Part shown: positions 1 through 64,000 of the stretch, in pieces
How positions within the stretch are numbered: the stretch's first letter is position 1
Layout of the letters: each line of letters opens with the position of its first letter
From: an uncultured Coriobacteriaceae bacterium
GTDB lineage: Bacteria > Actinomycetota > Coriobacteriia > Coriobacteriales > Coriobacteriaceae
Direction of reading: 5' to 3'
Assembly: GCA_949287085.1 (NCBI GenBank)
Contig: CASEER010000006.1
Location: 62,001 to 126,000 of the forward strand
Length of the DNA stretch: 64,000 nucleotides
The notes under the pieces: generated by a model
Database searches by the model: none
The model's input: the letters and a program-made list of their open reading frames with translations, nothing else
Told to the model about the DNA's origin: nothing
Translations under genes and position numbers: made by a program

Positions 1-14
1 GTTCACCTGTAAAT

Positions 15-44
15 TGTATTTTGCAAAGTAGTTAACAGTAATAA
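15..44 (+). promoter_or_regulatory. Possible promoter of the mannose-family PTS operon
   Basis: TTGTAT (15-20) and TAATAA (39-44) are separated by 18 nt in an AT-rich stretch ahead of the first PTS gene. A short hairpin follows at 65-84 (GCCCGT pairing with ACGGGC across an 8-nt loop) just before the ribosome binding site. The boxes match the -35/-10 consensus only partly, and the window edge hides anything further upstream. Confidence 0.3.
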
Positions 45-104
45 TTATTTCGAAAACAAAAACTGCCCGTCATAAAGAACGGGCGCGAAGGGATGGAGGA
101 ACGG

Positions 105-536
105 ATGCGGTATTTGGTGCTGGTCAGCCACGGTACCTTGGCGCCTGGCATGCACAGCGTGCTGAGCATGCTCGGGGGTGCGCGCGAGGATGTGCTGAGT
201 GCGAGCCTCGAGGACGGCATGGGGGCCGACGAGTACGTTGCGCGTCTTAACGAGGTGCTCGCACCCGTGACCGCCGAGGATGAGGTCGTGCTGCTGGGCG
301 ACATCATCGGTGGCTCGCCGCTCACCAACGCGCTGAACACGTTGAGCGAAAAGGGCCTGCTTGGCCGCACCGTCGCTTTTGGTGGCATGAACCTGCCGAT
401 GGCCATGACGGCGCTCATGGGCCTGCAGACGTCGGAGCTTCCCGCGCTTGCCGAGAGCATGCTCCAGGAGGCACACGACGGCGCGCGCAAGATCGATATC
501 GCGCCTGATGCGGATGACGACGAGGACGACATCTAG
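105..536 (+). CDS. PTS mannose/fructose-family EIIA component
   Basis: Cytoplasmic phosphocarrier (143 aa) that accepts phosphate from HPr and passes it to EIIB of the same permease. The N-terminus LVLVSHGTLA carries the family's phospho-histidine at His9, and the GDIIGGSP loop near residue 67 is typical of EIIA-Man. An in-frame ATG at 93 exists, but GGAGGA at 95-100 places the start at 105. First gene of a IIA-IIB-IIC-IID set on the same strand. The C-terminus is very acidic (PDADDDEDDI), a tail echoed on the IIC subunit. The transported sugar cannot be read from sequence; mannose, fructose, glucosamine or N-acetylgalactosamine permeases all share this fold. Confidence 0.93.
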   Translation: MRYLVLVSHGTLAPGMHSVLSMLGGAREDVLSASLEDGMGADEYVARLNEVLAPVTAEDEVVLLGDIIGGSPLTNALNTLSEKGLLGRTVAFGGMNLPMAMTALMGLQTSELPALAESMLQEAHDGARKIDIAPDADDDEDDI

Positions 537-640
537 CAACTGCCAGGGCGTTGCGACGGCAACCTCGCCACCCGCGCCCGTAAGTAAGGAATGTGTGGGC
601 TGAACCAAAGAACGCGGCCCAAAGAACTAGGGGGGTACCC

Positions 641-1135
641 ATGATTACTTTCGTTCGTATTGACGACCGCATGATTCACGGTCAGACGGTCACTCGCTGG
701 GCTGTTGAGTATCCGTGCGACGGCATCATCGCCGTGAACGACGCCGCTGCGTCCAACCCGGTGCTCAAGAGCGCGTACAAGAGCGCCGCGCCCGACAAGA
801 AGACCTTCGTGTGGACCATGGACCACTTCAAGGAGAAGGCGCAGACCGTGCTCGACAGCAAGACGCGCTACTTCCTCATCACCAAGAACCCTGTCGATAT
901 GGCCGAGATTCTCGTGAACTTTGGCTTCGTGCCTGATGACGTGAAGACCGTTATCGTGGGCCCCTGCAATGACCGCCCCGGCACCACCAAGATCGGCAAC
1001 AACCAGTCCATCACCCAGGAGGAGGCGCAGGCGCTCGAGGATATCTCCAACAAGGGCTACAGCGTCGACTTCCGCCTTATCCCCGACAAGCCGGTTGGCA
1101 CCTGGGACAAGTTCCGCGGTATGTTTGGCTTCTAA
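641..1135 (+). CDS. PTS mannose/fructose/sorbose-family EIIB component
   Basis: Phosphotransfer subunit (164 aa) that takes phosphate from EIIA and hands it to the incoming sugar at the membrane. RIDDRMIHGQ near the N-terminus is the family signature, with His13 as the phosphorylated residue. The start at 641 follows a G-rich ribosome binding site (630-635); an upstream in-frame ATG at 593 would add 16 residues lacking similarity to EIIB. It sits 104 nt after the IIA gene and 111 nt before IIC, a looser spacing than between IIC and IID, but all four are collinear and probably co-transcribed. Confidence 0.93.
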   Translation: MITFVRIDDRMIHGQTVTRWAVEYPCDGIIAVNDAAASNPVLKSAYKSAAPDKKTFVWTMDHFKEKAQTVLDSKTRYFLITKNPVDMAEILVNFGFVPDDVKTVIVGPCNDRPGTTKIGNNQSITQEEAQALEDISNKGYSVDFRLIPDKPVGTWDKFRGMFGF

Positions 1136-1246
1136 GTTCCGTTGGGTTCCCACCGCTGGCTTACAAACATGCGTGGTGAGCCGGCGCGTTAGAACAGCAG
1201 TGTGCCCTTGGGGAGAGAAGGGCATGACTCAAGAAAGGTGGTACGC

Positions 1247-2116
1247 ATGACAGTCTCTATTTTTCAGGCGGCTTTGCTCGGCATATTTGCCTGCTTAGCG
1301 TCCATGCCGGGTATGGGCGGTACGTCCGTCGGCAACTACACGCTCGGTCGCCCGCTCGTCGCCGGCCTCGTGGTAGGCATCATCCTGGGCAACGTGCAGC
1401 TGGGCATCATCGTGGGCACGGCCATTCAGGTGGTCTACATCGCGCTCGTGACCCCCGGCGGAACCGTTTCTGCCGACGTGCGCGCTGCGTGCTACATCGG
1501 CATCCCGCTGGCCATGATCGCCATCATGAACAACCCGGCGCTCGCGGCCGATCCGTCCGGCGCTGAGGCCGCCGCGACCGCAACGGCTCTGGGCGCCACC
1601 TGCGGCACCCTGGGCGCCATCCTCTTCTATGGCACCGCTACCATCAACCTTGCCTGGCAGGCCATGGGCTGGAAGTGGCTCGAGAAGGGCGATACTCACA
1701 AGCTCTACCTCGTCGACATGGTTCTGCCCTGGATCTCGCACATCATCTGCTCGTTCATCCCGACCTTCCTGCTCGTCTATGTGGGCGGCGACGCGGTGAG
1801 CAACGTGCTCAACAGCCTGCCCATGGACAGCATTCCCATGAAGACCCTCTTCGCCGTTGGCTCGCTCCTTCCGTGCGTTGGTATTGCCATCCTGCTCAAG
1901 CAGGTCATCACCAAGCCGACCGACTGGCTGACGTTCTTCTTTGGCTTCACGCTCGCCGCGGTCATGGGCTGCAACCTCATTGCTTGCTCCGCCATCGCGT
2001 GCTTCTTCGCGCTCATCACGTACGAGCTGTCGACTATCAAGACCAAGCTCGATTCCGTCAAGACCTCGGGTGCAACCCTTACTGCTGACGACGATGAGGA
2101 AGAGGAGGACATCTAA
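1247..2116 (+). CDS. PTS mannose/fructose/sorbose-family EIIC component
   Basis: Integral membrane subunit (289 aa) that with EIID forms the sugar-translocating channel. The protein is strongly hydrophobic from residue 4, with family features such as the GNYTLGRPLVAG stretch near residue 27 and GTxxQxxYIALVTPGG in the first third. The start at 1247 is preceded by AGAAAGG; the longer frame from 1202 adds charged residues with no homology. It ends in an acidic tail (DDDEEEEDI) like that of the IIA protein encoded two genes earlier. Only 2 nt separate its stop from the EIID start, implying translational coupling. Confidence 0.93.
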   Translation: MTVSIFQAALLGIFACLASMPGMGGTSVGNYTLGRPLVAGLVVGIILGNVQLGIIVGTAIQVVYIALVTPGGTVSADVRAACYIGIPLAMIAIMNNPALAADPSGAEAAATATALGATCGTLGAILFYGTATINLAWQAMGWKWLEKGDTHKLYLVDMVLPWISHIICSFIPTFLLVYVGGDAVSNVLNSLPMDSIPMKTLFAVGSLLPCVGIAILLKQVITKPTDWLTFFFGFTLAAVMGCNLIACSAIACFFALITYELSTIKTKLDSVKTSGATLTADDDEEEEDI

Positions 2117-2118
2117 TC

Positions 2119-2955
2119 ATGGCTGAGTACAGCAAGAAAGTTTCCAAGAAGGCACTCGCCAAGTCCTTCCACAATTGGTACTACGGCAACCTGACCTGCT
2201 TCTCGCAGGAGCACATGCAGACCTTCGGCTACCTGACCTCCATGCTGCCGATCGTCGAGGACCTTTACGACAAAAAAGAGGACCAGGCCAAGGCCCTTTC
2301 GACCTATCAGGCGTTCTTTAACACCGAGCCGCAGATCGGCACCATGATCGTTGGCGTGACCGTCGGTCTTGAGGAGGCTCGTGCAAACGGCGAGCCCATC
2401 GACGACGACACCATCAACGGCATTCGCGCCGGCCTCATGGGCCCGCTTGCCGGCATTGGCGACTCGCTGATCGTGGGTACGCTCATCCCGATCCTGCTCG
2501 GTATTGCCATGGGCCTCGCTGAGGGCGGCTCCGTGGTTGGCCCGATCTTCTACATCGTGGTATGGAACCTGCTCGCCTACTTTGGCATGAAGTTCGCGTA
2601 CTATCGCGGCTATGACCTGGGCGGCGCGGCGGTTGAGGCGCTCGTTGGCCCCAACGCCACGGCCCTGCGCGAGGCCATCGTTCTCGTTGGCACCATGGTC
2701 ATTGGCGGCGTGGCCGCGACCTGGGTTTCCGTGTCCACCGCGCTCCAGCTGCCCGGCGGTGGCGCGCTGCAGGATACGCTGAACGGCATCTACCCGAACC
2801 TGCTCTCGCTCATTGTGACGGTGTTCTGCTGGTGGCTCATGGCCAAGAAGAAGGTCAGCCCCATCGTCACGATGCTCATCCTGCTCGTGATTGCATTCCT
2901 GGGTGCGTGCTGCGGCTTCTTTGGCGCTGCGACCATCGCTTCGGTGGAGGCGTAA
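2119..2955 (+). CDS. PTS mannose/fructose/sorbose-family EIID component
   Basis: Second membrane subunit (278 aa) of the permease. The N-terminal SFHNWYYGNLTCFSQEHMQTFGY segment corresponds to the family's conserved N/G-rich region, and GPLAGIGDS near residue 110 is the most diagnostic EIID motif. The C-terminal third is a run of hydrophobic segments. Last gene of the operon; followed by two hairpins, the second a clear terminator. Full length for the family. Confidence 0.94.
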   Translation: MAEYSKKVSKKALAKSFHNWYYGNLTCFSQEHMQTFGYLTSMLPIVEDLYDKKEDQAKALSTYQAFFNTEPQIGTMIVGVTVGLEEARANGEPIDDDTINGIRAGLMGPLAGIGDSLIVGTLIPILLGIAMGLAEGGSVVGPIFYIVVWNLLAYFGMKFAYYRGYDLGGAAVEALVGPNATALREAIVLVGTMVIGGVAATWVSVSTALQLPGGGALQDTLNGIYPNLLSLIVTVFCWWLMAKKKVSPIVTMLILLVIAFLGACCGFFGAATIASVEA

Positions 2956-2978
2956 TCGCACCAGTTTCTGGGGACCTC

Positions 2979-3059
2979 GTAGGCGCTTTGTTCGAGGCGC
3001 CTACGTCCCAACCTACGGGCGAGCCGCTTGTGTCGCTTTGCGGCCAAGCGGCTCGTTTT
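2979..3059 (+). terminator. Double hairpin and rho-independent terminator after the man-PTS operon
   Basis: A perfect 8-bp stem (2979-2986 with 2997-3004) is followed by a perfect 10-bp stem (3021-3030 GAGCCGCTTG pairing with 3045-3054) and then GTTTT. The second hairpin is the likely intrinsic terminator. Confidence 0.85.
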
Positions 3060-3176
3060 GTATCGCGCCGTTGCGAAACGGGTGCTGCGCGCTCGAGGGG
3101 TACAGCGTTGGCGTGTGCGGTATGGTAGTAAGCGAGCTGTGTTTGTTGTAATCAACTGGTTGGCAAGGAGTTCGAT

Positions 3177-3524
3177 ATGGCCAAGATGAAGCCGATTGAC
3201 ACCTCAAAATGGGGGCGTGACGATATCCTCAAGGAGGCGCGCATGCAGTCGGCGGCGCTCGCGCGGCTCGGTGTCTGGAAGCGTATCGCGTACTCCTTGG
3301 TGGCCATCGGCGTGATTGTGGGCCTATGGGGCAATAGCACGGGTACAACGCCGGCGTTTGTAGCGGCGGTTATCTGCGTGGTCATAGGGCTGCCGTGCTC
3401 AATCGTGCTTACCGTGGGCATTAAAAATGGCAAGGCCAACGTTAAGCGCATGCTCACCGCGGCGGGCGTCGACGTGGACGAGCTCCTCAAGCCGCGTGGC
3501 AAGCGCGACGTCCAGGAGAAGTAA
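3177..3524 (+). CDS. Small two-helix membrane protein of unknown function
   Basis: A 115-aa protein with a charged N-terminal segment (residues 1-33), two hydrophobic segments (about 35-52 and 58-75) and a basic, lysine/arginine-rich C-terminal tail. AAGGAG at 3165-3170 supports the start at 3177. It lies alone between the PTS terminator and the htpG leader, and I do not recognise a named family. The topology (two helices, both ends charged) would suit a small accessory or envelope protein, but no function is claimed. Codon use matches its neighbours, so it looks like a genuine gene. Confidence 0.7.
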   Translation: MAKMKPIDTSKWGRDDILKEARMQSAALARLGVWKRIAYSLVAIGVIVGLWGNSTGTTPAFVAAVICVVIGLPCSIVLTVGIKNGKANVKRMLTAAGVDVDELLKPRGKRDVQEK

Positions 3525-3695
3525 CGAGGCGCCTGGGCCTCATGCGGGAACGCGTCCAAATTGGATTACGTTCGCCTAGCTGACAAGTCTGATTTCAAGC
3601 GCGTCCCCACATAGGTGCCATTACGAACAGCTTCTCAAATCGGTAGCGCGCCCCCATATGGGGAGGGGTGTGCTCCTGTGAAAAATGCTCATGTG
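3525..3695. other. Intergenic region before htpG
   Basis: No gene is seen. It holds a perfect 12-bp palindrome CCCCATATGGGG at 3652-3663. No CIRCE (TTAGCACTC-N9-GAGTGCTAA) or HAIR operator was found, so the usual heat-shock repressor sites are absent here. Confidence 0.5.
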
Positions 3696-3725
3696 TTGCA
3701 TATCTGTGTGCGGATGGGATATAAA
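3696..3725 (+). promoter_or_regulatory. Candidate htpG promoter
   Basis: TTGCAT (3696-3701) and TATAAA (3720-3725) are separated by 18 nt, giving a leader of roughly 160 nt before the htpG start codon. Confidence 0.55.
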
Positions 3726-3759
3726 ATCTAAGTCTCAACATGTTAGGTCTTGCTGAGAG

Positions 3760-3791
3760 CCGCCTGCCTTGGGGAAACCGAAGGCAGGCGG
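3760..3791 (+). promoter_or_regulatory. Strong hairpin in the htpG 5' leader
   Basis: CCGCCTGCCTT (3760-3770) pairs perfectly with AAGGCAGGCGG (3781-3791) around a 10-nt loop. No T-run follows, so it is not a simple terminator. It sits about 100 nt before the start codon and could stabilise the mRNA or act in temperature control; both are inference. Confidence 0.55.
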
Positions 3792-3892
3792 TGTTGCGCG
3801 TCGGGATACTCCGGCGAGCGGCACCGCGCCGGGACGTTCCCGCGGGCGGCATACCTTGGCAGACGCACGCAAAGAGGAAAGGAACGCTGCAC

Positions 3893-5926
3893 ATGCGCAA
3901 GTTCAAAACAGAGAGCAAAAAACTCCTCGACCTCATGATTAACTCGATTTACACCAATAAAGAGATTTTTTTGCGCGAGCTTATCTCCAACGCCTCGGAC
4001 GCGGTGGACAAGCTCAACTTCAAGAGCCTCACGGACGATTCGCTGCAGATAAACCCCGATGACCTGGCCATTCGCGTAGCGTTTGACCGCGATGCGCGCA
4101 CCATTACCGTTTCTGATAACGGTATTGGCATGACCGCCGAGGAGCTCGAAAAGAACCTCGGCACCATTGCGCATTCTGGCAGCCAGGAGTTTAAGGCTGA
4201 GAACGCCGACAGCCAGGGCGACGCGGTGGACATCATCGGCCAGTTTGGCGTGGGCTTTTACTCCGCGTTCATGGTGGCCAAGAAGGTGCAGGTTGTGAGC
4301 CGTGCGTACGGTGAGGACGAGGCGCACGTGTGGGAGTCCGACGGCCTTGAGGGCTACACCATCGAGCCGGGCGAGCGCGCGGATCACGGCACCGATGTCA
4401 TCCTGACGCTCCGCGACAACGAGCCGGGCAAGGACGGCGAGTCGGGGGAGGATTACGACCGCTACCTCAGCGAATGGACGCTTAAGGACCTCATCAAGCG
4501 CTACAGCAACTACGTGCGCTACCCGATCAAGATGATGGTCACCAAGAGTCGCCAGAAGCCCAAGCCCGAGGATGCCGGCGACGACTACAAGCCGGAGTAC
4601 GAGGACTATCAGGAGCTCGAGACCATCAACTCCATGACGCCGATTTGGAAGAAGCGCGCTTCAGAGGTTGAGCAGAGCGATTACAACGAGTTCTACAAGA
4701 GCACGTTCCACGACTATGAGGACCCGGCGCGCACGATTTCCTTCCATGCCGAGGGCACGCTTGAGTACGATGCCCTGCTGTTTGTGCCCGGCCGCGCACC
4801 GTTTGACCTCTACAGCAAGGACTACGAGAAGGGTCTTGCGCTCTACAGCTCCAACGTCATGATCATGGAGAAGTGCGCCGATCTGCTGCCGGATTACTAC
4901 AACTTTGTGCGCGGCGTGGTTGATTCTGAGGATATCTCGCTCAACATCAGCCGCGAGACGCTGCAGCACGACCGTCAGCTGCACGCCATTGCGCGCCGCA
5001 TTGAGAAGAAGATTACCGACGACCTCTGCGATATGCGCGATAACGACCGCGAGGCGTACGAGAAGTTCTTTGAGAACTTTGGCCGTGGCCTTAAGTTTGG
5101 CATCTACAACACCTATGGCGCCAAGGCGGACGAGCTTGCCGACCTGCTGCTGTTCTGGAGCGCCAAGAACCAGAAGATGATCACGCTGCGCGAGTACGCC
5201 GAGGCCATGCCCGCGGGGCAGAAGGCCATCTACTACGCGGCGGGCGACGACCGCGACCGCCTGTCCAAGATGCCCGTGGTGACGGGCGTGCTGACACGCG
5301 GCTACGACGTGCTGCTGTGCACGCAGGACGTGGACGAGTTCACTTTCCAGGCCATGCGTGAGTACGTGGCCAAGAACATGCCCAAGGTCTACGAGGACGA
5401 CGCAGCGCGCGAGGCAGCCGAGAAGGCGCAGGCCGACGGTGCCGAGCCTGAGACCGAGGACCGTCACCTGGAGCTCAAGAACGTGGCGACGGGCGACCTT
5501 GACCTGGCGAGCGAGGACGAGAAGAAGGAGGCCGAGGAGGCCACCAAGGAGCACAGCGGCCTCTTTGATGCCATGAAGGAGGCGCTCGGCGACAAGGTCG
5601 AGAAGGTTGCCGTGTCTTCGCGTTTGGTAGGCGAGGGCGAGGCTCCCGCATGCATTTCTACCGAGGGCCCGCTGTCGCTCGAGATGGAGAAGGTGCTCAA
5701 GCGCGGTCCCGAAGGCGAGGCCGAGGGTCTGCCCAAGACGCAGCGCGTGCTGGAGCTCAACGCCAAGCACCCCGTGTTTGCCAAGCTCACGGCGGCACAG
5801 GACGCAGGCGATACCGAGAAGATCAAGCTGTATGCAGGCCTGCTCTACGACCAGGCGCTGCTCGTTGAGGGCATCTTGCCGGAGGACCCGGTGGCGTTCT
5901 CCCAGAGCGTCTGCGAGCTTATGTAA
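3893..5926 (+). CDS. htpG: Molecular chaperone HtpG (Hsp90)
   Basis: ATP-driven cytosolic Hsp90 chaperone, 677 aa. The N-terminal GHKL ATPase shows ELISNASDA (Glu29, Asn33), DNGIGMT and GQFGVGFYSAF; the middle domain carries SRETLQHDRQL near residue 350. The length exceeds the usual 610-640 aa because of an acidic, lysine-rich insert around residues 500-560. The start at 3893 is chosen because MRKFKTESKKLLDLMINS matches the family N-terminus and AGAGGAAAGGAA lies just upstream; the longer frame from 3740 runs through the leader hairpin. It stands alone with its own probable promoter and long structured leader. Confidence 0.97.
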   Translation: MRKFKTESKKLLDLMINSIYTNKEIFLRELISNASDAVDKLNFKSLTDDSLQINPDDLAIRVAFDRDARTITVSDNGIGMTAEELEKNLGTIAHSGSQEFKAENADSQGDAVDIIGQFGVGFYSAFMVAKKVQVVSRAYGEDEAHVWESDGLEGYTIEPGERADHGTDVILTLRDNEPGKDGESGEDYDRYLSEWTLKDLIKRYSNYVRYPIKMMVTKSRQKPKPEDAGDDYKPEYEDYQELETINSMTPIWKKRASEVEQSDYNEFYKSTFHDYEDPARTISFHAEGTLEYDALLFVPGRAPFDLYSKDYEKGLALYSSNVMIMEKCADLLPDYYNFVRGVVDSEDISLNISRETLQHDRQLHAIARRIEKKITDDLCDMRDNDREAYEKFFENFGRGLKFGIYNTYGAKADELADLLLFWSAKNQKMITLREYAEAMPAGQKAIYYAAGDDRDRLSKMPVVTGVLTRGYDVLLCTQDVDEFTFQAMREYVAKNMPKVYEDDAAREAAEKAQADGAEPETEDRHLELKNVATGDLDLASEDEKKEAEEATKEHSGLFDAMKEALGDKVEKVAVSSRLVGEGEAPACISTEGPLSLEMEKVLKRGPEGEAEGLPKTQRVLELNAKHPVFAKLTAAQDAGDTEKIKLYAGLLYDQALLVEGILPEDPVAFSQSVCELM

Positions 5927-6324
5927 TGTTGCAAGCGTTAGAGGGAGGCGGCGTGCTCGAGCGGGTGGGCGCTCAGGTTTTCTAGCGCCGTCTGCCAGCT
6001 GCGTTTAAGGTTCTCAGTTTGACTGGCGGAGCGCCGGTACGTGGTGGAGCCAAGGAGGCCTGATCCTGGTGTCGGGGGGAAGGAATGGGGGTCCGCAAAA
6101 CAGGTCTGTGCCTGCTGCTGCATGCAGGGTATGTCTCTGGAAGAATGCATGCACGGCCTCCTTGCTCATCCACCGGTCTGCGTGCATCGCATGTTGCTTG
6201 CGATGCACAGCCTCATTATGTCCGTCCGGTGCGGTTGAGTTACTTATGACGAGCTAAAGATTGTCTTACGACTCCGTGTAGGGTCGGTGCAGTGCATAAA
6301 ACAGGCTCTATACCAGCGTTTTTG
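5927..6324. other. Intergenic region with hairpins, no convincing gene
   Basis: Short open frames on both strands here have no recognisable similarity and no good ribosome binding site. The region contains a perfect 10-bp stem (6182-6191 with 6199-6208, loop TGTTGCT) and a repeated GCATGCA motif. No T-run follows the hairpin. It could be the 3' end of the htpG mRNA or a small RNA; neither is shown. Confidence 0.4.
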
Positions 6325-7170
6325 CTATCGCTTGGGGAGGGGATGCTCGCGCACGACCTTAATGACGCGGTCCATGGTTTCGTCGATTTTGTTGCGCTTG
6401 AGCTCGCATTCCCAGATCGTGATCGGCGTCCAGCCGAGCTCTTTAAGGTCGGCAATCGCCCGGGCGTCGCGGTCCACATTACGGCGGAATTTGGCCTCCC
6501 AAAACTCGGTGTTGCGCTTGGGCGTGGATGGGTTGCAGTGCGGGCAGCGGTGCCAAAAGCATCCGTTTACAAAGATGGCAACCTTGCGGCCGGGGAACGC
6601 GATGTCGGGCCGGCCTGGCGCCTTTTTCCATTGTAGCCGGTAGCCAGTGAGCCCTGCCGCGCGCAGGCGCTGGCGTACCAGCAGCTCGGGCTTGGTGTCC
6701 TGGCGCTTGTTGCCTTGCATGGAGTGGCGGCTGTCGTGGCGCCGCTTGGCAAGTGCATGCAGCTCCTCGTGGCTCTTGGTGCTGGCGAGCGTGTTGACGA
6801 GCTCTACATCTGCGGGCATCCAGGTAAGATTGGCGAGCGAGCGGCGCTCGACCCAACGGATTTGGAGCTGGCGGTCGCTCTGTTGGGGCTCGCCCTTCTC
6901 GATGCGGCAGAGGAAGCACTCCATGGAGAGGTGGAAGTCGGGGTAATCGTATTCAACGGTATAGATGTCGCACAGATCGATGACGGTTACCTGGAGCTCC
7001 TCGGCCAGTTCGCGCCGGCAGGCGTCCTCGGCGGATTCGCCGCGCTCAACCTTGCCGCCGGGAAACTCCCATAGGCCCTTCATATTGCCGTAGCCGCGCT
7101 GCACGGCGAGCACGCGGTTGCTCTCCTCGCCATCGTGGATAATTCCCGCTGCTACACGTACTGTTTTCAT
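6325..7170 (-). CDS. Nudix hydrolase fused to a Vsr-type DNA mismatch endonuclease
   Basis: A two-domain DNA-repair-like protein (281 aa). Residues 1-130 are a MutT-type Nudix hydrolase with a near-complete Nudix box: Gly39, Glu45, Arg53-Glu54, Glu57-Glu58, with Gln in place of the final Gly. Residues 148-265 match very-short-patch repair endonuclease Vsr: QDTKPE, PGRPDIAF with the catalytic Asp, FVNGCFWHRC, FWEAKFRRNVDRD and GWTPITIWECEL. Vsr nicks 5' of T in T:G mismatches created by deamination of 5-methylcytosine; MutT-like enzymes clean damaged nucleotides, though this domain's substrate is unknown. The start at 7170 fits the Nudix N-terminus. No cytosine methyltransferase is seen in the window, which is unusual for Vsr. 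Confidence 0.9.
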   Translation of the reverse strand: MKTVRVAAGIIHDGEESNRVLAVQRGYGNMKGLWEFPGGKVERGESAEDACRRELAEELQVTVIDLCDIYTVEYDYPDFHLSMECFLCRIEKGEPQQSDRQLQIRWVERRSLANLTWMPADVELVNTLASTKSHEELHALAKRRHDSRHSMQGNKRQDTKPELLVRQRLRAAGLTGYRLQWKKAPGRPDIAFPGRKVAIFVNGCFWHRCPHCNPSTPKRNTEFWEAKFRRNVDRDARAIADLKELGWTPITIWECELKRNKIDETMDRVIKVVREHPLPKR

Positions 7171-7500
7171 ACCTTGCGTTCTCCCAGCTTTGCCGCGCTT
7201 TCCACCGTATTGTAGATGATGGGGGCGGCTTCGTAGGGCGTTGCGTTTTTGGTGTGCCAGCGGCTTCGCAGAACGCTGCGCTTTGGCGTGCCGGCGGTTT
7301 GATAGGGCACTACTCCAGGCGACGCAGCGCTTTTGGGATGTTCCCCATGCACAATTGTGCACGAGCGGCCTCCCCGCGGCGTGCTCATGGGCCCTTAAGC
7401 ATTCCTTCAGCCTACCTTACAAAACCGAAAGCCCGGCGTAAGACAAATCGATGGCATCCCAGGAGCCGTCCTGCGAGGATAAGGTCAGGAGGTGGTCGTG
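7171..7500. other. Intergenic region with degenerate repeats and a 14-bp palindrome
   Basis: No gene is seen. Imperfect repeats of about 34 bp (around 7220-7320, built on GTGTGCCAGCGG / GCGTGCCGGCGG) precede a perfect palindrome TGCACAATTGTGCA at 7348-7361. The palindrome could be an operator for either flanking gene. Confidence 0.5.
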
Positions 7501-7695
7501 ATGAAAACCACGAACGCAAACATATCTGACCGCAAGCTTGCCTACGCAAGTCCCTATGACGCAGAGCCTGTGCCCGAGGCGCACAACCCGGTGGTCAAGG
7601 CGGGCATGTCGGTGGTTGAGCTTATTGCCTGGCTTGCCGTCATGGCGGTGCTTTCCATTGGCATGTTTTTGCTGCTCTGGAACGTTTCGCGCTAG
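7501..7695 (+). CDS. Small single-pass membrane protein
   Basis: A 64-aa protein with a hydrophilic N-terminus and one clear membrane helix (about residues 38-60, VVELIAWLAVMAVLSIGMFLLLW). AGGAGGT at 7487-7493 sits 7 nt before the ATG, an excellent ribosome binding site, which argues for real translation despite the short length. It lies about 100 nt upstream of the Bce-type transporter on the same strand and could be a small accessory subunit; that is inferred only from position. Confidence 0.65.
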   Translation: MKTTNANISDRKLAYASPYDAEPVPEAHNPVVKAGMSVVELIAWLAVMAVLSIGMFLLLWNVSR

Positions 7696-7796
7696 CAGCC
7701 TGGTGAAGCAAGGTTTCCAACACGGCGGGGCGCCGGTGCTGGGCATTGTTGCTCCGCTCTTGCCCCATACTAAGAGCCAAAACGAAAGGAATTGCT

Positions 7797-8618
7797 ATGT
7801 CCGTTCTCACCCCGCGCGCGGCGCACTTTGCCACTGACGCCGCCGCAACGAGCACGCCCGTGCTCGACGTGCAGCACATCGAGAAAGTCTACGGCAGCCG
7901 CAGCAACGTAACCCACGCGCTGCGCGACGTGTCGTTTACCGTCAATAAGGGCGACTTTGTGGGCATTATGGGCGCGTCGGGTTCGGGCAAGTCGACGCTC
8001 CTTAACTGTGTATCCACCATCGACAGGGTTACGAGCGGTAGCGTGCTCATCAACGGGCAGGACGTTACACGCCTTAAGAGCCAGCAGCTCACCAAGTTTC
8101 GTCGCGAGCAGCTGGGCTTTATCTTCCAAGACTCCAACCTGCTCGACACGCTTACCGCGCGCGAGAACGTGGCTCTGCCGCTCACCATCTGCCGTGTGCC
8201 GGCCAAAGAGGTTTTGACGCGCGTGACCGAGGTCGCAGGACGCCTGGGCATTCGCGAGGCGCTCGACAAGTACCCCTACCAAATGTCGGGTGGTCAGCAG
8301 CAGCGCGTAGCGGCGGCCCGTGCCCTCGTTACGAACCCGGCCATCGTTATGGCGGACGAGCCCACCGGCGCGCTCGATTCCAAGAACGCGCGGCTGCTGC
8401 TCGAGAGCTTTGAGACCATAAACCGCAGCTACCAGGCCACGGTGCTCATGGTCACGCACGACAGCTTTGCCGCGAGCTACACCAAGCGCGTGCTCTTTAT
8501 TCGCGATGGGCGCATCTTTACCGAACTGCGCCGCGGCGGGTCGAGCCGCCAGGAATTCTTCGACCGCATTATGGAAGTCGTTGCCATGATGGGCGGTGAG
8601 GGCTCCGATGCTTTGTAA
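7797..8618 (+). CDS. ABC transporter ATP-binding protein, BceA/SalX type
   Basis: ATPase subunit (273 aa) of an FtsX-type exporter or sensor transporter of the bacitracin/antimicrobial-peptide family. Walker A GASGSGKST near residue 60, Q-loop FQDSN, signature SGGQQQR and Walker [13 protein letters not shown] are intact. The start at 7797 follows CGAAAGGA; the first 20 residues before the ABC domain are not conserved. Its 3' end overlaps the permease gene by 11 nt, so the two are translationally coupled. Bce transporters usually pair with a dedicated histidine kinase and response regulator, which are not present beside this pair. Confidence 0.93.
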   Translation: MSVLTPRAAHFATDAAATSTPVLDVQHIEKVYGSRSNVTHALRDVSFTVNKGDFVGIMGASGSGKSTLLNCVSTIDRVTSGSVLINGQDVTRLKSQQLTKFRREQLGFIFQDSNLLDTLTARENVALPLTICRVPAKEVLTRVTEVAGRLGIREALDKYPYQMSGGQQQRVAAARALVTNPAIVMADEPTGALDSKNARLLLESFETINRSYQATVLMVTHDSFAASYTKRVLFIRDGRIFTELRRGGSSRQEFFDRIMEVVAMMGGEGSDAL

Positions 8619-10809
8619 AATCGCGCTGGGCAACGTGCGCCGTGCGGGCAAGGACTACCTCGTCTACCTGCTCACGCTCACGCTTGCCGTCACGGTGTTC
8701 TATGCGTTTAACACGATCTCTCTGCAGGTCGATATCGCGGGCGTGACCGAGCAAAACGCCGGCATGGGTGATGCCCTGGGCGGCATCATCAGCGGCCTCA
8801 CCATCTTCTTGGGCTTTGTGATGGGCTTCCTCATGGTGTACGCCAACAACTTCATCATGAAGCGCCGCAAGAAGGAATTCGGCCTGTACCAGGTGCTCGG
8901 TATGAGTCGCGGGCAGGTGGCGCGCATCATGGCGCTCGAGACGTTCTTCGTGTCACTCGTGGCGTTTGTGCTCGGTATCCTGTGCGGCCTGGGGCTCTCG
9001 TGGCTCATGGTGTTCTTCACGGCGAGCATCTTCAAGACGCAGATCGCCGATTTCCACTTCTTCTTCTCGTGGGGCGCCTTCGTGCTTACGGTGGGCTGCC
9101 TCGTTGCGATTTTCATCGTGACGCTCATCTTTAACCTGCGCGTGGTGGCGCGGGCAAAGATCATCGACCTCATGAGCGCCTCCCGCCGGAACGAGGTCGT
9201 TCACATGCGGAACCCCTGGATTTCCGCTGTAGTGTTCCTGGTGGGTGCGGTGGCCATCGGCGTGGCGTACGCGCGTCTCCTGCACGACGGCCTGCCCTAC
9301 GACGGTTCGGCCCAGGGCATGCATGCCTTTCTTATCACCACCATCATCGTCGTGGTGGGCACCATCCTCTTTTTCTTTGGGCTTTCGGGCTTTTTGCTCA
9401 AGGTGCTCCAGGCGGCGCGTGGCCTGTACTGGCGCGGCCTCAACATGGTGACGCTCCGCCAGCTCGCGGCAAAGGTGAACACCGTGAGCTTTTCGATGGC
9501 GGTCATCGCGATGATCCTTTTCTTGGCCATCACCTCGGTGACGACAGGTATGTCGCTCGCGAGCGTGATGAACGAGACCGTGGAGCACGGCACGCCGGCG
9601 GATTACTCGCGCATCCTCACGTATTTCGGCCCGCAGTCCGTGAAAGAGATGAACGAGGAAGCTGCGACGCGGGGTGGATCGGGCAAACGCTACACCGTGG
9701 CGACCGAGCCCCTCGATGTGCTGCAGGCGAGCGAGCTCGACACCGTGGATCCCGATGGGGCGGACGCGCGTCCGTTTGACCTCGCATCGATCATCGGTCG
9801 TTCTGTGCAGGTAAATGTGTACGACTCCACGCCGATGGAGAAGAGCGTGCCGCTTGTGACGCTCAAGACCCTGTGCGACGCGGTGAACATGGACCTGCCT
9901 TCGGGTACCGAGACGTCCGATGCGACCGGCCTGGGGCTCGGTATCATGGAGGAGAGTGACTACAACGCCTATCTGCGCTTTCGTGGATTCGACGAGGTCG
10001 ATCTTGGTGAGGATGGTTACCTGATCACGTCCGATATGGGCGCCTCGATCAACGACGTGTACAACGCCGTCATGGCAAAGGGCGTGGACATCGATTTTGC
10101 CGGGCACGAACTGCATCCCGCAGCGGGCGCGGTGGACTACGAGGCGAGCGTGTTCCAGAACGCGATGATGGGCATGAACTCCGGCACCATCGTGGTGCCC
10201 GACGAGCTGGTAGACAACGCCGGGCTGTGCCTCTATTGCAGCTATTTCCTGGGTGACTATGCCGATGGCGTTTCGACCGATAAGGGCGACGCCTTTGTGG
10301 AAGCGCACCGCCGTTACGGCGACCTCGTGAACAACTCTGGCGAGATCGCGGCCTTTTGGGGTGTGGAGGCCACGCGCACCTCGACGTACGAGAGCACGAA
10401 CTCCATGAACGGCCTCATTAGCTACCTGGCCATCTACATCGGCTCGGTGCTTGTGGTGGCGTGCGCCGCGATCGTGACCATCCAGCAGCTCTCTGGCGTT
10501 GCCGATGCGACCGAGAACTACCGCATCCTCTCTGAGTTGGGCTGCGAGCGGCGCGACATCGCGCATTCGGTGCTCACACAGCAGACGGTGTTCTTCGTGT
10601 TCCCGCTCATGCTGGGGATTGCGCATTCGTGCGTGGCACTCTCGGTCATCATCGATCTGGTGGAGCTCTTTGGCGGTATCACGATCGGCGGTGCGGTCGG
10701 GCTCACAGCGGCAATCTTCGTGGTGGCCTACGGTGGGTACTTCTTTGTGACGTACCTTATGAGCAAAGGCATCATCCGCGATGCGACGCGCGTGCGGCGC
10801 AGCTTGTGA
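8608..10809 (+). CDS. FtsX-family permease, BceB type
   Basis: Membrane subunit (733 aa) partnering the upstream ATPase. The architecture is that of BceB: an N-terminal helix, an FtsX module with three helices (residues 50-185), further helices to about 310, a large extracytoplasmic region (about 320-600) that in this family recognises peptide antibiotics or lipid II-cycle complexes, then a C-terminal FtsX module. The start at 8608 (MLCKIALGNVRRAGKDYLVYLL) matches the family; GGTGAGG lies upstream. Its stop is followed by a strong bidirectional terminator shared with the convergent ABC-2 operon. A resistance or detoxification role is likely from family membership but is not proven. Confidence 0.92.
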   Translation: MLCKIALGNVRRAGKDYLVYLLTLTLAVTVFYAFNTISLQVDIAGVTEQNAGMGDALGGIISGLTIFLGFVMGFLMVYANNFIMKRRKKEFGLYQVLGMSRGQVARIMALETFFVSLVAFVLGILCGLGLSWLMVFFTASIFKTQIADFHFFFSWGAFVLTVGCLVAIFIVTLIFNLRVVARAKIIDLMSASRRNEVVHMRNPWISAVVFLVGAVAIGVAYARLLHDGLPYDGSAQGMHAFLITTIIVVVGTILFFFGLSGFLLKVLQAARGLYWRGLNMVTLRQLAAKVNTVSFSMAVIAMILFLAITSVTTGMSLASVMNETVEHGTPADYSRILTYFGPQSVKEMNEEAATRGGSGKRYTVATEPLDVLQASELDTVDPDGADARPFDLASIIGRSVQVNVYDSTPMEKSVPLVTLKTLCDAVNMDLPSGTETSDATGLGLGIMEESDYNAYLRFRGFDEVDLGEDGYLITSDMGASINDVYNAVMAKGVDIDFAGHELHPAAGAVDYEASVFQNAMMGMNSGTIVVPDELVDNAGLCLYCSYFLGDYADGVSTDKGDAFVEAHRRYGDLVNNSGEIAAFWGVEATRTSTYESTNSMNGLISYLAIYIGSVLVVACAAIVTIQQLSGVADATENYRILSELGCERRDIAHSVLTQQTVFFVFPLMLGIAHSCVALSVIIDLVELFGGITIGGAVGLTAAIFVVAYGGYFFVTYLMSKGIIRDATRVRRSL

Positions 10810-10828
10810 TGCATATGGGTTAGGTTTG

Positions 10829-10860
10829 GTGCGGGTGGATCCTGGTGGATCCACCCGCAC
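10829..10860. terminator. Bidirectional terminator between convergent ABC operons
   Basis: A perfect 14-bp stem (10829-10842 GTGCGGGTGGATCC with 10847-10860) closes on a TGGT loop. It abuts the stop codon of the minus-strand permease and ends the plus-strand BceB gene. Confidence 0.85.
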
Positions 10861-12501
10861 TTATGCTAAACGCACGGCGCGGCACGTGAAGCGGAAGACG
10901 AGCCAGCCGCCGATGATGCCGAGCGCGCCGACGCCGAGGTTCCACAGCATGCCCGCCGTGACACCCAGCTCGAGCGAGAGCACAAAGCTCGCGGCGCCGC
11001 CTCCAAAGGCGAGCACCATGCCGCCCAGTACGACGACCATGATGGGGAAGCCGCGCTTGACGACCTCGTTTGGCGACATCCACGAGAGGTTGGGTTTGCG
11101 CGCGTCGCTCGAGAGCCCGATGCTCACCATGAGGAAGAACACGCCGAAGCCCGTGACGAGCACCTCGACCGCGCCGAACGCATCGATCTGGCCGCTCGCG
11201 AACAGCACGATGACGCTCACTGCGAGCGTCGCCGCGACGGGCAGCGCGTTCGACGCAAGCTTTGCGCCCAGGATGGTGCGCGCGGGCAGCGGTGCGGCGG
11301 CGAGAATCCATGAGTTCTTTCCCTCGATGGAGACGGAGCACGCCGCGCTCGGGCACATGATGCTGCAGAACGCGAAGATCCAGGGGAGGACGTTCGCCAC
11401 GAACCCCGAAATGGCGCGGTATTCTGCCGGGCTCAGCTCCACCCCGTCGATGACGCCTGAGCCTAGGATACCCTCGAGCCCCACCACGCTCAGAGCGACG
11501 GCGATAACGAGCATGAACAGGTACCCGAACAGGCAGTTGAACGCGTAGGACGGGATGCCCAGCAGTGTGCGGTACTCCTTGAGGACGATGGCCTTGAAGG
11601 GCGAAGCGGTGCGCCCGCTACGGTGTCGTAACTCGTCGGCGGTGAGGGCGCGCGCCCGGGTGCGGGCGGTGAGCGCGGCATTGATGCGCAGGTAGTTGCG
11701 CTGGATGATTTCGAGCGCGAGTGCAGGGATGGCGATGGAGATGCCAACAAACGCAGCGAGGCCGGCGACCGACCCGCTTGCCGCGGCCTCGCCCATCCAG
11801 GCAGCGGGCGGCCATCCCAGGTTGAGCAGGCTACTCATCGCTGCGATGCCGTCTGCGAGCTGCGCCATGGCGGCGTTGCCGTCCGCGCCCGCGGTGAACG
11901 AGAACCCGTACAGTGCGACAACGAGCGCCGTGAACACGACGAGCGCGATAATGATGTAGACGAGGTTCGCATGACGGAAGCGCGAGGCGACTGCGTTTAC
12001 CCCAAAGGCGAGGAAGGTTGCGATGGCAGTGGGGACGGCAGGCGCGAGCAACACGCTCAGCATCGCACAGACGACCGTCCACGGGGTGCACGCCGCGCAG
12101 GCGAGGTAGACCGCCCACAGCGGCACGGAGGCGATGGCGCCTATGAATGTTGCGCTCGCGTAGAGCGCCGTCACGCGCGCCGCCACCACGGTGCGCCGCG
12201 GCACGGGCAGCGCCATGACGAGGTCAAAGTCCGTGAGACCAAAGAGCGTGCCGTTGGCCTTGAGGAACGTGAAGACCACGCCTGCGAGCGCACTAAGGGC
12301 GACCGCAAAGGCGGGAAGGGCGTCGGCAAGGCCATAGCTCACGAGCATGAGGCCGAGGATTGCCAGGTAGAGCGCTGCAAAAGCAACAAGGAGCACGCCG
12401 AGGAACACAGTGAGCACCAGCCCGGCGCGGCGCGACCTCGGGGTAAGCGAGTAGGCGAGCGCATGCAGCTGCACGCGCATGAGAATGAGGAAGTTGTGCA
12501 T
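10861..12501 (-). CDS. ABC-2-type exporter permease
   Basis: Polytopic membrane protein (546 aa) with about twelve hydrophobic segments. The N-terminal half starts MHNFLILMRVQL, followed by a pair of helices. GGGAGGAA precedes the ATG at 12501. It lies 12 nt after the ATPase gene on the same strand, so the pair forms a transporter. Such permeases with an unclear substrate are usually annotated as ABC-2 exporters (drug, bacteriocin or lipid export). No substrate can be assigned. Operon order is RHH regulator, ATPase, permease. Confidence 0.85.
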   Translation of the reverse strand: MHNFLILMRVQLHALAYSLTPRSRRAGLVLTVFLGVLLVAFAALYLAILGLMLVSYGLADALPAFAVALSALAGVVFTFLKANGTLFGLTDFDLVMALPVPRRTVVAARVTALYASATFIGAIASVPLWAVYLACAACTPWTVVCAMLSVLLAPAVPTAIATFLAFGVNAVASRFRHANLVYIIIALVVFTALVVALYGFSFTAGADGNAAMAQLADGIAAMSSLLNLGWPPAAWMGEAAASGSVAGLAAFVGISIAIPALALEIIQRNYLRINAALTARTRARALTADELRHRSGRTASPFKAIVLKEYRTLLGIPSYAFNCLFGYLFMLVIAVALSVVGLEGILGSGVIDGVELSPAEYRAISGFVANVLPWIFAFCSIMCPSAACSVSIEGKNSWILAAAPLPARTILGAKLASNALPVAATLAVSVIVLFASGQIDAFGAVEVLVTGFGVFFLMVSIGLSSDARKPNLSWMSPNEVVKRGFPIMVVVLGGMVLAFGGGAASFVLSLELGVTAGMLWNLGVGALGIIGGWLVFRFTCRAVRLA

Positions 12502-12513
12502 GGGTTCCTCCCG

Positions 12514-13356
12514 CTACCGCTGCTGGGACGGGGTGCCGGCAGGGCGGACGCTCGGGGTTTCCGCAGCTGCGTTTTGGTCGCCGCTCGCGTTCGGGTCGCC
12601 TTCTGCGGTGCTCACGGCCCTGCCGTCGTCCTCGGTGAGCTCCAGAAAGACCTCCTCGAGGGTGTCGTCGCCGCGCACCTCCTCGGTCGTGCCGGCGGCG
12701 ATGATCTGGCCGTGGCGGATGATGGCGACCTTGTTGCAGAGCTTCTCGACCACCTCGAGCACGTGCGACGAGAAGAAGACCGCGCCGCCGCGCCCCGCGA
12801 GCTCGTGGAGCATGCGCTTGAGCTCGTGCGCGGCAAGCGGGTCGAGGCCGACGAATGGCTCGTCGAGCACCAGGAGCCGGGGCTCGTGGATGAGCGCACC
12901 GATGACGACGAGCTTCTGCCGCATGCCGTGGCTGTAGCTGGCGACGGGGCTCGAGAGTGCGTCGGTGAGCTCGAGGCGCCGTGCGTACTCCTCGATGCGG
13001 AGCTGTCGGTCGCGCACGGGCACCTCAAAGATGTCGGCGATAAACGTGAGGTACTGGATGCCGGTCATGAAGTCGTAGACATCCGGGTTGTCCGGCACGT
13101 AGGCGCAGAGGCGCTTTGCCGCGACGGGGTCTGCGGTGACGTCGATGCCCGCCACGCGGATGCTGCCGCCGTCGATGGGCTGCACGCCCACGATCGAGCG
13201 GATGAGCGTGGTCTTGCCCGCGCCGTTATGGCCGATGAAGCCGTAAATGTCACCGGGTTCGACGGTGAGGGAGAGGTCGCGCACCGCGACGGTGTCGCCG
13301 TAGCGCTTCTGAAAGTGGGAGATTTCCAAGACGGGGTTCTGACGTAAGGGTTCCAT
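12514..13356 (-). CDS. ABC transporter ATP-binding protein (ABC-2/CcmA type)
   Basis: ATPase (280 aa) driving the adjacent ABC-2 permease. Walker A GHNGAGKTT near residue 40, Walker B LLVLDEPFVGLD, and signature SYSHGMRQKL: the SHGM form instead of SGGQ is common in this subfamily. The C-terminal 50 residues are low complexity (Ala/Pro/Asp-rich) and dispensable-looking. AGGAGG precedes the ATG at 13356. Confidence 0.93.
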   Translation of the reverse strand: MEPLRQNPVLEISHFQKRYGDTVAVRDLSLTVEPGDIYGFIGHNGAGKTTLIRSIVGVQPIDGGSIRVAGIDVTADPVAAKRLCAYVPDNPDVYDFMTGIQYLTFIADIFEVPVRDRQLRIEEYARRLELTDALSSPVASYSHGMRQKLVVIGALIHEPRLLVLDEPFVGLDPLAAHELKRMLHELAGRGGAVFFSSHVLEVVEKLCNKVAIIRHGQIIAAGTTEEVRGDDTLEEVFLELTEDDGRAVSTAEGDPNASGDQNAAAETPSVRPAGTPSQQR

Positions 13357-13451
13357 AATGCCTCCTGGGCGTCGTGTTCAGGCGTGGTGGGCATGGTGCG
13401 CGCCCATCGATGCGGGGTCCGGCAGGGCGCTCCTCCTCGCCAGCGCGCAGG

Positions 13452-13652
13452 TCACGCTGGGGGCTGCGGAGACGATGGAGAGGGTTCGCCCCCCCCGGAG
13501 CCCTGTTTGGGCAGGCGGCCGTAGCGCTTGAGCGCATCGCGCAAGATCCATTCCACCTGCCCGTTGGCGCTGCGCATCTCGTCATCTGCCCAGCGCTGGA
13601 CAGCCTCCCAGATGGTGGGGTCAATGCGGAGTGGATACTGTTTGCGTGCCAT
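13452..13652 (-). CDS. Ribbon-helix-helix (Arc/CopG-like) DNA-binding protein
   Basis: A 66-aa protein. Residues 1-45 (MARKQYPLRIDPTIWEAVQRWADDEM..., then NGQVEWILRDALKRYG) have the beta-strand plus two-helix pattern of RHH regulators such as Arc; the PLRID strand would contact DNA. The tail is Gly/Ser/Pro-rich and disordered. It lies 95 nt upstream of the ABC ATPase on the same strand and probably represses its own ABC operon. An antitoxin role is less likely since no toxin gene adjoins it. Confidence 0.75.
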   Translation of the reverse strand: MARKQYPLRIDPTIWEAVQRWADDEMRSANGQVEWILRDALKRYGRLPKQGSGGGEPSPSSPQPPA

Positions 13653-13874
13653 GTCGGTCACCTGCTTTACGGGCTGTATGCAAACCACGGGAGAGGGGTC
13701 ACTGCCAGAACGATTTCTACAGCGCCTTTCTTGCTGGCGGCGATGAACCGCGGTCCGTGTTACTCATGCTCTTAAATAATGATTATCCGAGTCTGTATTG
13801 GTCGTGTGCTGAGCTGGTGAACCGTTCCCTAAGCGCGCATTCTCGCGGCCGAAGGCGGGGATAAGCCACCTGAA

Positions 13875-13975
13875 GGCGTTCCCAGGCACCGCAGATTGCC
13901 CCGAAAACCAAGGGCGTACGCCTGTGGTGCGGCGCCCGCGGGTTTGAGGGGCAAGGTGCGGTGCCTGGGAACGCC
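13875..13975. repeat. 101-nt interrupted palindrome downstream of the SPFH gene
   Basis: The outer arms are a perfect 19-bp inverted repeat (13875-13893 with 13957-13975). Pairing continues inward: TTGCCCC with GGGGCAA, AAACC with GGTTT, GGGCG with CGCCC, separated by small GA/GG and GA/GA internal loops. The structure ends 1 nt before the SPFH stop codon. It is far longer than a simple terminator. The remaining intergenic sequence (13653-13874) shows nothing recognisable. Confidence 0.8.
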
Positions 13976-13976
13976 A

Positions 13977-15011
13977 TTAGTACAGCGAACCTGCGTTGAC
14001 GATCGGGTGCGCCTCGCTCTCGCCGCAGAGCACGACCATCAGGTTCGACGCCATCTGCGCCTTGCGCTCCTCGTCAAGCTCAATCTTGCCGTGCTGGCCC
14101 AACTCATCCACGGCCATCTCGACCATAGTAACGGCGCCTTCGACAATCTTCTTTCGTGCGGCAATGACGGCTTCGGCCTGCTGGCGGCGGAGCATGGCCT
14201 GTGCAATCTCGGGCGCATAGGCCAGGTGTGTCAGGCGTGCGTCGTCAACGGCCACGCCGGCGGGTGCGAGACGCTGCGTGAGCTCGTGCTTAAGCGCCGT
14301 CGAGACCTCCTCAATATTGGAGCGCAGCGTGATGGCGTCCATGGAGTCCGAGCTGTCCTCCGCGTGGTCGTAGGCGTAGATGCTTGCCACGTGGCGCAGC
14401 GCCGTCTCGGCCTGCGTAGCCACAAACTGCTCGTAGTTGTCCACGTCAAAGAGTGCCTTGGCAGTGTCGGCCACGTGCCACACCACCACGTTGGCAATCT
14501 CGATGGGGTTGCCCATCTTGTCGTTGACCTTCAGGATGTCGCCGTTGAGCGTGCGAGCGCGCACCGAAACCTTGGTGGAAAGGCCGTCGGCCGTCTTGGC
14601 TGCCACCTCAATGGATTTGCCGAGCGAAAGTCCGCTTTTGGTAACGGTCGACGCCACGGCGTCCTCGGCGGCGGAGTTGCCGCCCATGCTGCGGCTGTAG
14701 AAGGGGTTTGCCCAGCGGAAGCCCTCGTCGCGGACGGTGCCCTTGTAGTTGCCAAACAGAATGCACACGCGCGCCTGGCCCGGCTGCAGGGTAAAGAAGC
14801 CAGAAACAGGAATCCAGATCAGGCAGAAGGCGGTGATGCTGAGCCCCAGACCCCAGCAATACAGCGGGCTCGCGGGCACACCAGCGTCCTCGGCGCTTGC
14901 AAGCCCCACGATGCTGAAAATAAACGCGGCGATAATGGCCACGAAGGCGACCAGAATGGCTGCCAACATGCCCCAGCCCGAAGCGGCTTTGATCTTCTTT
15001 TCCACGCTCAT
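13977..15011 (-). CDS. SPFH-domain (stomatin/prohibitin-like) membrane protein
   Basis: 344 aa. Two hydrophobic segments (about 12-38 and 48-70) are followed by an SPFH/Band 7 domain (about 75-260: FTLQPGQARVCILFGNYKGTVRDEGFRW onward) and a C-terminal helical region ending in LDEERKAQMASNLMVVLCGE. SPFH proteins oligomerise on the membrane and organise microdomains or regulate proteases. The start at 15011 (MSVEKKIKAASGWGM) is preceded by AAAGGAAC; the frame extends upstream without homology. Monocistronic, with a promoter/operator at 15187-15215 and the large palindrome at its 3' end. Confidence 0.9.
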   Translation of the reverse strand: MSVEKKIKAASGWGMLAAILVAFVAIIAAFIFSIVGLASAEDAGVPASPLYCWGLGLSITAFCLIWIPVSGFFTLQPGQARVCILFGNYKGTVRDEGFRWANPFYSRSMGGNSAAEDAVASTVTKSGLSLGKSIEVAAKTADGLSTKVSVRARTLNGDILKVNDKMGNPIEIANVVVWHVADTAKALFDVDNYEQFVATQAETALRHVASIYAYDHAEDSSDSMDAITLRSNIEEVSTALKHELTQRLAPAGVAVDDARLTHLAYAPEIAQAMLRRQQAEAVIAARKKIVEGAVTMVEMAVDELGQHGKIELDEERKAQMASNLMVVLCGESEAHPIVNAGSLY

Positions 15012-15186
15012 GGAAGTTCCTTTCGCGAAGCGCCTCGGCCGGCGTGACGGCGAGGCGTTGCCCCAAATATTCCTCGGGGGGGGGCGACTCCCCGACCGCA
15101 GTCTTTTTTTCGGGTTCCGGTTAAGGGAACACGACATTCGTGGTGCGACGAGCCGCTGTAGTTCCCATGACCCCTGCGGTGATGCC

Positions 15187-15215
15187 ATTGTGATATCACA
15201 TTGAGTTCATGTCAA
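15187..15215 (-). promoter_or_regulatory. Promoter and operator-like palindrome of the SPFH gene
   Basis: On the minus strand a perfect TTGACA (-35, 15210-15215) is followed after 17 nt by CACAAT (-10, 15187-15192). A perfect 12-bp palindrome TGTGATATCACA (15189-15200) overlaps the -10, as expected for a repressor site. Confidence 0.6.
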
Positions 15216-15702
15216 CGACCGTTCGCCGATTGGCGGGCGGTAGGCGTGCGGCTTGAAGAGAAGCGATGACCTGCGGTTCCACGCGCTGTCAAGCGCTTCC
15301 ACTGTGCATGATGCAGGATGGCGACGAAGATGTAGCCAGCCTGAAGGCGAGGAGCTGGACGGCGGGTGGCCACCGCATCACTTCTTAGCGAGATTGGAGG
15401 GCTGCGTCTGCGGTCGTTTGCCAAAAGCTGAGCGGTAAATGTTGGCTACGGCGAGCCCAGAGGCCCCGCGCTACGAAAAAACCACACCCTTGCCCCATCT
15501 CATGCCAAATCGCTGCCGGTAACAGCAGGGGGCTATGGTATTCTCAAAGTCGAATATGTTCTCGGTAAACGGTCAAAAATGCGACGCGAGCGTCAATTTC
15601 ACCGGCCGCTCTCAACCGGTGTGTTCGCGTTCCGCGCCGTATGCCCATAGCCGAGCGAGCTAGTCGGCACCTGCCGACGCGAACAAGGAGCGTGGTTACA
15701 CG
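15216..15702. other. Intergenic region upstream of pfl
   Basis: No gene is recognised; short open frames lack ribosome binding sites and similarity. A small hairpin (GTCGGC pairing with GCCGAC, 15663-15678) lies just before the pfl ribosome binding site AAGGAG (15685-15690). No convincing FNR-type site was found, though pfl is normally induced by anoxia. Confidence 0.4.
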
Positions 15703-16392
15703 ATGCAGGAAGCATGGGAAGGCTTCGAGGGCGGCACCTGGACCAGCGAGGTTGACGTCCGCGACTTTATCCAGCGCAACTACACCCCCTATGAAGGCGA
15801 TGAGTCGTTCCTCGCGGGTCCCACCGAGCGCACCAACAAGCTCTGGGATTACGTTATGGGCCTCCTTACCAAGGAGCGCGAGAAGGGCGGCTGCCTCGAC
15901 ATGGACACCAAGGTGGTCACGGGTATCGTGAGCCACCCCGCCGGCTACATTGATCCTGAGCATCCCGAGTACGAGACCATCGTTGGTCTGCAGACCGACA
16001 AGCCGCTTAAGCGCGCCCTGCACGTTAACGGCGGTATTCGCATTTCGATGCAGGCGGCCGAGCAGCACGGCTACCACATCGACGACGACGTGGTGGAGAA
16101 CTACACCTTCCGTCGCAAGACCCACAACCAGGGCGTCTTTGACGTTTACACCCCCGAGATGCGCGCGTGCCGTTCGTCGCACATCATCACCGGCCTGCCC
16201 GACGGCTACGGCCGCGGTCGCATTATTGGTGACTACCGCCGCGTGGCCCTCTACGGCGTGGACTTCCTGATCAAGGACAAGGAAGCCCAGAAGGCCTCGA
16301 CCCCCGTGGTCATGACCGAGGACAACATCCGCGACCGCGAGGAGCTGCAGGAGCAGATCCGCGCCCTCGGCGAGCTCAAGATGTCAAGATGA
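15703..16392 (+). CDS. pflB: Pyruvate formate-lyase, N-terminal part (frame-interrupted)
   Basis: 229 aa matching the N-terminal third of pyruvate formate-lyase, which converts pyruvate and CoA to acetyl-CoA and formate in anaerobic fermentation. [44 protein letters not shown] and [18 protein letters not shown] are nearly invariant in PFL. The frame ends at 16390-16392 inside an 8-bp tandem duplication; removing one copy restores ...[20 protein letters not shown], which aligns without a gap to Escherichia coli PFL. The stop TGA overlaps an ATG (16389) that opens the next frame, so reinitiation could yield two polypeptides. The start at 15703 has AAGGAG 12 nt upstream, a long spacing. Whether the break is natural or an assembly error cannot be told here. 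Confidence 0.88.
16376..16391. repeat. 8-bp tandem duplication interrupting pfl
   Basis: TCAAGATG occurs twice head to tail (16376-16383 and 16384-16391). One copy shifts the reading frame of pyruvate formate-lyase. Deleting either copy gives a single continuous frame from 15703 to 17807. Confidence 0.95.
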
Positions 16393-17807
16393 TGGCCGAC
16401 TTCTACGGCTTCGATATCTCCGGCCCGGCCAAGAACACGCAGGAGGCCATCCAGTGGATGTACTTTGCGTACCTCGCGGCCGTGAAGGAGCAGAACGGCG
16501 CCGCCATGTCCATGGGCCGCACGAGCTCGTTCATCGACATCTACGCCGAGCGCGACCTGAAGAACGGCACCTTTACCGAGGAGCAGATTCAGGAGTTTGT
16601 GGACCACTTCATCATGAAGCTCCGCATGGTCAAGTTTGCCCGTACGCCTGAATACCAGAACCTGTTCTCCGGCGACCCGCAGTGGGTTACCGAGTCCATC
16701 GGCGGCATGGGCGTCGACGGCCGTACGCTCGTCACCAAGACGGCGTTCCGCTACCTGCACACGCTCGAGAACATGGGTACCTCGCCGGAGCCCAACCTCA
16801 CCGTGCTCTGGTCCAAGAACCTGCCGCAGGCCTTCAAGGAGTTCTGCGCCAAGACCTCCATTGCCTCGAGCTCCATCCAGTACGAGAACGACGACCTCAT
16901 GCGCGTCTACCACGGCGACGACTACGCGATTGCCTGCTGCGTGAGCTCCATGCGCATTGGCAAGGAGATGCAGTTCTTTGGCGCCCGCGCCAACCTGGCC
17001 AAGTGCCTGCTCTACGCGCTCAACGGCGGCGTGGACGAGATCTCCAAAAAGCAGGTCGGTCCCAAGTACCGTCCGGTTGAGGGCGACACGCTCGACTACG
17101 ACGACGTGGTGGACAAGTTCAACGACATGATGCGCTGGCTCGCCGGCGTGTACGTCAACGCACTCAACATCATCCACTACATGCACGATAAGTACTGCTA
17201 CGAGCGCATTCAGATGGCGCTGCACGACAAGCACGTGCACCGCTGGTTTGCTACCGGCATCGCGGGTCTCTCCGTCGTGGCCGACTCGCTCTCCGCGATC
17301 AAGTACGCCAAGGTTCACCCCATCCGCGACGAGCAGGGCGTGATTGTGGACTTTGAGACCGAGGGCGAGTTCCCCAAGTACGGCAACGACGACGACCGCG
17401 TCGACCAGATCGCGCATGACGTGGTGCATCAGTTCATGGAATACATCCGCATGAACGACACCTATCGCGACTCGGTGCCCACGACCTCGGTGCTCACCAT
17501 TACGTCGAACGTCGTGTACGGCAAGAAGACCGGTGCCACGCCCGACGGCCGCAAGGCGGGTGTGCCGTTTGCCCCGGGTGCGAACCCCATGCACGAGCGC
17601 GATACGCACGGCGCAATCGCCAGCCTGAGTTCCGTCTCCAAGCTGCCGTTCCGCGACGCGCAGGATGGTATTTCCAACACCTTCTCCATCATCCCGGGCG
17701 CGCTCGGCAAGGAGGACCAGGTGTTCTTTGGCGATTTGGACCTCGACAGCATCGATTTCTCCACCGCTGAGATTTCGGTCGAGAATCCTGATTGCGCTGA
17801 GTGCTAA
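16389..17807 (+). CDS. pflB: Pyruvate formate-lyase, catalytic core lacking the glycyl-radical domain
   Basis: 472 aa corresponding to the middle of PFL. It carries the two catalytic cysteines in [10 protein letters not shown] (Cys183-Cys184 here, Cys418-419 in E. coli), plus [61 protein letters not shown] and [22 protein letters not shown]. It stops shortly after GALGKEDQ, before the conserved C-terminal segment holding the radical glycine; that segment is encoded separately at 17978-18229. The frame begins inside the tandem duplication. The short acidic C-terminus ([24 protein letters not shown]) has no E. coli counterpart, suggesting the missing tail is an evolved split, not a recent break. 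Confidence 0.93.
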
Positions 17808-17815
17808 CGCAGTCT

Positions 17816-17852
17816 GCGAGGTGAAATTTCCTTTGAGGATTATTCACCTCGC
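17816..17852 (+). promoter_or_regulatory. Hairpin between the PFL core and glycyl-radical genes
   Basis: GCGAGGTGAA (17816-17825) pairs perfectly with 17843-17852 across a 17-nt loop, 9 nt after the PFL core stop. There is no T-run. It could partially terminate, protect or process the transcript. A TATACT -10-like box lies downstream near 17897 without a clear -35. Confidence 0.6.
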
Positions 17853-17977
17853 TGCTGTTTGTCTGCAACTGCTAGTGGCGTAGATGCAATTCCACGCTAT
17901 ACTAGGAGTCGCTATGCTAGTACTAATTCCTAATGCGGTTGGCCTTGCCGCCGCGGTATATGACAAAGGAGAGACAC

Positions 17978-18229
17978 ATGAACGTTTCCGACGTCCCCCA
18001 GGCTCAGGCCGACAACCTCGTCAACATGATTGACGCGTATGCCGAGAAGGGCGGCCACCATCTCAACGTCAACGTGTTCAACCGCGACACGCTTATCGAT
18101 GCTCAGAAGCATCCCGAGAAGTACCCGCAGCTTACCATCCGTGTGTCCGGCTACGCGGTGAACTTCCACAACCTCACCAAGGAGCAGCAGGACGAGGTCA
18201 TCTCTCGCACCTTCCATGAGGGTATGTAG
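17978..18229 (+). CDS. grcA: Free-standing glycyl-radical domain of pyruvate formate-lyase (GrcA/YfiD-like)
   Basis: 83 aa homologous to the last 70 residues of [35 protein letters not shown] and [17 protein letters not shown] match; Gly58 in RVSGYAV is the residue that holds the radical. AGGAGA precedes the ATG; two earlier in-frame codons lack this. Since the upstream PFL core ends before this domain, this protein is probably an obligatory second subunit of the enzyme, not merely a spare part as GrcA is in E. coli. The activase PflA (19876-20712) would install the radical. It is separated from the core gene by 170 nt and ends before a strong terminator. Confidence 0.92.
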
Positions 18230-18290
18230 CGCGCACGTTCTACCTGCTAGAATGCGGCAACGCTCCTGAGATTCCAACAGAGCTGAGCTT

Positions 18291-18329
18291 AAGGGCCGGT
18301 TGCGAGATGCGCCTCGCAGCCGGCCCTTT
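18291..18329 (+). terminator. Terminator after the glycyl-radical gene
   Basis: AAGGGCCGGTTGCGAG (18291-18306) pairs with 18313-18328 with one G-U pair, a 16-bp stem followed by TTG. It closes the pfl operon. Confidence 0.8.
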
Positions 18330-18360
18330 GCGTGCGGGGCGCAGAAATTTGAATGTGAAC

Positions 18361-18539
18361 AGCAAAAATGGATAACTTTGTCGATTTTCTGCTCTCTGAT
18401 GACGCGCAGGCCGGCTCATTTCCGCGCGAAACGCCTTGTTATAAAGAAAAGCGAGCCACACAGGAGCTGTTTTGGCCTCTGTAAGAACGTCGACCGCCAT
18501 CCGAGTGCAGAAAATCGACAAAGTTAGCCATTTTTCGCT
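18361..18539. mobile_element. 179-bp element with 32/33-bp terminal inverted repeats (MITE-like)
   Basis: 18361-18392 and the reverse complement of 18507-18539 agree at about 30 of 32 positions, sharing the core TAACTTTGTCGATTTTCTGC. The interior encodes nothing. No transposase is present and no clear target-site duplication was identified. A single copy occurs in this window, so mobility is inferred only from structure. Confidence 0.55.
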
Positions 18540-18655
18540 CAATACGTTGAGAAACGCCCTTTGTGGCACGGCGGTTTCCGCGGGGGGTCCGACTCGCTCC
18601 CCGATGCGCGATTGATAGGTTTGTGTCTGCAGTTAAATTTTCCCTGCTGCGCTGG

Positions 18656-19576
18656 CTACCAGCCTGTCTCGATCTCGCGAATGCGGTCGTAGAGCCATCG
18701 ATTCTGCGGGACGAGGATACCGTGCTGCTCGGCAAGGCGAATGACGGTCCCAGCGAATTCCTCGACCTCGGTTCGGCGGTGCGCGACACGGTCCTGCGCC
18801 ATCGAGGGCATGCCTGCCGGGTCAATCGAGGCGATGAGGTCTACCATATCGCCCAGATCCTGCTCGGTGAGCTCGATTCCTTCCGCCCGTGCGACGGCCA
18901 TGGCCTCGCGCATAGCGGCGATGAAGCAGCGATTCTGTTCGCCAGGCGCGGTCGCGGTGCCATATATGCCTCCATATGCCATGCAGGTTTGGTTTATCCC
19001 TACGTTGAGCATGAATTTCGTCCATAGACGATGTTCGACGTTCGCCTCGACCGTATGGGGGATGCCTGCTCGACGGAAGAACGCGGCAATGCTGTCGACG
19101 ACGCCTGGATTGGTTTCCTCCGCCGCGCCGAACCGGATCTCGCCCGGATGCGTATAGGTGAGCTCGCCATTTAGAAACACGGCGTCCATGCCCTGCGCAA
19201 CGCTGAGCACCGTATGTTGCCAGCCAAATCGCTCGGCTATGATGCGCTCGCTTCGAATGCCGTTAAGAAGCGAAATGATGCATGTGTTCGGGCCTACCAG
19301 GGCTTCCATGGTGCTGAGCGCTTGGTCGAGACCCGTTGCCTTAGTGGCGAGCACGACCAAGTCGAACGGACGCTCGCTTGCCAAGGCGCTCACGGGCAAA
19401 GTTTCGATATCGCATTGCACGCCATTGATGAGCGTCCGGTCGTGTCGATGCCGTTCGAACCGTGCATCATCCATTACATAGGTAACCGCTCCAGCATCGA
19501 GATGCGCTGCGGCAATGCTGCCGTAGAGCAGTCCTACCGCGCCCTTGCCTACTATTGCCATGCGTTCGATTGCCAT
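18656..19576 (-). CDS. Ketopantoate reductase family protein (PanE/ApbA-like)
   Basis: 306 aa, NADPH-dependent 2-dehydropantoate 2-reductase family, the coenzyme A/pantothenate step that reduces ketopantoate to pantoate. The N-terminal Rossmann loop is GKGAVGLLYG (residues 10-19); LVVLATKATGLDQAL and SLLNGI follow as in PanE, and HRLWTKFMLNVGINQ matches the catalytic-Lys segment. The start at 19576 follows GGGAGC. No other pantothenate genes adjoin it, and many PanE-like paralogues have other 2-keto acid substrates, so the specific reaction is likely but not certain. It lies opposite in strand to the pfl genes and converges with them. Confidence 0.85.
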   Translation of the reverse strand: MAIERMAIVGKGAVGLLYGSIAAAHLDAGAVTYVMDDARFERHRHDRTLINGVQCDIETLPVSALASERPFDLVVLATKATGLDQALSTMEALVGPNTCIISLLNGIRSERIIAERFGWQHTVLSVAQGMDAVFLNGELTYTHPGEIRFGAAEETNPGVVDSIAAFFRRAGIPHTVEANVEHRLWTKFMLNVGINQTCMAYGGIYGTATAPGEQNRCFIAAMREAMAVARAEGIELTEQDLGDMVDLIASIDPAGMPSMAQDRVAHRRTEVEEFAGTVIRLAEQHGILVPQNRWLYDRIREIETGW

Positions 19577-19875
19577 GCTTGCTCCCTATGCTCGTTTGGT
19601 TCCGTGGTCGCGCCCGCCAGTATAGCCCTGCCGCTGTGAGGTTCATGCGTTTACTCATTTCGTTACATCACGGCTACCAGATTGGCCATTTTGGGCCATT
19701 TTGGGACGGGGTCGTTTTGACTCATCGAGCCCGCGCGTCCGCATCGATTGCGGCGCGCGGGCGCTTTTTGTTTGCGCGGCGCCCGCCCCTTCCTTGGGAA
19801 GTCATTTCTCTTCTGTATCGACTTCCCCCCATTGTTCTGTGCGCGCCGGACGCAGATGGAGGACGTACAATAGCG

Positions 19876-20712
19876 ATGGCGGACAAGCAACGTGAGGCAA
19901 GGAGCGTGGGCGCGGTGGCAAAGGTTGAGCTCGAGGCGCAGGTAGAAGACCAATCGCAGTTCCCGTTGGGGCGCGTTCATTCCATCGAGACCATGGGCAC
20001 GGTCGATGGGCCGGGCACGCGGCTCGTGGTGTTCGTCCAGGGCTGCCCCATGCGTTGCGCCTACTGCCACAACCCCGATACCTGGGCGGTTCAGGCGGGC
20101 ACACCCGTCTCCGTCGAGCACATCATGGGCACGTTCGAGAGCAATTGGCAGTTTTATCGCAACGGCGGCATCACGGTTTCTGGCGGAGAGCCGCTGCTCC
20201 AGCCCGAGTTCGTGGCCGCCCTCTTCGGCCAGGCTCACGCCCGTCCGGCCGGGAGGGTACACACCTGTCTTGATACCTGCGGCTACGCGTATGCCCCCGA
20301 TTCCCCTGAGCGCTTCGACGCGCTGCTTCGCGCAACCGACCTCGTGTTGCTCGACATCAAGCATGCCGACCCCGAGAAGCATCGCGAGCTTACGGAGCGC
20401 AGCATGGACCGTATTCTTGCTTTTGGCGACGAGCTTGCGCGCCGCAACATCAAGGTGGTCATCCGCCACGTTGTGGTGCCGGGCTGCACCGATTCGGTGG
20501 AAGAGTGCCAAAAGCTCGGCCGTCTTATTGCCCCGTGGCATAACGTGGTGGGGCTCGAAATGCTGCCGTACCACACCATGGGCGTGGTGAAATACGAGCA
20601 GCTGGGTATTCCTTACAAACTCGAGGGCGTGCCGCAGATGGATAAGGCGCGCATCCCTGAGCTACGGGCCGCCGTGCTCCGTGCCATGAAAGACGCACGC
20701 TCCGGCGCGTAG
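19876..20712 (+). CDS. pflA: Pyruvate formate-lyase-activating enzyme
   Basis: Radical SAM enzyme (278 aa) that abstracts hydrogen from the PFL glycine using S-adenosylmethionine. The cluster motif CPMRCAYC (Cys57, Cys61, Cys64) follows IETMGTVDGPGTRLVVFVQG; GGITVSGGEPLLQ and TCGYAY match the activase. The N-terminus is about 30 residues longer than in E. coli. ATG 19876 is chosen, with GGAGG 13 nt upstream; GTG starts at 19906 and 19915 are possible. It lies about 1.6 kb beyond the glycyl-radical gene on the same strand, separated by the MITE-like element and panE. Upstream sequence (19577-19875) holds a short repeat of GGCCATTTTGG at 19685-19706. Confidence 0.94.
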   Translation: MADKQREARSVGAVAKVELEAQVEDQSQFPLGRVHSIETMGTVDGPGTRLVVFVQGCPMRCAYCHNPDTWAVQAGTPVSVEHIMGTFESNWQFYRNGGITVSGGEPLLQPEFVAALFGQAHARPAGRVHTCLDTCGYAYAPDSPERFDALLRATDLVLLDIKHADPEKHRELTERSMDRILAFGDELARRNIKVVIRHVVVPGCTDSVEECQKLGRLIAPWHNVVGLEMLPYHTMGVVKYEQLGIPYKLEGVPQMDKARIPELRAAVLRAMKDARSGA

Positions 20713-20814
20713 CCCCGCGCGCTCGGGCGCGTAGGCCGCGCGCTCCGACGCGTAACCCCGCATTTTCGGGCGCTTTATCTTCTTGCTCCATCCCTTTATC
20801 TTCTTGTTCCAAAA
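20709..20814. repeat. Two adjacent 21/22-bp minisatellites, left of palindrome A
   Basis: Three imperfect 21-22-bp units (20709-20730, 20731-20751, 20752-20773, GC-rich) are followed by two 21-bp units of a different sequence (20774-20794 and 20795-20814, starting TTTATCTTCTTG). The first array begins at the pflA stop codon. The second runs up to the palindrome. Confidence 0.8.
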
Positions 20815-20880
20815 GTTCGGGCGGATTTCACGTGCATAACCGGCTCCAACCGCAGTTATATACGTGGAATCTGCCCGAAC
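20815..20880. repeat. 66-nt palindromic repeat, family 1, copy A
   Basis: Begins GTTCGGGCGGATT and ends CTGCCCGAAC; the 26-nt arms match at 22 positions, plus a CGG/CCG inner pair. Identical in length to copies at 22588 and 35878. Lies between pflA and the first orphan nuclease-fold gene. Confidence 0.9.
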
Positions 20881-21000
20881 TTGGTCGTGCCGCTTGTGGA
20901 CAGGCAACTTGCGGCCGCGCCACGCGCTCGCTCGCGCCACGTGCTCGGGCGCGCCACTTGTTCGGTCGGGCCGCTTGCGGCCGCGCCATATGCTCGCTCG
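20881..21000. repeat. Degenerate 15-18-bp tandem repeats, right of palindrome A
   Basis: Units resembling GCGCCACGTGCTCGGGC, GCGCCACTTGTTCGGTC and GGCCGCGCCATATGCTCG run up to the stop codon of the minus-strand nuclease-fold gene. Confidence 0.7.
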
Positions 21001-22014
21001 CTACGAATCGGGACGCCTTGGCTTGCGAACGCGCGGAATGCTGTAGGCATCGAGAATCGAGGAAAACCGCTCGTCATCCATAATGTCGGCATACGTGAAG
21101 CGCACAACACCGTCGCACACCGCCGTGAGGCGCGACTCTCGCTGGCGCTCCCTAACAAGCGCTGCAAGTGCGCGCTGTCGGGCACTTTGCTGCTTCATGG
21201 CGGCTGCATGGCTGCCGGTGAACATCGTGTACTTTTCGAGCCCGTCCATCTCGCCCACTATGTGTTTTCCATCGGGCAGCGTCCAATAATAGTCAACGTA
21301 AAATGAGCGCTTGCGATTAACCACGTTGGGAAGTTTAACCTGCAGGTCGGGTACGGCAAAGCCCAGCTCAATCATGCGGGCGCGCGCGACCGACTCGCCA
21401 CCGCTTTCGCTGCGCGCATCGGCGTAGGCTGCGCAACGCCGGGCGCGGGAGGCCCCCTGCTTTCGGGTACCGTGGCGCTCGACAAGATTTTGTAGGGAGG
21501 AGCTCGTGAGGCGGTGCGTGCGGACGGCGCTATCGGCGATGGCAAGAGCGCTGGGAAAGTCTGCCGAGCGCAGGCAGTCGACAACCGTTTCGTCAAAGGA
21601 AGTTACGGGCACGCCAAAAATGCGCCGAACGCGAGAGCGAACAATTTTATGTCGCACGATGCGCCCCGATGTTCCGCTGTGCGTCGAAGGGCCCACGGCG
21701 ATGTGGACGGAGCGGAGGAGCGGCGTTGAAACCGAGAGCCCGTGCATGCACGCCGCAGAAAACGAGCAAAAGACCCACTGAGGGTGCGCATAGGAGAGCG
21801 TCCGGATGATTTGATACGGCTTGACGGCGGCTTTAACGGTTTCCCAATAGGCGTCTCGTGCAAAGAGTCCACGAAATGGTTCCACGACAATGCCCTGTGC
21901 AACGCGCCGGCGGCATGCTTCGATGGCGCTCTGGGTTGTCGGTGCAAAGAGCAGCCCCTTCTTCTCGCAATCGAGGAGCAGGCGATCAATATGGTGCATA
22001 AAGCCTCTGGGCAT
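21001..22014 (-). CDS. Orphan nuclease-fold protein with DUF559/Vsr-like C-terminus (paralogue 1)
   Basis: 337 aa. The N-terminal half (residues 1-200) resembles the AbiEi-type/winged-helix region of actinobacterial proteins of this class. The C-terminal half has SESGGESVARARMIE, then FYVDYYWTLPDGKHIVGEMDG, where the Asp and Glu-x-Asp suggest a PD-(D/E)XK nuclease core, and RERQRESRLTAVCDGVVRFTYADI. It is a clear paralogue of 61057-62052. The start at 22014 follows GGAG at good spacing; upstream frame is discarded. The gene is bracketed by family-1 palindromes A (downstream) and B (upstream). No partner toxin or methylase is adjacent. Nuclease activity is inferred from the motif only. Confidence 0.75.
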   Translation of the reverse strand: MPRGFMHHIDRLLLDCEKKGLLFAPTTQSAIEACRRRVAQGIVVEPFRGLFARDAYWETVKAAVKPYQIIRTLSYAHPQWVFCSFSAACMHGLSVSTPLLRSVHIAVGPSTHSGTSGRIVRHKIVRSRVRRIFGVPVTSFDETVVDCLRSADFPSALAIADSAVRTHRLTSSSLQNLVERHGTRKQGASRARRCAAYADARSESGGESVARARMIELGFAVPDLQVKLPNVVNRKRSFYVDYYWTLPDGKHIVGEMDGLEKYTMFTGSHAAAMKQQSARQRALAALVRERQRESRLTAVCDGVVRFTYADIMDDERFSSILDAYSIPRVRKPRRPDS

Positions 22015-22437
22015 GGTCGACTCCGCAACTGTTCGCAGAGCCGAAAGCCGCGGGCAAGCTACAAGCCATTGTCGTCCGGCCGAGCATCGGGGCTGTGAAC
22101 CGGGTTGCCGGTCGGCAGGGGTCAAGCGCGCGGCAAAAGTGCGTCGGTTGGAAACCGGCAGCTGTCATAGCGTCTCTTCGTCGCTTTTGCGAACCCTTGG
22201 GCCGTCCGAAGCTGTCAGCTCCGCATGTGTTGTATTGGAGAGGCACGTTAGCAGATGCATCTGACCAAAACCTAAACGCGAGCTGACCGGAATCTCAATT
22301 GCGCAGGCGAGAGGCTCGGGCGAGAAAGGTGCGATTATCAGGGAAATTGGTAGCCGGTCGATTTTCTCGGCTAGACGGTTAACGGCCATGGCGAGGCGTC
22401 TCTGGTTGGTGACGCTGATGGGGCGCAATGAGGATAG

Positions 22438-22586
22438 CCCCGACGAGGGGCGGGTCTGATAGGGCCGGCGAGGGGCGAATCTGTTGGGGCCGACAGGGGG
22501 CGGACCCGGCGGGAAAGTGCGACGCAGCAGAAAAGTACGGCACAACAAAAAAGTGCGACGCAGCAGAAAAGTACGGCACAACAAAA
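22438..22586. repeat. Two minisatellites left of palindrome B
   Basis: About three imperfect 25-27-bp units (22438-22513, built on GACGAGGGGCGGGTCTG) are followed by a perfect 36-bp duplication (22515-22550 and 22551-22586, starting AAGTGCGACGCAGC). The second array ends 1 nt before palindrome B. The stretch 22015-22437 upstream holds no recognised gene; open frames there arise from these repeats. Confidence 0.85.
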
Positions 22587-22587
22587 A

Positions 22588-22653
22588 GTTCGGGCGGATT
22601 TCACGTGCATAACTGGCTCCAATTGCAGTTATATACGTGAAATCCGCCCGAAC
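22588..22653. repeat. 66-nt palindromic repeat, family 1, copy B
   Basis: Begins GTTCGGGCGGATTTCACGTG and ends AAATCCGCCCGAAC. The arms pair at 24 of 26 positions, the best of the three copies. The sequence differs from copy A at only a few positions, several of them compensated by G-U pairing. Confidence 0.92.
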
Positions 22654-22664
22654 AGGAAAAGGGC

Positions 22665-22850
22665 GGCGGCACGTCCGTTGCAGCCGCGAGCGCTACCGCG
22701 GCGGCACGTCCGTTGCGGCTGCGAGTGCTGCTGTGGCCGTGTGTCCGTTGTAGCCGCGGGTGCTTCTGCGGCAGCGTGTCTCGTTTCGGTAGCAGCTTCA
22801 GCCGCTACCCGCGGCCGCGTGCCTCGTTTGAGTAGCAGCTCCAGCTGCTG
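22665..22850. repeat. 35-bp and 41-bp minisatellites, right of palindrome B
   Basis: Three 35-bp units (22665-22699, 22700-22734, 22735-22769; core CACGTCCGTTG / TGTGTCCGTTG) are followed by two units of about 41 bp (from 22770 and 22811; core TCTCGTTTCGGTAGCAGC / CCTCGTTTGAGTAGCAGC). The array runs into the stop codon of the fructokinase gene. Confidence 0.8.
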
Positions 22851-23744
22851 TTATCCCTCCAGCGCCTGGCGCGCCAGCTCGAGGCAGCCCATAACGCCCT
22901 GCTTACCCTCAAGACTGTTGTTCACGATGTAGGTATCGAGGTCGGCCACCTCGGGCGTCACGATGTAGTTGTTGAGCACCTCGGCCGTCTTGGCGCGCGA
23001 AAGCGGCACGATGGGGGTGTGATCGCCCACGCCGCCGCCAATAATGATGCGCTGCGGCGCGTAGCAAAGAATGTACACGGCGAGCGCCTGGCCCAGGTAA
23101 CCAGCGAGCAGGTCCATGGCCTCGGGGTCATCGGCCATCTCGCTGCCCTTTTTGCCGTTCCAGCGCTTGGCAATGGCTGGACCCGCAATAAGTCCCTCAA
23201 GGCAATTCTTGTGGTACGGGCACGCGCTGTTGTTGGCGATGGGGTCGTGTGGGTCGGGTGCCAGGGGAATGTGGCCCGCCTCGGGATGCATCATGCCGTG
23301 GACGAGCTTGCCGCCCGAGAGCACGCCTGCGCCCACGCCAGTGCCAATGGTGAGGTATACCACGTCGGTAAGGCCCTGGGCACAGCCGAAGGTGACCTCG
23401 CCCAGGCACGCCACGTTGACGTCGGTGTCGTAGCCGCACGGCACGCCGAGCGGCCCCTGCAGGTTGCCAAGCAGGTCAAAGTAGCGCCAGGCAGTTTTGG
23501 GGGTCTCGAGAATCTGGCCGTAGCGCGGCGACGCGGGGTTGACGGCCGTGGGGCCAAACGCGCCGATGCCCAGCGCGGCGATGCCCTTGTCCTTGAACCA
23601 AGCAGCGCACGTCGCGGTTGTTTCCTCCGGGGTGGTGGTGGGGAACGACTCGGACTCGACGACGGTGCCGTCGGCATAGCCCGTGGCGCATACCATCTTG
23701 GTGCCGCCGGCTTCCAGCGCGCCGAGCAAGACCTTATCCATCAT
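22851..23744 (-). CDS. ROK-family fructokinase
   Basis: 297 aa sugar kinase phosphorylating fructose (probably at C6). The N-terminal phosphate loop LGALEAGGTKMVCA is diagnostic of the fructokinase branch of ROK; GVGVLSGGKLVHG and the zinc site GHIPLAPDPHD...ACPYHKNCLEG are present. AAAGGAG at correct spacing selects the ATG at 23744. Divergent from the fructose-type PTS genes, with a GTTTCA-N15-TGAAAC palindrome overlapping its own -10 (TATAAT on the minus strand). This gene probably handles free fructose from sucrose or other glycosides, parallel to the PTS route. Confidence 0.92.
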   Translation of the reverse strand: MMDKVLLGALEAGGTKMVCATGYADGTVVESESFPTTTPEETTATCAAWFKDKGIAALGIGAFGPTAVNPASPRYGQILETPKTAWRYFDLLGNLQGPLGVPCGYDTDVNVACLGEVTFGCAQGLTDVVYLTIGTGVGAGVLSGGKLVHGMMHPEAGHIPLAPDPHDPIANNSACPYHKNCLEGLIAGPAIAKRWNGKKGSEMADDPEAMDLLAGYLGQALAVYILCYAPQRIIIGGGVGDHTPIVPLSRAKTAEVLNNYIVTPEVADLDTYIVNNSLEGKQGVMGCLELARQALEG

Positions 23745-23772
23745 AGGGCTCCTTTCAGCCAGATAACCTTGC

Positions 23773-23801
23773 CGTTTCAACTATTATAGTTTTATGAAAC
23801 G
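23773..23801 (-). promoter_or_regulatory. Operator-like palindrome over the fructokinase promoter
   Basis: CGTTTCA (23773-23779) and TGAAACG (23795-23801) form a 7-bp dyad with a 15-nt spacer. On the minus strand the spacer contains TATAAT, a perfect -10. Confidence 0.65.
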
Positions 23802-23973
23802 CAGAAGGGCATGATATTGGGCGAGCGGGGCTCTGTTCGGTGTGAACGGGATGAAACAGAAGTCTTGTTTACATAAAGTCCCTTGCATGCCGCGAGCGTG
23901 CATTATGCAGATACGTGCAGGTTGAAGCAGAGAATAATAACGGCTGTCAATAAAATGTTGCTGAATCAATTCT

Positions 23974-24000
23974 GTTTCACCAAATGAGAAATGCTGAAAC
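23974..24000. promoter_or_regulatory. Operator-like palindrome in the fructokinase/PTS divergent region
   Basis: GTTTCA (23974-23979) and TGAAAC (23995-24000) with a 15-nt spacer: same arms and spacing as the site at 23773. It lies between the two divergent promoters. The rest of this 375-nt region encodes nothing. Confidence 0.55.
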
Positions 24001-24055
24001 CGTTCACCTGAAAATACCTACCGTTCACCCTAAAACGCCCCATGAATCACAAATA

Positions 24056-24085
24056 TGTTTCACAAGATTGTATAGTTGTGAAACA
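24056..24085 (+). promoter_or_regulatory. Operator-like palindrome over the fructose-type PTS promoter
   Basis: TGTTTCACAA (24056-24065) pairs perfectly with TTGTGAAACA (24076-24085). The spacer and right arm contain TATAGT (24071-24076), a -10-like box without a good -35. A repressor here would block the promoter of the PTS operon. Confidence 0.65.
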
Positions 24086-24119
24086 ACGAGGGAGAAAGAC
24101 ATTGGGGAGGAGGAATGTC

Positions 24120-24611
24120 ATGGCAGAGGGAACCCAGGGGTTCAACATCTCCAACGTGATTGACGAGAAGCTCATCGCGCTTGACCTCGACGTAAACACA
24201 AAGGAGGAGATGCTCAACGCTCTGACCGACCTGTTCGAGGAGCAGGGAAAGCTCAACGATCGTGAGGGCTTCTTCAAGGATGTCATGTGGCGCGAGGGCG
24301 AGGGCCAGACCGGTATCGGTATGGGTGTCGCCATCCCGCACGGCAAGTCCGCGGGTGTGAACGAGACCGCGCTCGCTATCGGCACGTCGAAGAACCCGCT
24401 TGCGTGGGAGTCGCTCGACAACGAGCCGGTTACGGTTGTCATCCTGTTCGCCGTTACCGAGGGCGATTCCGACGTTGTGCATCTTAAGCTGCTCCAGCAT
24501 GTGGCCATGCTGCTCGCGCATGAGAGCTTCGTTGAGAAGCTGCATGCGGTCACGAGCCCGCAGGAGATGCTGGCGCTGCTCGAGTCAAGCCCGGACGACT
24601 ACGACGACTAG
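24120..24611 (+). CDS. PTS fructose-family EIIA component
   Basis: 163 aa phosphotransfer protein. The GIGMGVAIPHGKS segment carries the phospho-histidine (His74) of fructose/mannitol-type EIIA. GGAGGAGGA lies just upstream and fixes the start at 24120. First gene of a split fructose-type permease in which A, B and C are separate proteins, unlike the fused FruA of many bacteria. The C-terminus is acidic (SSPDDYDD). Confidence 0.93.
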   Translation: MAEGTQGFNISNVIDEKLIALDLDVNTKEEMLNALTDLFEEQGKLNDREGFFKDVMWREGEGQTGIGMGVAIPHGKSAGVNETALAIGTSKNPLAWESLDNEPVTVVILFAVTEGDSDVVHLKLLQHVAMLLAHESFVEKLHAVTSPQEMLALLESSPDDYDD

Positions 24612-24813
24612 GGGCCGAGCTGGCAGGTGCGGCCGTTCGTCAGCTGAGGCAGCTGCCCTGCGGATGGCCCCGCGTATTCACTGCAGGCAATGAGCGCGCG
24701 CAGCCTGATCGCCGGCTGGCAGCGCGTATGGCTTTGCAACATCCACGGCGCGACGCTATCGCCCGCACGCCGTGGTTGGTAATTGGGGAGAGGCGATAGA
24801 GAAGGAGGAGCTC

Positions 24814-25122
24814 ATGAAGCTCGTCGGCGTTTGCGCGTGTACCTCTGGTATCGCGCACACCTACATGGCAAAGGAGAAGCTCGTCAAAGCCGCCCAGGCG
24901 CTCGGCCACGAGATCCACGTGGAGACGCAGGGCACCATCGGCGTTGAGGACCCGCTCACCCCGGAGGAAATTGCCGAGGCTGATGCCGTCATCCTGGCTG
25001 TCGACATCAAGGTCGAGAAGGGCCGCTTCGAGGGCAAGCCCACGCTCGAGATCCCGACCTCGCTCGTGGTGAAGGCCCCCAAGCAGGTCATCCAGAAGGT
25101 TGCCGAGTCCATCGGCAAGTAG
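24814..25122 (+). CDS. PTS fructose-family EIIB component
   Basis: 102 aa. The N-terminus MKLVGVCACTSGIAHTYMA aligns with FruA IIB (ACPTGIAHTFMA), making Cys9 the phosphorylated residue. AAGGAGGAG precedes the ATG at 24814. It follows EIIA after about 200 nt with no clear terminator between them and precedes EIIC by 38 nt, so one operon is likely. Full length for a stand-alone IIB. Confidence 0.93.
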   Translation: MKLVGVCACTSGIAHTYMAKEKLVKAAQALGHEIHVETQGTIGVEDPLTPEEIAEADAVILAVDIKVEKGRFEGKPTLEIPTSLVVKAPKQVIQKVAESIGK

Positions 25123-25160
25123 TCAACCGGCTATATCCCGTGTGAAAGGGGGATTTCCTC

Positions 25161-26288
25161 ATGGCAGGAAAACTGAAGGGAAAGTTCGCTCCCTCCGAGA
25201 TTAAGAAGCACGTGCTTACCGCCATTAGCTACCTGCTTCCGCTCATCGTGGCCTCCGGCCTGCTCATCGCTATCGGTAACCTTACCGGTGGCGTTACCAT
25301 CGCTTCAATCGACGAACTCGACGCGATGACGGTGCCCTCGGCGCTCACCACGCTCGGCGGCATGGGCATGGGCCTCATCCCGGCATTCATCGGCGGCTAC
25401 ATCGCCTACTCCGTTGCCGACCGTCCCGGCATCGCGCCCGGCTTCCTCATGGGCATGATCGCCTCGTTCCTGAACTCCGGCTTCCTCGGCGGCCTCATCG
25501 GCGGCCTGCTCGTGGGCTACATCGCGCTCGTCATCGAGACCTATCTCAAGGTTCCCAAGTGGGCGCAGGCGCTCATGCCCATGATGATCGTCCCGCTGCT
25601 GTCCTCTGCGCTCGGCGGCCTCATCATGTTCTTCGTGCTCGGCACCCCGATCACGATGCTCACCGGTGCGCTGACCAACTTCATCACCGGTCTTGACCAG
25701 AGCCAGAAGGCCCTCTACGGCTTCATCATCGGCTGGATCGGCTGCCTGGATTACGGTGGAGCCATCTCCAAGGTCCCGAACCTGATCTGCGACGGCCTCA
25801 TGGCCGACGGCATCTATGGCCCCGAGGGTATCAAGGTGCTCGCCGCGATGGTCCCGCCCATCGGCGTGACGCTCGGCTGGCTGCTTTCCAAGGCCATCAA
25901 GAAGCCGATCTTCAAGTACTCCGAGGAGGAGAACATCAAGGTCGCCTTCCCCATGGGCATCTGCATGATCTCCGAGGGCGTCATTCCCATCGCCATGAAC
26001 GACCTCATCCGTACCGTGATCTGCACCTCCATCGGCTGCGGCGTGTGCGGCGCGATCAGCTTCTCCGCTGGTGTTGAGTCCATGGTTCCCTCCGGCGGCG
26101 TCTTCGTGATCCCCGCTATGGCCAACCCGCTCATGGCCGTTGTCGCGCTCCTCGTGGGTTCCTGCGTCACCGCCGTGCTCCTGGTGCTCATCAAGAAGCG
26201 CCTCACCCCCGAGCAGGTTGACGATCTTGGCATGGCCGAGGACGACACCGAGGAAGAGGTTGACCTCTCCGGCTTCAGCCTCTCCTAA
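25161..26288 (+). CDS. PTS fructose-family EIIC component
   Basis: 375 aa membrane permease. About nine hydrophobic segments start at residue 16 (KKHVLTAISYLLPLIVASGLL); GGYIAYSVADRPGIAPGF, LNSGFLGGLIGGLLVGY and FPMGICMISEGVIPIAMND are fructose-EIIC signatures. The C-terminus is acidic. It delivers a ketose phosphate (fructose 1-phosphate if fructose is the substrate). The downstream genes are two aldolases, and no 1-phosphofructokinase (FruK) is present in this cluster. Confidence 0.94.
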   Translation: MAGKLKGKFAPSEIKKHVLTAISYLLPLIVASGLLIAIGNLTGGVTIASIDELDAMTVPSALTTLGGMGMGLIPAFIGGYIAYSVADRPGIAPGFLMGMIASFLNSGFLGGLIGGLLVGYIALVIETYLKVPKWAQALMPMMIVPLLSSALGGLIMFFVLGTPITMLTGALTNFITGLDQSQKALYGFIIGWIGCLDYGGAISKVPNLICDGLMADGIYGPEGIKVLAAMVPPIGVTLGWLLSKAIKKPIFKYSEEENIKVAFPMGICMISEGVIPIAMNDLIRTVICTSIGCGVCGAISFSAGVESMVPSGGVFVIPAMANPLMAVVALLVGSCVTAVLLVLIKKRLTPEQVDDLGMAEDDTEEEVDLSGFSLS

Positions 26289-26297
26289 GGTTTGCAT

Positions 26298-26321
26298 GCG
26301 GCGGGGCTTCGGCTCCGCCGC
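26298..26321 (+). terminator. UUCG-capped hairpin after the PTS EIIC gene
   Basis: GCGGCGGGGC (26298-26307) pairs with 26312-26321 (one G-U) around a TTCG tetraloop. There is no T-run, so partial termination or mRNA stabilisation are both possible. Confidence 0.6.
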
Positions 26322-26430
26322 CATTCTCCCGGCGTCGCACGGAAGCGCTTGAGTCACCTTGGAAGCTCGCTTCGCATTCGTCGTAACGCGCTTGGCATGA
26401 TGTACGTACGGTCAAGGAAGGACCCATTCC

Positions 26431-27294
26431 ATGTATGAATCGATGAAGGGCATGCTCGCTAAGGCCAATGCCGAGGGCTATGCCGTCATGGCAATCAACG
26501 CCTTCAACCTCGAGACGGCGCGCGGTGTCATCACGGCGGCCGAAGAGATGAACGCCCCCATCATCATCGACCTGCTTCAGGATCATGTGAAATCGTTCTT
26601 CGATTGCGATATCCTCACCCAGCCCATCATCAAGATGGCGCAGGCGGCGAGTGTGCCTGTGGCTATCAACCTCGATCATGGCCACGATATCGCGCACCTC
26701 AAGCGCTGCCTGCATGAGGGGTTCTCAAGCGTCATGTGCGACGCGAGCGCGCTTTCGCCCGAGGAGAACGCTCGCGTGACGCGCGGCATCGTCGAGCTCG
26801 CTCAGACCTACGGCGCCTCTGTTGAGGCTGAGGTGGGCAACATGGGCCGCATCGACGAGAGCGGGGCGATGCTAACCGATGACGAGATGTACACGAACCC
26901 CGATGTGGCAATCAAGTTCATCCAGGAGACCGGCGTGGATGCGCTTGCTGTTTCGTACGGTTCCACGCATGGCGACTATCCCGAGGGATACGTTCCCACG
27001 TTCCACTTCGACATCGTGGAGAAGATTAAGGCGGGGACGGGCGCTCCGCTCGTGCTTCACGGCGGCTCCGGCGCTGGCGAGGAGAACATGCGTCGCTCCG
27101 TCGAGGCCGGTATCAACAAGATTAACGTGGGCACGGACTACATGATTGCCCAGCGCGAGTTCGTCGCGAAGGTGCTTGCCGAGAACCCCGGTTACGATTA
27201 CCCGACGCTCGTCGAGGGCAGCTGGAAGGCCGGTATCGAGGTTATCAAGCGCTACATCGAGATTTCCGGTTCTGCCGGAAAGGCTCGCTCGTAA
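26431..27294 (+). CDS. Class II ketose-phosphate aldolase (first of two)
   Basis: 287 aa zinc-dependent aldolase of the fructose/tagatose-bisphosphate family. Zinc and substrate motifs: NLDHGHD (first His ligands), EAEVGNMGR, VSYGSTHGDYP (His), PLVLHGGSGAGEENM and INVGTD. AAGGAAGGA precedes the start. It follows the fructose-type PTS genes by 142 nt with a hairpin between. Substrate could be fructose 1-phosphate, fructose 1,6-bisphosphate or tagatose phosphate; with no FruK nearby, direct cleavage of the imported ketose monophosphate is plausible but inferred. Confidence 0.88.
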   Translation: MYESMKGMLAKANAEGYAVMAINAFNLETARGVITAAEEMNAPIIIDLLQDHVKSFFDCDILTQPIIKMAQAASVPVAINLDHGHDIAHLKRCLHEGFSSVMCDASALSPEENARVTRGIVELAQTYGASVEAEVGNMGRIDESGAMLTDDEMYTNPDVAIKFIQETGVDALAVSYGSTHGDYPEGYVPTFHFDIVEKIKAGTGAPLVLHGGSGAGEENMRRSVEAGINKINVGTDYMIAQREFVAKVLAENPGYDYPTLVEGSWKAGIEVIKRYIEISGSAGKARS

Positions 27295-27423
27295 GCAGCG
27301 GTGTTACGTTTGCCGCGTGAGGCAGAGGCTGAGATAAAGGGCATGTGCCTCGTCTCGCATACGGCGAACAGCACATATGGTTGGTAGTCAACGAGTACGA
27401 CAAGAAAAAGGAGACATGAGACT

Positions 27424-28326
27424 ATGCTCATCAACATGAACCAGATGCTCAGCGTCGCGAAGGAAAAGCACTTTGCCGTGGGTGCGTACAACGTGTCCGA
27501 GAGCAACCTGTTCCGCACAGTCGTTGAGGCCGCCGAGGCCAACGACGCGCCCGCGATTATCGCCGTGCACCCGACCGAGCTTGCTTACTGCAAGGATGAC
27601 TTTGTCAAGTACATGATCGCCCGCGCCGGCAACAGCCCGGTCCCGTTCGTGATTCATATGGACCACGGCGACAGCATCGAGAGCATCATGCGCGCCGTGC
27701 ACGTGGGCTTCACCTCGGTGATGATCGACGGCTCCGCGCTGCCGTTTGACGAGAACATTGCCAAGACCGCCGAGGTCGTACGCTATTGCCACATGGTGGG
27801 CGTCTCCGTCGAGGGCGAGCTGGGTACCATCGGCGATACCGGCACCTCCATCGAAGGCGGCATGACCGAGGTCATCTACACCGATCCGGACGATGCCAAG
27901 AAGTTCGTTGACGAGACCGGCGTGGATTCGCTCGCTGTTGCTATTGGCACCTGCCATGGCCTGTATCCCAAGGGCGTGACCCCGAAGCTGCGCATGGACG
28001 TGCTCAAGGCGATCAAGGAGAAGGTCGACCTTCCGCTCGTGCTGCATGGTGGCTCCGGCAACCCCGATTCCGAGGTCGCCGAGGCCGTGAAGATCGGCAT
28101 CCAGAAGGTGAACATCTCCTCTGATTACAAGAGCGCGTTCTTCACTAAGGCGCGCGAGATCCTCTCGCAGGAGGGCTCCGGTTGGGATCCGAACAACATC
28201 TTCCCGGAGTGCATCGAGGCCGGTAAGGCGGTCATCAAGCAAAAGATGGAGCTCTTTGGGTGCGTGGGGGCCGCGAAGTACTATCGCGATCCCGTTATGC
28301 CGCAGTGGCGTCAGGAGCTCAACTAG
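27424..28326 (+). CDS. Class II ketose-bisphosphate aldolase (second of two)
   Basis: 300 aa, same fold as its neighbour but clearly diverged. HMDHGDSIESIMRAVHVGFTSVMIDGSALP, EGELGTIGDTGT, AIGTCHGLYPKG, PLVLHGGSGNPDSEV and KVNISSDYKSAF give the zinc- and phosphate-binding positions. AAAAAGGAGAC precedes the start at 27424. This version resembles the gatY/kbaY-type bisphosphate aldolases more than the upstream gene. Two unequal copies in tandem suggest either different substrates or a hetero-oligomer. The pair is followed by a terminator. Confidence 0.88.
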   Translation: MLINMNQMLSVAKEKHFAVGAYNVSESNLFRTVVEAAEANDAPAIIAVHPTELAYCKDDFVKYMIARAGNSPVPFVIHMDHGDSIESIMRAVHVGFTSVMIDGSALPFDENIAKTAEVVRYCHMVGVSVEGELGTIGDTGTSIEGGMTEVIYTDPDDAKKFVDETGVDSLAVAIGTCHGLYPKGVTPKLRMDVLKAIKEKVDLPLVLHGGSGNPDSEVAEAVKIGIQKVNISSDYKSAFFTKAREILSQEGSGWDPNNIFPECIEAGKAVIKQKMELFGCVGAAKYYRDPVMPQWRQELN

Positions 28327-28411
28327 CTCATACGTGCAGCGCGCACTCCCCTGGGGTTGCGTAGGCCGAGCACTTCGCGTCCTCGCTCCCTAGCCGCTGC
28401 ATCATCTATGG

Positions 28412-28437
28412 AGAGGGTCCCATATGGGGCCCTCTTC
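28412..28437 (+). terminator. Terminator after the aldolase pair
   Basis: AGAGGGTCCC (28412-28421) pairs with GGGGCCCTCT (28426-28435, one G-U) around ATAT, followed by TCTTG. Confidence 0.75.
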
Positions 28438-28516
28438 TTGTCACGGGGTTAGTTGTATCTTGGCGGGGCCTGGGGTGGCTTCGCGGCGTGCGGCGGCTTG
28501 CCGGGGTGGGGGGGCG

Positions 28517-28660
28517 GTCCGTTCAGCTTGGAGCGGGCTTGTGGCCTGCGATAGCCTGCTGGGGCGAGGCGACCTGCCGGGGCGGGGCTCGTCCGGCTTG
28601 GAACGGGCCTGTGGCCCGCAATGGCTTGCCGGGCTGGCGGAGGCCTGCCGGGCTGGCGGC
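28517..28660. repeat. Imperfect 70-75-bp direct repeat upstream of the RpiR gene
   Basis: GTCCGTTCAGCTTGGAGCGG (from 28517) and GTCCGGCTTGGAACGG (from 28591) start two related units; shorter TGCCGGGCTGGCGG units follow near 28626-28660. No gene is seen between 28438 and 28762. Confidence 0.65.
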
Positions 28661-28802
28661 TGCCCAGCGGCTCTGCAGCGGCTTCAAGCATGGAGCAGAT
28701 TCGTGCGGCAAGGACCGTTCGGCGGGGGGTCGTAAGGAATGCTGCACTATGGCAGCGTAGATTGCTATCATGGGAGCAGAGGACAAAGTTCCGGGAGTTA
28801 TC

Positions 28803-29693
28803 ATGCAGCGTAAGGGAAGCGTCATCAACGAGATTTGTTTGCTGTACGACCGGCTGAGCGATACCGAGAAGCTCATCGCCGATTTTGTCATGGCGTACCA
28901 AGGAGAAATTCCCTCGCTGACCACGCGTGAGATTGCTGCACGAAGCCAGACGTCGGCAGCCACGGTGTCCCGCTTCGTGCGCCATTTGGGATACGAGAGC
29001 TTTTCCGAGCTGCGAAGCGCGATGCAGCGCGATAACGGCACGCACGACCCCGATGAGGTTCCGCGCAATGTCATTTCGCTCGACGCTCCGCGAGCTGCTA
29101 TGGAGACGGTGCTCCTAGCAAAGAATCGCGAACTGCTCGATACGCTCAATCTCATTAGCGATCAAGATCTTACCTATGCGGTGCGCCTTATTGAGGAAGC
29201 CGATTCGGTGGTGTTCGGAGCGGTGGGTAACACCATTCCGGCGGCTTTATCGGCTTCGTTCCTTATCTCTCAGCTTGGCATTCGTTCGCATTGTGCCCCT
29301 ACAACCGAGGCCATGGTGCTTTCGTCCATGTCGCTCACCAAGCGAGATGTGCTTGTTTTCATGTCTAAATCCGGTCACTCTAAGCGGCTAAACCATATGA
29401 TGGACAATGCCATCGATTCGCAGACGCCTACGATTGTGATCACCAATGTGCCGGACTCGCCGCTTGCGCGCCGTGCGACCTGCGTTCTGCAGACCGCGAC
29501 GCGCGATAAGATGCTTAACAGCGACCTTCCGTTCTCGCATAACTCCATGAACTTCGTTATCGAGGTCGTGTTCCTGCTGCTTTGTTCCGATATGCCTAAC
29601 TTCCAAGCGCACGCGGGCCTGCTGTGGAAATCCCTCGGCGACGACAAGGGTGTTTCCGGCGAGGTCTTCGGAGCCACCGGCGGTATGCGGTAG
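28803..29693 (+). CDS. RpiR/MurR-family transcriptional regulator (HTH + SIS)
   Basis: 296 aa. The N-terminal HTH_6 (residues 1-75: LTTREIAARSQTSAATVSRFVRHLGYESFSELRSAM) is joined to a C-terminal SIS domain (about 110-250, SVVFGAVGNT, VFMSKSGHSKRLNHM) that binds a sugar phosphate. The ATG at 28803 is preferred over 28770 because CGGGAG sits 6 nt upstream and the earlier ATG lies within an extended -10 (TGCTATCAT, 28763-28771). Located just downstream of the PTS/aldolase genes, it is the best candidate for the protein binding the GTTTCA-N15/16-TGAAAC sites; that link is inferred. Confidence 0.92.
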   Translation: MQRKGSVINEICLLYDRLSDTEKLIADFVMAYQGEIPSLTTREIAARSQTSAATVSRFVRHLGYESFSELRSAMQRDNGTHDPDEVPRNVISLDAPRAAMETVLLAKNRELLDTLNLISDQDLTYAVRLIEEADSVVFGAVGNTIPAALSASFLISQLGIRSHCAPTTEAMVLSSMSLTKRDVLVFMSKSGHSKRLNHMMDNAIDSQTPTIVITNVPDSPLARRATCVLQTATRDKMLNSDLPFSHNSMNFVIEVVFLLLCSDMPNFQAHAGLLWKSLGDDKGVSGEVFGATGGMR

Positions 29694-29794
29694 CACATGG
29701 GGGTCCTGCCATGGCAGAGCCCCTCGCCCCATGCAAAACGCATTAGTTGATGTCTGCGTTGCGGCTTATCTCGAGAACTTTTTGCTGTGTCTAT

Positions 29795-29865
29795 ATTCTT
29801 GGGCAAGAATGTGCCGAAAAGTGGGGGTATTAAAGGCGATTAACGGCACAATCTTGCTCAAGAAT
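29795..29865. promoter_or_regulatory. Paired ATTCTTG/CAAGAAT dyads forming a larger inverted repeat
   Basis: 29795-29815 and the reverse complement of 29845-29865 agree at 19 of 21 positions. Each arm contains its own dyad: ATTCTTG-GG-CAAGAAT (29795-29810) and AATCTTG-CT-CAAGAAT (29850-29865). The 435-nt gap between the RpiR and mtnN genes holds nothing else recognisable. Confidence 0.65.
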
Positions 29866-30023
29866 GAACAATGAGAAGATGCAGGGATTCACGTACGCAT
29901 AGGCATGGCGGCTCATGGTGGTCGCAAAGGCGCCAGCGATAAGCAGCGAGGCGCTGCCTTGCGAAGGTGTCAAGGTTCGGCGGATTAATTGCCGTTCAGC
30001 GATGAATTTCGACCGTTTGCCTG

Positions 30024-30051
30024 TTGTGCGCAACATTCTGCCTGCTATCAT
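30024..30051 (+). promoter_or_regulatory. Candidate mtnN-engB promoter
   Basis: TTGTGC (30024-30029), 16-nt spacer, extended -10 TGCTATCAT ending at 30051. The same extended -10 sequence precedes the RpiR gene. Confidence 0.5.
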
Positions 30052-30128
30052 GGGCTGCTGAATATCGAACGGGTGCGGCTCGGTTCGCGCGGGAAAGGCG
30101 CGGCACCCACCGCGCGGGACGGAGCACT

Positions 30129-30860
30129 ATGGCACGAACGATCGCAATTATCGGCGCGCTCGAGAAAGAGGTATCGCAGATCTACGATACGCTTTCCAAG
30201 CGTTCAATGGTCGAAGAGGCGGGTCTCACCGTTGCGCGCGGCACCTTCGAAGGCGTTCAGGTGGTGGCTTGCACGGCGGGCATGGGCACCGTGAATGCCG
30301 CTGCAGCGACGCAGCACCTGCTGAGCCGTTACGAGGCGGGTACGGTGATCTTCTCCGGCATTGCGGGAGGGCTTAACCCAGCACTTCATATCAACGATGT
30401 GGTGATCGGCGAGCGCCTCCGCTATCTCGACACCGACACCTCGCTCATTGCCGAGTCGGCTCCCGGTTTGGAGGAATTCGCCTCGAACCCCGCGCTGGTG
30501 GATGCTGCCGAGGCCGTGTTGCGTGACAAGGGGTTTGTCGATGCTGCCGTGAACCCCGCTGCACCTGGCGACGATGCCCCTCGGTACCTGCGTGGAACGA
30601 TCGCTACGGGCGATCGGTTCATTACGGGCGACCTGCGCGACTCCGTGGTGGCTCAGGCCAGCGCGGATTGCGCCGAGATGGAGGGCGCCGCGGTCGCGCA
30701 TATCGCGGCCAAGAATGGCGCCGCGTGCTTGGTACTGCGCGCAATCTCAGATAACTGCGACGAGTCGTACGACGCGCTTTGCGAGCGCGCGTTCGAACTC
30801 GAAGACTACGCGCGGACTGCAAGCAGCGTCGTTCTTGAAATCGTTCGTCGCATCGCATAG
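30129..30860 (+). CDS. mtnN: 5'-methylthioadenosine/S-adenosylhomocysteine nucleosidase
   Basis: 243 aa hydrolase that removes adenine from methylthioadenosine, S-adenosylhomocysteine and 5'-deoxyadenosine, relieving product inhibition of SAM enzymes. IGALEKEVSQIYD at the N-terminus, GTVIFSGIAGGLNP, ATGDRFI, CAEMEGAAVAHIA (purine and ribose site) and LRAISDNCDES (catalytic Asp) identify MtnN/Pfs. CGGAGC supports the start at 30129. It is followed after 50 nt by engB on the same strand. The window encodes several radical-SAM enzymes (PflA, YgiQ) whose 5'-deoxyadenosine by-product this enzyme can remove. Confidence 0.95.
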   Translation: MARTIAIIGALEKEVSQIYDTLSKRSMVEEAGLTVARGTFEGVQVVACTAGMGTVNAAAATQHLLSRYEAGTVIFSGIAGGLNPALHINDVVIGERLRYLDTDTSLIAESAPGLEEFASNPALVDAAEAVLRDKGFVDAAVNPAAPGDDAPRYLRGTIATGDRFITGDLRDSVVAQASADCAEMEGAAVAHIAAKNGAACLVLRAISDNCDESYDALCERAFELEDYARTASSVVLEIVRRIA

Positions 30861-30910
30861 CCGAATTGCTCGTAAGCAATGAGGACGCTTTCACCACGAT
30901 AGGAGTTCCC

Positions 30911-31501
30911 ATGGCCGATTCCATTAACTACCAGCTGGCACACTTTGTGGCGAGCTACGGCAAGGCATCTCAGATTCCGCCGTCGACCTGCCCAGAGGTG
31001 AGCTTCGTGGGGCGCTCGAACGTGGGCAAGTCGTCGATTATGAACAAGCTGTTTGGCCGAAAGGGCCTGGTCAAGGTGTCGAGCACGCCGGGCAAGACCT
31101 CCAACGTCAACTTCTTTGAGGCGGATGGCGTGCATTTTATCGACCTGCCCGGATACGGCTTCGCGCGCCGCTCGAAGGCCGAACGCGAGCGCTGGGCGCG
31201 TCTGATCGGCGACTTCTTTGATTTGGAGCGCAGTTTTAACTTGGTTGTGTCGCTGGTGGACATTCGGCATGATCCGAGCGCGCTTGACCACCAGATGATC
31301 GAGTTTTTGCAGGAGGGCGGGTTCCCCTTTGTGGTGGCGCTCACCAAAGCCGATAAGCTGAGCCGCAGCAAGCAGGGCCAGCAGGCAGCGGCTATCAAGC
31401 GGCAGCTGAATATTCCTGCCGATGACGTGTTGGTCACGAGCTCCGAAACCGGCCTCGGCATTGACCGGCTCAAGCGCCGCATCGAGGAGGCGTGTTTGTA
31501 G
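30911..31501 (+). CDS. engB: Ribosome biogenesis GTPase EngB/YsxC
   Basis: 196 aa essential GTPase acting in 50S subunit assembly. G1 GRSNVGKSS, G2 TPGKTSNVNFF, G3 DLPGYGFARRS and G4 TKAD are all present, and the length is standard. AGGAG 7 nt upstream selects the ATG at 30911; the 15 extra residues of the longer frame are not conserved. Probably co-transcribed with mtnN. Confidence 0.96.
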   Translation: MADSINYQLAHFVASYGKASQIPPSTCPEVSFVGRSNVGKSSIMNKLFGRKGLVKVSSTPGKTSNVNFFEADGVHFIDLPGYGFARRSKAERERWARLIGDFFDLERSFNLVVSLVDIRHDPSALDHQMIEFLQEGGFPFVVALTKADKLSRSKQGQQAAAIKRQLNIPADDVLVTSSETGLGIDRLKRRIEEACL

Positions 31502-31625
31502 CGAGATGCCCACAACGTGGTGTCGTGACGGTGCGTCTGTAGCGATAAGTCAGCACTTGACGTTGAAGTGTCACGCGAGACGTGAAAGCACCAGTTGGTG
31601 CGCCGCGGACAATAGCCATGCCACT

Positions 31626-31715
31626 ATGACGAGAAATCGAGAATCGAGTCAATTAAATTGACGAGATTAGTATTTCTCGTCATACTATTTGACGAGAAAA
31701 TCTATTTCTCATCAA
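31626..31715 (+). promoter_or_regulatory. Promoter with five TGACGAGA-type operator boxes
   Basis: Boxes: ATGACGAGAAAT (31626-31637), TTGACGAGATTA (31658-31669), its inverse ATTTCTCGTCAT (31672-31683), TTGACGAGAAAA (31689-31700) and inverse ATTTCTCATCAA (31704-31715). A promoter TTGACG (31658-31663), 17 nt, CATACT (31681-31686) lies inside: box 2 covers the -35 and box 3 overlaps the -10. The layout implies autoregulation of the downstream HTH gene. Confidence 0.8.
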
Positions 31716-31755
31716 TCGATGCAATGCGAAACGACACGCATTCACGGAGGCCGTC

Positions 31756-33012
31756 ATGCGGGAATCTGCTGATTTGGAGTTGAAGGAGAAGGTTTCAAGG
31801 TCCTTTCTCAAAACGGTGAGTGCATTCGCGAATTTTGGTGAGGGTCGCATCCTGTTCGGCATACGGGACGATGGGACGATCTCCGGCGTGCAAAACCCGA
31901 GCGAGACAAGGTTGTCCATCGAGAACGCAATCAACGATGCCCTCGATCCCCGGCCACGTTTCTTATTGGAAACGGAGCGAATTGGCGGTAAAGATATCGT
32001 TGCGCTCACGGTATTCGAGGGCGCGGATAAGCCGTATCTGTGTTCGGGGAAGGCGTATCGGCGCATGGATACTGCGACGGTGCCCGTCGATCGTGTCGAG
32101 CTGCGTCAACTTGCAATCGAGGGGTCGCCGCGCTCGTATGACGATATGGATTCTCCGCGTCAAGACCTCACCTTTGAACTGCTCTCGGAGCGTCTGCGCC
32201 ATGCGCTTGGTATTGGGGAAATAGACAGGGAAGTTCTGACAACGCTCGGGTTGTATCGCGCTGGGCGCTTCAACAACGCTGCGGCGATATTAGCAGATAA
32301 GAACGACATGCCTGGCGTTGACATCGTTCGCTATGCCGCTGATGAGCGCTCCATCCATCAGAGGGAGACATGCGAAGGTGTGTCGGCTCTCAAGTTGCTT
32401 GACGAGACGGTCGCAGCGTTTCGTGCGAACTACTATGTCGAGCGGGTGCAGGGCATGGAGCGTGAGCGGGTGGCTCTCATTCCAGAGGCGTCGTTTCGCG
32501 AGGCGGTTGCAAATGCGCTGGTGCACAGGCTTTGGTATGTTGATGCCCGGGTGGTTCTCTCCCTGTACCAAGATCGCGTGGAGATTGTGTCGCCCGGCGG
32601 ACTGCCGAGCGGAATCGATGAACAGCTTTATCTCAAAGGCGGTATTTCGGTTCCGCGAAACACCACGCTTGCCTACGTGTTCTTGCGTCTGGGGATTATC
32701 GAGCGCCTGGGGACAGGCATCCAGAGCATCCGCCGTGCGTATAGAGGTGCCCTACAGCAGCCCTTGTTCGACATATCACAGCATGCCATCAAGGTAACGC
32801 TTCCGGTTCTTGAAGCTGGATTTTCCCTCGATGAAGATGAAAAACGCCTCGTGTCGGCACTCGGTTCTCATTCCGAGTTGAGCGCGCGCGAGCTTGCGGA
32901 AGAGCTTGGCACATCGAGGAGCACTGTTGTGCGTGCGCTCGCCCGCTTAGAGAAGCGCGGCATCGTTCGTCGCATAGGCAAGGGTCGCGCGACGCGATAT
33001 GGGCGATTCTAA
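31756..33012 (+). CDS. AlbA/Schlafen-domain transcriptional regulator with winged helix
   Basis: 418 aa. Residues 1-115 form an AlbA_2 (Schlafen-like) domain (LELKEKVSRSFLKTVSAFANFGEGRILFGIRDDG); the middle (about 200-340) contains SFREAVANALVHRLWYVDARVVLSLYQDRVEIVSPGGLP and RLGIIERLGTG, the HATPase_c_4-like region of this family; residues 355-418 are a winged helix (SARELAEELGTSRSTVVRALARLEKRGIVRRIGKGRATRYGRF). GGAGGC precedes the ATG. Such proteins are usually called putative DNA-binding regulators; targets are unknown. Five operator boxes lie in its own promoter. Confidence 0.88.
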   Translation: MRESADLELKEKVSRSFLKTVSAFANFGEGRILFGIRDDGTISGVQNPSETRLSIENAINDALDPRPRFLLETERIGGKDIVALTVFEGADKPYLCSGKAYRRMDTATVPVDRVELRQLAIEGSPRSYDDMDSPRQDLTFELLSERLRHALGIGEIDREVLTTLGLYRAGRFNNAAAILADKNDMPGVDIVRYAADERSIHQRETCEGVSALKLLDETVAAFRANYYVERVQGMERERVALIPEASFREAVANALVHRLWYVDARVVLSLYQDRVEIVSPGGLPSGIDEQLYLKGGISVPRNTTLAYVFLRLGIIERLGTGIQSIRRAYRGALQQPLFDISQHAIKVTLPVLEAGFSLDEDEKRLVSALGSHSELSARELAEELGTSRSTVVRALARLEKRGIVRRIGKGRATRYGRF

Positions 33013-33031
33013 GTGTAATGCGATTGAGCAT

Positions 33032-33055
33032 CACGTCGAGGTGACGTGTTTGTGC
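33032..33055 (+). terminator. Possible weak terminator after the AlbA-domain gene
   Basis: CACGTC (33032-33037) pairs with GACGTG (33043-33048) followed by TTTGTG. The short 254-nt gap before the ygiQ stop codon contains no convincing gene. Confidence 0.45.
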
Positions 33056-33266
33056 GGGGAACATGGAAAGATGCCCGTTGCCGTCGTTTCTGAACAATTG
33101 GCTCGATTACACCGTTGCTGAGCTGCTGCTTGATTTGAGTTTGTGGGTCGAGGTTAGTGCGCTTGGCTTCAACTCTGAAGGCCATCGCGCTGAGGAAGGT
33201 GTGATGGTCGCTCTCCTCATGGTGCGAAAGCCTTGCGCCTGGGGTGTGGCTTGGAGCGACGCCCCG

Positions 33267-35663
33267 TTATCCCCGATGGCCGCCGCGGTTGGCTTCACGC
33301 CCCTGACCTGCTCGATTGCGGCCGATGGCGCTGGAACCGCGTTTTCCAGCATCGCCAAAGGACGGTGAGCCCCCTGCGCTCTTGTTGTGTCCCTTGGGAC
33401 GGGGAACGTGCGCGCGGCCGCGGTCGTCGCGCGTGTTTGCCTGGTTATGCTTTCGGTCGCGGCACTCCACCTCGGCGCGCTTGGTCGAGCCCGGCCGGCT
33501 CGAGTTGCTTCCGCGCCCACGAGCGCGCTTGCCCGGACCGTGGGGCCGCTGCCCCTTGACCGGCGCTATCAGGCATTTTGGCCCATAGCCAATCAGGTCG
33601 GTGCGGCCGGCCTTTTGGAGTGCCTCGCGCACCAGCTCGTAATTATCGGGGTTGCGATACTGGATGAGCGCCCGCTGGAGCGCTTTTTCATGTGCGGTTT
33701 TGGGCACGTATACGGGCTCCATGGTGCGCGGGTCAACGCCGGTGTAATACATGCAGGTGCTCATGGTGCTCGGCGTGGGGTAGAAGTCCTGCACCTGCTC
33801 GGGGTTATAGCCCATGTCGCGCACATATTCGGCCAGCTCAACAGCTTCTTTGAGCGTGGACCCCGGATGGCTTGACATAAGGTAGGGCACCAGGTACTGG
33901 TCACGCCCGAGTTCGCGGTTCATAGCGCGGTACTCGCTCACAAAGCGGTCGTAGACGGCGCGGCTCGGCTTGCCCATCACGCTCAGCACGGCGTCGCTCA
34001 CGTGCTCCGGCGCTACCTTGAGCTGGCCCGAAACGTGGTATTCGCAGAGCTCGCGCAAGAACGTCTTGTTTGGATCGGGGTCGGCCAGCAGGTAGTCGAA
34101 GCGGATGCCGCTGCGCACAAAGACCTTCTTCACGCCGGGCAGCGCGCGCAGTTCGCGTAGAAGCTGTACGTAGTCGCTTTCGTCGACCTTCATACTGCGG
34201 CAAACCTTGGGCCACAGACAGCGCTTGTGCACGCATGCACCGTGGGTGAGCTGCTTTTTGCATGCCGGCTGGCGGAAGTTCGCCGTGGGGCCGCCCACGT
34301 CGTTGATGTAGCCCTTGAAGTCGGGCTCTTGTGTGATGCGCCGCGCCTCGGCTAGCAGGCTCTCGTGACTGCGCGCCTGCACGATGCGCCCCTGGTGGAA
34401 GGTGAGCGCGCAGAAGCTGCACTCGCCAAAGCATCCGCGGTTGGAGATGAGGCTCATTTTGACCTCTTTGAGTGCGGGTACGCCGCCTGCCGCCTCGTAA
34501 TCCGGGTGGTAGGTGCGCGTGTAGGGAAGGTCGTACGACTCATCAAATTCCGCGGTGGTAAGCGGCTTGGCTGGTGGGTTCTGCACCACGTAGACATCGT
34601 GCGGGTAGGGCTCCACGAGCCGGTGCCCGCTGAATGGGTCCATGTTTTCGTACTGCGTGTTGAAGCTGCGGGCATAGGTGAGGCGATCGGCTTCGAGCTC
34701 GTCCCAGCTAGGGAGTTCGATGGCGTCGTAGACCTCGTCGAGCGAGCGCGTTCGGTAAACGGTGCCATCGATGTAGGTAATCTGCTCGATGGGGAGACCC
34801 GCGTCGAGTGCTTCGGCAAGTTCGATGATGGGGCGCTCGCCCATGCCGTAGATAATGAGGTCGGCGCCGGAGTCGAGCAGCACGGAGCGCTTGAGCCGGT
34901 CCTGCCAGTAGTCGTAGTGCGCAAGACGGCGCAGGCTCGCCTCGATGCCGCCGAGAATGATGGGCGTGTGCTTGAAGGTGCGGCGGATGAGGTTGCCGTA
35001 CACGATGGCGGCATGGTCCGGCCGAGCACCCATGCGCCCGCCGGGCGTGTAGGCGTCGGTACGGCGGCGGTGCTTGCTCACGCTGTAGTGGTTGACCATG
35101 GAGTCCATATTGCCCGCCGAAACCAGGAAGGCCAGGCGCGGCTCGCCGAGGATGGTGACGCTCTTAGGGTCGCGCCAGTCGGGCTGGGCGATAAATCCAA
35201 CCTTGTAACCATGCGCTTCGAGCAGACGGCAGATAATGGCCGCGCCAAAGCTCGGGTGGTCAACGTAGGCGTCGCCGCAGATGTAGACGAAGTCGCACTG
35301 GTCCCAGCCGCGCTCCTGCATGTCCACGCGCGTGGTGGGCAGGAAATCCGCGCGCGTCAGGCCGAGCGCCGTGGGCCCGGTGGGGTCAAGTGCTTTGGGC
35401 TCGCTGGGGCCGCGTGTCGCGGAGCTGCTAGAATCGGGCGCCGCGGAGCCGGGTGCTTTGGGCCTGTTAGGACCGGGCGCCGCGGGGTCGTTGGAGCCGA
35501 GCTTCGCAGCGCCGCTGGAGCCGTGCGCTTTGGGGCGGCTGGAGCCGGATGCCGCGGCACCGCCGTGACCGGACTTTTTGGGCCTGGTAGAGGCGTGCGC
35601 GGGTTTCTTGCTGTGCGGCTTTGGTTTGCGAGCGCTGCGCGATGCGGGGGAGGAGGTGGACAT
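33267..35663 (-). CDS. YgiQ-family radical SAM protein
   Basis: 798 aa. The radical SAM cluster motif is NRGCFGECSFCAL (CxxxCxxC) in the middle of the protein; upstream YICGDAYVDHPSFG, GGIEASLRRLAHYDYW and LLIYGMGE-type segments and downstream QDFYPTPSTMSTCMYYTGVDP are YgiQ signatures. The reaction is unknown; the family is widespread in anaerobes. Residues 1-120 are low complexity (Ser/Pro/Lys/Ala repeats built on RPKA/GPNRPKAPG), and the last 100 residues are Arg/Gly/Asn-rich. The start at 35663 (MSTSSPASRSARKPK) is supported by GAAGG; further upstream the frame runs through 36-bp minisatellite DNA. Confidence 0.93.
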   Translation of the reverse strand: MSTSSPASRSARKPKPHSKKPAHASTRPKKSGHGGAAASGSSRPKAHGSSGAAKLGSNDPAAPGPNRPKAPGSAAPDSSSSATRGPSEPKALDPTGPTALGLTRADFLPTTRVDMQERGWDQCDFVYICGDAYVDHPSFGAAIICRLLEAHGYKVGFIAQPDWRDPKSVTILGEPRLAFLVSAGNMDSMVNHYSVSKHRRRTDAYTPGGRMGARPDHAAIVYGNLIRRTFKHTPIILGGIEASLRRLAHYDYWQDRLKRSVLLDSGADLIIYGMGERPIIELAEALDAGLPIEQITYIDGTVYRTRSLDEVYDAIELPSWDELEADRLTYARSFNTQYENMDPFSGHRLVEPYPHDVYVVQNPPAKPLTTAEFDESYDLPYTRTYHPDYEAAGGVPALKEVKMSLISNRGCFGECSFCALTFHQGRIVQARSHESLLAEARRITQEPDFKGYINDVGGPTANFRQPACKKQLTHGACVHKRCLWPKVCRSMKVDESDYVQLLRELRALPGVKKVFVRSGIRFDYLLADPDPNKTFLRELCEYHVSGQLKVAPEHVSDAVLSVMGKPSRAVYDRFVSEYRAMNRELGRDQYLVPYLMSSHPGSTLKEAVELAEYVRDMGYNPEQVQDFYPTPSTMSTCMYYTGVDPRTMEPVYVPKTAHEKALQRALIQYRNPDNYELVREALQKAGRTDLIGYGPKCLIAPVKGQRPHGPGKRARGRGSNSSRPGSTKRAEVECRDRKHNQANTRDDRGRAHVPRPKGHNKSAGGSPSFGDAGKRGSSAIGRNRAGQGREANRGGHRG

Positions 35664-35758
35664 GTGGCCTTCTTTCGTCCGCCCTATCCTACCATGTCGT
35701 CGTGTCCAGGCCACACCGCCCGCGTGGCATCGACCGGCGGGGTGCCAGCCCGCGAGGC

Positions 35759-35852
35759 GCATTCGTGATGCGAGACCGCGCCCGTTCACGACGGGCATCC
35801 GTGATACGAGTTCGCACCCGTTCACGACGTGCTCCCGTGATGTAAGTCTGCG
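35759..35852. repeat. 36-bp minisatellite, left of palindrome C
   Basis: Units at 35759-35794, 35795-35830 and a partial third from 35831 share CGTGATNCGAG and CCCGTTCACGACG. Because 36 is divisible by three, the frame upstream of ygiQ stays open, giving a spurious N-terminal extension. Confidence 0.85.
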
Positions 35853-35877
35853 CCGCACCCGGGCGGGGCCGTTTATA

Positions 35878-35943
35878 GTTCGGGCGCTTTTTACGTATAT
35901 AAAGCCATGATCAACCACTTATATACGTAAAATCCGCCCGAAC
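35878..35943. repeat. 66-nt palindromic repeat, family 1, copy C
   Basis: Begins GTTCGGGCGCTTTTTACGTA and ends AATCCGCCCGAAC; 23 of 26 arm positions pair. Same length and arm sequence as copies A and B, with a different loop. Lies between ygiQ and thrB. Confidence 0.9.
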
Positions 35944-35999
35944 GTGAGGTCTGGTACGTGAGGTCTGGTACGTGGGGTCTAGTACGTGGGGTCTAGTGC
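35944..35999. repeat. 14-bp x4 minisatellite, right of palindrome C
   Basis: Four head-to-tail units of GTGAGGTCTGGTAC / GTGGGGTCTAGTAC start directly at the palindrome edge and end 12 nt before the thrB stop codon. Confidence 0.9.
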
Positions 36000-36011
36000 T
36001 ACGTGGCGCGG

Positions 36012-36893
36012 CTACAGATACTCGATCTGGGCGCCCTGGGTGTCGCACGTCAGGATGTGCGTCTCGCACGCGGGGAACTGCTCGCGCAGGCGGACCTGCA
36101 GGAACTTGGCCACGATGGTGTCGTCGGTGACGGCCATGAGCGTGGAGCCCGAGCCGCTGATCCAGAGGGTCTTTGCGCCGCCGTCGAGGCAGGTGGCGCG
36201 GATGGCGTCGTAGTCGGGGATGAGCTTGCGGCGGTACGGCTCCTGCAAGCGGTCGTCGTTGGCAGCGGCAATAAGGTCAAGATCGCCCGTCTCGAGCCCG
36301 CGCGTTAGCCCGGCGATGCGGCCCATCTGCCACACGGCGGTGCTGAGCGGCACCTCCTGCGGCACCACCTTGCGCGCCTCGCTCGTGTGCACTTCGTAGG
36401 GCGGAATGATGGTGATAAAGCGCAGGCGATCGCTCACGTTGTAGCGCAGGCAGCGCGGCAGCTCGCCCGCGGGCGTAAAGGAGCACACGGCCGCACCCAG
36501 AAGCGCGGGGGCCACGTTGTCGGGGTGCCCCTCGAGCTCGGTTGCCATGGCGACGAGCTCCTCGCGCGTCACGGTGTGGCGGGTGAGCGCCGCGGCACCC
36601 ATGATGCCGGCGACCACGCAGGTCGAGCTGGAGCCCAGGCCGCGTGCGACGGGAATCTCGGTCTGAATGTCGATGCTCATGGGGAAGGGCTCCATGCCCC
36701 ACCGCTCAAGCGCCTGCTCAAAGGCCACGTAGACCATGTTGTCGCGGTTGCGAAACTCCTCCGGACAGCCCGTGATGGTGAGCTTGTCGGCGTGGTCAAA
36801 GGTAAAGTGCGAATACAGTGAGACGGCCATGCCAAGTGTGTCGTACCCAATGCCCAGGTTAGCGCTCGTGGCCGGTACCGTGACTTTGATCAT
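36012..36893 (-). CDS. thrB: Homoserine kinase
   Basis: 293 aa GHMP kinase that phosphorylates homoserine using ATP, the penultimate step of threonine synthesis. VPATSANLGIGYDTLGMA at the N-terminus, the ATP loop PVARGLGSSSTCV (residues about 90-102), GHPDNVAPALLG and SGSGSTLMAV near the end are all family motifs. It follows thrC by 18 nt; CAGAGGT in that spacer serves as the ribosome binding site. The 22 bases covering the thrC stop and this spacer recur exactly at 41352-41373. Confidence 0.96.
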   Translation of the reverse strand: MIKVTVPATSANLGIGYDTLGMAVSLYSHFTFDHADKLTITGCPEEFRNRDNMVYVAFEQALERWGMEPFPMSIDIQTEIPVARGLGSSSTCVVAGIMGAAALTRHTVTREELVAMATELEGHPDNVAPALLGAAVCSFTPAGELPRCLRYNVSDRLRFITIIPPYEVHTSEARKVVPQEVPLSTAVWQMGRIAGLTRGLETGDLDLIAAANDDRLQEPYRRKLIPDYDAIRATCLDGGAKTLWISGSGSTLMAVTDDTIVAKFLQVRLREQFPACETHILTCDTQGAQIEYL

Positions 36894-36911
36894 GTGAAAT
36901 TACCTCTGTCC

Positions 36912-38522
36912 TCATTTCGCCTGGCAGGCGTGCTCCACGTAGGCTGCCATGCCATCCACGTCCACCACGTCGTCGTGCAGCACGGCGGCCTGCTTGAGGT
37001 TTGCGAGCTGCGCGGGCGGGGTGGTGCCGGTTGCCTCTGCCAGCACGTCCATGCAGGCAAAGTCGTCGGCGGGAACATCGAGCTTGAGCGATTCGGCCAC
37101 GGCGCGCGGGAACTTGTACGGGCTCGCCGTAGAGAGCAGCACACGAGCGCAGGCGCCGGCTGTAGCGGGCACCTGCTCAAGCACGTGGTAGCCGCAGGCG
37201 GTGTGCGGGTCAATAAGGTAGTGGTGGCTGTTCCAGCAGTCGGCAATGGCCGCGCGCACCTCGTCTTCATCGGCCCAGCCGCAGGCAAACACGCTTTGGA
37301 TGCGGGCGAGTAGCTCGTCCGGCACCTCGTAGCGGCCCTCGCGGGCCAGCTGGTCCATGAGCGACGCCACGAGCTCGCAGTCGCCGTCGCTCAGGTAATA
37401 GAGCATGCGCTCGAGGTTGCTCGAGATAAGGATGTCCATGCTCGGCGAGATGGTGGTGAAAAACGGGCGCTTGCGGTCGTAGACGCCGGTGGTCAAGAAG
37501 TCGTAGAGCACGTTGTTCTTGTCGCTCGCCACGATGAGCTTTGCCACGGGCAGGCCCAGGAGCTTGGCGTAGTAGCCGGCGAGTACGTCGCCAAAGTTGC
37601 CCGTGGGCACGCAGAACTCAATGGCGTCGCCCGCGGCGATGGCGCCCGTGCGCAAGAGCTGCGCATATGCGGCAAAGTAGTACACGACCTGCGGCACCAA
37701 GCGCCCCACGTTGATGGAGTTGGCGCTGCTGAGCACCACGCCCTGCGCGGCCAAGCGGTCGGCGAGCGCGCGGTCGGCAAAGATGCGCTTTACGGCGCTC
37801 TGCGCGTCGTCAAAGTTGCCGCGCACGCCGCAAACAACCACGTTGCTGCCGGCTTGCGTGGTCATCTGCAGCTCCTGCACGTGACTGACCTTGCCTTCGG
37901 GGTAAAAGACGGTGATGCCGCAGCCGGGGGCGTCCGCAAAGCCGGCTAGCGCCGCTTTGCCCGTGTCGCCTGAGGTGGCGGTTACGATCATGATCTTCTC
38001 GGACGGCTGAGCCCCGGCGCTATCGTTGGCGCTCGTTGCGTCGCTCGTGGAGCCGTTGCCCGCCGCGTTCGCGCTGTCGCTCGTGCGCGCCATGAGCCGC
38101 GGCAGCATCTGGAGCGCTACGTCCTTGAAGGCGCTCGTGGGGCCATGGAAGAGTTCGAGCACGTAGGGCGTGCTCACGCCGGCCGCGTCAGCGTCCGAGC
38201 CGGCCGCGTCGGCACCCGCATGCGCCGCGTCGGGCGTGGCCAGCGGCACGAGGGGCGTTATCTCGGCCGAGGCAAACGTGCCGGTATACGCCTCGTCCAC
38301 ACAAGCGGCAATCTCGTCCGCTGTGTAATCAGGTAGTAACATCTGCAGCACGTCGCGCGCGATCTGCGCATAGGATTTATCGGCCAAGCCCGCTACGTCG
38401 AGTTTTGCCGAGCCGAGCTCGTCCGAGACAAACAGCCCGCCATCCGGTGCAATTCCTGTGCGAATCGCTTCCTTAGCTGTGCACGACGCGGCGCGTGAAC
38501 GTGTACTATGATACGAATTCAT
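36912..38522 (-). CDS. thrC: Threonine synthase
   Basis: 536 aa PLP enzyme converting O-phosphohomoserine to threonine. The PLP lysine lies in ELFHGPTSAFKDVAL; TATSGDTGKAALAGF, FYPEGKVSHVQELQMTTQAGSNVVV, SANSINVGRLVPQVVYYFAAY and PTGNFGDVLAGYYAK follow as in the family. The length exceeds the usual 490-500 aa because of two Ala/Asp/Ser/Gly-rich inserts (about residues 98-118 and 147-175) flanking the PLP-lysine segment. GAGGAG with 6-nt spacing fixes the start at 38522. Operon with thrB; divergent from lysC. Confidence 0.96.
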   Translation of the reverse strand: MNSYHSTRSRAASCTAKEAIRTGIAPDGGLFVSDELGSAKLDVAGLADKSYAQIARDVLQMLLPDYTADEIAACVDEAYTGTFASAEITPLVPLATPDAAHAGADAAGSDADAAGVSTPYVLELFHGPTSAFKDVALQMLPRLMARTSDSANAAGNGSTSDATSANDSAGAQPSEKIMIVTATSGDTGKAALAGFADAPGCGITVFYPEGKVSHVQELQMTTQAGSNVVVCGVRGNFDDAQSAVKRIFADRALADRLAAQGVVLSSANSINVGRLVPQVVYYFAAYAQLLRTGAIAAGDAIEFCVPTGNFGDVLAGYYAKLLGLPVAKLIVASDKNNVLYDFLTTGVYDRKRPFFTTISPSMDILISSNLERMLYYLSDGDCELVASLMDQLAREGRYEVPDELLARIQSVFACGWADEDEVRAAIADCWNSHHYLIDPHTACGYHVLEQVPATAGACARVLLSTASPYKFPRAVAESLKLDVPADDFACMDVLAEATGTTPPAQLANLKQAAVLHDDVVDVDGMAAYVEHACQAK

Positions 38523-38618
38523 ATGAAGCTCCTCGTTAGCCCCGGTGATAGCAGTATGCCCATGGTATCAGAGCGTGCGCGTGGCCGGCGGCTGGGTCAG
38601 AAAGGTAACCACTTCGTT

Positions 38619-40016
38619 ATGATTAAGATTGCCAAGTTTGGTGGCTCATCGGTGGCCGACGCCAAGCACTTCCGCCAGATTAAAAAGATCGTTGACGCCG
38701 ATCCTGCCCGTCGGTTTGTGGTGGTTTCGGCGTGCGGCCGTCGGTACAAGTCCGACGCTAAGGTGACGGACCTGCTCTACCTCGTGGCTGCGCACGTGCG
38801 CTACCACGTGTCGTGCGACGACCTGCTGAACGACATCGCCCAGCGCTACTTTGCCATTGCGGACGAGCTGGAGCTCAGCTATCCCATTCGCGACGAGTTT
38901 GCCCAGTTTGCCCAGAAGGCCAAGGCCGGCGAGCTCTCGACCGAGGAACTCGTGAGCCGTGGCGAGTACTTTACGGCGCAGCTTATGGCCGAGTACCTGG
39001 GGCTGCCGTTTCTCGACGCGGCCGACGTGGTGGCCTTCCATCATGACGGCACGCTCTCTATGACGCGCACGCACGCGCTGGTTCAGGAGCGCGGCATCCC
39101 CGGCGGTTTTGTGATGCCGGGCTTTTACGGCGCCACGCGCGAGGGGCAGATCAAGCTGCTCGACCGCGGCGGTGGCGATATCTCGGGTTCGATTCTTGCC
39201 AAGTGTCTCGGCGCTGATCTGTACGAGAACTGGACCGATGTCTCGGGCTTCTTGTCTGCCGACCCGAGCATTGTGGAAAAGCCGCAGCCCATTAGCCGTA
39301 TCACCTACCAGGAGATGCGTGAGCTCTCGTATATGGGCGCGAGCGTTCTGCACGAGGAGGCCGTGTTCCCCGTCATGGAGGCGGGCATTCCCATCGCGGT
39401 GAAAAACACCAACCGCCCGCTTGATCCGGGCACGATCATTTCGGATCGCGAGGACTACGTGTCGGACGAGCCCATCATCACGGGCGTGACGGGCAAGCGC
39501 AACTTTGTGGCGGTGCATATCTTTAAAGACCACATGTCCAACGAGGTGGGCTTCATCCGTCGTGTGCTCTCGATTTTTGAGCGCTATCGCGTGTCGGTTG
39601 AGCACATCCCCTCGGGTATCGATTCATTTGCCGTGGTGGTGCAGGGCGCCGACGTTAAGGACTCGCTGTGGTCCATTGTGGCGGACATCAAGACCGACGT
39701 TGCACCCGACAAGATCAAGGTCGTGGACGATCTGGCGCTCATCTCGACCGTGGGCCGCAACATGATCGGCCGCCCGGGCGTGTCGGGCTCGCTCTTTGCG
39801 GCACTCGGCCAGGAGGGCATCTCGATTCGCATGATCGCGCAGGGCTCGGACGAGATCAACATTATCGTGGGCGTGCGCGACGAGGACTTCGAGCACGCGA
39901 TTCGCGCCATCTACCGGGCATTCTCGGACGGCGATCACCTGCTGGAGCTTTCGGACCTTAAGCGCGCCGAGGAAGCCGCGCGCGCCGAGGCCGCCGTGCT
40001 CACGGATCAGGCATAG
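38619..40016 (+). CDS. lysC: Aspartate kinase
   Basis: 465 aa enzyme phosphorylating aspartate, the entry to lysine, threonine and methionine synthesis. KFGGSSVADAKHFRQIKKIV at the N-terminus, VSRGEYFTAQLMAEYLG, DRGGGDISGSILAKCLGADLYENWTDVSGFLSADP and two C-terminal ACT domains (ISIRMIAQGSDEINIIVGV in the second) identify a single-chain aspartokinase likely subject to feedback control. ATG 38619 matches the family start, though AGAAAGG is 13 nt upstream; an in-frame ATG at 38556 is less likely. Followed by asd after 271 nt. Confidence 0.95.
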   Translation: MIKIAKFGGSSVADAKHFRQIKKIVDADPARRFVVVSACGRRYKSDAKVTDLLYLVAAHVRYHVSCDDLLNDIAQRYFAIADELELSYPIRDEFAQFAQKAKAGELSTEELVSRGEYFTAQLMAEYLGLPFLDAADVVAFHHDGTLSMTRTHALVQERGIPGGFVMPGFYGATREGQIKLLDRGGGDISGSILAKCLGADLYENWTDVSGFLSADPSIVEKPQPISRITYQEMRELSYMGASVLHEEAVFPVMEAGIPIAVKNTNRPLDPGTIISDREDYVSDEPIITGVTGKRNFVAVHIFKDHMSNEVGFIRRVLSIFERYRVSVEHIPSGIDSFAVVVQGADVKDSLWSIVADIKTDVAPDKIKVVDDLALISTVGRNMIGRPGVSGSLFAALGQEGISIRMIAQGSDEINIIVGVRDEDFEHAIRAIYRAFSDGDHLLELSDLKRAEEAARAEAAVLTDQA

Positions 40017-40028
40017 CCGCGGGGTGGT

Positions 40029-40108
40029 GGTGCTGGTTCGGGGAGGCGATGGTGGCCCGGGACAGTGGTGCTGCCCCGGGCGGCAATGGTGGCTCGGGAC
40101 AGTGGTGC
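40029..40108. repeat. 37/38-bp imperfect tandem repeat between lysC and asd
   Basis: Two units (from 40029 and 40067) share GGTGCTG and GGTGGCCCGGGACAGT / GGTGGCTCGGGACAGT, and a third begins GGTGCC. The remaining gap holds a TTTCCA-AA-TGGAAA dyad (near 40174-40187) and a TACACT box, possibly the asd promoter. Confidence 0.75.
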
Positions 40109-40287
40109 CAGGCCTGCTTGTTGCGTGTGAGACGACGACGCTCGGTTTGCTTGCCCCCGCTGGCGATGCTTGTTTTCCAAATGGAAACATGGGCACGGTA
40201 CACTCACCTAACTGGACAAACGCGGCTCTATGAACCCGCGTAGGAACGCGCTGGGCGCATGATGCAGGCGCGCAACGGGAGGACCTC

Positions 40288-41310
40288 ATGAAGCAGTACA
40301 CGATTGCCATCCTGGGTGCGACGGGTGCGGTGGGCACGCAGATGCTCCAATGCTTGGACGAGCAGGAGATTCCCGTTGGCGAGCTGCGCCTGCTGGCAAG
40401 CGCGCGCAGTGCGGGTAAGACGGTCGAGTTCCGCGGCCAGACGATTACCATTCAAGAGGCAACTCCCGCGGCATTCGAGGGATGCGACTTTGTGCTCGGC
40501 GCGGCGGACGATGCCGTTGCCAAGCAGCTGCTGCCGGAGGCCGTGAAGGCCGGCGCTGTGGTGGTGGACAACAGCCACGCGTTCCGCATGGACCCCGAGG
40601 TGCCGCTCGTGGTGCCCGAGATCAACGGCGCCGACGTGGCTTGGCACAAGGGCATTATCGCGAACCCCAACTGTGCGACCATCATCGGGCTTGTGCCCAC
40701 GTGGCCGCTCCATCAGCTTGCGGGCGTGACGCGCATGGTGGTGTCAACGTACCAGGCAGCAAGTGGCGCGGGCGCGCCGGGTATGGCCGAGCTTGAGGCG
40801 CAGATTGCGGCGCTCGGCCGTGGCGAGGAGCTGCCGGAGCCGCACACGTTCGCGGCACAGCTCGTGAGCAATCTGATCCCGCAGATCGGCGGCTTTAACG
40901 AGGAAGGCTACACCTCCGAGGAGATGAAGCTCCAAAACGAGGGTCGTAAGATTATGCACCTGCCGGAGCTCCGCGTGAACTGCACGTGCGTGCGCGTGCC
41001 GGTGCTGCGCTCGCATTCCGAGAGCATTACGCTTGAGTTTGAGCGCGATATTACCGTTGAGGAGGCGCGCGCGGCGCTGGCTGCGGCCCCGGGCGTGAAG
41101 CTCGTAGACGACCGCGATGCCGCTAATGCACACGATTGCTTCCCCATGCCGATCGATACCTCTGACCAGGACCTTGTGTGGGTGGGTCGCGTGCGTCGCG
41201 ACATTTCGAACCCCGAGGCTACGCGCGGCATCACCTTCTGGTGCTGCGGCGACCAGATTCGCAAGGGTGCCGCCACCAACGCTGTCCAGATCCTCAAGCT
41301 CCTCGTGTAG
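40288..41310 (+). CDS. asd: Aspartate-semialdehyde dehydrogenase
   Basis: 340 aa NADPH-dependent enzyme reducing aspartyl phosphate to the semialdehyde. The Rossmann loop is ILGATGAVGTQML; the catalytic cysteine lies in IIANPNCATIIGLVPTWPLHQ; VSTYQAASGAGAPGM and VRVPVLRSHSESI are conserved. GGGAGGAC precedes the start. With lysC upstream and thrC/thrB nearby it supplies the shared aspartate branch. A long palindrome begins at its stop codon. Confidence 0.97.
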   Translation: MKQYTIAILGATGAVGTQMLQCLDEQEIPVGELRLLASARSAGKTVEFRGQTITIQEATPAAFEGCDFVLGAADDAVAKQLLPEAVKAGAVVVDNSHAFRMDPEVPLVVPEINGADVAWHKGIIANPNCATIIGLVPTWPLHQLAGVTRMVVSTYQAASGAGAPGMAELEAQIAALGRGEELPEPHTFAAQLVSNLIPQIGGFNEEGYTSEEMKLQNEGRKIMHLPELRVNCTCVRVPVLRSHSESITLEFERDITVEEARAALAAAPGVKLVDDRDAANAHDCFPMPIDTSDQDLVWVGRVRRDISNPEATRGITFWCCGDQIRKGAATNAVQILKLLV

Positions 41311-41438
41311 GGGTTGGTTGGGGACGGGGTCGTTCCAACCCCTTATGTGAGATGAGGACAGAGGTAATTTCACCTATTTCACCTGTGTCCAGCCAGGGGT
41401 TGAAATGGGTTGAACGAACACGTCCCCAACCAACCCCT
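41309..41438. repeat. 130-nt palindrome between asd and the ABC permease
   Basis: Outer arms are a perfect 18-bp inverted repeat (41309-41326 with 41421-41438); they overlap both stop codons of the convergent genes. An inner stem pairs GGACA-N-AGGT with ACCT-N-TGTCC. Probably a bidirectional terminator, but its inner segment matches the thrC-thrB junction exactly over 22 nt, indicating a dispersed element. Confidence 0.8.
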
Positions 41439-44400
41439 TATTCGGGGCTCTTGAGGGCTTCGACCATGTTGATGCGGGCGAGCATGCGGTTGGTGATGAG
41501 GCTCACGGCCAGCGCAAACACGATGGAGAACGCCGCCGCCAGTGCGTAGCACCACGGGTCGACCACGACGTCAAAGTAGATGGACGGCATTTTAAGGATG
41601 TAGGTGAAGCTCTCGGAGAGCGCCCAGCCGGCGGGCAGACCCACCAGGATGCCGAGCCCGGTAAGTACGAGCGTCTCTTTGTTGATGTACGTGCGCACCT
41701 CGCCCGGGCGGAAGCCGAGCACCTTGATGGTGGCAATCTCGCGCTCGCGCTCGCCGATGTTGACGGTCGAAAGCGTGAACAGCACCACGAAGGCGAGCCC
41801 CGCCGCCAGACCGATGACCATGTAGACCACCACGTTAATGAGCGTGAAGCTCTGCTCAAACTGCTCGCGCATCTGGGCTACGCTCGTCACGCTCAAGAAG
41901 AGCTCGTTGCTCTCAAGCTCGTCGGCAAACGCACGTTGGGCGGTATCGTCGCCGGTTAAATGAGCGTAAAAGCCGTTGAGCTCAAGTGGACCGAACAGGT
42001 CTTCGTATGCATCCTCCGTCATGTAAACGGCGTTGCCCAGGTAGTTGCGGGTGATGGTCGCCACCAGCGCCGCGGCCTTGTTGAGTGCCGAAGTGGTAAC
42101 CTCGGCCTGTTCGCCCGCATCAAGTCCCAGCGCGGTTGCAGCGTTGTTGGTCATAACCACGCCCGCCTGGTCAAGATTGATGGGTGTGCCGTCAAGTTCC
42201 TGCAGCGAGACGTAGTCGCTGATCGAGCGCCCGCGCGGAATCACGTAGAGCTGCATGCTTTCCTTGGTGCCGCCATGCTCGACGGTAATGTTGTCAACGC
42301 CAATGGACTCAAGATCGGTTACCTCGCCCGAATTTTCAAGCACGGCCAGCGCGTTTTTATAATCGTCCGCAGAGGTTGCTGTCATGAGGTCGTAGCGGTA
42401 AATCTGCTCGTACTGGCGCGGCGCGAGCAGCTCGACCGTATTCTTAATGGCAAACCCACAGATGAGGAGTGCCGTACAGCCCATAATGCCAAAGATGGTC
42501 ATGGCAAGACGCTTCTTGTAGCGAAAGAGGTTGCGCGCGGTGACCTTGTTGAGGAAGCTCATGCGGCGCCAGAGCGGGCGGATATGCTCGAGGAAGATGC
42601 GCGATCCGGCACGCGGCGCGCGCGGCCGCATGAGCGATGCGGGGGATTCGCGCAGGTCGTTGCGGCAGGTGATAAACGTGGAGCCGGCAATGCCAACAAC
42701 AAACGCCACGATGCCAAGCGCCGCGTAAAACAGCTCAAAATGCAGGCTAAAGAGCGGCAGCAGGTACATGGCCTTAAAAATGTAAAACAGCACGTAGGGG
42801 ATGGCCACAAAGCCAGCAACGTCACCGATGATGCCGCCCACGAGCGCGGCGGAGGCGGTGTAGATGAGGTATTTGGAGAGGATGCGCGCGTTGGAGTAGC
42901 CGAGCGCCTTGTAGAGGCCAATGAGTCCACGCTCCTCTTCGACCATACGCGTGGCGGTGGTGAGGCTCACCAGAATGGCGACCACAAAGAAGATGATAGG
43001 GATGATGCGGGCGATGGCCTCGATGGACGAGGCATCGGAGTCGACGCTCGAAAAGCTGCCGAGGGCGCTGCGGTCCTGCACGTACCAGGTGGCGTCCTCG
43101 ACCTCGGCAACCTGCGCGCGGGCATCGGCAATCTGCTGCTGGGCATCGGCGCGCTCCTGCTCAAAGGTGGCGCGGCCCTCGTCGAGCTCGGCCTGCGCGT
43201 CGGCAAGCTGGGCCAAGCCATCATTTATCTGCTGCTGCGCGTCATCAAGCTGGGCGAGCGCCGCGGTGCGCTGGGCATCAAGCTCGGCCTGTCCGGCTTT
43301 GAGCTGCGCCATGCCCGAGGCAATGGTGCGCGCGTTTTGGTCCAGCACCTTTTGCGCGGCAACGAGCTGGTCATAGCCGTTCCACAGTGCGTTCCATCCG
43401 TTGTCGATGGCACGCTGCTGCGTGATAAACTCGGCTTCTGCCTGCTCTTTTGCGGTGCTTATAGCGCTGGCGAGCTGTTCCTTCGCCGCCTGCGCCTGGG
43501 CAAGCTGGCCGCCGTAGGTCACGCGCGCCTGTGCCACAGCGGTGGCGTTGTGCTCGTTTGCGGGGTCGGCAAAGTCGATGATGGACTGCATGTTTGTTTG
43601 GTAGCCAGACCAGGTGGTGTGCTGCTCTTGCAGCTGCTCTTTGGCTTGCGCGGCGGTGTCGCGCTGTGCTTGCAGATCTTGCTGCTCCGTTTGCGCCTGG
43701 GTGAGCTGTGCGCTCAAATCGTCGCGTTGGGCCTCAAGCTCAGCGCGCGCGGGGTCGTCTGGGGCGAGGCCATCCAGCTGCTCGTCACGCGCGGCGAGGT
43801 CCGTCTGCAGCTGCGCGATGGTCGCGTCGTAGCCCTGAAGCTGCTCGTCAAGGGCGGCAAGCTGCTCACTAGCGGCTTCGATCTGCTGGGCCATGCTGGC
43901 AAGTTGTGCGTCGATGACAGGAGTAAACGTGCTGAGCGTATTGGCCGCATCGGTGGCTGCCTGGGCATAGGCGCTCACGGCGGCTTCTTCGTCGCTTGCG
44001 CTTGCCGCCTGGACGGCCTCCCATGCGGAGGTTAGCTGCGCCGCATGGGTGTTCAGCTGGTCAGCCATGCCGGGGATGGATGCGACCTCGGGCGCGGCGG
44101 CCAGGGCAGAAAGGCCTTGGGCGAGTTGTTCGGCCGAGCCATCAAGCTGTGCCACCGCGGGCGTGAGCTGGTCAATGCCCTGCTGCACCTCGCTGCGCTT
44201 GGCTTCGAGCCCGGGGAGTGTTTCTTGGTAGAAGGTGTCGCGCGCCGCATCGAGCTGCGTCTGGCCATCGCGCAGCTTTTGCTCTGCCGCGGGCAGGGCG
44301 GCGTTAAATGTCTGCACGTTGGCAGCGAGCTCCTGCTGTCCGGCGGCTAGGCTGGCGGCACCGCTCGTGAGGGTGGCGCGGTTGGCGTCGATGGTGGCTT

Positions 44401-45532
44401 GCGCATCGTCAAGCTCGGCGAGAGCGCGGGCCCGCTGCGTGTCGAGCTCGCGCTGGCCAGCAAGGGTGTCGGCAAGGCTTTTGTTGATGGTGGCCTGCCC
44501 GTCGTTGAGTTCTTGCTCGGCGTCGGCCAGCTGCTCGTTGGCGTCTGCCTCGCTCGCGGCAATCTCGTCCAAGGCGTCGTTTTTGATGCCCTCGGTACGG
44601 GCGCGCTCGCGCTGGGGCGCCAGGTCCTCAACGTGGCTTTGGACCTCGTCCACGCGCTCCTGGTAGGCGTCTGAATACGAGGAGAGTCCCTCGGTGCCCG
44701 AAACAGCCAGGTAAACCACGGTATATGAGCTGGTATCGGCAACGGCGGTGGGGCTCACAAAGAAGGTGTAATCGCTCGAGGTGCTCGCGCGGAACGCCAC
44801 GGGGCCCTCGGGTTGGGTGATGTTGGCGGGGTCGATGACCGTGCCCACAATGATGTACGTGCCGCCGGGGATAAGCGGGTCGTCGGCGCCCTCGCTGGTG
44901 TCCTGCGCGCCGTTCGCGTCGTCCTGCGCGCCGTTCGTGCTGTCCCGCGCATCGCCCGCGTCGTCCCGCGTGCTGTCCCGCGCATCGCCCGCGCTGTCCT
45001 CGGTCCCCTCCGCTTCATCCGTCGCATCTACGCTGGTATCGAGGTCCGAAAGGCCGGTGGGGTCGTCGGCAACGGCATCTTCAAAGGTCACCGTGTCGCC
45101 GATGGCTTTGTTGGCTTCATGCAGGTAATTCTCGGTCACCGCAATCTCGTTGGGCGCGTCGGGGAGCTCGCCCTCCACCACATACGGTTCGTTCATGCCC
45201 GAATCGAGCAGGCTCTTGAGCATCACGGTGGCGCGCGTGCCGTCGACCTCTGTATAGGTTTCGATCTCATAGCCGCCTTCGGCTTGTGACACGCCTTCTA
45301 CCTGCGACAGCTCGTCCACATCGTCCTGCGTGAGGCCCAGGGTCGACTGCACCGAGATGTCAAAGAGATGCTGGCGGTCGTAGAGGGCCTCGGCAGCGCT
45401 GCGTAGGTCGAGACAGGCGATCGAGAGGCCCGTGAGCATGGTCGCACCGAGGGCGCAAATGGCCACGAGCGAGAGATAGCGCTTTTTGCTGCCGCCGATG
45501 GTGCGTCGTATGTCCTTGCTAAAGGCCCTCAT
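41438..45532 (-). CDS. Very large FtsX-family ABC permease with coiled-coil periplasmic insert
   Basis: 1364 aa. N-terminal helix at about residues 21-42, then a long extracytoplasmic region to about residue 880 dominated by heptad-rich, Ala/Gln/Glu-rich coiled coil (roughly 300-870), an FtsX module (three helices, 885-1010), a second soluble domain, and a C-terminal FtsX module (1230-1364). MacB-type permeases are usually near 650 aa and many actinobacterial ones near 850-1100; this insert is exceptional. Residues about 170-220 hold Asp/Ala/Thr repeats (SAGDARDS, NGAQDDANGAQD). The ATG at 45532 follows the ATPase stop by 5 nt. The role could be export, lipid handling or peptidoglycan hydrolase control; not determinable here. 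Confidence 0.9.
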   Translation of the reverse strand: MRAFSKDIRRTIGGSKKRYLSLVAICALGATMLTGLSIACLDLRSAAEALYDRQHLFDISVQSTLGLTQDDVDELSQVEGVSQAEGGYEIETYTEVDGTRATVMLKSLLDSGMNEPYVVEGELPDAPNEIAVTENYLHEANKAIGDTVTFEDAVADDPTGLSDLDTSVDATDEAEGTEDSAGDARDSTRDDAGDARDSTNGAQDDANGAQDTSEGADDPLIPGGTYIIVGTVIDPANITQPEGPVAFRASTSSDYTFFVSPTAVADTSSYTVVYLAVSGTEGLSSYSDAYQERVDEVQSHVEDLAPQRERARTEGIKNDALDEIAASEADANEQLADAEQELNDGQATINKSLADTLAGQRELDTQRARALAELDDAQATIDANRATLTSGAASLAAGQQELAANVQTFNAALPAAEQKLRDGQTQLDAARDTFYQETLPGLEAKRSEVQQGIDQLTPAVAQLDGSAEQLAQGLSALAAAPEVASIPGMADQLNTHAAQLTSAWEAVQAASASDEEAAVSAYAQAATDAANTLSTFTPVIDAQLASMAQQIEAASEQLAALDEQLQGYDATIAQLQTDLAARDEQLDGLAPDDPARAELEAQRDDLSAQLTQAQTEQQDLQAQRDTAAQAKEQLQEQHTTWSGYQTNMQSIIDFADPANEHNATAVAQARVTYGGQLAQAQAAKEQLASAISTAKEQAEAEFITQQRAIDNGWNALWNGYDQLVAAQKVLDQNARTIASGMAQLKAGQAELDAQRTAALAQLDDAQQQINDGLAQLADAQAELDEGRATFEQERADAQQQIADARAQVAEVEDATWYVQDRSALGSFSSVDSDASSIEAIARIIPIIFFVVAILVSLTTATRMVEEERGLIGLYKALGYSNARILSKYLIYTASAALVGGIIGDVAGFVAIPYVLFYIFKAMYLLPLFSLHFELFYAALGIVAFVVGIAGSTFITCRNDLRESPASLMRPRAPRAGSRIFLEHIRPLWRRMSFLNKVTARNLFRYKKRLAMTIFGIMGCTALLICGFAIKNTVELLAPRQYEQIYRYDLMTATSADDYKNALAVLENSGEVTDLESIGVDNITVEHGGTKESMQLYVIPRGRSISDYVSLQELDGTPINLDQAGVVMTNNAATALGLDAGEQAEVTTSALNKAAALVATITRNYLGNAVYMTEDAYEDLFGPLELNGFYAHLTGDDTAQRAFADELESNELFLSVTSVAQMREQFEQSFTLINVVVYMVIGLAAGLAFVVLFTLSTVNIGEREREIATIKVLGFRPGEVRTYINKETLVLTGLGILVGLPAGWALSESFTYILKMPSIYFDVVVDPWCYALAAAFSIVFALAVSLITNRMLARINMVEALKSPE

Positions 45533-45537
45533 GACGC

Positions 45538-46239
45538 CTACCACTCAATGTTGGCGATGGGCGTGGGGTGTGCGTTGAGCTGCAGGTCGGTCACGCGGCC
45601 GCTTTTGAAGCGGATGAGGCGGTCAGCCATGGGCGCGAGCGCCGAGTTATGCGTGATGATGATGACGGTGATGCCGTCGCGGCGGCACGTGTCTTGCAGC
45701 AGCTGCAGGATTTGCTTGCCCGTTTGGTAGTCGAGCGCTCCGGTCGGTTCGTCGCAGAGCAAGAGCTTGGGGTTCTTGGCAATGGCGCGCGCGATGGAGA
45801 CGCGCTGCTGCTCGCCGCCCGAGAGCTGGGCGGGGAAGTTGCCCAGGCGTTCGGCGAGGCCCACCTTGGCGAGTGACTCGGCTGCGTCGAGGGCGTTGGG
45901 GCACACCTGCGCGGCGAGCTCGACGTTTTCGAGCGCGGTGAGGTTGGGCACGAGGTTGTAAAACTGAAAGACAAATCCCACGTCGGTGCGGCGGTACTCC
46001 ACGAGCTCGCGCTCGGTGGCGTGCGTGATGTTGCGGCCGTCGACCATAACGGTGCCGGACGTCGCCGCGTCCATGCCGCCCAAGATGTTGAGGGCCGTGG
46101 TTTTGCCCGCGCCCGACGCGCCCAAAATGACGGCGAGCTCGCCCTGCTCGACCGTAAAGCTTGCGCCGTCGAGCGCGTTGATGTGCGCCTCGCCGGTTCC
46201 GTACGTTTTGACGACGTCGCTGAACTCGATGTATGCCAT
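45538..46239 (-). CDS. ABC transporter ATP-binding protein (MacB/LolD type)
   Basis: 233 aa ATPase partnering the giant permease. Walker [33 protein letters not shown] after the Q-loop (typical of the LolD/MacB/FtsE group), signature [14 protein letters not shown] and Walker [17 protein letters not shown]. Its stop lies 5 nt before the permease start, so they are coupled. Upstream (46240-46462) no gene is seen; GTGCTCGAC occurs twice directly and once inverted near 46285-46375. Confidence 0.94.
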
Positions 46240-46462
46240 GGGCCCGTCCTACCCTGTTGAGCTGCGGTGATGTGCTGCGAGAGTGCTCGACAGCATGTTG
46301 TTTACCCGTAGTATAGTGGCCGTGCGAAGCGGGCGCGAGAAGTGCTCGACGCGCGGCGGCAAATTGTCGAGCAGTGGACGGGGCCGCGTCGCCGGCGAGG
46401 CGTCCCAGGCTTTGGTGTGCGGCTGAGCGCGGTGTGCGGGGCACGGTGCGCGGGGCACAAAA

Positions 46463-46512
46463 ATGCCCCGCTGCGGGGGAGCCGTTGGACCGGCCAGTCC
46501 GCAGCGGGGCAT
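46463..46512 (-). terminator. Intrinsic terminator of pfkA
   Basis: A perfect 14-bp stem (46463-46476 ATGCCCCGCTGCGG with 46499-46512) is followed on the minus strand by a T-run (TTTTTG), 30 nt after the pfkA stop. Confidence 0.9.
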
Positions 46513-46541
46513 GGGTGCGCCGTGGAGAACGGGGCGCGCGC

Positions 46542-47621
46542 TTACTCGTCGCCGAAGCTGATGCCGAGCGCCTTTGCCTCGCGCACCAGGTCGCTCTCGG
46601 GGTCGACGTACTTAAGCTTGCCGGCAACCTCCTCAAGCGGCACGCGCGTCATCTTGCCGCCGACGCGCGCGATCATGTAGCCAAACTTGCCCTCGAGGCA
46701 CCCAAGCGCCGCCTCAACACCGCACTGCGTGGCAAACACGCGGTCCTGAGCATCGGGCTCGCCGCCACGCTGCGTGTGGCCGGGAATGGCAACGCGCGTC
46801 TCGCGGCCGGTCTTCTCCTCGATCTCCTTGGCAATGTCGTACACAATCGAAGGCGAGGTGCGCGCGGCGACCTTCTTCTTGTACTCCTTCTTGGACAGCT
46901 TGGCGTCCTTCTTGGAGATGGCGCCCTCGGCTACGGCGATGATGGTAAAGCGGCTGCCGGTTTTCATGCGCTGCTCGATGGTGGCGATGACGTTCTTCAT
47001 GTCGTAGGGGATCTCGGGGATCAGGATGACGTCTGCACCGCCGGCCACGCCCGCGTACAGCGGAATCCAGCCGACCTTGTGACCCATGATCTCGATCACA
47101 AACACGCGGCCGTGCGAGCTCGCGGTGGTGTGAATGTCGTCGATGCATTTGGTGGCAACGTCCACGGCGCTCGTAAAGCCAAAGGTCATCTCGGTGCCCC
47201 AGGTGTCGTTGTCGATGGTCTTGGGCAGCGCGATGATGTTGAGGCCCTCTGCGCGCAGGCGATTGGCGGTCTTGGTGGAGCCGTTGCCGCCGAGCATGAA
47301 CAGGCAGTCGAGCTCAAGCGACTTGTACGTCTTGATCATGGCGGGGACCTTTTCCACACCGTCGGCCCCCGGGGTGTCGAGCAGCTTGAACGGGGTGCGG
47401 CTCGTTCCCAGGATGGTGCCGCCGCGGGTGAGAATGCCGCTAAAATCGCGCGCGGTCATGCGACGGTAGCGCCCGTAGATCAGGCCCTGGTAGCCGTTCT
47501 CAAAGCCGTAGATCTCCACGGGCTCCTTGCTGCGGTTGACGAGCGTCTTGACGATGCCGCGCATGGTGGCGTTGAGCGCCTGGCAGTCGCCGCCGCTCGT
47601 AAGCAATCCAATCCTGAGCAT
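46542..47621 (-). CDS. pfkA: 6-phosphofructokinase
   Basis: 359 aa glycolytic enzyme phosphorylating fructose 6-phosphate. LLTSGGDCQALNATMRG at the N-terminus, ILGTSRTPF, LGGNGSTKTA, LPKTIDND and IVEIMGHKVGW-type segments identify the family. The phosphoryl-donor loop is GGNGS, where ATP enzymes have GGDGS and PPi enzymes GGDDS; Gly at the second position argues for ATP, while Lys in PKTIDND is the residue seen in PPi-dependent and some actinobacterial ATP enzymes. So donor use is probably ATP but worth testing. AAAGGAG with 6-nt spacing selects the third codon (47621) of the frame. Confidence 0.93.
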   Translation of the reverse strand: MLRIGLLTSGGDCQALNATMRGIVKTLVNRSKEPVEIYGFENGYQGLIYGRYRRMTARDFSGILTRGGTILGTSRTPFKLLDTPGADGVEKVPAMIKTYKSLELDCLFMLGGNGSTKTANRLRAEGLNIIALPKTIDNDTWGTEMTFGFTSAVDVATKCIDDIHTTASSHGRVFVIEIMGHKVGWIPLYAGVAGGADVILIPEIPYDMKNVIATIEQRMKTGSRFTIIAVAEGAISKKDAKLSKKEYKKKVAARTSPSIVYDIAKEIEEKTGRETRVAIPGHTQRGGEPDAQDRVFATQCGVEAALGCLEGKFGYMIARVGGKMTRVPLEEVAGKLKYVDPESDLVREAKALGISFGDE

Positions 47622-47703
47622 ATGCATCTCCTTTGATGGCGGGATAATCTGCGCATTAGTGTACTGCGATGCGCAAGGCTGCGGTTGATTCTGTATGAGA
47701 ATC

Positions 47704-47767
47704 TTCTATGCCAAAGCGAACACGAAAGAGCGGAAGCTCGGTGCTTCGCGTGCAAACTAGCATAGAA
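47704..47767. repeat. Palindromic repeat, family 2, copy D
   Basis: TTCTATGCCAAAGCG at the left and CTAGCATAGAA at the right; 16 of 23 arm positions pair. Followed by ACTGCG, as is copy E at 62253-62315. Lies upstream of pfkA and downstream of the flavoprotein gene. Confidence 0.7.
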
Positions 47768-47831
47768 ACTGCGGCGGCGGTTGGCAGCTGCGGCGATAGG
47801 AGGGGCAGCGCGCTTGCCGTCGTCTCATGCG

Positions 47832-48467
47832 CTAGCGAATGAAGTTCGTCATCTCGCCGGCTTCTTGCGCGGGCGGCTCAATGCCTGCGGCGCGGCCCGC
47901 CTCAAGGCACTTGAGCATCCACGCCATGTTGCGGCCGAGCTGGCGCATGATCCACAGACCCTCTTTGTCCTGCTCGACCTCTTCGGCGGAGTTGCCGTGC
48001 ACCATGTTCCAATACCGCGAGCTCACGATGGGCATTTGCGAGATGGTGAAGAACTTGGTGATGTCGTCAAACGCCGCAGTGGTGCCTGCACGGCGCGCAC
48101 TCACCACGGCAGCCGCGGGCTTGTTGCGGAAGCTGCTGGGGTTGCCGGCGCGGCCATCGGAGTAAAAGAGGCGGTCCATGAAGCCAAGAAGCGAGGAGCC
48201 GGCATGTGCGTAGTGTACGGGTGCGCCAAACACAAAACCGTCGGCTGCGACGGCCTTGGAGCGGAACTCGTTGACCACGTCATCAAACACGCAGGCCCCC
48301 TTAGTGGAGCAGGCACCGCAGGCTATGCAACCGCCCACTGGCTTGCGGCCAAGCCAAAAGATCTCGGTTTCAACGCCTTCGGTCTCAAGCGTGCGAGCAA
48401 CCTCTTCGAGCGCGCGGTTGGTGCAGCCGTTCTTGTGCGGGCTGCCGTTGACAAGCATGACTTTCAT
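47832..48467 (-). CDS. Flavodoxin-like NAD(P)H-dependent oxidoreductase / iron-sulfur flavoprotein-like
   Basis: 211 aa. The FMN loop is MLVNGSPHKNGCTNRAL at the N-terminus; GAPVHYAHAGSSLLGFMDRLFY is the second flavin segment. GGCIACGACSTKGACVFDD has cysteines spaced as in archaeal and clostridial iron-sulfur flavoproteins (CxxCxxC plus a fourth Cys), suggesting a [4Fe-4S] cluster, but the same cysteine-rich loop occurs in plain flavodoxin-family reductases. The ATG at 48467 follows AAGGGA. Role: electron transfer to an unknown acceptor. Confidence 0.85.
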   Translation of the reverse strand: MKVMLVNGSPHKNGCTNRALEEVARTLETEGVETEIFWLGRKPVGGCIACGACSTKGACVFDDVVNEFRSKAVAADGFVFGAPVHYAHAGSSLLGFMDRLFYSDGRAGNPSSFRNKPAAAVVSARRAGTTAAFDDITKFFTISQMPIVSSRYWNMVHGNSAEEVEQDKEGLWIMRQLGRNMAWMLKCLEAGRAAGIEPPAQEAGEMTNFIR

Positions 48468-48655
48468 GGTCGATCCCTTCGTTCTGTGTGGAGATGCGTT
48501 GCCGGGCGGTCTGTAGTTAAGGAGCATGGTTTGATGTTACGAAGCAGGCCGCCGGCAGTGCGCCTCATGCAGCATGCAACAGGGCTATTGTATGCCGAGC
48601 GGCCGATGCTGGTGCGCAGTGCAGGAAGAACGCGACGTCGCCGCGCCCGGTGTGT

Positions 48656-50464
48656 CTAGCGGTTCTGCTGATGGAGCTGGGGGTCGCGCATGCCCTGAAT
48701 ATCGGCAACAATGCCCGCGACCGTGATGCCGTTTTGTGCGAGCAGATCCTGCGGTGCCATGCGGTCGTGGAAGGCGTTGTCGATGCCGTAGCAGCGAACG
48801 CATACGTTTGCCGTGCCCAGGCGGCGTGCGATTTTCTCGCCCCAGCCGCCGGCGCGTACGCCGTCTTCGAGGGTAACCACCACGCGATGCTGGTCGGGCA
48901 GGGAGGCAATGAGCTCCTCGTCAAACTCGGTCGCAAAGCGCGGGTTGATAAGGGTTGCCTGGACGCCCTGCTCGGCAAGGGCGTCGGCCACCTGCTCGCC
49001 CAGCGGGAAGAAGTCGCCCAGCGCAAGGATGGCCACATCGCTGCCCGAGCGCACAACCTGATACGCGGGCGTGTCAAAGCTGAGCGCGTTGGAGCCGGCG
49101 TTATCCGCAACCAAATCGGGCCTCGAGAGCGGTTTGGTGCCCGGTACGCGAATGACAACCGGCTGCTCGCGCTGCGTGAGCGCCCAATCGAGCATCTGCA
49201 GGTACTCCTCGACACACACGGGGGCAAGCACCCGCAGGTTGGGGAGGCCGCCCAGCATGGCGAGGTCAAAGTAGTTGAGGTGCGTCTCGGCCGAGGCGCC
49301 AAAGACGGAGGCGCCAATGTCAAGAATGGTGGCCGGTTCGCGGTTGAGGCACAGGTCATGCCACAGCTCGTCGTAGGCGCGCTGCAAAAACGCGCCGTAC
49401 ACGCCAAACACCGGCGCAGCGCCGCCGGCGGCAAGCGCGGTAATAAAGGTGACCGCGTGTTCCTCGGCAATGCCCACGTCCACAAACTGCGCTCCCGCTT
49501 CGGCGCGGCGCTCGGGCGTAAAGCCCATCACATAGGGCACGCCGGCGGTGACGCCCACAACGCGGCGGTCGCGCTTCATGGCTTCGAGCAGATGGGCGCC
49601 CGTGATGTCGGCATAGGAGCCCGCGGGCACATCGCCCGAGATGAGGGTATTCTTATGGCCGGTTGCCAGGTCAAACGCGCCTACGTGGTGCCAGGCCTCG
49701 GGCGCGTGCTCGGCAGGGGCGTAGCCGGCGCCTTTGGTGGTGTGCACATGCAGGACCACGGGGTGGTCGATGCCGCGCAGCTCGGCTAAGGCCGCTACGA
49801 GCGCCTCCACATCGTTGCCCGCTTCGAGGTAGCGGTAGTCAAAGCCCATCGCGCGGAACAGGTTGTCCTGCGCCGCGCCGGCCGTGGCGCGCAGGCGGGC
49901 CAGGCAGCCGTAGATGCCACCATGGTTTTCGGCAATGGACTGGTTGTTGTCGTTGACCACGATCACGATGCCGCTGTTCAGCACGGCGGCATTGTCGAGA
50001 CCCTCAAACGCAAGCCCGCCCGAAAGCGAGCCGTCGCCAACGACGGCAACGACATCGTAGTGCTCGCCGGCCAGGTCGCGTGCCGTGGCCAGGCCGCATG
50101 CAAGGCTAATGGAGGTCGAGGTGTGGCCCATCGAGAAAAAATCGTGCTCGGATTCGCGCGGGTTCGAAAAGCCCGAGACCTCGCCAAAATGCGCGGGATC
50201 AAGAAAGGCGGCCGCACGCCCCGTGAGCACCTTGTGGGCATAGCTCTGGTGCGAAACGTCGAAGATGATCTTGTCGTGCGGCGAATCAAAGACGCGGTGC
50301 AGCGCGACGGTGAGCTCGATGACGCCGAGGTTGGGGGCCAGGTGCCCGCCAATCGCAGCGGAGTTGGCCAGGATCGCGGTGCGCAGCTCATCGCATAGTT
50401 GGGGAAGCGCGGCGGCGTCGAGCGCCTTCACGTCCTGTGGTGATGCGATATGTTCAAGAAGCAT
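48656..50464 (-). CDS. dxs: 1-deoxy-D-xylulose-5-phosphate synthase
   Basis: 602 aa thiamine diphosphate enzyme joining pyruvate and glyceraldehyde 3-phosphate, first step of the non-mevalonate isoprenoid pathway. SSAIGGHLAPNLGVIELTVALH-like N-terminus, FDVSHQSYAHKVLTGR, GDGSLSGGLAFEGLDNA with NDNNQSI (ThDP/Mg site), YAFLQRAYDELWHD and the C-terminal transketolase domain (TLEDGVRAGGWGEKIA) are all present. Slightly short relative to the common 620-640 aa but nothing essential is missing. No other isoprenoid genes adjoin. Confidence 0.96.
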   Translation of the reverse strand: MLLEHIASPQDVKALDAAALPQLCDELRTAILANSAAIGGHLAPNLGVIELTVALHRVFDSPHDKIIFDVSHQSYAHKVLTGRAAAFLDPAHFGEVSGFSNPRESEHDFFSMGHTSTSISLACGLATARDLAGEHYDVVAVVGDGSLSGGLAFEGLDNAAVLNSGIVIVVNDNNQSIAENHGGIYGCLARLRATAGAAQDNLFRAMGFDYRYLEAGNDVEALVAALAELRGIDHPVVLHVHTTKGAGYAPAEHAPEAWHHVGAFDLATGHKNTLISGDVPAGSYADITGAHLLEAMKRDRRVVGVTAGVPYVMGFTPERRAEAGAQFVDVGIAEEHAVTFITALAAGGAAPVFGVYGAFLQRAYDELWHDLCLNREPATILDIGASVFGASAETHLNYFDLAMLGGLPNLRVLAPVCVEEYLQMLDWALTQREQPVVIRVPGTKPLSRPDLVADNAGSNALSFDTPAYQVVRSGSDVAILALGDFFPLGEQVADALAEQGVQATLINPRFATEFDEELIASLPDQHRVVVTLEDGVRAGGWGEKIARRLGTANVCVRCYGIDNAFHDRMAPQDLLAQNGITVAGIVADIQGMRDPQLHQQNR

Positions 50465-50599
50465 GCGCTTGCGCTCCGTACCCTCCGATGCGAAACGTCC
50501 CCCTCTGGCCGTTTCGAGAATATCCAGTGTCTCACATTCCGGCCCAAGATGTGTGAACGCTCTGCGAACAGCGCGGGCGAAAAATGTGGAGGGCCGACG

Positions 50600-51010
50600 C
50601 TACCTGGGGCAAGTGAGGGTGATGGACAGCGAACGCGGCGCGGCATCGCTCAGGTGTGCAGTGAGCTCCATGCCCATGGCATGGGCAAGGTTGGCCGAGA
50701 CGGCGAGCCCAAGGCCGCTTCCGGCGGCGTGACGGGCGGAGTCGGCCTGGTAGAAGCGGTCGAAGAGCCTCGCAGTATCGATGCTGGCCGTGCTCGCTAC
50801 CGGGTTCTCGACCGTAACGGAGGCCTCTCCTCGGTCCGTGAGCTGCACGAGGACCCTCGGCGCGTCCGAGCCGTGGCGCACGGCGTTGGTAACGAGATTC
50901 TCCAGGATGCGGGCGAGGGCATCAGGATCGGTCAGGACGACGAGCTCTCGCCCCGGGGCCTCGTCGGGCATGCAGAGTTCCGGCTCCCAACCCCGTTTCT
51001 CGAATTCGGG
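50600..51010 (-). pseudogene. Sensor histidine kinase remnant (ATPase domain only)
   Basis: About 135 residues matching the HATPase domain of a two-component kinase: ARILENLVTNAVRHG (N box), LFDRFYQADSARHAAGSGLGLAVSANLAHAMG (F and G2 boxes). The HAMP and HisKA phospho-acceptor regions are missing. The open frame extends to 51043, but its first residues are antisense to an ABC permease fragment, marking a deletion or inversion junction near 51015. No response regulator is nearby. Unlikely to function as a kinase. Confidence 0.75.
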
Positions 51011-51017
51011 ATAATGG

Positions 51018-51305
51018 CCTAGTGCGTATTCCGCCGAAACCATTCGCGGCGCGCTCGAGAGCGTGCCGGCGGGTCAGCTTGAGGCGGGGTACTGCGTGGG
51101 AATGACCTACCTGCAGGTTATGCGGCGCATCGTGCTGCCGCAGGCACTTCGCACGGCGTTCCCGCCGCTTTCCAACGAGCTCATCTCGCTTGTGAAAGAT
51201 ACCTCGCTTGCTGCGAACATCACGGTACTCGAAATGCTCATGGCCACGCAGCGCATCGTTTCGCGCACGTACGAGGCATTGCCGCTGTATCTAGAATATG
51301 GTTAG
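51018..51305 (+). pseudogene. Polar amino-acid ABC permease fragment
   Basis: About 95 residues of a His/Glu/Gln/Arg-type ABC permease: AYSAETIRGALESVPAGQ, EAGYCVGMTYLQVMRRIVLPQALRTAFPPL and LVKDTSL. The first two-thirds are missing, and it stops after LPLYLEYG, before the last helix. A stop codon at 51012-51014 closes the frame upstream at the junction with the kinase remnant. Its own stop overlaps the binding-protein ATG. The ATPase gene is absent. Confidence 0.85.
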
Positions 51306-52161
51306 CACGATACATGATCAGGCCCTGAGCCGCCGGGAAGTTATTGTGGGTGCAGGTGCCCTTGCGGCGCTCGCTGGCCTTGCGGGCTGCAGCGGCGACG
51401 GTGATGGTGCAGGCTCGATGGGCGTCGGCGACTCCGGCTCTGCGGCCGCTTCGGACGACCTGCTCGCACAAATACAAGAGCGCGGGAGCATGACGTTTGC
51501 CACTGAGGGCACATGGAGCCCCTGGACGTTCCACAACGAGGCGGGGAACTCACCGGCTTTGACATCGAGGTCGCGCGCCATCGCGGCAGAGCTGGGCGTC
51601 GATGCCGAGTTCGCAGAAGGCGAATGGGATGGCCTGCTAGCGGGTCTCGATTCGGGGCGCTACGACACCATGGCGAACGGTGTTTCGGTGACCCCGGAGC
51701 GCGAGGAGAAGTACGCGTTCACCGACCCGTACGCATACAATCGGATCGTGGTCATCACCACGGAAGACTCCGATATCGCGAGTATGCACGACCTCAGCGG
51801 CAAGACGACGACGAACACGCTGGGATCGAGCTACGCAACGCTCGCCGAGAGCTATGGCGCCACCAATACCGGCGTTGACGATTTCAACCAGACCATTGAA
51901 CTGCTCGAGGCAGGGCGCATCGACGCCACGCTGAACGGCGAGGTCGTGTTCTACGACTACATGGAGCAGCATCCCGAGGCCGGTCTCAAAATCGCTGCCG
52001 AGAACAGCGAGCCCACCCATGTGGCATTCCCGCTGCGCCGTGAGGCGGCTACGGAATCCCTGCTCAGCGCCATGAACGACGCAATCGCCTCGCTGCGCGA
52101 GAGCGGCACGCTCGCCGAGCTTTCCAATGAGTTCTTCGGCATGGATATTAGCCAGGCGTAA
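51298..52161 (+). CDS. Amino-acid ABC transporter substrate-binding lipoprotein with a scrambled segment
   Basis: 287 aa SBP_bac_3-type protein. N-terminal SRREVIVGAG resembles a twin-arginine signal, followed by the lipobox LAGC; mature part has GSMTFATEGTWSPWTF, GLDSGRYDTMANGVSVTPEREEKYAFTDPY and TNTLGSSYATLAESYG. At residues about 83-92 the strongly conserved GELTGFDIEVAR is replaced by NSPALTSRSR: reading one frame over (51550-51580) restores ELTGFDIEVAR. A pair of small compensating deletions thus scrambles part of the ligand-binding lobe. With the permease truncated and no ATPase, the transporter is probably dead. Confidence 0.8.
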   Translation: MVSTIHDQALSRREVIVGAGALAALAGLAGCSGDGDGAGSMGVGDSGSAAASDDLLAQIQERGSMTFATEGTWSPWTFHNEAGNSPALTSRSRAIAAELGVDAEFAEGEWDGLLAGLDSGRYDTMANGVSVTPEREEKYAFTDPYAYNRIVVITTEDSDIASMHDLSGKTTTNTLGSSYATLAESYGATNTGVDDFNQTIELLEAGRIDATLNGEVVFYDYMEQHPEAGLKIAAENSEPTHVAFPLRREAATESLLSAMNDAIASLRESGTLAELSNEFFGMDISQA

Positions 52162-52165
52162 TCCG

Positions 52166-52645
52166 ATGGGGCGCGTTCTCGGCCGTCATCGCGACCGGGT
52201 GCATATCCAGGTGCACATCGGCGCGCTGTATAGCAGCGGCGCTTACGGATGGACCACGGACGCCAAGCCGGCTATTGCGGAGTTCGAGCAGCGCCTGGCA
52301 GCCATCGGCACCGATTATGCGGACTTCGGCTTCATCCATTGCATCGACGAGGACGCCGACCTCGACCATGTGATGAACGGCGGCATCTGGGATTATGCTC
52401 AAGCGCGCAAGGCCGATGGCACCATTCGCCACCTGGCGTTTTCCACGCACAGCCTGCATATCGCGCGAGAGTTACTCGCAACGGGATCCTTCGACCTCGT
52501 TATGTTCAGCTTGAATCCCATGTACGACTATACCGACGAGTCCGAATATGGTCAGGGCGAGGCCGCCGGCCCCCTGAGCTGCGCCTTTCCCTCCATCCCG
52601 CTCGCCCGTACCCGCCCGCTGCGCAAGGAAGTGCCCAAAAGTTGA
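52166..52645 (+). pseudogene. Aldo/keto reductase remnant
   Basis: About 130 residues matching the middle of an aldo/keto reductase: RDRVHIQVHIGALY, GTDYADFGFIHCIDEDADLDHVM, DGTIRHLAFSTHS, FDLVMFSLNPMYDYTDESEYGQGEA. The N-terminal quarter with its catalytic Tyr/Asp and the whole C-terminal region, including any ferredoxin-like cysteines, are missing; after residue 133 the sequence is unrelated. It begins 5 nt after the binding-protein stop. Non-functional remnant. Confidence 0.8.
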
Positions 52646-52778
52646 GATCTCGATGGGCGGGATGTCAACGGTGCCCATCAATCAGCACGTTCCTGGCGGA
52701 TTCTTGTGGAGCGCTGTGGGCCCGAATAGGTTCTTTCGTGTAAACCGGGTAGGATGAGTGAAGACGAAAGGACCGAAT

Positions 52779-53600
52779 ATGTTTGACGCTTCGACGTTGC
52801 AGGCACTCTCTTGGGCCGCGTTTGGCTGCGGTTTCACATGGCTCATGACCACTGCGGGCTCGGCCGTGGTGTTTTTCACTGGCAAGGACCCCGAGAAAGG
52901 CAAGCTCACCCAGCACATCTTCCTCGGGTTCGCCGCGGGCGTGATGATCGCCGCCAGCGTATGGTCGCTTTTGAACCCCGCCATCGAGCAAGCGGAGGAG
53001 ATGGGGCAGATCGGCTGGATTCCAGCCGCGGGCGGTTTTCTCTTGGGAGTCGCGTTCCTTATAGCGCTCGATTCGCTCTTGCCGCATTTGCATGCGGAAA
53101 GCGATGAGCCCGAGGGTATCCAAACCAGCTGGAAGCGCACGACGCTTTTGGTTTCCGCTGTGACACTCCACAACATCCCTGAGGGGATGAGCGTTGGCCT
53201 GCTGTTTGCCATGGCTTCGCAGGCGCAGGGGGTAGCAGGAGAGGCGTATCTGGGCATGGCCTTCGCGTTGGCGCTGGGCATAGGCCTGCAGAACTTTCCC
53301 GAGGGCGCTGCCATTTCGCTGCCGTTGCGTCGTGAGGGCATGAGCCGCGCGAAGGCGTTCGCCATGGGGAGCCTTTCCGGCATCGTCGAACCCGTATTCG
53401 GCATCCTCGTGGTCTTGGCGGCGGGGTGGATCAGCCCCTTCATGCCGTGGCTTCTCGCCTTTGCCGCGGGCGCGATGATATACGTGGTGGTCGAGGAGCT
53501 CATTCCCGAGGCGCATCTGGGCGAGCATTCCAACGTTGGCACGCTCGGCGTGATCGTAGGCTTCGTGGTCATGATGGTCCTGGATGTCGCGCTGGGATAG
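52779..53600 (+). CDS. ZIP-family metal transporter
   Basis: 273 aa, eight predicted membrane helices. Helix IV holds VTLHNIPEGMSVG and helix V QNFPEGAAISLPL, the metal-binding HNxPEG/NxPEG pair of ZIP transporters (zinc or other divalent metals, uptake into the cytoplasm). AAAGGA with 7-nt spacing selects the ATG at 52779. Resembles the ZupT/GufA subgroup. Monocistronic between the remnants and the HAD gene; no metal-regulator operator was recognised. Confidence 0.93.
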   Translation: MFDASTLQALSWAAFGCGFTWLMTTAGSAVVFFTGKDPEKGKLTQHIFLGFAAGVMIAASVWSLLNPAIEQAEEMGQIGWIPAAGGFLLGVAFLIALDSLLPHLHAESDEPEGIQTSWKRTTLLVSAVTLHNIPEGMSVGLLFAMASQAQGVAGEAYLGMAFALALGIGLQNFPEGAAISLPLRREGMSRAKAFAMGSLSGIVEPVFGILVVLAAGWISPFMPWLLAFAAGAMIYVVVEELIPEAHLGEHSNVGTLGVIVGFVVMMVLDVALG

Positions 53601-53835
53601 ATAAGGGTCGAGGCGCCGGGAACGAAAAGGCGCCGGTTGCCAAAATGTCCGCCAAGCCTTATTAAACGCTCATCATCTTGTTCAGCGATTCGTGCGAGAA
53701 TGACGTATGTGTGTCGCAGCGGTTTGGCTGCCGGCACCGTCCGCCTGCCATGCGGGCCGGGACTTCGCGCGCTCGGTCGACGTGATAGCGACGGTATCAT
53801 GTATCACCCTCGACGTGGCTGAACCAGGAGGACCC

Positions 53836-54693
53836 ATGATCAAGCTCTTCGCGAGCGATTTGGATGGCACGCTGCTCAATGCGTTCCACGCGACCGACCG
53901 GACCATTCTTGCCGCCGCGCGCGAGATCGTAGCCGTGGGCGCACATCTGGTGCTCGCGACGGGGCGTACGGTAACGTCGGCGCGTGACCAGGGGTTTGAG
54001 GATATTCCGGTCGAGGTGGTAGGCTCAAACGGATCAATCGTGCGCGACGGTAGCGGTGCGGTTATCAAGACGTTCCCGCTCGATCCGGCGGTGGTCGAGG
54101 AGCTGCTACGCGCTTTTCCCACCATATGTTTTGACTGTGCGTCGCCCGACGGCACGTTTATCACCGGCTCGCGCGCCGAGCGCCAAGCCACGTTTAGCCG
54201 TGACGGCCTGGTGAAGCGCATTACCATGCGCGGCATGCGTGCTCGCATGGCAAACGACCCTACGATGCACTTTTCGCAGAGCCTTCCCGATATTCTTGCG
54301 CACGAGGTGTGCAAGGTTAACTGCCGCGTTCCCGACGAGGGTCTCGCGCGCGAGTTTAAGGCGTATCTGGCCGAGCATTCAGATGCGCTGGTTAACGCGC
54401 CATTCAGCCCGGTGATGTTTGAGATTACCAGCGCGGGCGTTAACAAGGGAGCGAGCATCGCGTGGCTTGCTCACCACCTGGGCTACACCGAGGATCAGGT
54501 GGCCGTGTACGGCGATGGCGGCAATGACCTGGTGATGCTGGAGCGCTTTGAGCACGCCTACGCCACGGCAAATGGCAGCGATGAGGCCAAGCGCGCTGCT
54601 GGTACGGTCATTGGGCCGTGCTACCTGCACGCTGTGCCGCGTCACATGCTGCGTACGCTTCGCCGCGAGCGCGACCATGTGGTGATCGAGTAA
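53836..54693 (+). CDS. Cof-type HAD phosphatase
   Basis: 285 aa. FASDLDGTLL (motif I nucleophile Asp), ATGRTVTSA (motif II region), NKGASIAWLAHHLG with its Lys, and VAVYGDGGNDLVML (motif IV) define a Cof-like HAD-IIB sugar-phosphate phosphatase. AGGAGG precedes the ATG at 53836; the longer frame runs through the intergenic region. The exact substrate is unknown. Confidence 0.93.
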   Translation: MIKLFASDLDGTLLNAFHATDRTILAAAREIVAVGAHLVLATGRTVTSARDQGFEDIPVEVVGSNGSIVRDGSGAVIKTFPLDPAVVEELLRAFPTICFDCASPDGTFITGSRAERQATFSRDGLVKRITMRGMRARMANDPTMHFSQSLPDILAHEVCKVNCRVPDEGLAREFKAYLAEHSDALVNAPFSPVMFEITSAGVNKGASIAWLAHHLGYTEDQVAVYGDGGNDLVMLERFEHAYATANGSDEAKRAAGTVIGPCYLHAVPRHMLRTLRRERDHVVIE

Positions 54694-54755
54694 GCGGCGC
54701 GTGCAGCAGCTCTTGGCACTTGTGAAGACGCGGCGAGGGTTCTCCGTGCCCGTAT

Positions 54756-54780
54756 ATTATTGCACGCTATGTGCAATAAT
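54756..54780. promoter_or_regulatory. Perfect 25-bp operator upstream of the TetR gene
   Basis: ATTATTGCAC (54756-54765) and GTGCAATAAT (54771-54780) form a perfect 10-bp dyad around GCTAT. It lies about 50 nt before the regulator's start and is probably its own binding site. Confidence 0.75.
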
Positions 54781-54828
54781 GCTCAACGCGTGAAGGAATG
54801 GGCCTTTGCGCATCGAGAAAGATGGTTT

Positions 54829-55716
54829 ATGACTCCATCTGCATCAGCGGTTGCCTGTGCTGCGGTTGCTGGAACGTCGTGCGCAGCGCCAGCTGCACCG
54901 GTTGCGGTTGCTGGGGCACCGTATGCGGCGCCAACTGCGCCTGTTGCGGTTGCTGGGGCGCCGCGTGTCGCTCCGGCCGCGCACCCTGCGTCGGCAGCTG
55001 CTCCCAAGTGCGACCGCCGCAGCCTGCGTTCGCAGCGTTTGCTGCGCCGGGCGCTTGCAGAGGCAATTAACGCCGGCGAGGACCTGAGCACGATTACCGT
55101 GGCCGCCCTCACCGAGCGCGCCGGGCTTACGCGCCGCACCTTCTACACCCACTATCGCGATATTCCCGACTTTATCGAGCAGGTGGAGGCCGGTATTCTG
55201 GACAAAATCCGCACGCGCATCGCACGGGTGGCGGCTGCGGACCTGCCGTCGCTCTACCGCAATATCGAGGACCTTGAGCCCGCACCGGGCTCCGTCGAGC
55301 TGCTCGCCTATCTGAAGCGCGATGGCGCGGTCATTGGCGCGCTGCTGGGCCCGGGTGGCGACCCGGCGTTCGTGCAGCGCATCATGGATATTGCGCGTGC
55401 AACGGTTGCAGACCGCATGAAAACGGGCATCTTCCCCGGGGCGCTGGGAACGTTTTTCGACTATTACCTGAGCTACGTGGTCGCCGCCGAAATGGGTATC
55501 GTGCAGCGCTGGTTTGCAACGGGTCTGCGCGAGCAGCCCGAAACCATGGCGCGCATCATGACGGTCGCGGCATTCGTGCGCCCCGGCGACCTGTATGGCA
55601 TGCCAATCGACATCAACGTGCCGGCATACGGCATGAAACTCATGGGCCTCAACGTGAGCGGCCCGCACGACAACACGATGGATGACGCTGACTCCAAGGA
55701 GGACATCGATGGTTAA
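54829..55716 (+). CDS. TetR-family regulator with Ala/Pro repeat extension
   Basis: 295 aa. Residues 1-58 are Ala/Pro/Val-rich, three imperfect 12-14-residue repeats (VAVAGAPYAAPTAP, VAVAGAPRVAPAAH). From about 60 comes a TetR HTH (LLRRALAEAINAG...ITVAALTERAGLTRRTFYTHYRDIPDF) and an all-helical effector domain. No later ATG precedes the HTH, so the extension appears to be translated unless a GTG or TTG is used. The stop overlaps the ATG of the CoA-enzyme activase gene by 8 nt, so the regulator probably controls that gene together with itself through the operator at 54756. Confidence 0.88.
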   Translation: MTPSASAVACAAVAGTSCAAPAAPVAVAGAPYAAPTAPVAVAGAPRVAPAAHPASAAAPKCDRRSLRSQRLLRRALAEAINAGEDLSTITVAALTERAGLTRRTFYTHYRDIPDFIEQVEAGILDKIRTRIARVAAADLPSLYRNIEDLEPAPGSVELLAYLKRDGAVIGALLGPGGDPAFVQRIMDIARATVADRMKTGIFPGALGTFFDYYLSYVVAAEMGIVQRWFATGLREQPETMARIMTVAAFVRPGDLYGMPIDINVPAYGMKLMGLNVSGPHDNTMDDADSKEDIDG

Positions 55717-58700
55717 GATTCCCGTGACGGGCGAAGCAGACAAGACGACTGATCAGACGCCGCAGGCTGAGCGTGCGGCCGAGGCTCCGGAGGGTGCGAT
55801 CTGGAACCCCGAAAACGCAGCAGGCAATCTCCATCTTGGCATCGACGTGGGTTCCACGACGGTCAAGCTGGCCGTGCTCAACGACGAGAACCAGATTGTC
55901 TACGCCAAGTACCAGCGGCATCACACCGACGTGCGCGCCTGTGCCCGTGATTTGTTTGAGGGCGCCGCGCGCGTGCTTCCCACCGAGCAGATGACCTGCG
56001 CCATTACCGGCTCGGGCGGCTTGCTGCTCTCCCAGTGGCTCGGCCTTGAGTTTGTGCAGGAGGTCATTGCGAGCAAGCGCGCCGTGGAGACCCTCATTCC
56101 GCAGACCGACGTGGCCATCGAGCTCGGCGGCGAGGATGCCAAGATCATCTACTTCGACCAGGGCATCGAGCAGCGCATGAACGGCACCTGCGCCGGCGGC
56201 ACGGGCGCGTTCATCGACCAGATGGCCACGCTCTTGCACACCGATGCAAGCGGCTTAAACGAGCTCGCCAAGGGCGCGACCACCATTTATCCTATCGCCA
56301 GCCGTTGCGGCGTCTTTGCCAAGTCCGACGTGCAGCCGCTCCTCAACGAGGGCGCGCGCCAGGAGGACGTGGCCGCATCGATTTTCCAGGCCGTGGTCAC
56401 GCAGACCATCTCGGGCCTCGCGTGCGGCCGTCCCATCCGCGGCAACGTGGCGTTCCTCGGCGGTCCGCTGCAGTACCTCTCCGAGCTGCGCAAGCGCTTC
56501 TACATCACGCTCGAGCTGGACGAAGAGCACCGTATCGTGCCGCAAAACGCCCACCTCTTTGTGGCGAGCGGCGCGGCCATGGCGCACGAGTCCAACAAGC
56601 TCAGCACGTTTCCCGAGCTCATTGCGGCCATCGACGCCCTCGGTGACACCCAGGGCTCCGAAGTCGCGCGCCTGGACCCGCTCTTTGGCACCGAGGAGGA
56701 TTATCAGGAGTTCAAGGCCCGCCACGACCAGGAGGTCGTGCCGCGCGGCGACCTTGAGAACTACCAGGGTCGCGTGTTCATTGGCCTCGACGCAGGCTCC
56801 ACGACCATGAAGGCCGCGATGGTGGGCGAGGACGGCCAGCTGCTCTACACCTGGTACGGCAACAACAACGGCGACATCCTGGGCACGGCCAAGACCATTA
56901 TGGCCGACTTCTATGCGCATATTCCCGCTGGTTGCACCATTGGCCACGTGACCACGACCGGTTACGGCGAGGCGCTCCTCATCGAGGCGCTCAAGGCCGA
57001 CTCCGGCGAGATCGAGACGGTGGCGCACCTGCGCGGCGCCAAGGCGTTCCTGCCGGGCGTTGAGTTCATCCTCGACATCGGCGGCCAGGACATGAAGTGT
57101 CTGCGCGTGCGCGACGGCGTCATCGAGCACATCATGCTCAACGAGGCGTGCTCCTCGGGCTGCGGTAGCTTCATCGAGAGTTTCGCGGTGTCCATGAACA
57201 TGGACGTGCGTGCCTTCGCCGAGGAGGCCATCCGCGCCAAGAACCCGGTCGATCTGGGCAGCCGCTGCACGGTGTTCATGAACTCCCGCGTCAAGCAGGC
57301 GCAGAAGGAGGGCGCGACGGTGGGCGACATCGCCGCCGGCCTGTCCTACTCCGTCATCAAGAACGCCCTGTTCAAGGTCATCAAGCTGCGCGATCCCAAG
57401 GAGATCGGCACCAAGGTCATCGTCCAGGGCGGCACCTTCATGTCCGACGCCACCCTGCGCGCCTTCGAGCAGCTCACCGGCGTCGACGCCATCCGCCCCG
57501 ACATCGCGGGCTGCATGGGCGCCTATGGTGCGGCGCTCCTCGCGCGCGACCGCGCGGGTGCCGAGGGCGTCTCGACCATCCTTTCGGCCGAGGAAATCGC
57601 CAACCTTACCGTAAGGCAGCGTCACGCGCGCTGCGGCCGCTGCTCCAATAACTGCCAGCTCACCATCAACGATTTTGGCGGCGGGCGCAAGTTCATCACC
57701 GGCAACCGTTGCGAGAAGGGTGCGGGCAATCACGCCAAGAAGCACGACGTGCCGAACCTCTTTGCACAGAAGAACGACTTGCTGTTCAACCGCCCGGTGC
57801 TTGCCCCCGAAGACGCGCCGCGCGGCACCGTGGGCCTGCCCCGAGCGCTCAACATGTACGAGAACTACCCGTTCTGGCACGCGTTCTTTACCAAGCTCGG
57901 CTTTGCCGTGGTGCTCTCGGACGACTCGAGCAAAAAGACGTACGAAGCGGGCATCGAGTCTATGCCGTCTGAATCGGTGTGCTACCCGGCCAAGCTCAGC
58001 CACGGCCACGTGATGAACCTCATCGACAAGGATGTTGACTTCATCTGGATGCCGTGCATTCGCTGGGAGCGCAAGGAAGACCCGCAGGCGGGCAATTGCT
58101 ACAACTGCCCGATCGTCATGAGCTATCCCACGGCGCTCGGCCTCAACATCGACGAGATTGCCAGCAAGAACGTGGAGTTCATGTATCCGTTCGTGCCGTA
58201 CCACGACAAGGTGGAGCTCAAGCGTCGCCTGTACGAGCTCATTGCCGTCGACCGCGTGCACGACGCGGAGGAGGGCCGCGGGCGCGTGCGTGGCCCCAAG
58301 ATCACGCGCCACGAGATCGACGCGGCCGTGAACGCCGCATACGAGGCCGACGCGCAGTTTCACGAGCGCATTCAGGAGATGGGCGAGGAGACCATCCACT
58401 GGATCGAGGAGCACGGCGGCCACGGCATCGTGCTCGCCGGGCGTCCGTACCACAACGACCCCGAGATCAACCACGCGCTGCCCGAGCTTATCACGAGCTT
58501 TGGCTTTGCCGTGCTGACCGAGGACTCGGTGGCGCATCTCGTCAAGCCCGACCGCCCCATCCGCGTGGTGGACCAGTGGATGTTCCACAGCCGCCTGTAC
58601 CGTGCGGCCAAGCTCGTGACGCTCCGCAACGACCTGGACCTCATCCAGCTCAACTCGTTTGGCTGCGGCCTTGACGCGCTCACGACCGACCAGGTTCAGG

Positions 58701-60418
58701 AAATCCTTGAGGGCTCGGGCAAGATCTACACGGTGCTCAAGATCGACGAGGTCTCGAACCTGGGCGCCGCGCGCATTCGCATCCGTTCGCTCATGGCGGC
58801 GCTCAAGGACCAGGAGGCCGAGCGCGCTGCCGAGGCCGCCGCGGCCGGTCGCGCTTTTGAGCAGGGCGACGCCGCACCCGTGGCCCCGAGCGAGGACGCC
58901 CCGGCCTTTGCCACGCACAAGTACTCGTCTGCGTTCCCCAAGGTGCAGTTTACCGAGGAGATGCGCGAGGAGGGCTACACCATCCTGTGTCCGCAGATGG
59001 CGCCGATCCACTTTGACCTGGTCAAGGAGGTCATGAAGGCGGCTGGCTACAACTTTGTGCTGCTGCCCTCCACCGACCGCGGCGCCGTGGAGGCGGGCTT
59101 GCGCTATGTGAACAACGACATCTGCTACCCTTCGATCCTCGTGACCGGCCAGATCATGGAGGCCATCGAGAGCGGCAAGTACGACCTCAACCGCACGGCC
59201 GTCATCATCAGCCAGACGGGCGGCGGCTGCCGCGCCACGAACTACATCGCGCTCATTCGCAAGGCGCTGCGCGAAAGCGGCAATCCGCAGGTGCCTGTGA
59301 TCAGCCTCTCCGCGGTTAAGCTCGACGAGCAAAACCCCGGTTTCAAGCTCACGCCGGGGCTCCTCAAGGCCGCCGTGTACTGCGTGCTCTTTGGCGACGT
59401 GATGATGCAGATGCTCTACCGCACGCGCCCGTACGAGGCCACGCCCGGCGCCGCCAACGCGCTCTTTGAGGAGTACATGGCGCGTGCCCGCAAGCTTGCG
59501 CCGCAGTTTACGCGCCGCAACTTCACCAAGCTTGCGCGCGAGGCTATCCACGCGTTTGACACCATGCCGCTCGTGGGCGAGGGCACCAAGCCGCGCGTGG
59601 GCGTGGTGGGCGAGATCCTCGTCAAGTTCCACCCCACGGCCAACAACCACGTGGTCGAGGTCATTGAGAACGAGGGTTGCGAGGCCGTGGTGCCGGGCCT
59701 GCTCGACTTCTTCCTGTACTCCATGAGCAACGCCAAGGTGCAGAAGGACGAGCTCGGTAGCTCGGTGGCCTCGCGCACCGCGATGGATGCCGTGATTGGT
59801 CTGGTGGATTGGATGCGCAAGCCGGTGGACGAGCTTTTGGAGCAGAGCGTGCGTTTTGAGCGCCCTGAGCCCATCAGCGTGATGGCCGAGAAGGCGAACA
59901 CCGTGCTCAGCCTGTGCAACAACATGGGTGAGGGCTGGCTGCTTACGGCCGAGATGCTCGACCTCATTGATCATGGCGCGCCGAACATCATCTGCACGCA
60001 GCCGTTTGCGTGCCTGCCCAACCACGTGGTGGGCAAGGCCGTGATTAAGGAGCTGCGTCGTCAGCACCCGGAGAGCAACATCGTGGCCGTGGACTATGAC
60101 CCGGGTGCGAGCGAGGTCAACCAGCTCAACCGCATCAAGCTCATGATCAGCGTGGCAAAGGAGAACCTGCGCGCTGGCAAGGGCTTTAAGATGGAGCACA
60201 TCCAGCCGCTCGCGATGGACATGGACGACAGCAAGTTCCGCCCGTACCACGGCGACGACGCGGGCCATGCCGCAGCAGGGGTGGGTTCTGCCGCTCGGAC
60301 TGCTACTGCCGCAGGAGGCGGGTCCGCTGCCGCAGCGGGCGCTTGCTCTGCCTGCGGTGCCGTAAGCGACGACGCCGTTGCTGCCGTGGCTGAGCGCTTG
60401 GGCTCGAACGTGAAATAG
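55709..60418 (+). CDS. Giant acyl-CoA dehydratase activase-related protein (activase x2 + HgdB-like)
   Basis: 1569 aa. Two BcrAD/BadFG-type ATPase domains in tandem: residues about 45-300 (LGIDVGSTTVKLAVL, GGEDAKIIYFDQG, NGTCAGGTGAFIDQMA) and 355-635 (IGLDAGSTTMKAAMV, DIGGQDMKCLRV, NEACSSGCGSFIESFA). Then a cysteine-rich stretch (RCGRCSNNCQLTINDFGGGRKFITGNRCEKG), a DUF2229-type domain (about 690-1000) and an HgdB-like 2-hydroxyglutaryl-CoA dehydratase D-component region (about 1090-1520). Such proteins fire electrons into radical enzymes by ATP-driven reduction via a [4Fe-4S] cluster, but the substrate of this fused family is unknown. AAGGAGG precedes ATG 55709. The tail is Ala/Gly-rich. A terminator follows. 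Confidence 0.93.
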   Translation: MVKIPVTGEADKTTDQTPQAERAAEAPEGAIWNPENAAGNLHLGIDVGSTTVKLAVLNDENQIVYAKYQRHHTDVRACARDLFEGAARVLPTEQMTCAITGSGGLLLSQWLGLEFVQEVIASKRAVETLIPQTDVAIELGGEDAKIIYFDQGIEQRMNGTCAGGTGAFIDQMATLLHTDASGLNELAKGATTIYPIASRCGVFAKSDVQPLLNEGARQEDVAASIFQAVVTQTISGLACGRPIRGNVAFLGGPLQYLSELRKRFYITLELDEEHRIVPQNAHLFVASGAAMAHESNKLSTFPELIAAIDALGDTQGSEVARLDPLFGTEEDYQEFKARHDQEVVPRGDLENYQGRVFIGLDAGSTTMKAAMVGEDGQLLYTWYGNNNGDILGTAKTIMADFYAHIPAGCTIGHVTTTGYGEALLIEALKADSGEIETVAHLRGAKAFLPGVEFILDIGGQDMKCLRVRDGVIEHIMLNEACSSGCGSFIESFAVSMNMDVRAFAEEAIRAKNPVDLGSRCTVFMNSRVKQAQKEGATVGDIAAGLSYSVIKNALFKVIKLRDPKEIGTKVIVQGGTFMSDATLRAFEQLTGVDAIRPDIAGCMGAYGAALLARDRAGAEGVSTILSAEEIANLTVRQRHARCGRCSNNCQLTINDFGGGRKFITGNRCEKGAGNHAKKHDVPNLFAQKNDLLFNRPVLAPEDAPRGTVGLPRALNMYENYPFWHAFFTKLGFAVVLSDDSSKKTYEAGIESMPSESVCYPAKLSHGHVMNLIDKDVDFIWMPCIRWERKEDPQAGNCYNCPIVMSYPTALGLNIDEIASKNVEFMYPFVPYHDKVELKRRLYELIAVDRVHDAEEGRGRVRGPKITRHEIDAAVNAAYEADAQFHERIQEMGEETIHWIEEHGGHGIVLAGRPYHNDPEINHALPELITSFGFAVLTEDSVAHLVKPDRPIRVVDQWMFHSRLYRAAKLVTLRNDLDLIQLNSFGCGLDALTTDQVQEILEGSGKIYTVLKIDEVSNLGAARIRIRSLMAALKDQEAERAAEAAAAGRAFEQGDAAPVAPSEDAPAFATHKYSSAFPKVQFTEEMREEGYTILCPQMAPIHFDLVKEVMKAAGYNFVLLPSTDRGAVEAGLRYVNNDICYPSILVTGQIMEAIESGKYDLNRTAVIISQTGGGCRATNYIALIRKALRESGNPQVPVISLSAVKLDEQNPGFKLTPGLLKAAVYCVLFGDVMMQMLYRTRPYEATPGAANALFEEYMARARKLAPQFTRRNFTKLAREAIHAFDTMPLVGEGTKPRVGVVGEILVKFHPTANNHVVEVIENEGCEAVVPGLLDFFLYSMSNAKVQKDELGSSVASRTAMDAVIGLVDWMRKPVDELLEQSVRFERPEPISVMAEKANTVLSLCNNMGEGWLLTAEMLDLIDHGAPNIICTQPFACLPNHVVGKAVIKELRRQHPESNIVAVDYDPGASEVNQLNRIKLMISVAKENLRAGKGFKMEHIQPLAMDMDDSKFRPYHGDDAGHAAAGVGSAARTATAAGGGSAAAAGACSACGAVSDDAVAAVAERLGSNVK

Positions 60419-60506
60419 CAGCGCACAGACGATCTGCGCCGCTCAAACGAGAAAAAGCGGCGTGCGTGCGACCTGCGCAAACGCCCCTGATACGGGCGAC
60501 CTGCGC

Positions 60507-60542
60507 AAACGCCCCCGAGGTTCAACGGCTTCGGGGGCGTTT
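60507..60542 (+). terminator. Terminator after the CoA-enzyme activase gene
   Basis: AAACGCCCCCGA (60507-60518) pairs perfectly with TCGGGGGCGTTT (60531-60542), and TTAT follows closely. The preceding 60468-60515 contains a 28-bp direct repeat of GCGACCTGCGCAAACGCCCC. Confidence 0.9.
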
Positions 60543-60553
60543 ATCAGTAGCTT

Positions 60554-60627
60554 ACAGCTTCTTTGCCAGATTACACGCGAAGAAGAACTCTCGAACAGCT
60601 TCGCGTGCGCTTTGACATAGAAGCTGT
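60554..60627. repeat. Palindromic repeat, family 2, copy F
   Basis: ACAGCTTCTTTGCCAG (left) and TTTGACATAGAAGCTGT (right), with CACGCGAAG/CTTCGCGTG at the inner end; 23 of 29 arm positions pair around a 16-nt loop. Upstream of the second orphan nuclease-fold gene. Confidence 0.8.
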
Positions 60628-60663
60628 TCGCATCTCCGCATTTGGCTTCGTGCATGTCGGCTG

Positions 60664-60784
60664 TTGGTGCCCACTGCTGCCCGCTGGACCCACCGCCATC
60701 CGTTAGACCCCCTGCCGTCCATGGGCGCCCGCCGCCGCCCACTGGACCCACCGCCGTCCATGGACGCCCGCCGCTGCCCGTTAT
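60664..60784. repeat. Nested 39/58-bp tandem repeats, right of palindrome F
   Basis: CTGGACCCACCGCC recurs at 58-bp spacing (60684, 60742) and CCGTCCATGG at 39-bp spacing (60715, 60754). The following 60785-61056 shows no recognisable gene. Confidence 0.75.
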
Positions 60785-61056
60785 CGTTTCTGGTGTCGGC
60801 TGTGTTTTACTGACCGCTTTGTAGGCCTTTCGTGAGCGTTTCATGATGCTCGTGTGGCCTGCGAGTCTGCTGGTGCATATGCAGGGCGCTCGTACGATTC
60901 TGCTTGGCCAGCTCGCGCAGCTGACTGCCATTTCAGATTTCGTGCGTTGAGCTGTTGGTGGGATTTTGGTCAGCGTTTGGGCAGCGCAAGGCACGATATG
61001 CGTCAGTTTCGTTCGCTAATGTGGCTTCATCAGAGCCGGGGCGAACGGAGGTGTGC

Positions 61057-62052
61057 GTGCGACAGTCGCAGTGCTGGGCTGAGGCAAGCGAGAGGATGCA
61101 GGCAGAGTATCGCCAGCGCCGATGTTATCGCGCAGCCGGGCGTTCGGAAGCGCAGGTGCTGCGGAGGCGGGTCAAGGCGGGGGCCGTTGTCGAGCCGTAT
61201 CCGCTTCTGTTTGCGCATGCATCCGCATGGAGTGAGCTACGGGCGGGTGAGCGCCATCGGTACCTAGCTCGCACGCTTGTCGCCGTCCATCATCGTCTGA
61301 TTTTTTGCGTGTTTACGGCAGCGCTGATGTGGGGTTTGCCCGTTTCGTATCGCTTGCTGGGCCGGCTGCATGCCTATACAAACCCACAAGCTCCGTCCCA
61401 GAGCACGGCGTTTATGCGACGCCATGCGCTCGTGCCCAACGTCGTGTCTAATGCGGATGGTGTGCCGGTGGCATCAATGGCTGAGGCTGCTGTAGATTGC
61501 TTGCGCATGGCCTCCTTCTGTGATGGCATGGCGATTGCGGACGGGCTGCTTCGCGCGCTCGGCACTGACCGAGACGCGCTAGCTGAGCTTGTCGAGCGTT
61601 TTGGAAGGGGTCGACACGGCATCAATAGGGCGCGAGATGTTGCGGCATATGCGGACGGTCGTGCCGAAAGCGGCGGGGAGTCCGTGGCGCGCGCCGTGAT
61701 GATTGAGGCGGGAGTGCCCCCGACGGATTTGCAGCCAGAGTTCCGCGACCCTGTTGAGCCCTGGCGTGTAGTGCGCCCTGATTATCTGTTTGTGCGGCGG
61801 GATGGCGTACGCGTGCTCGGTGAGTTAGATGGGCTCGATAAGTATGATATGCCGGCGTTGACGCACGGGAGAGAAACGACAGAGATCCTTGTTCAGGAGC
61901 GACAGCGTGAGTCGCATCTTACCTTGCTCGGCATGCCTGTTGTGCGTTTTACCATGAAGGACGTGCGCACGCCGGGCCGCCTGCGCTATCTCTTGTCGGC
62001 AGCGGGTGTTACTCCTGAGACGATTGCTCGTCCAGATTATCGCGCGAGGTAG
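61057..62052 (+). CDS. Orphan nuclease-fold protein with DUF559/Vsr-like C-terminus (paralogue 2)
   Basis: 331 aa, clear paralogue of 21001-22014. Shared anchors: RRRVKAGAVVEPYPLLFA near the N-terminus, YADGRAESGGESVARAVMIEAG, VRPDYLFVRRDGVRVLGELDG (Asp then Glu-x-Asp, PD-(D/E)XK pattern) and QERQRESHLTLLGMPVVRFT. The GTG at 61057 with GGAG 6 nt upstream is preferred because the resulting N-terminus matches the length of paralogue 1; ATG 61096 is an alternative. Bracketed by family-2 palindromes F (upstream) and G/E (downstream). Activity and role are unproven. Confidence 0.75.
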   Translation: MRQSQCWAEASERMQAEYRQRRCYRAAGRSEAQVLRRRVKAGAVVEPYPLLFAHASAWSELRAGERHRYLARTLVAVHHRLIFCVFTAALMWGLPVSYRLLGRLHAYTNPQAPSQSTAFMRRHALVPNVVSNADGVPVASMAEAAVDCLRMASFCDGMAIADGLLRALGTDRDALAELVERFGRGRHGINRARDVAAYADGRAESGGESVARAVMIEAGVPPTDLQPEFRDPVEPWRVVRPDYLFVRRDGVRVLGELDGLDKYDMPALTHGRETTEILVQERQRESHLTLLGMPVVRFTMKDVRTPGRLRYLLSAAGVTPETIARPDYRAR

Positions 62053-62139
62053 AGCGGAGCGCACCACCTGATTCATGGTGCTCGCTCGCCGCGCGCTGTT
62101 TGCTGCTGTCTTCCGTCGTGCGGTTTCCCATTCCGTTTC

Positions 62140-62197
62140 CATGTCAAACTACGCATAAGGACGTTTGAAAGTGGTTCTTCTCGTTTGCTTTGACATG
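62140..62197. repeat. Degenerate palindrome, probable family 2, copy G
   Basis: CATGTCAAACTACG at 62140 and CGTTTGCTTTGACATG ending at 62197; the outer nine bases pair perfectly and resemble the ATGTCAAA/TTTGACAT of copy F. Confidence 0.5.
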
Positions 62198-62252
62198 CTC
62201 GAGGAATATGGCCGCCCCTCCGTTGTGCTTCTACCCCCTCCTCTGCTGTTCC

Positions 62253-62315
62253 TCCATGCCAAAGTGCACATGAAGAAGCGCTTGCTCGTGTTTTTGTGTG
62301 CGATTTGGCATAGAA
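62253..62315. repeat. Palindromic repeat, family 2, copy E
   Basis: TCCATGCCAAAGTGCACATG at the left and TGCGATTTGGCATAGAA at the right. The ATGCCAAA/TTTGGCAT core matches copies D and F, and AACTGCG follows as in copy D. The remaining intergenic sequence to 62566 holds nothing else recognisable. Confidence 0.8.
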
Positions 62316-62566
62316 ACTGCGCGCGAGAATGAGGCGTGGCTGTGTTGTTTTGCGCTTTCCAGCGGCAAGCTCCGGACAGTTACTGCATTTCCATCGCAGT
62401 GCTCCTCGTAGCTGTTCGTCGCAAATTGAGCAAAACCATAGTTCCGGCTCGCATTTTTGACATATATAACCCCGGGTAGTATTAAAAAGCGTAAAATGCG
62501 TGGTGAATGTGTATTGCGCGAGCCATTGGACGTTGCTCGAGCAGCGTAATGACCGGGGGAGGGCTT

Positions 62567-64000
62567 ATGAAAAAGCAAAGAGGAGGGCGTGTGCTTGTTG
62601 CCGCTTGCGCGCTGGCGTTAACGCTCGGGGGAGGGTTGTTCTGGGGTTTCAAGCCCGCGGTAGCCGGCGCAGAAGAGCCCGCGCGGGTTACGGTCTCAGG
62701 CGCCTCGTCCGCCCCTGCGGCCGGCTCGACTGCCGGTGACGCGTCGAGTGCGTTGGCCAACAACGCGGCAGGCGTATCGGCAAGCGCGTCGACCAGTGCG
62801 GCAGTCAGTGCCAGCGCAGACGACACCGCGACAGAAAATGTCTACCTGCTCGATTTCAGTGCGCCAGAACTGGGAAGTTGGGATGCTCCCGGCGGCCAGT
62901 ACCAAGTTGAGTTGGGCAGCACGATTCGGGATGCGCTCGATGCGCTCAACATGAGCGATGCGTACCAGTATGGCGTCGTGCTCGATGCCGCTGATTTTGG
63001 CGGCAATCCTAACGCGCACTATCAGTTCCAGGGCTGGGGCGCCATTTCGGCCGCTACTGGTCAGTACATGTCGCTCGACACGCCGCTCCAGGCATCGGAC
63101 TTCACCAAGTCCGGCTCCGCATACGTGCTGAACGTGGAGATGATGCTCAGTAGCTATCGCCCCTACACGTTCCAGAACGGCGTGCTCACCTTTGATGATG
63201 ATCCCGATACCGAGTACTACCAGCTGACGGTTGACATGGGCAACGGCATTACCTGGGGCGACGTCATGCGTCCCGGTGCAGCCGACAAGCAGCAGGACTA
63301 CCTCTTTGCCTGGGATTTTGATATTGCGTGGAGCGGAGACATCACTCAGAGCCTGTTCGTGCGCAAGGGCGCGACGGACGTGGAGCTTGGCGTGGTGCTG
63401 AACAGCGAGGCGGGCAATCAGTTTTACATCTATCCCTCGGACAGCGTGAAGCTGCACGAGACCACTGGTGACGTTGCGTACGTCTTTGCGGTTGATAGCA
63501 TGACCGGCCCGGGCAGCGTGCGCGTTACAGCGACGGACGAAAGTGCCGAGTCCGAGGTGGCTGAGCCCTTTGACGAGGATGGCAACCTGCTCCCCTATAC
63601 CGTCGCGGACGGCGTGATGACCTTTGACGATCATCCTGAACTGGGCGAATGGTATCAGCTCGAGGTCAAGCTGCCCAAGGGCACAAGCGTGGAGACGGTG
63701 GCAAGCGGCACGCCATGGACCATGACCATCCCGGCCTATCTGCTTGACAAGGACGACCCGCTGTACAGCAGCTCTCAGAACGCCACCGTGTTCTTTGTTC
63801 GCGGCGACAACCGCGGCGCTGCATCGAGCCTGCTGGTTTCGTATCCTTCGAACAAGGCGTTGAGCTGGACTTTTTCCAAGAATTCGGGCACGGTGAAGCG
63901 TGTGCCGGGCGGTAGCGTGTTCGACGTTACGCTCAATGAGCCCGCGACGCTGAGCTTTGCGCTCAAGGGCTCGACCGTGGTTGCCAACAGCGACGGCAAC
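62567..64000 (+). CDS. Secreted or surface protein, N-terminal part (runs off the window)
   Basis: At least 478 aa; the frame is open to the window end. A signal peptide is clear: basic MKKQRGGRVL, hydrophobic VAACALALTLGGGLFWGF, and a likely Ala-rich cleavage site near AVAGAEE. Residues 45-90 are Ala/Ser/Thr-rich linker. Two repeats about 142 residues apart begin PYTFQNGVLTFDDDP (about 200) and PYTVADGVMTFDDHP (about 343), each with YQLxV shortly after, suggesting tandem beta-rich extracellular modules. GGGGGAGGG precedes the ATG at 62567. No known domain is recognised; probably a cell-surface adhesin or Rib/Listeria-repeat-like protein, with any anchor beyond the window. Confidence 0.75.
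   Translation, partial: MKKQRGGRVLVAACALALTLGGGLFWGFKPAVAGAEEPARVTVSGASSAPAAGSTAGDASSALANNAAGVSASASTSAAVSASADDTATENVYLLDFSAPELGSWDAPGGQYQVELGSTIRDALDALNMSDAYQYGVVLDAADFGGNPNAHYQFQGWGAISAATGQYMSLDTPLQASDFTKSGSAYVLNVEMMLSSYRPYTFQNGVLTFDDDPDTEYYQLTVDMGNGITWGDVMRPGAADKQQDYLFAWDFDIAWSGDITQSLFVRKGATDVELGVVLNSEAGNQFYIYPSDSVKLHETTGDVAYVFAVDSMTGPGSVRVTATDESAESEVAEPFDEDGNLLPYTVADGVMTFDDHPELGEWYQLEVKLPKGTSVETVASGTPWTMTIPAYLLDKDDPLYSSSQNATVFFVRGDNRGAASSLLVSYPSNKALSWTFSKNSGTVKRVPGGSVFDVTLNEPATLSFALKGSTVVANSDGN

Follow-up and report, generated by a model that had tools for sequence, protein, structure and literature searches.

Nearly all Coriobacteriaceae genomes that we surveyed carry one gene in which a MutT-like Nudix hydrolase is joined to a Vsr mismatch endonuclease, and this gene is retained under selection even where no cytosine methylase is present. 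We analyzed it in a 64,000-nucleotide stretch of DNA (the window) from an uncultured member of the family. Our best reading, which we place just short of an even chance, is that the product is a bifunctional mutation-avoidance enzyme, the Vsr half of which would act on T:G mismatches without a dedicated Dcm partner and would partly stand in for mismatch repair. The component parts of this architecture are known and the architecture itself is new: the literature searched yielded no description of a Nudix-Vsr fusion, and no account of Vsr as mismatch repair in the Coriobacteriia.

Domains and catalytic residues of the fusion protein

The gene is a single unbroken frame starting at an ATG at position 7170 (Table 1), and most relatives of its product align from the same first residue. 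The 281-residue Nudix-Vsr protein proposed in the first-pass annotation was borne out by matches to PF00293 (NUDIX; residues 5-122, E 5e-19), PF03852 (Vsr; residues 148-208, E 5e-20, 71.5 bits against a cut-off of 27) and TIGR00632 (vsr; residues 146-256, 110.4 bits, above the NCBIfam cut-off of 97.85). An AlphaFold2 model, run on the fusion protein with 38 window and related sequences, had a mean pLDDT of 93.2 and a pTM of 0.59; it predicts two well-folded domains that are loosely placed relative to each other. In the model the linker helix spans residues 134-154, and the linker is of variable length among relatives, being often ~50-60 and up to ~110 amino acids longer than in the window.

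Table 1. Coordinates of the fusion gene, its parts and its conserved neighbors in the window
Feature	Position	Strand	Basis
Nudix-Vsr fusion gene, complete, 281 aa + stop	6325..7170	-	Translation; Pfam/NCBIfam matches
GGGAGA, probable ribosome-binding site, Shine-Dalgarno-like	7180..7185	-	Read from sequence; 9 nt before the ATG at 7170
Nudix half, residues 1-131, MutT/NudG type	6778..7170	-	PF00293; TIGR00586 below cut-off; AlphaFold2
Nudix box G39-V61, Gln60 replacing the last Gly	6988..7056	-	Translation; alignment of relatives
Short helical linker, residues 132-146	6733..6777	-	AlphaFold2 model; lengths in relatives
Vsr half, residues 147-275, mismatch endonuclease fold	6346..6732	-	TIGR00632; 1cw0
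Vsr motif FVNGCFWH, residues 200-207	6550..6573	-	Alignment: His207 = E. coli His69, Asn202 replaces His64
ABC-transporter ATPase, conserved flanking gene, outside the claimed function	7746..8618	+	Synteny; PF00005
htpG (Hsp90), second conserved flanking gene	3740..5926	+	Synteny

The Vsr half belongs to the family of E. coli Vsr by curated score (TIGR00632) and matches the sequence of that enzyme (PDB 1cw0) with an E of 2.6e-21. E. coli residues E25, D51, H69 and D97 correspond to E162, D189, H207 and D235 of the fusion, all four of which are invariant in 15 fused proteins; Cys66, 73 and 117 are also retained, as are the intercalating residues Trp68 and Trp86. Two residues differ: Thr63 is replaced by Val, and His64 by Asn202. 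The latter change is no argument for a dead enzyme, because functional Vsr proteins of Neisseria have Asp in place of this His, as does Caulobacter VsrA (PMC12907096). The fusion further departs from E. coli Vsr in having a Nudix domain attached, in lying outside any dcm operon, and in being kept without any C5-methylase in a host that lacks MutL.

The Nudix half was modeled with a pLDDT mostly between 90 and 97. Its Nudix box, G39-KVERG-E45-SAEDACR-R53-E-L-A-E-E-L-Q60-V, follows the consensus GX5EX7REUXEEXGU, catalytic Glu residues included, at all positions except the last Gly, and R53, E54, E57 and E58 are invariant across the 15 fused proteins. The Gln at that last position had been read correctly in the first-pass annotation; since the same position varies freely among relatives (Q, D, N, K, G, R, A, H or C), it is an ordinary trait of the subfamily and nothing special. 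Both halves thus keep their catalytic residues in the alignments, from which the two activities are predicted.

As for the substrate, the Nudix half shares 33% identity and the catalytic Glu residues with E. coli MutT, a standalone 8-oxo-dGTPase, yet it scores 87.2 bits with the MutT equivalog model TIGR00586 (cut-off 97.9), and MutT Asn119, which binds 8-oxo-G, aligns with Asp121, the residue found at this position in NudG (Asp118). With the NudG equivalog model NF007834 it scores 60.2 bits, against a cut-off of 156. Neither curated cut-off being reached, naming the domain MutT or NudG by model was rejected; a tree that included both E. coli enzymes as references had very long branches and favors neither name. 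Nudix/MutT proteins are its structural neighbors, and M. smegmatis MutT2 in complex with 5-methyl-dCTP (5zro) is among the closest. The fold is shared with the 5-methyl-dCTP/dCTP hydrolases NudG (Orf135) of E. coli and MutT2, which differ from the fusion in being standalone enzymes; hydrolysis of such a substrate by the fusion is a prediction.

Retention of the fusion in the family and its relation to C5-methylases

The family survey comprised 57 Coriobacteriaceae genomes, namely that of the window and 56 others, each 95% complete or better. Fifty-three of them carry the fusion, a degree of conservation that is more than chance, and in most of the sufficiently long loci the gene lies between the ABC-transporter ATPase and htpG genes or adjoins one of the two. 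Outside one genus, g2, it is common to 53 of 54 genomes. The three g2 genomes have a separate Vsr without Nudix, and the remaining genome (G032), the only one in the family that lacks Vsr, keeps a Nudix domain at the place of the fusion. In g2 the unfused vsr gene (L145, 2288-3094, + strand) is found at another place, beside groEL and ychF-like genes and with no Nudix gene nearby. The G032 locus (L146, 3315-5066, - strand) holds a 583-amino-acid open frame in which a Gfo/Idh/MocA oxidoreductase is joined to the Nudix domain; a start Met stands before the latter, and the frame may represent two overlapping genes.

A profile search with PF00145 detected no C5-methylase in the host assembly, in agreement with the first-pass annotation. 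By itself this proves little, because the assembly is 76% complete, and three genomes of the same genus, of 99% completeness, all carry PF00145. The point is settled by other members of the family: 19 of the 57 genomes have no PF00145, and 16 such genomes, 95-99% complete and including one on a single contig (G009), carry the fusion. In species pairs of which both genomes lack a C5-methylase, the Vsr half had a dN/dS of 0.035-0.082 and the Nudix half one of 0.054-0.21; both halves are under strong purifying selection in these pairs. Vsr is retained equally in family genomes with (38) and without (19) a methylase, and its one loss occurred in a methylase-bearing genome. A wider mutation-avoidance role had been suggested in the first-pass annotation, and such a role, not tied to a partner methylase, is supported: the gene is conserved, it is selected in methylase-free genomes, and it belongs to an order without MutL or NucS.

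The same data bear on the main alternative, a serious one to which we assign a clearly lower probability than to the mutation-avoidance reading. According to it, a broad-specificity chromosomal Vsr mends deaminated 5-methylcytosine from whichever C5-methylase is present; since restriction-system C5-methylases are gained and lost by horizontal transfer, methylase-free genomes would have had one recently or would acquire one, and the Nudix half would destroy 5-methyl-dCTP recycled from methylated DNA. The likeness of the Nudix half to MutT2 with its bound 5-methyl-dCTP and the NudG-type Asp are in line with this. Order-wide, moreover, Vsr and PF00145 co-occur (110/49/9/28; OR 7, p 1e-6), which also counts against our own best reading. 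In the Bacteroidales, unfused Vsr and Nudix genes lie side by side, in either order, and are found as accessory genes of M.EcoRII-R.EcoRII operons (L014, 1362-6038; L064, 2457-5778) and, in one locus (L080), beside McrBC.

Precedents from other bacteria fall on both sides. The Vsr proteins of Neisseria serve several methylases, and in Caulobacter VsrA, whose His64 is replaced as in the fusion, is not linked to the gene of its solitary methylase, ScmA (PMC12907096). Caulobacter differs in that ScmA and MutSL are present and VsrA is unfused (PMC12907096), whereas many genomes of the Collinsella type lack any C5-methylase. There, loss of ScmA makes VsrA costly (PMC12907096), so that a Vsr deprived of its methylase would be expected to be lost. 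Instead, Vsr is kept equally in the family whether or not a methylase is present, and strong selection persists where both genomes of a pair are methylase-free. The two readings overlap, as a Vsr of relaxed specificity could do both.

A different kind of methylase protein was also encountered in the course of the survey. In L090 (67-2661, + strand) and L091 (52-2754, + strand), proteins of ~860-900 amino acids combine a MutH/Sau3AI-like nuclease with the greater part of a C5-methylase; in several genomes the last methylase motifs follow downstream in another frame.

Mismatch repair and GC content in the Coriobacteriales

MutL was found in none of 197 Coriobacteriales genomes by a profile search in which the controls behaved as expected. 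The matches to the MutL model within the family were rejected, as they lie far below the cut-off and cover only portions within positions 1-131 of the 555-position model; they are probably other GHKL ATPases. The order-wide search for NucS gave fragmentary matches of ~38-70 residues only, rejected as short, partial and in other frames. MutL and NucS were thus searched for here, and for MutS we rely on a published survey, in which all analyzed Coriobacteriia lacked both NucS and MutS-MutL (PMC5290159). NucS/EndoMS, an endonuclease that takes the place of MutSL in Actinomycetota, offers a parallel to the role proposed for Vsr; it differs in belonging to an unrelated family and in being absent from the Coriobacteriia (PMC5290159).

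Of the 197 genomes, 160 have Vsr, in nearly every case a single copy; that the other 37 live without it is a further point against our best reading. Vsr-less Coriobacteriales are mostly small and AT-rich. In a regression on stretches of 111 genomes, in which kinship was handled by genus and family terms only, Vsr was associated with a GC content higher by 9.0 points (p 2e-10), and by 8.8 points (p 6e-7) when fitted per genus with family terms; overall the difference was 9-10 points. It persisted with genome size in the model, under which the C5-methylase had no effect (p 0.57), and among genomes of up to 2.2 Mb the median GC was 0.626 with Vsr and 0.506 without it (p 8e-7). The Vsr-less G032 has a GC of 0.48-0.49, compared to 0.55-0.71 for fused loci in its relatives. 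Five genera include members with and without Vsr, and four of these genera differ in the expected direction, one of the four by 2 points and another with overlapping ranges; GC-rich genomes without Vsr also exist (G097, 0.66; G102, 0.63).

The relation between GC and Vsr is a correlation from partial sequence, and it fits a general bias of T-to-C repair. That GC follows Vsr and not the methylase argues against a Vsr kept for methylated cytosine. Host-restricted, reduced genomes may alternatively have lost both GC and repair genes. A tetranucleotide signature of Vsr (loss of CTAG and TTGG, gain of CCAG) was sought by comparing genomes with and without Vsr, and nothing convincing remained after correction for GC, which again does not favor the mutation-avoidance reading.

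Origin of the fusion and its proposed role

In a tree of Vsr proteins all 38 family fusions form one clade (99/95), and a fusion from Prevotella (L011) falls among Bacteroidales Vsr proteins. These two placements show that the fusion arose twice, once in the Coriobacteriaceae and separately in Prevotella. Separate genes do occur among the relatives, in g2 and in sister families, a pattern taken in the first-pass annotation as the mark of a recent accident. With 53 of 54 genomes fused outside g2 and a second origin elsewhere, the fusion is old and vertically inherited in the family, neither recent nor accidental.

It is conceivable, and in our judgment improbable, that an independent MutT-like Nudix enzyme and a Vsr of ordinary repair were joined for shared expression only. 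The low pTM beside the high pLDDT suggests independent domains, the linker varies widely, and either half can be found alone, Vsr in g2 and Nudix in G032. Two independent fusions and the repeated Bacteroidales adjacency in both orders nevertheless point to a functional link between the halves, for which the repeated pairing is the strongest evidence. An antiphage role, raised in the first-pass annotation and here envisaged as hydrolysis of phage-modified dNTPs with nicking of phage DNA, is very improbable: the PADLOC model PDC-S07 matches the Nudix half (2.5e-40) and unfused relatives can adjoin DUF3427 helicases and restriction genes, yet PDC-S07 is merely a candidate defence family (PMC11514479), and in the Coriobacteriaceae the gene is near-universal, vertically inherited and set in a fixed housekeeping context outside any defence island. 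In Lachnospiraceae and other Clostridia, the unfused PDC-S07-type relatives are in some cases found near PLD-helicase-DUF3427 proteins (L051, 214-2817; L067, 252-3194).

In the mutation-avoidance reading, the vertically inherited gene would act at two levels. The Nudix half would hydrolyze modified dNTPs, of the 5-methyl-dCTP/dCTP type or 8-oxo-dGTP, and so bar them from incorporation into DNA; the Vsr half would nick beside the T of a T:G mismatch, leading to short-patch T-to-C repair. Such repair in the Coriobacteriaceae would be independent of a dedicated Dcm partner, would be directed at T:G mismatches of the deamination type in a relaxed sequence context, and would partly replace the missing MutSL and NucS pathways; joining the two activities in one chain may itself be of benefit. 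A more general proposal, which we regard as possible though rather doubtful, is that throughout the Coriobacteriia a Vsr-type nuclease serves as a general T:G repair enzyme independent of cytosine methylation, that in the Coriobacteriaceae it has been fused to a nucleotide-pool sanitizer, and that its T-to-C repair contributes to the high GC content of these genomes.

Mutation avoidance in bacteria that lack both MutSL and NucS is an open question; the survey that names the Coriobacteriia as lacking both systems leaves room for further pathways (PMC5290159), and the fusion provides one concrete candidate gene. If the proposed role is true, Vsr would no longer be confined to very-short-patch repair tied to a methylase, and the GC content of a major group of gut bacteria could be explained in terms of repair.
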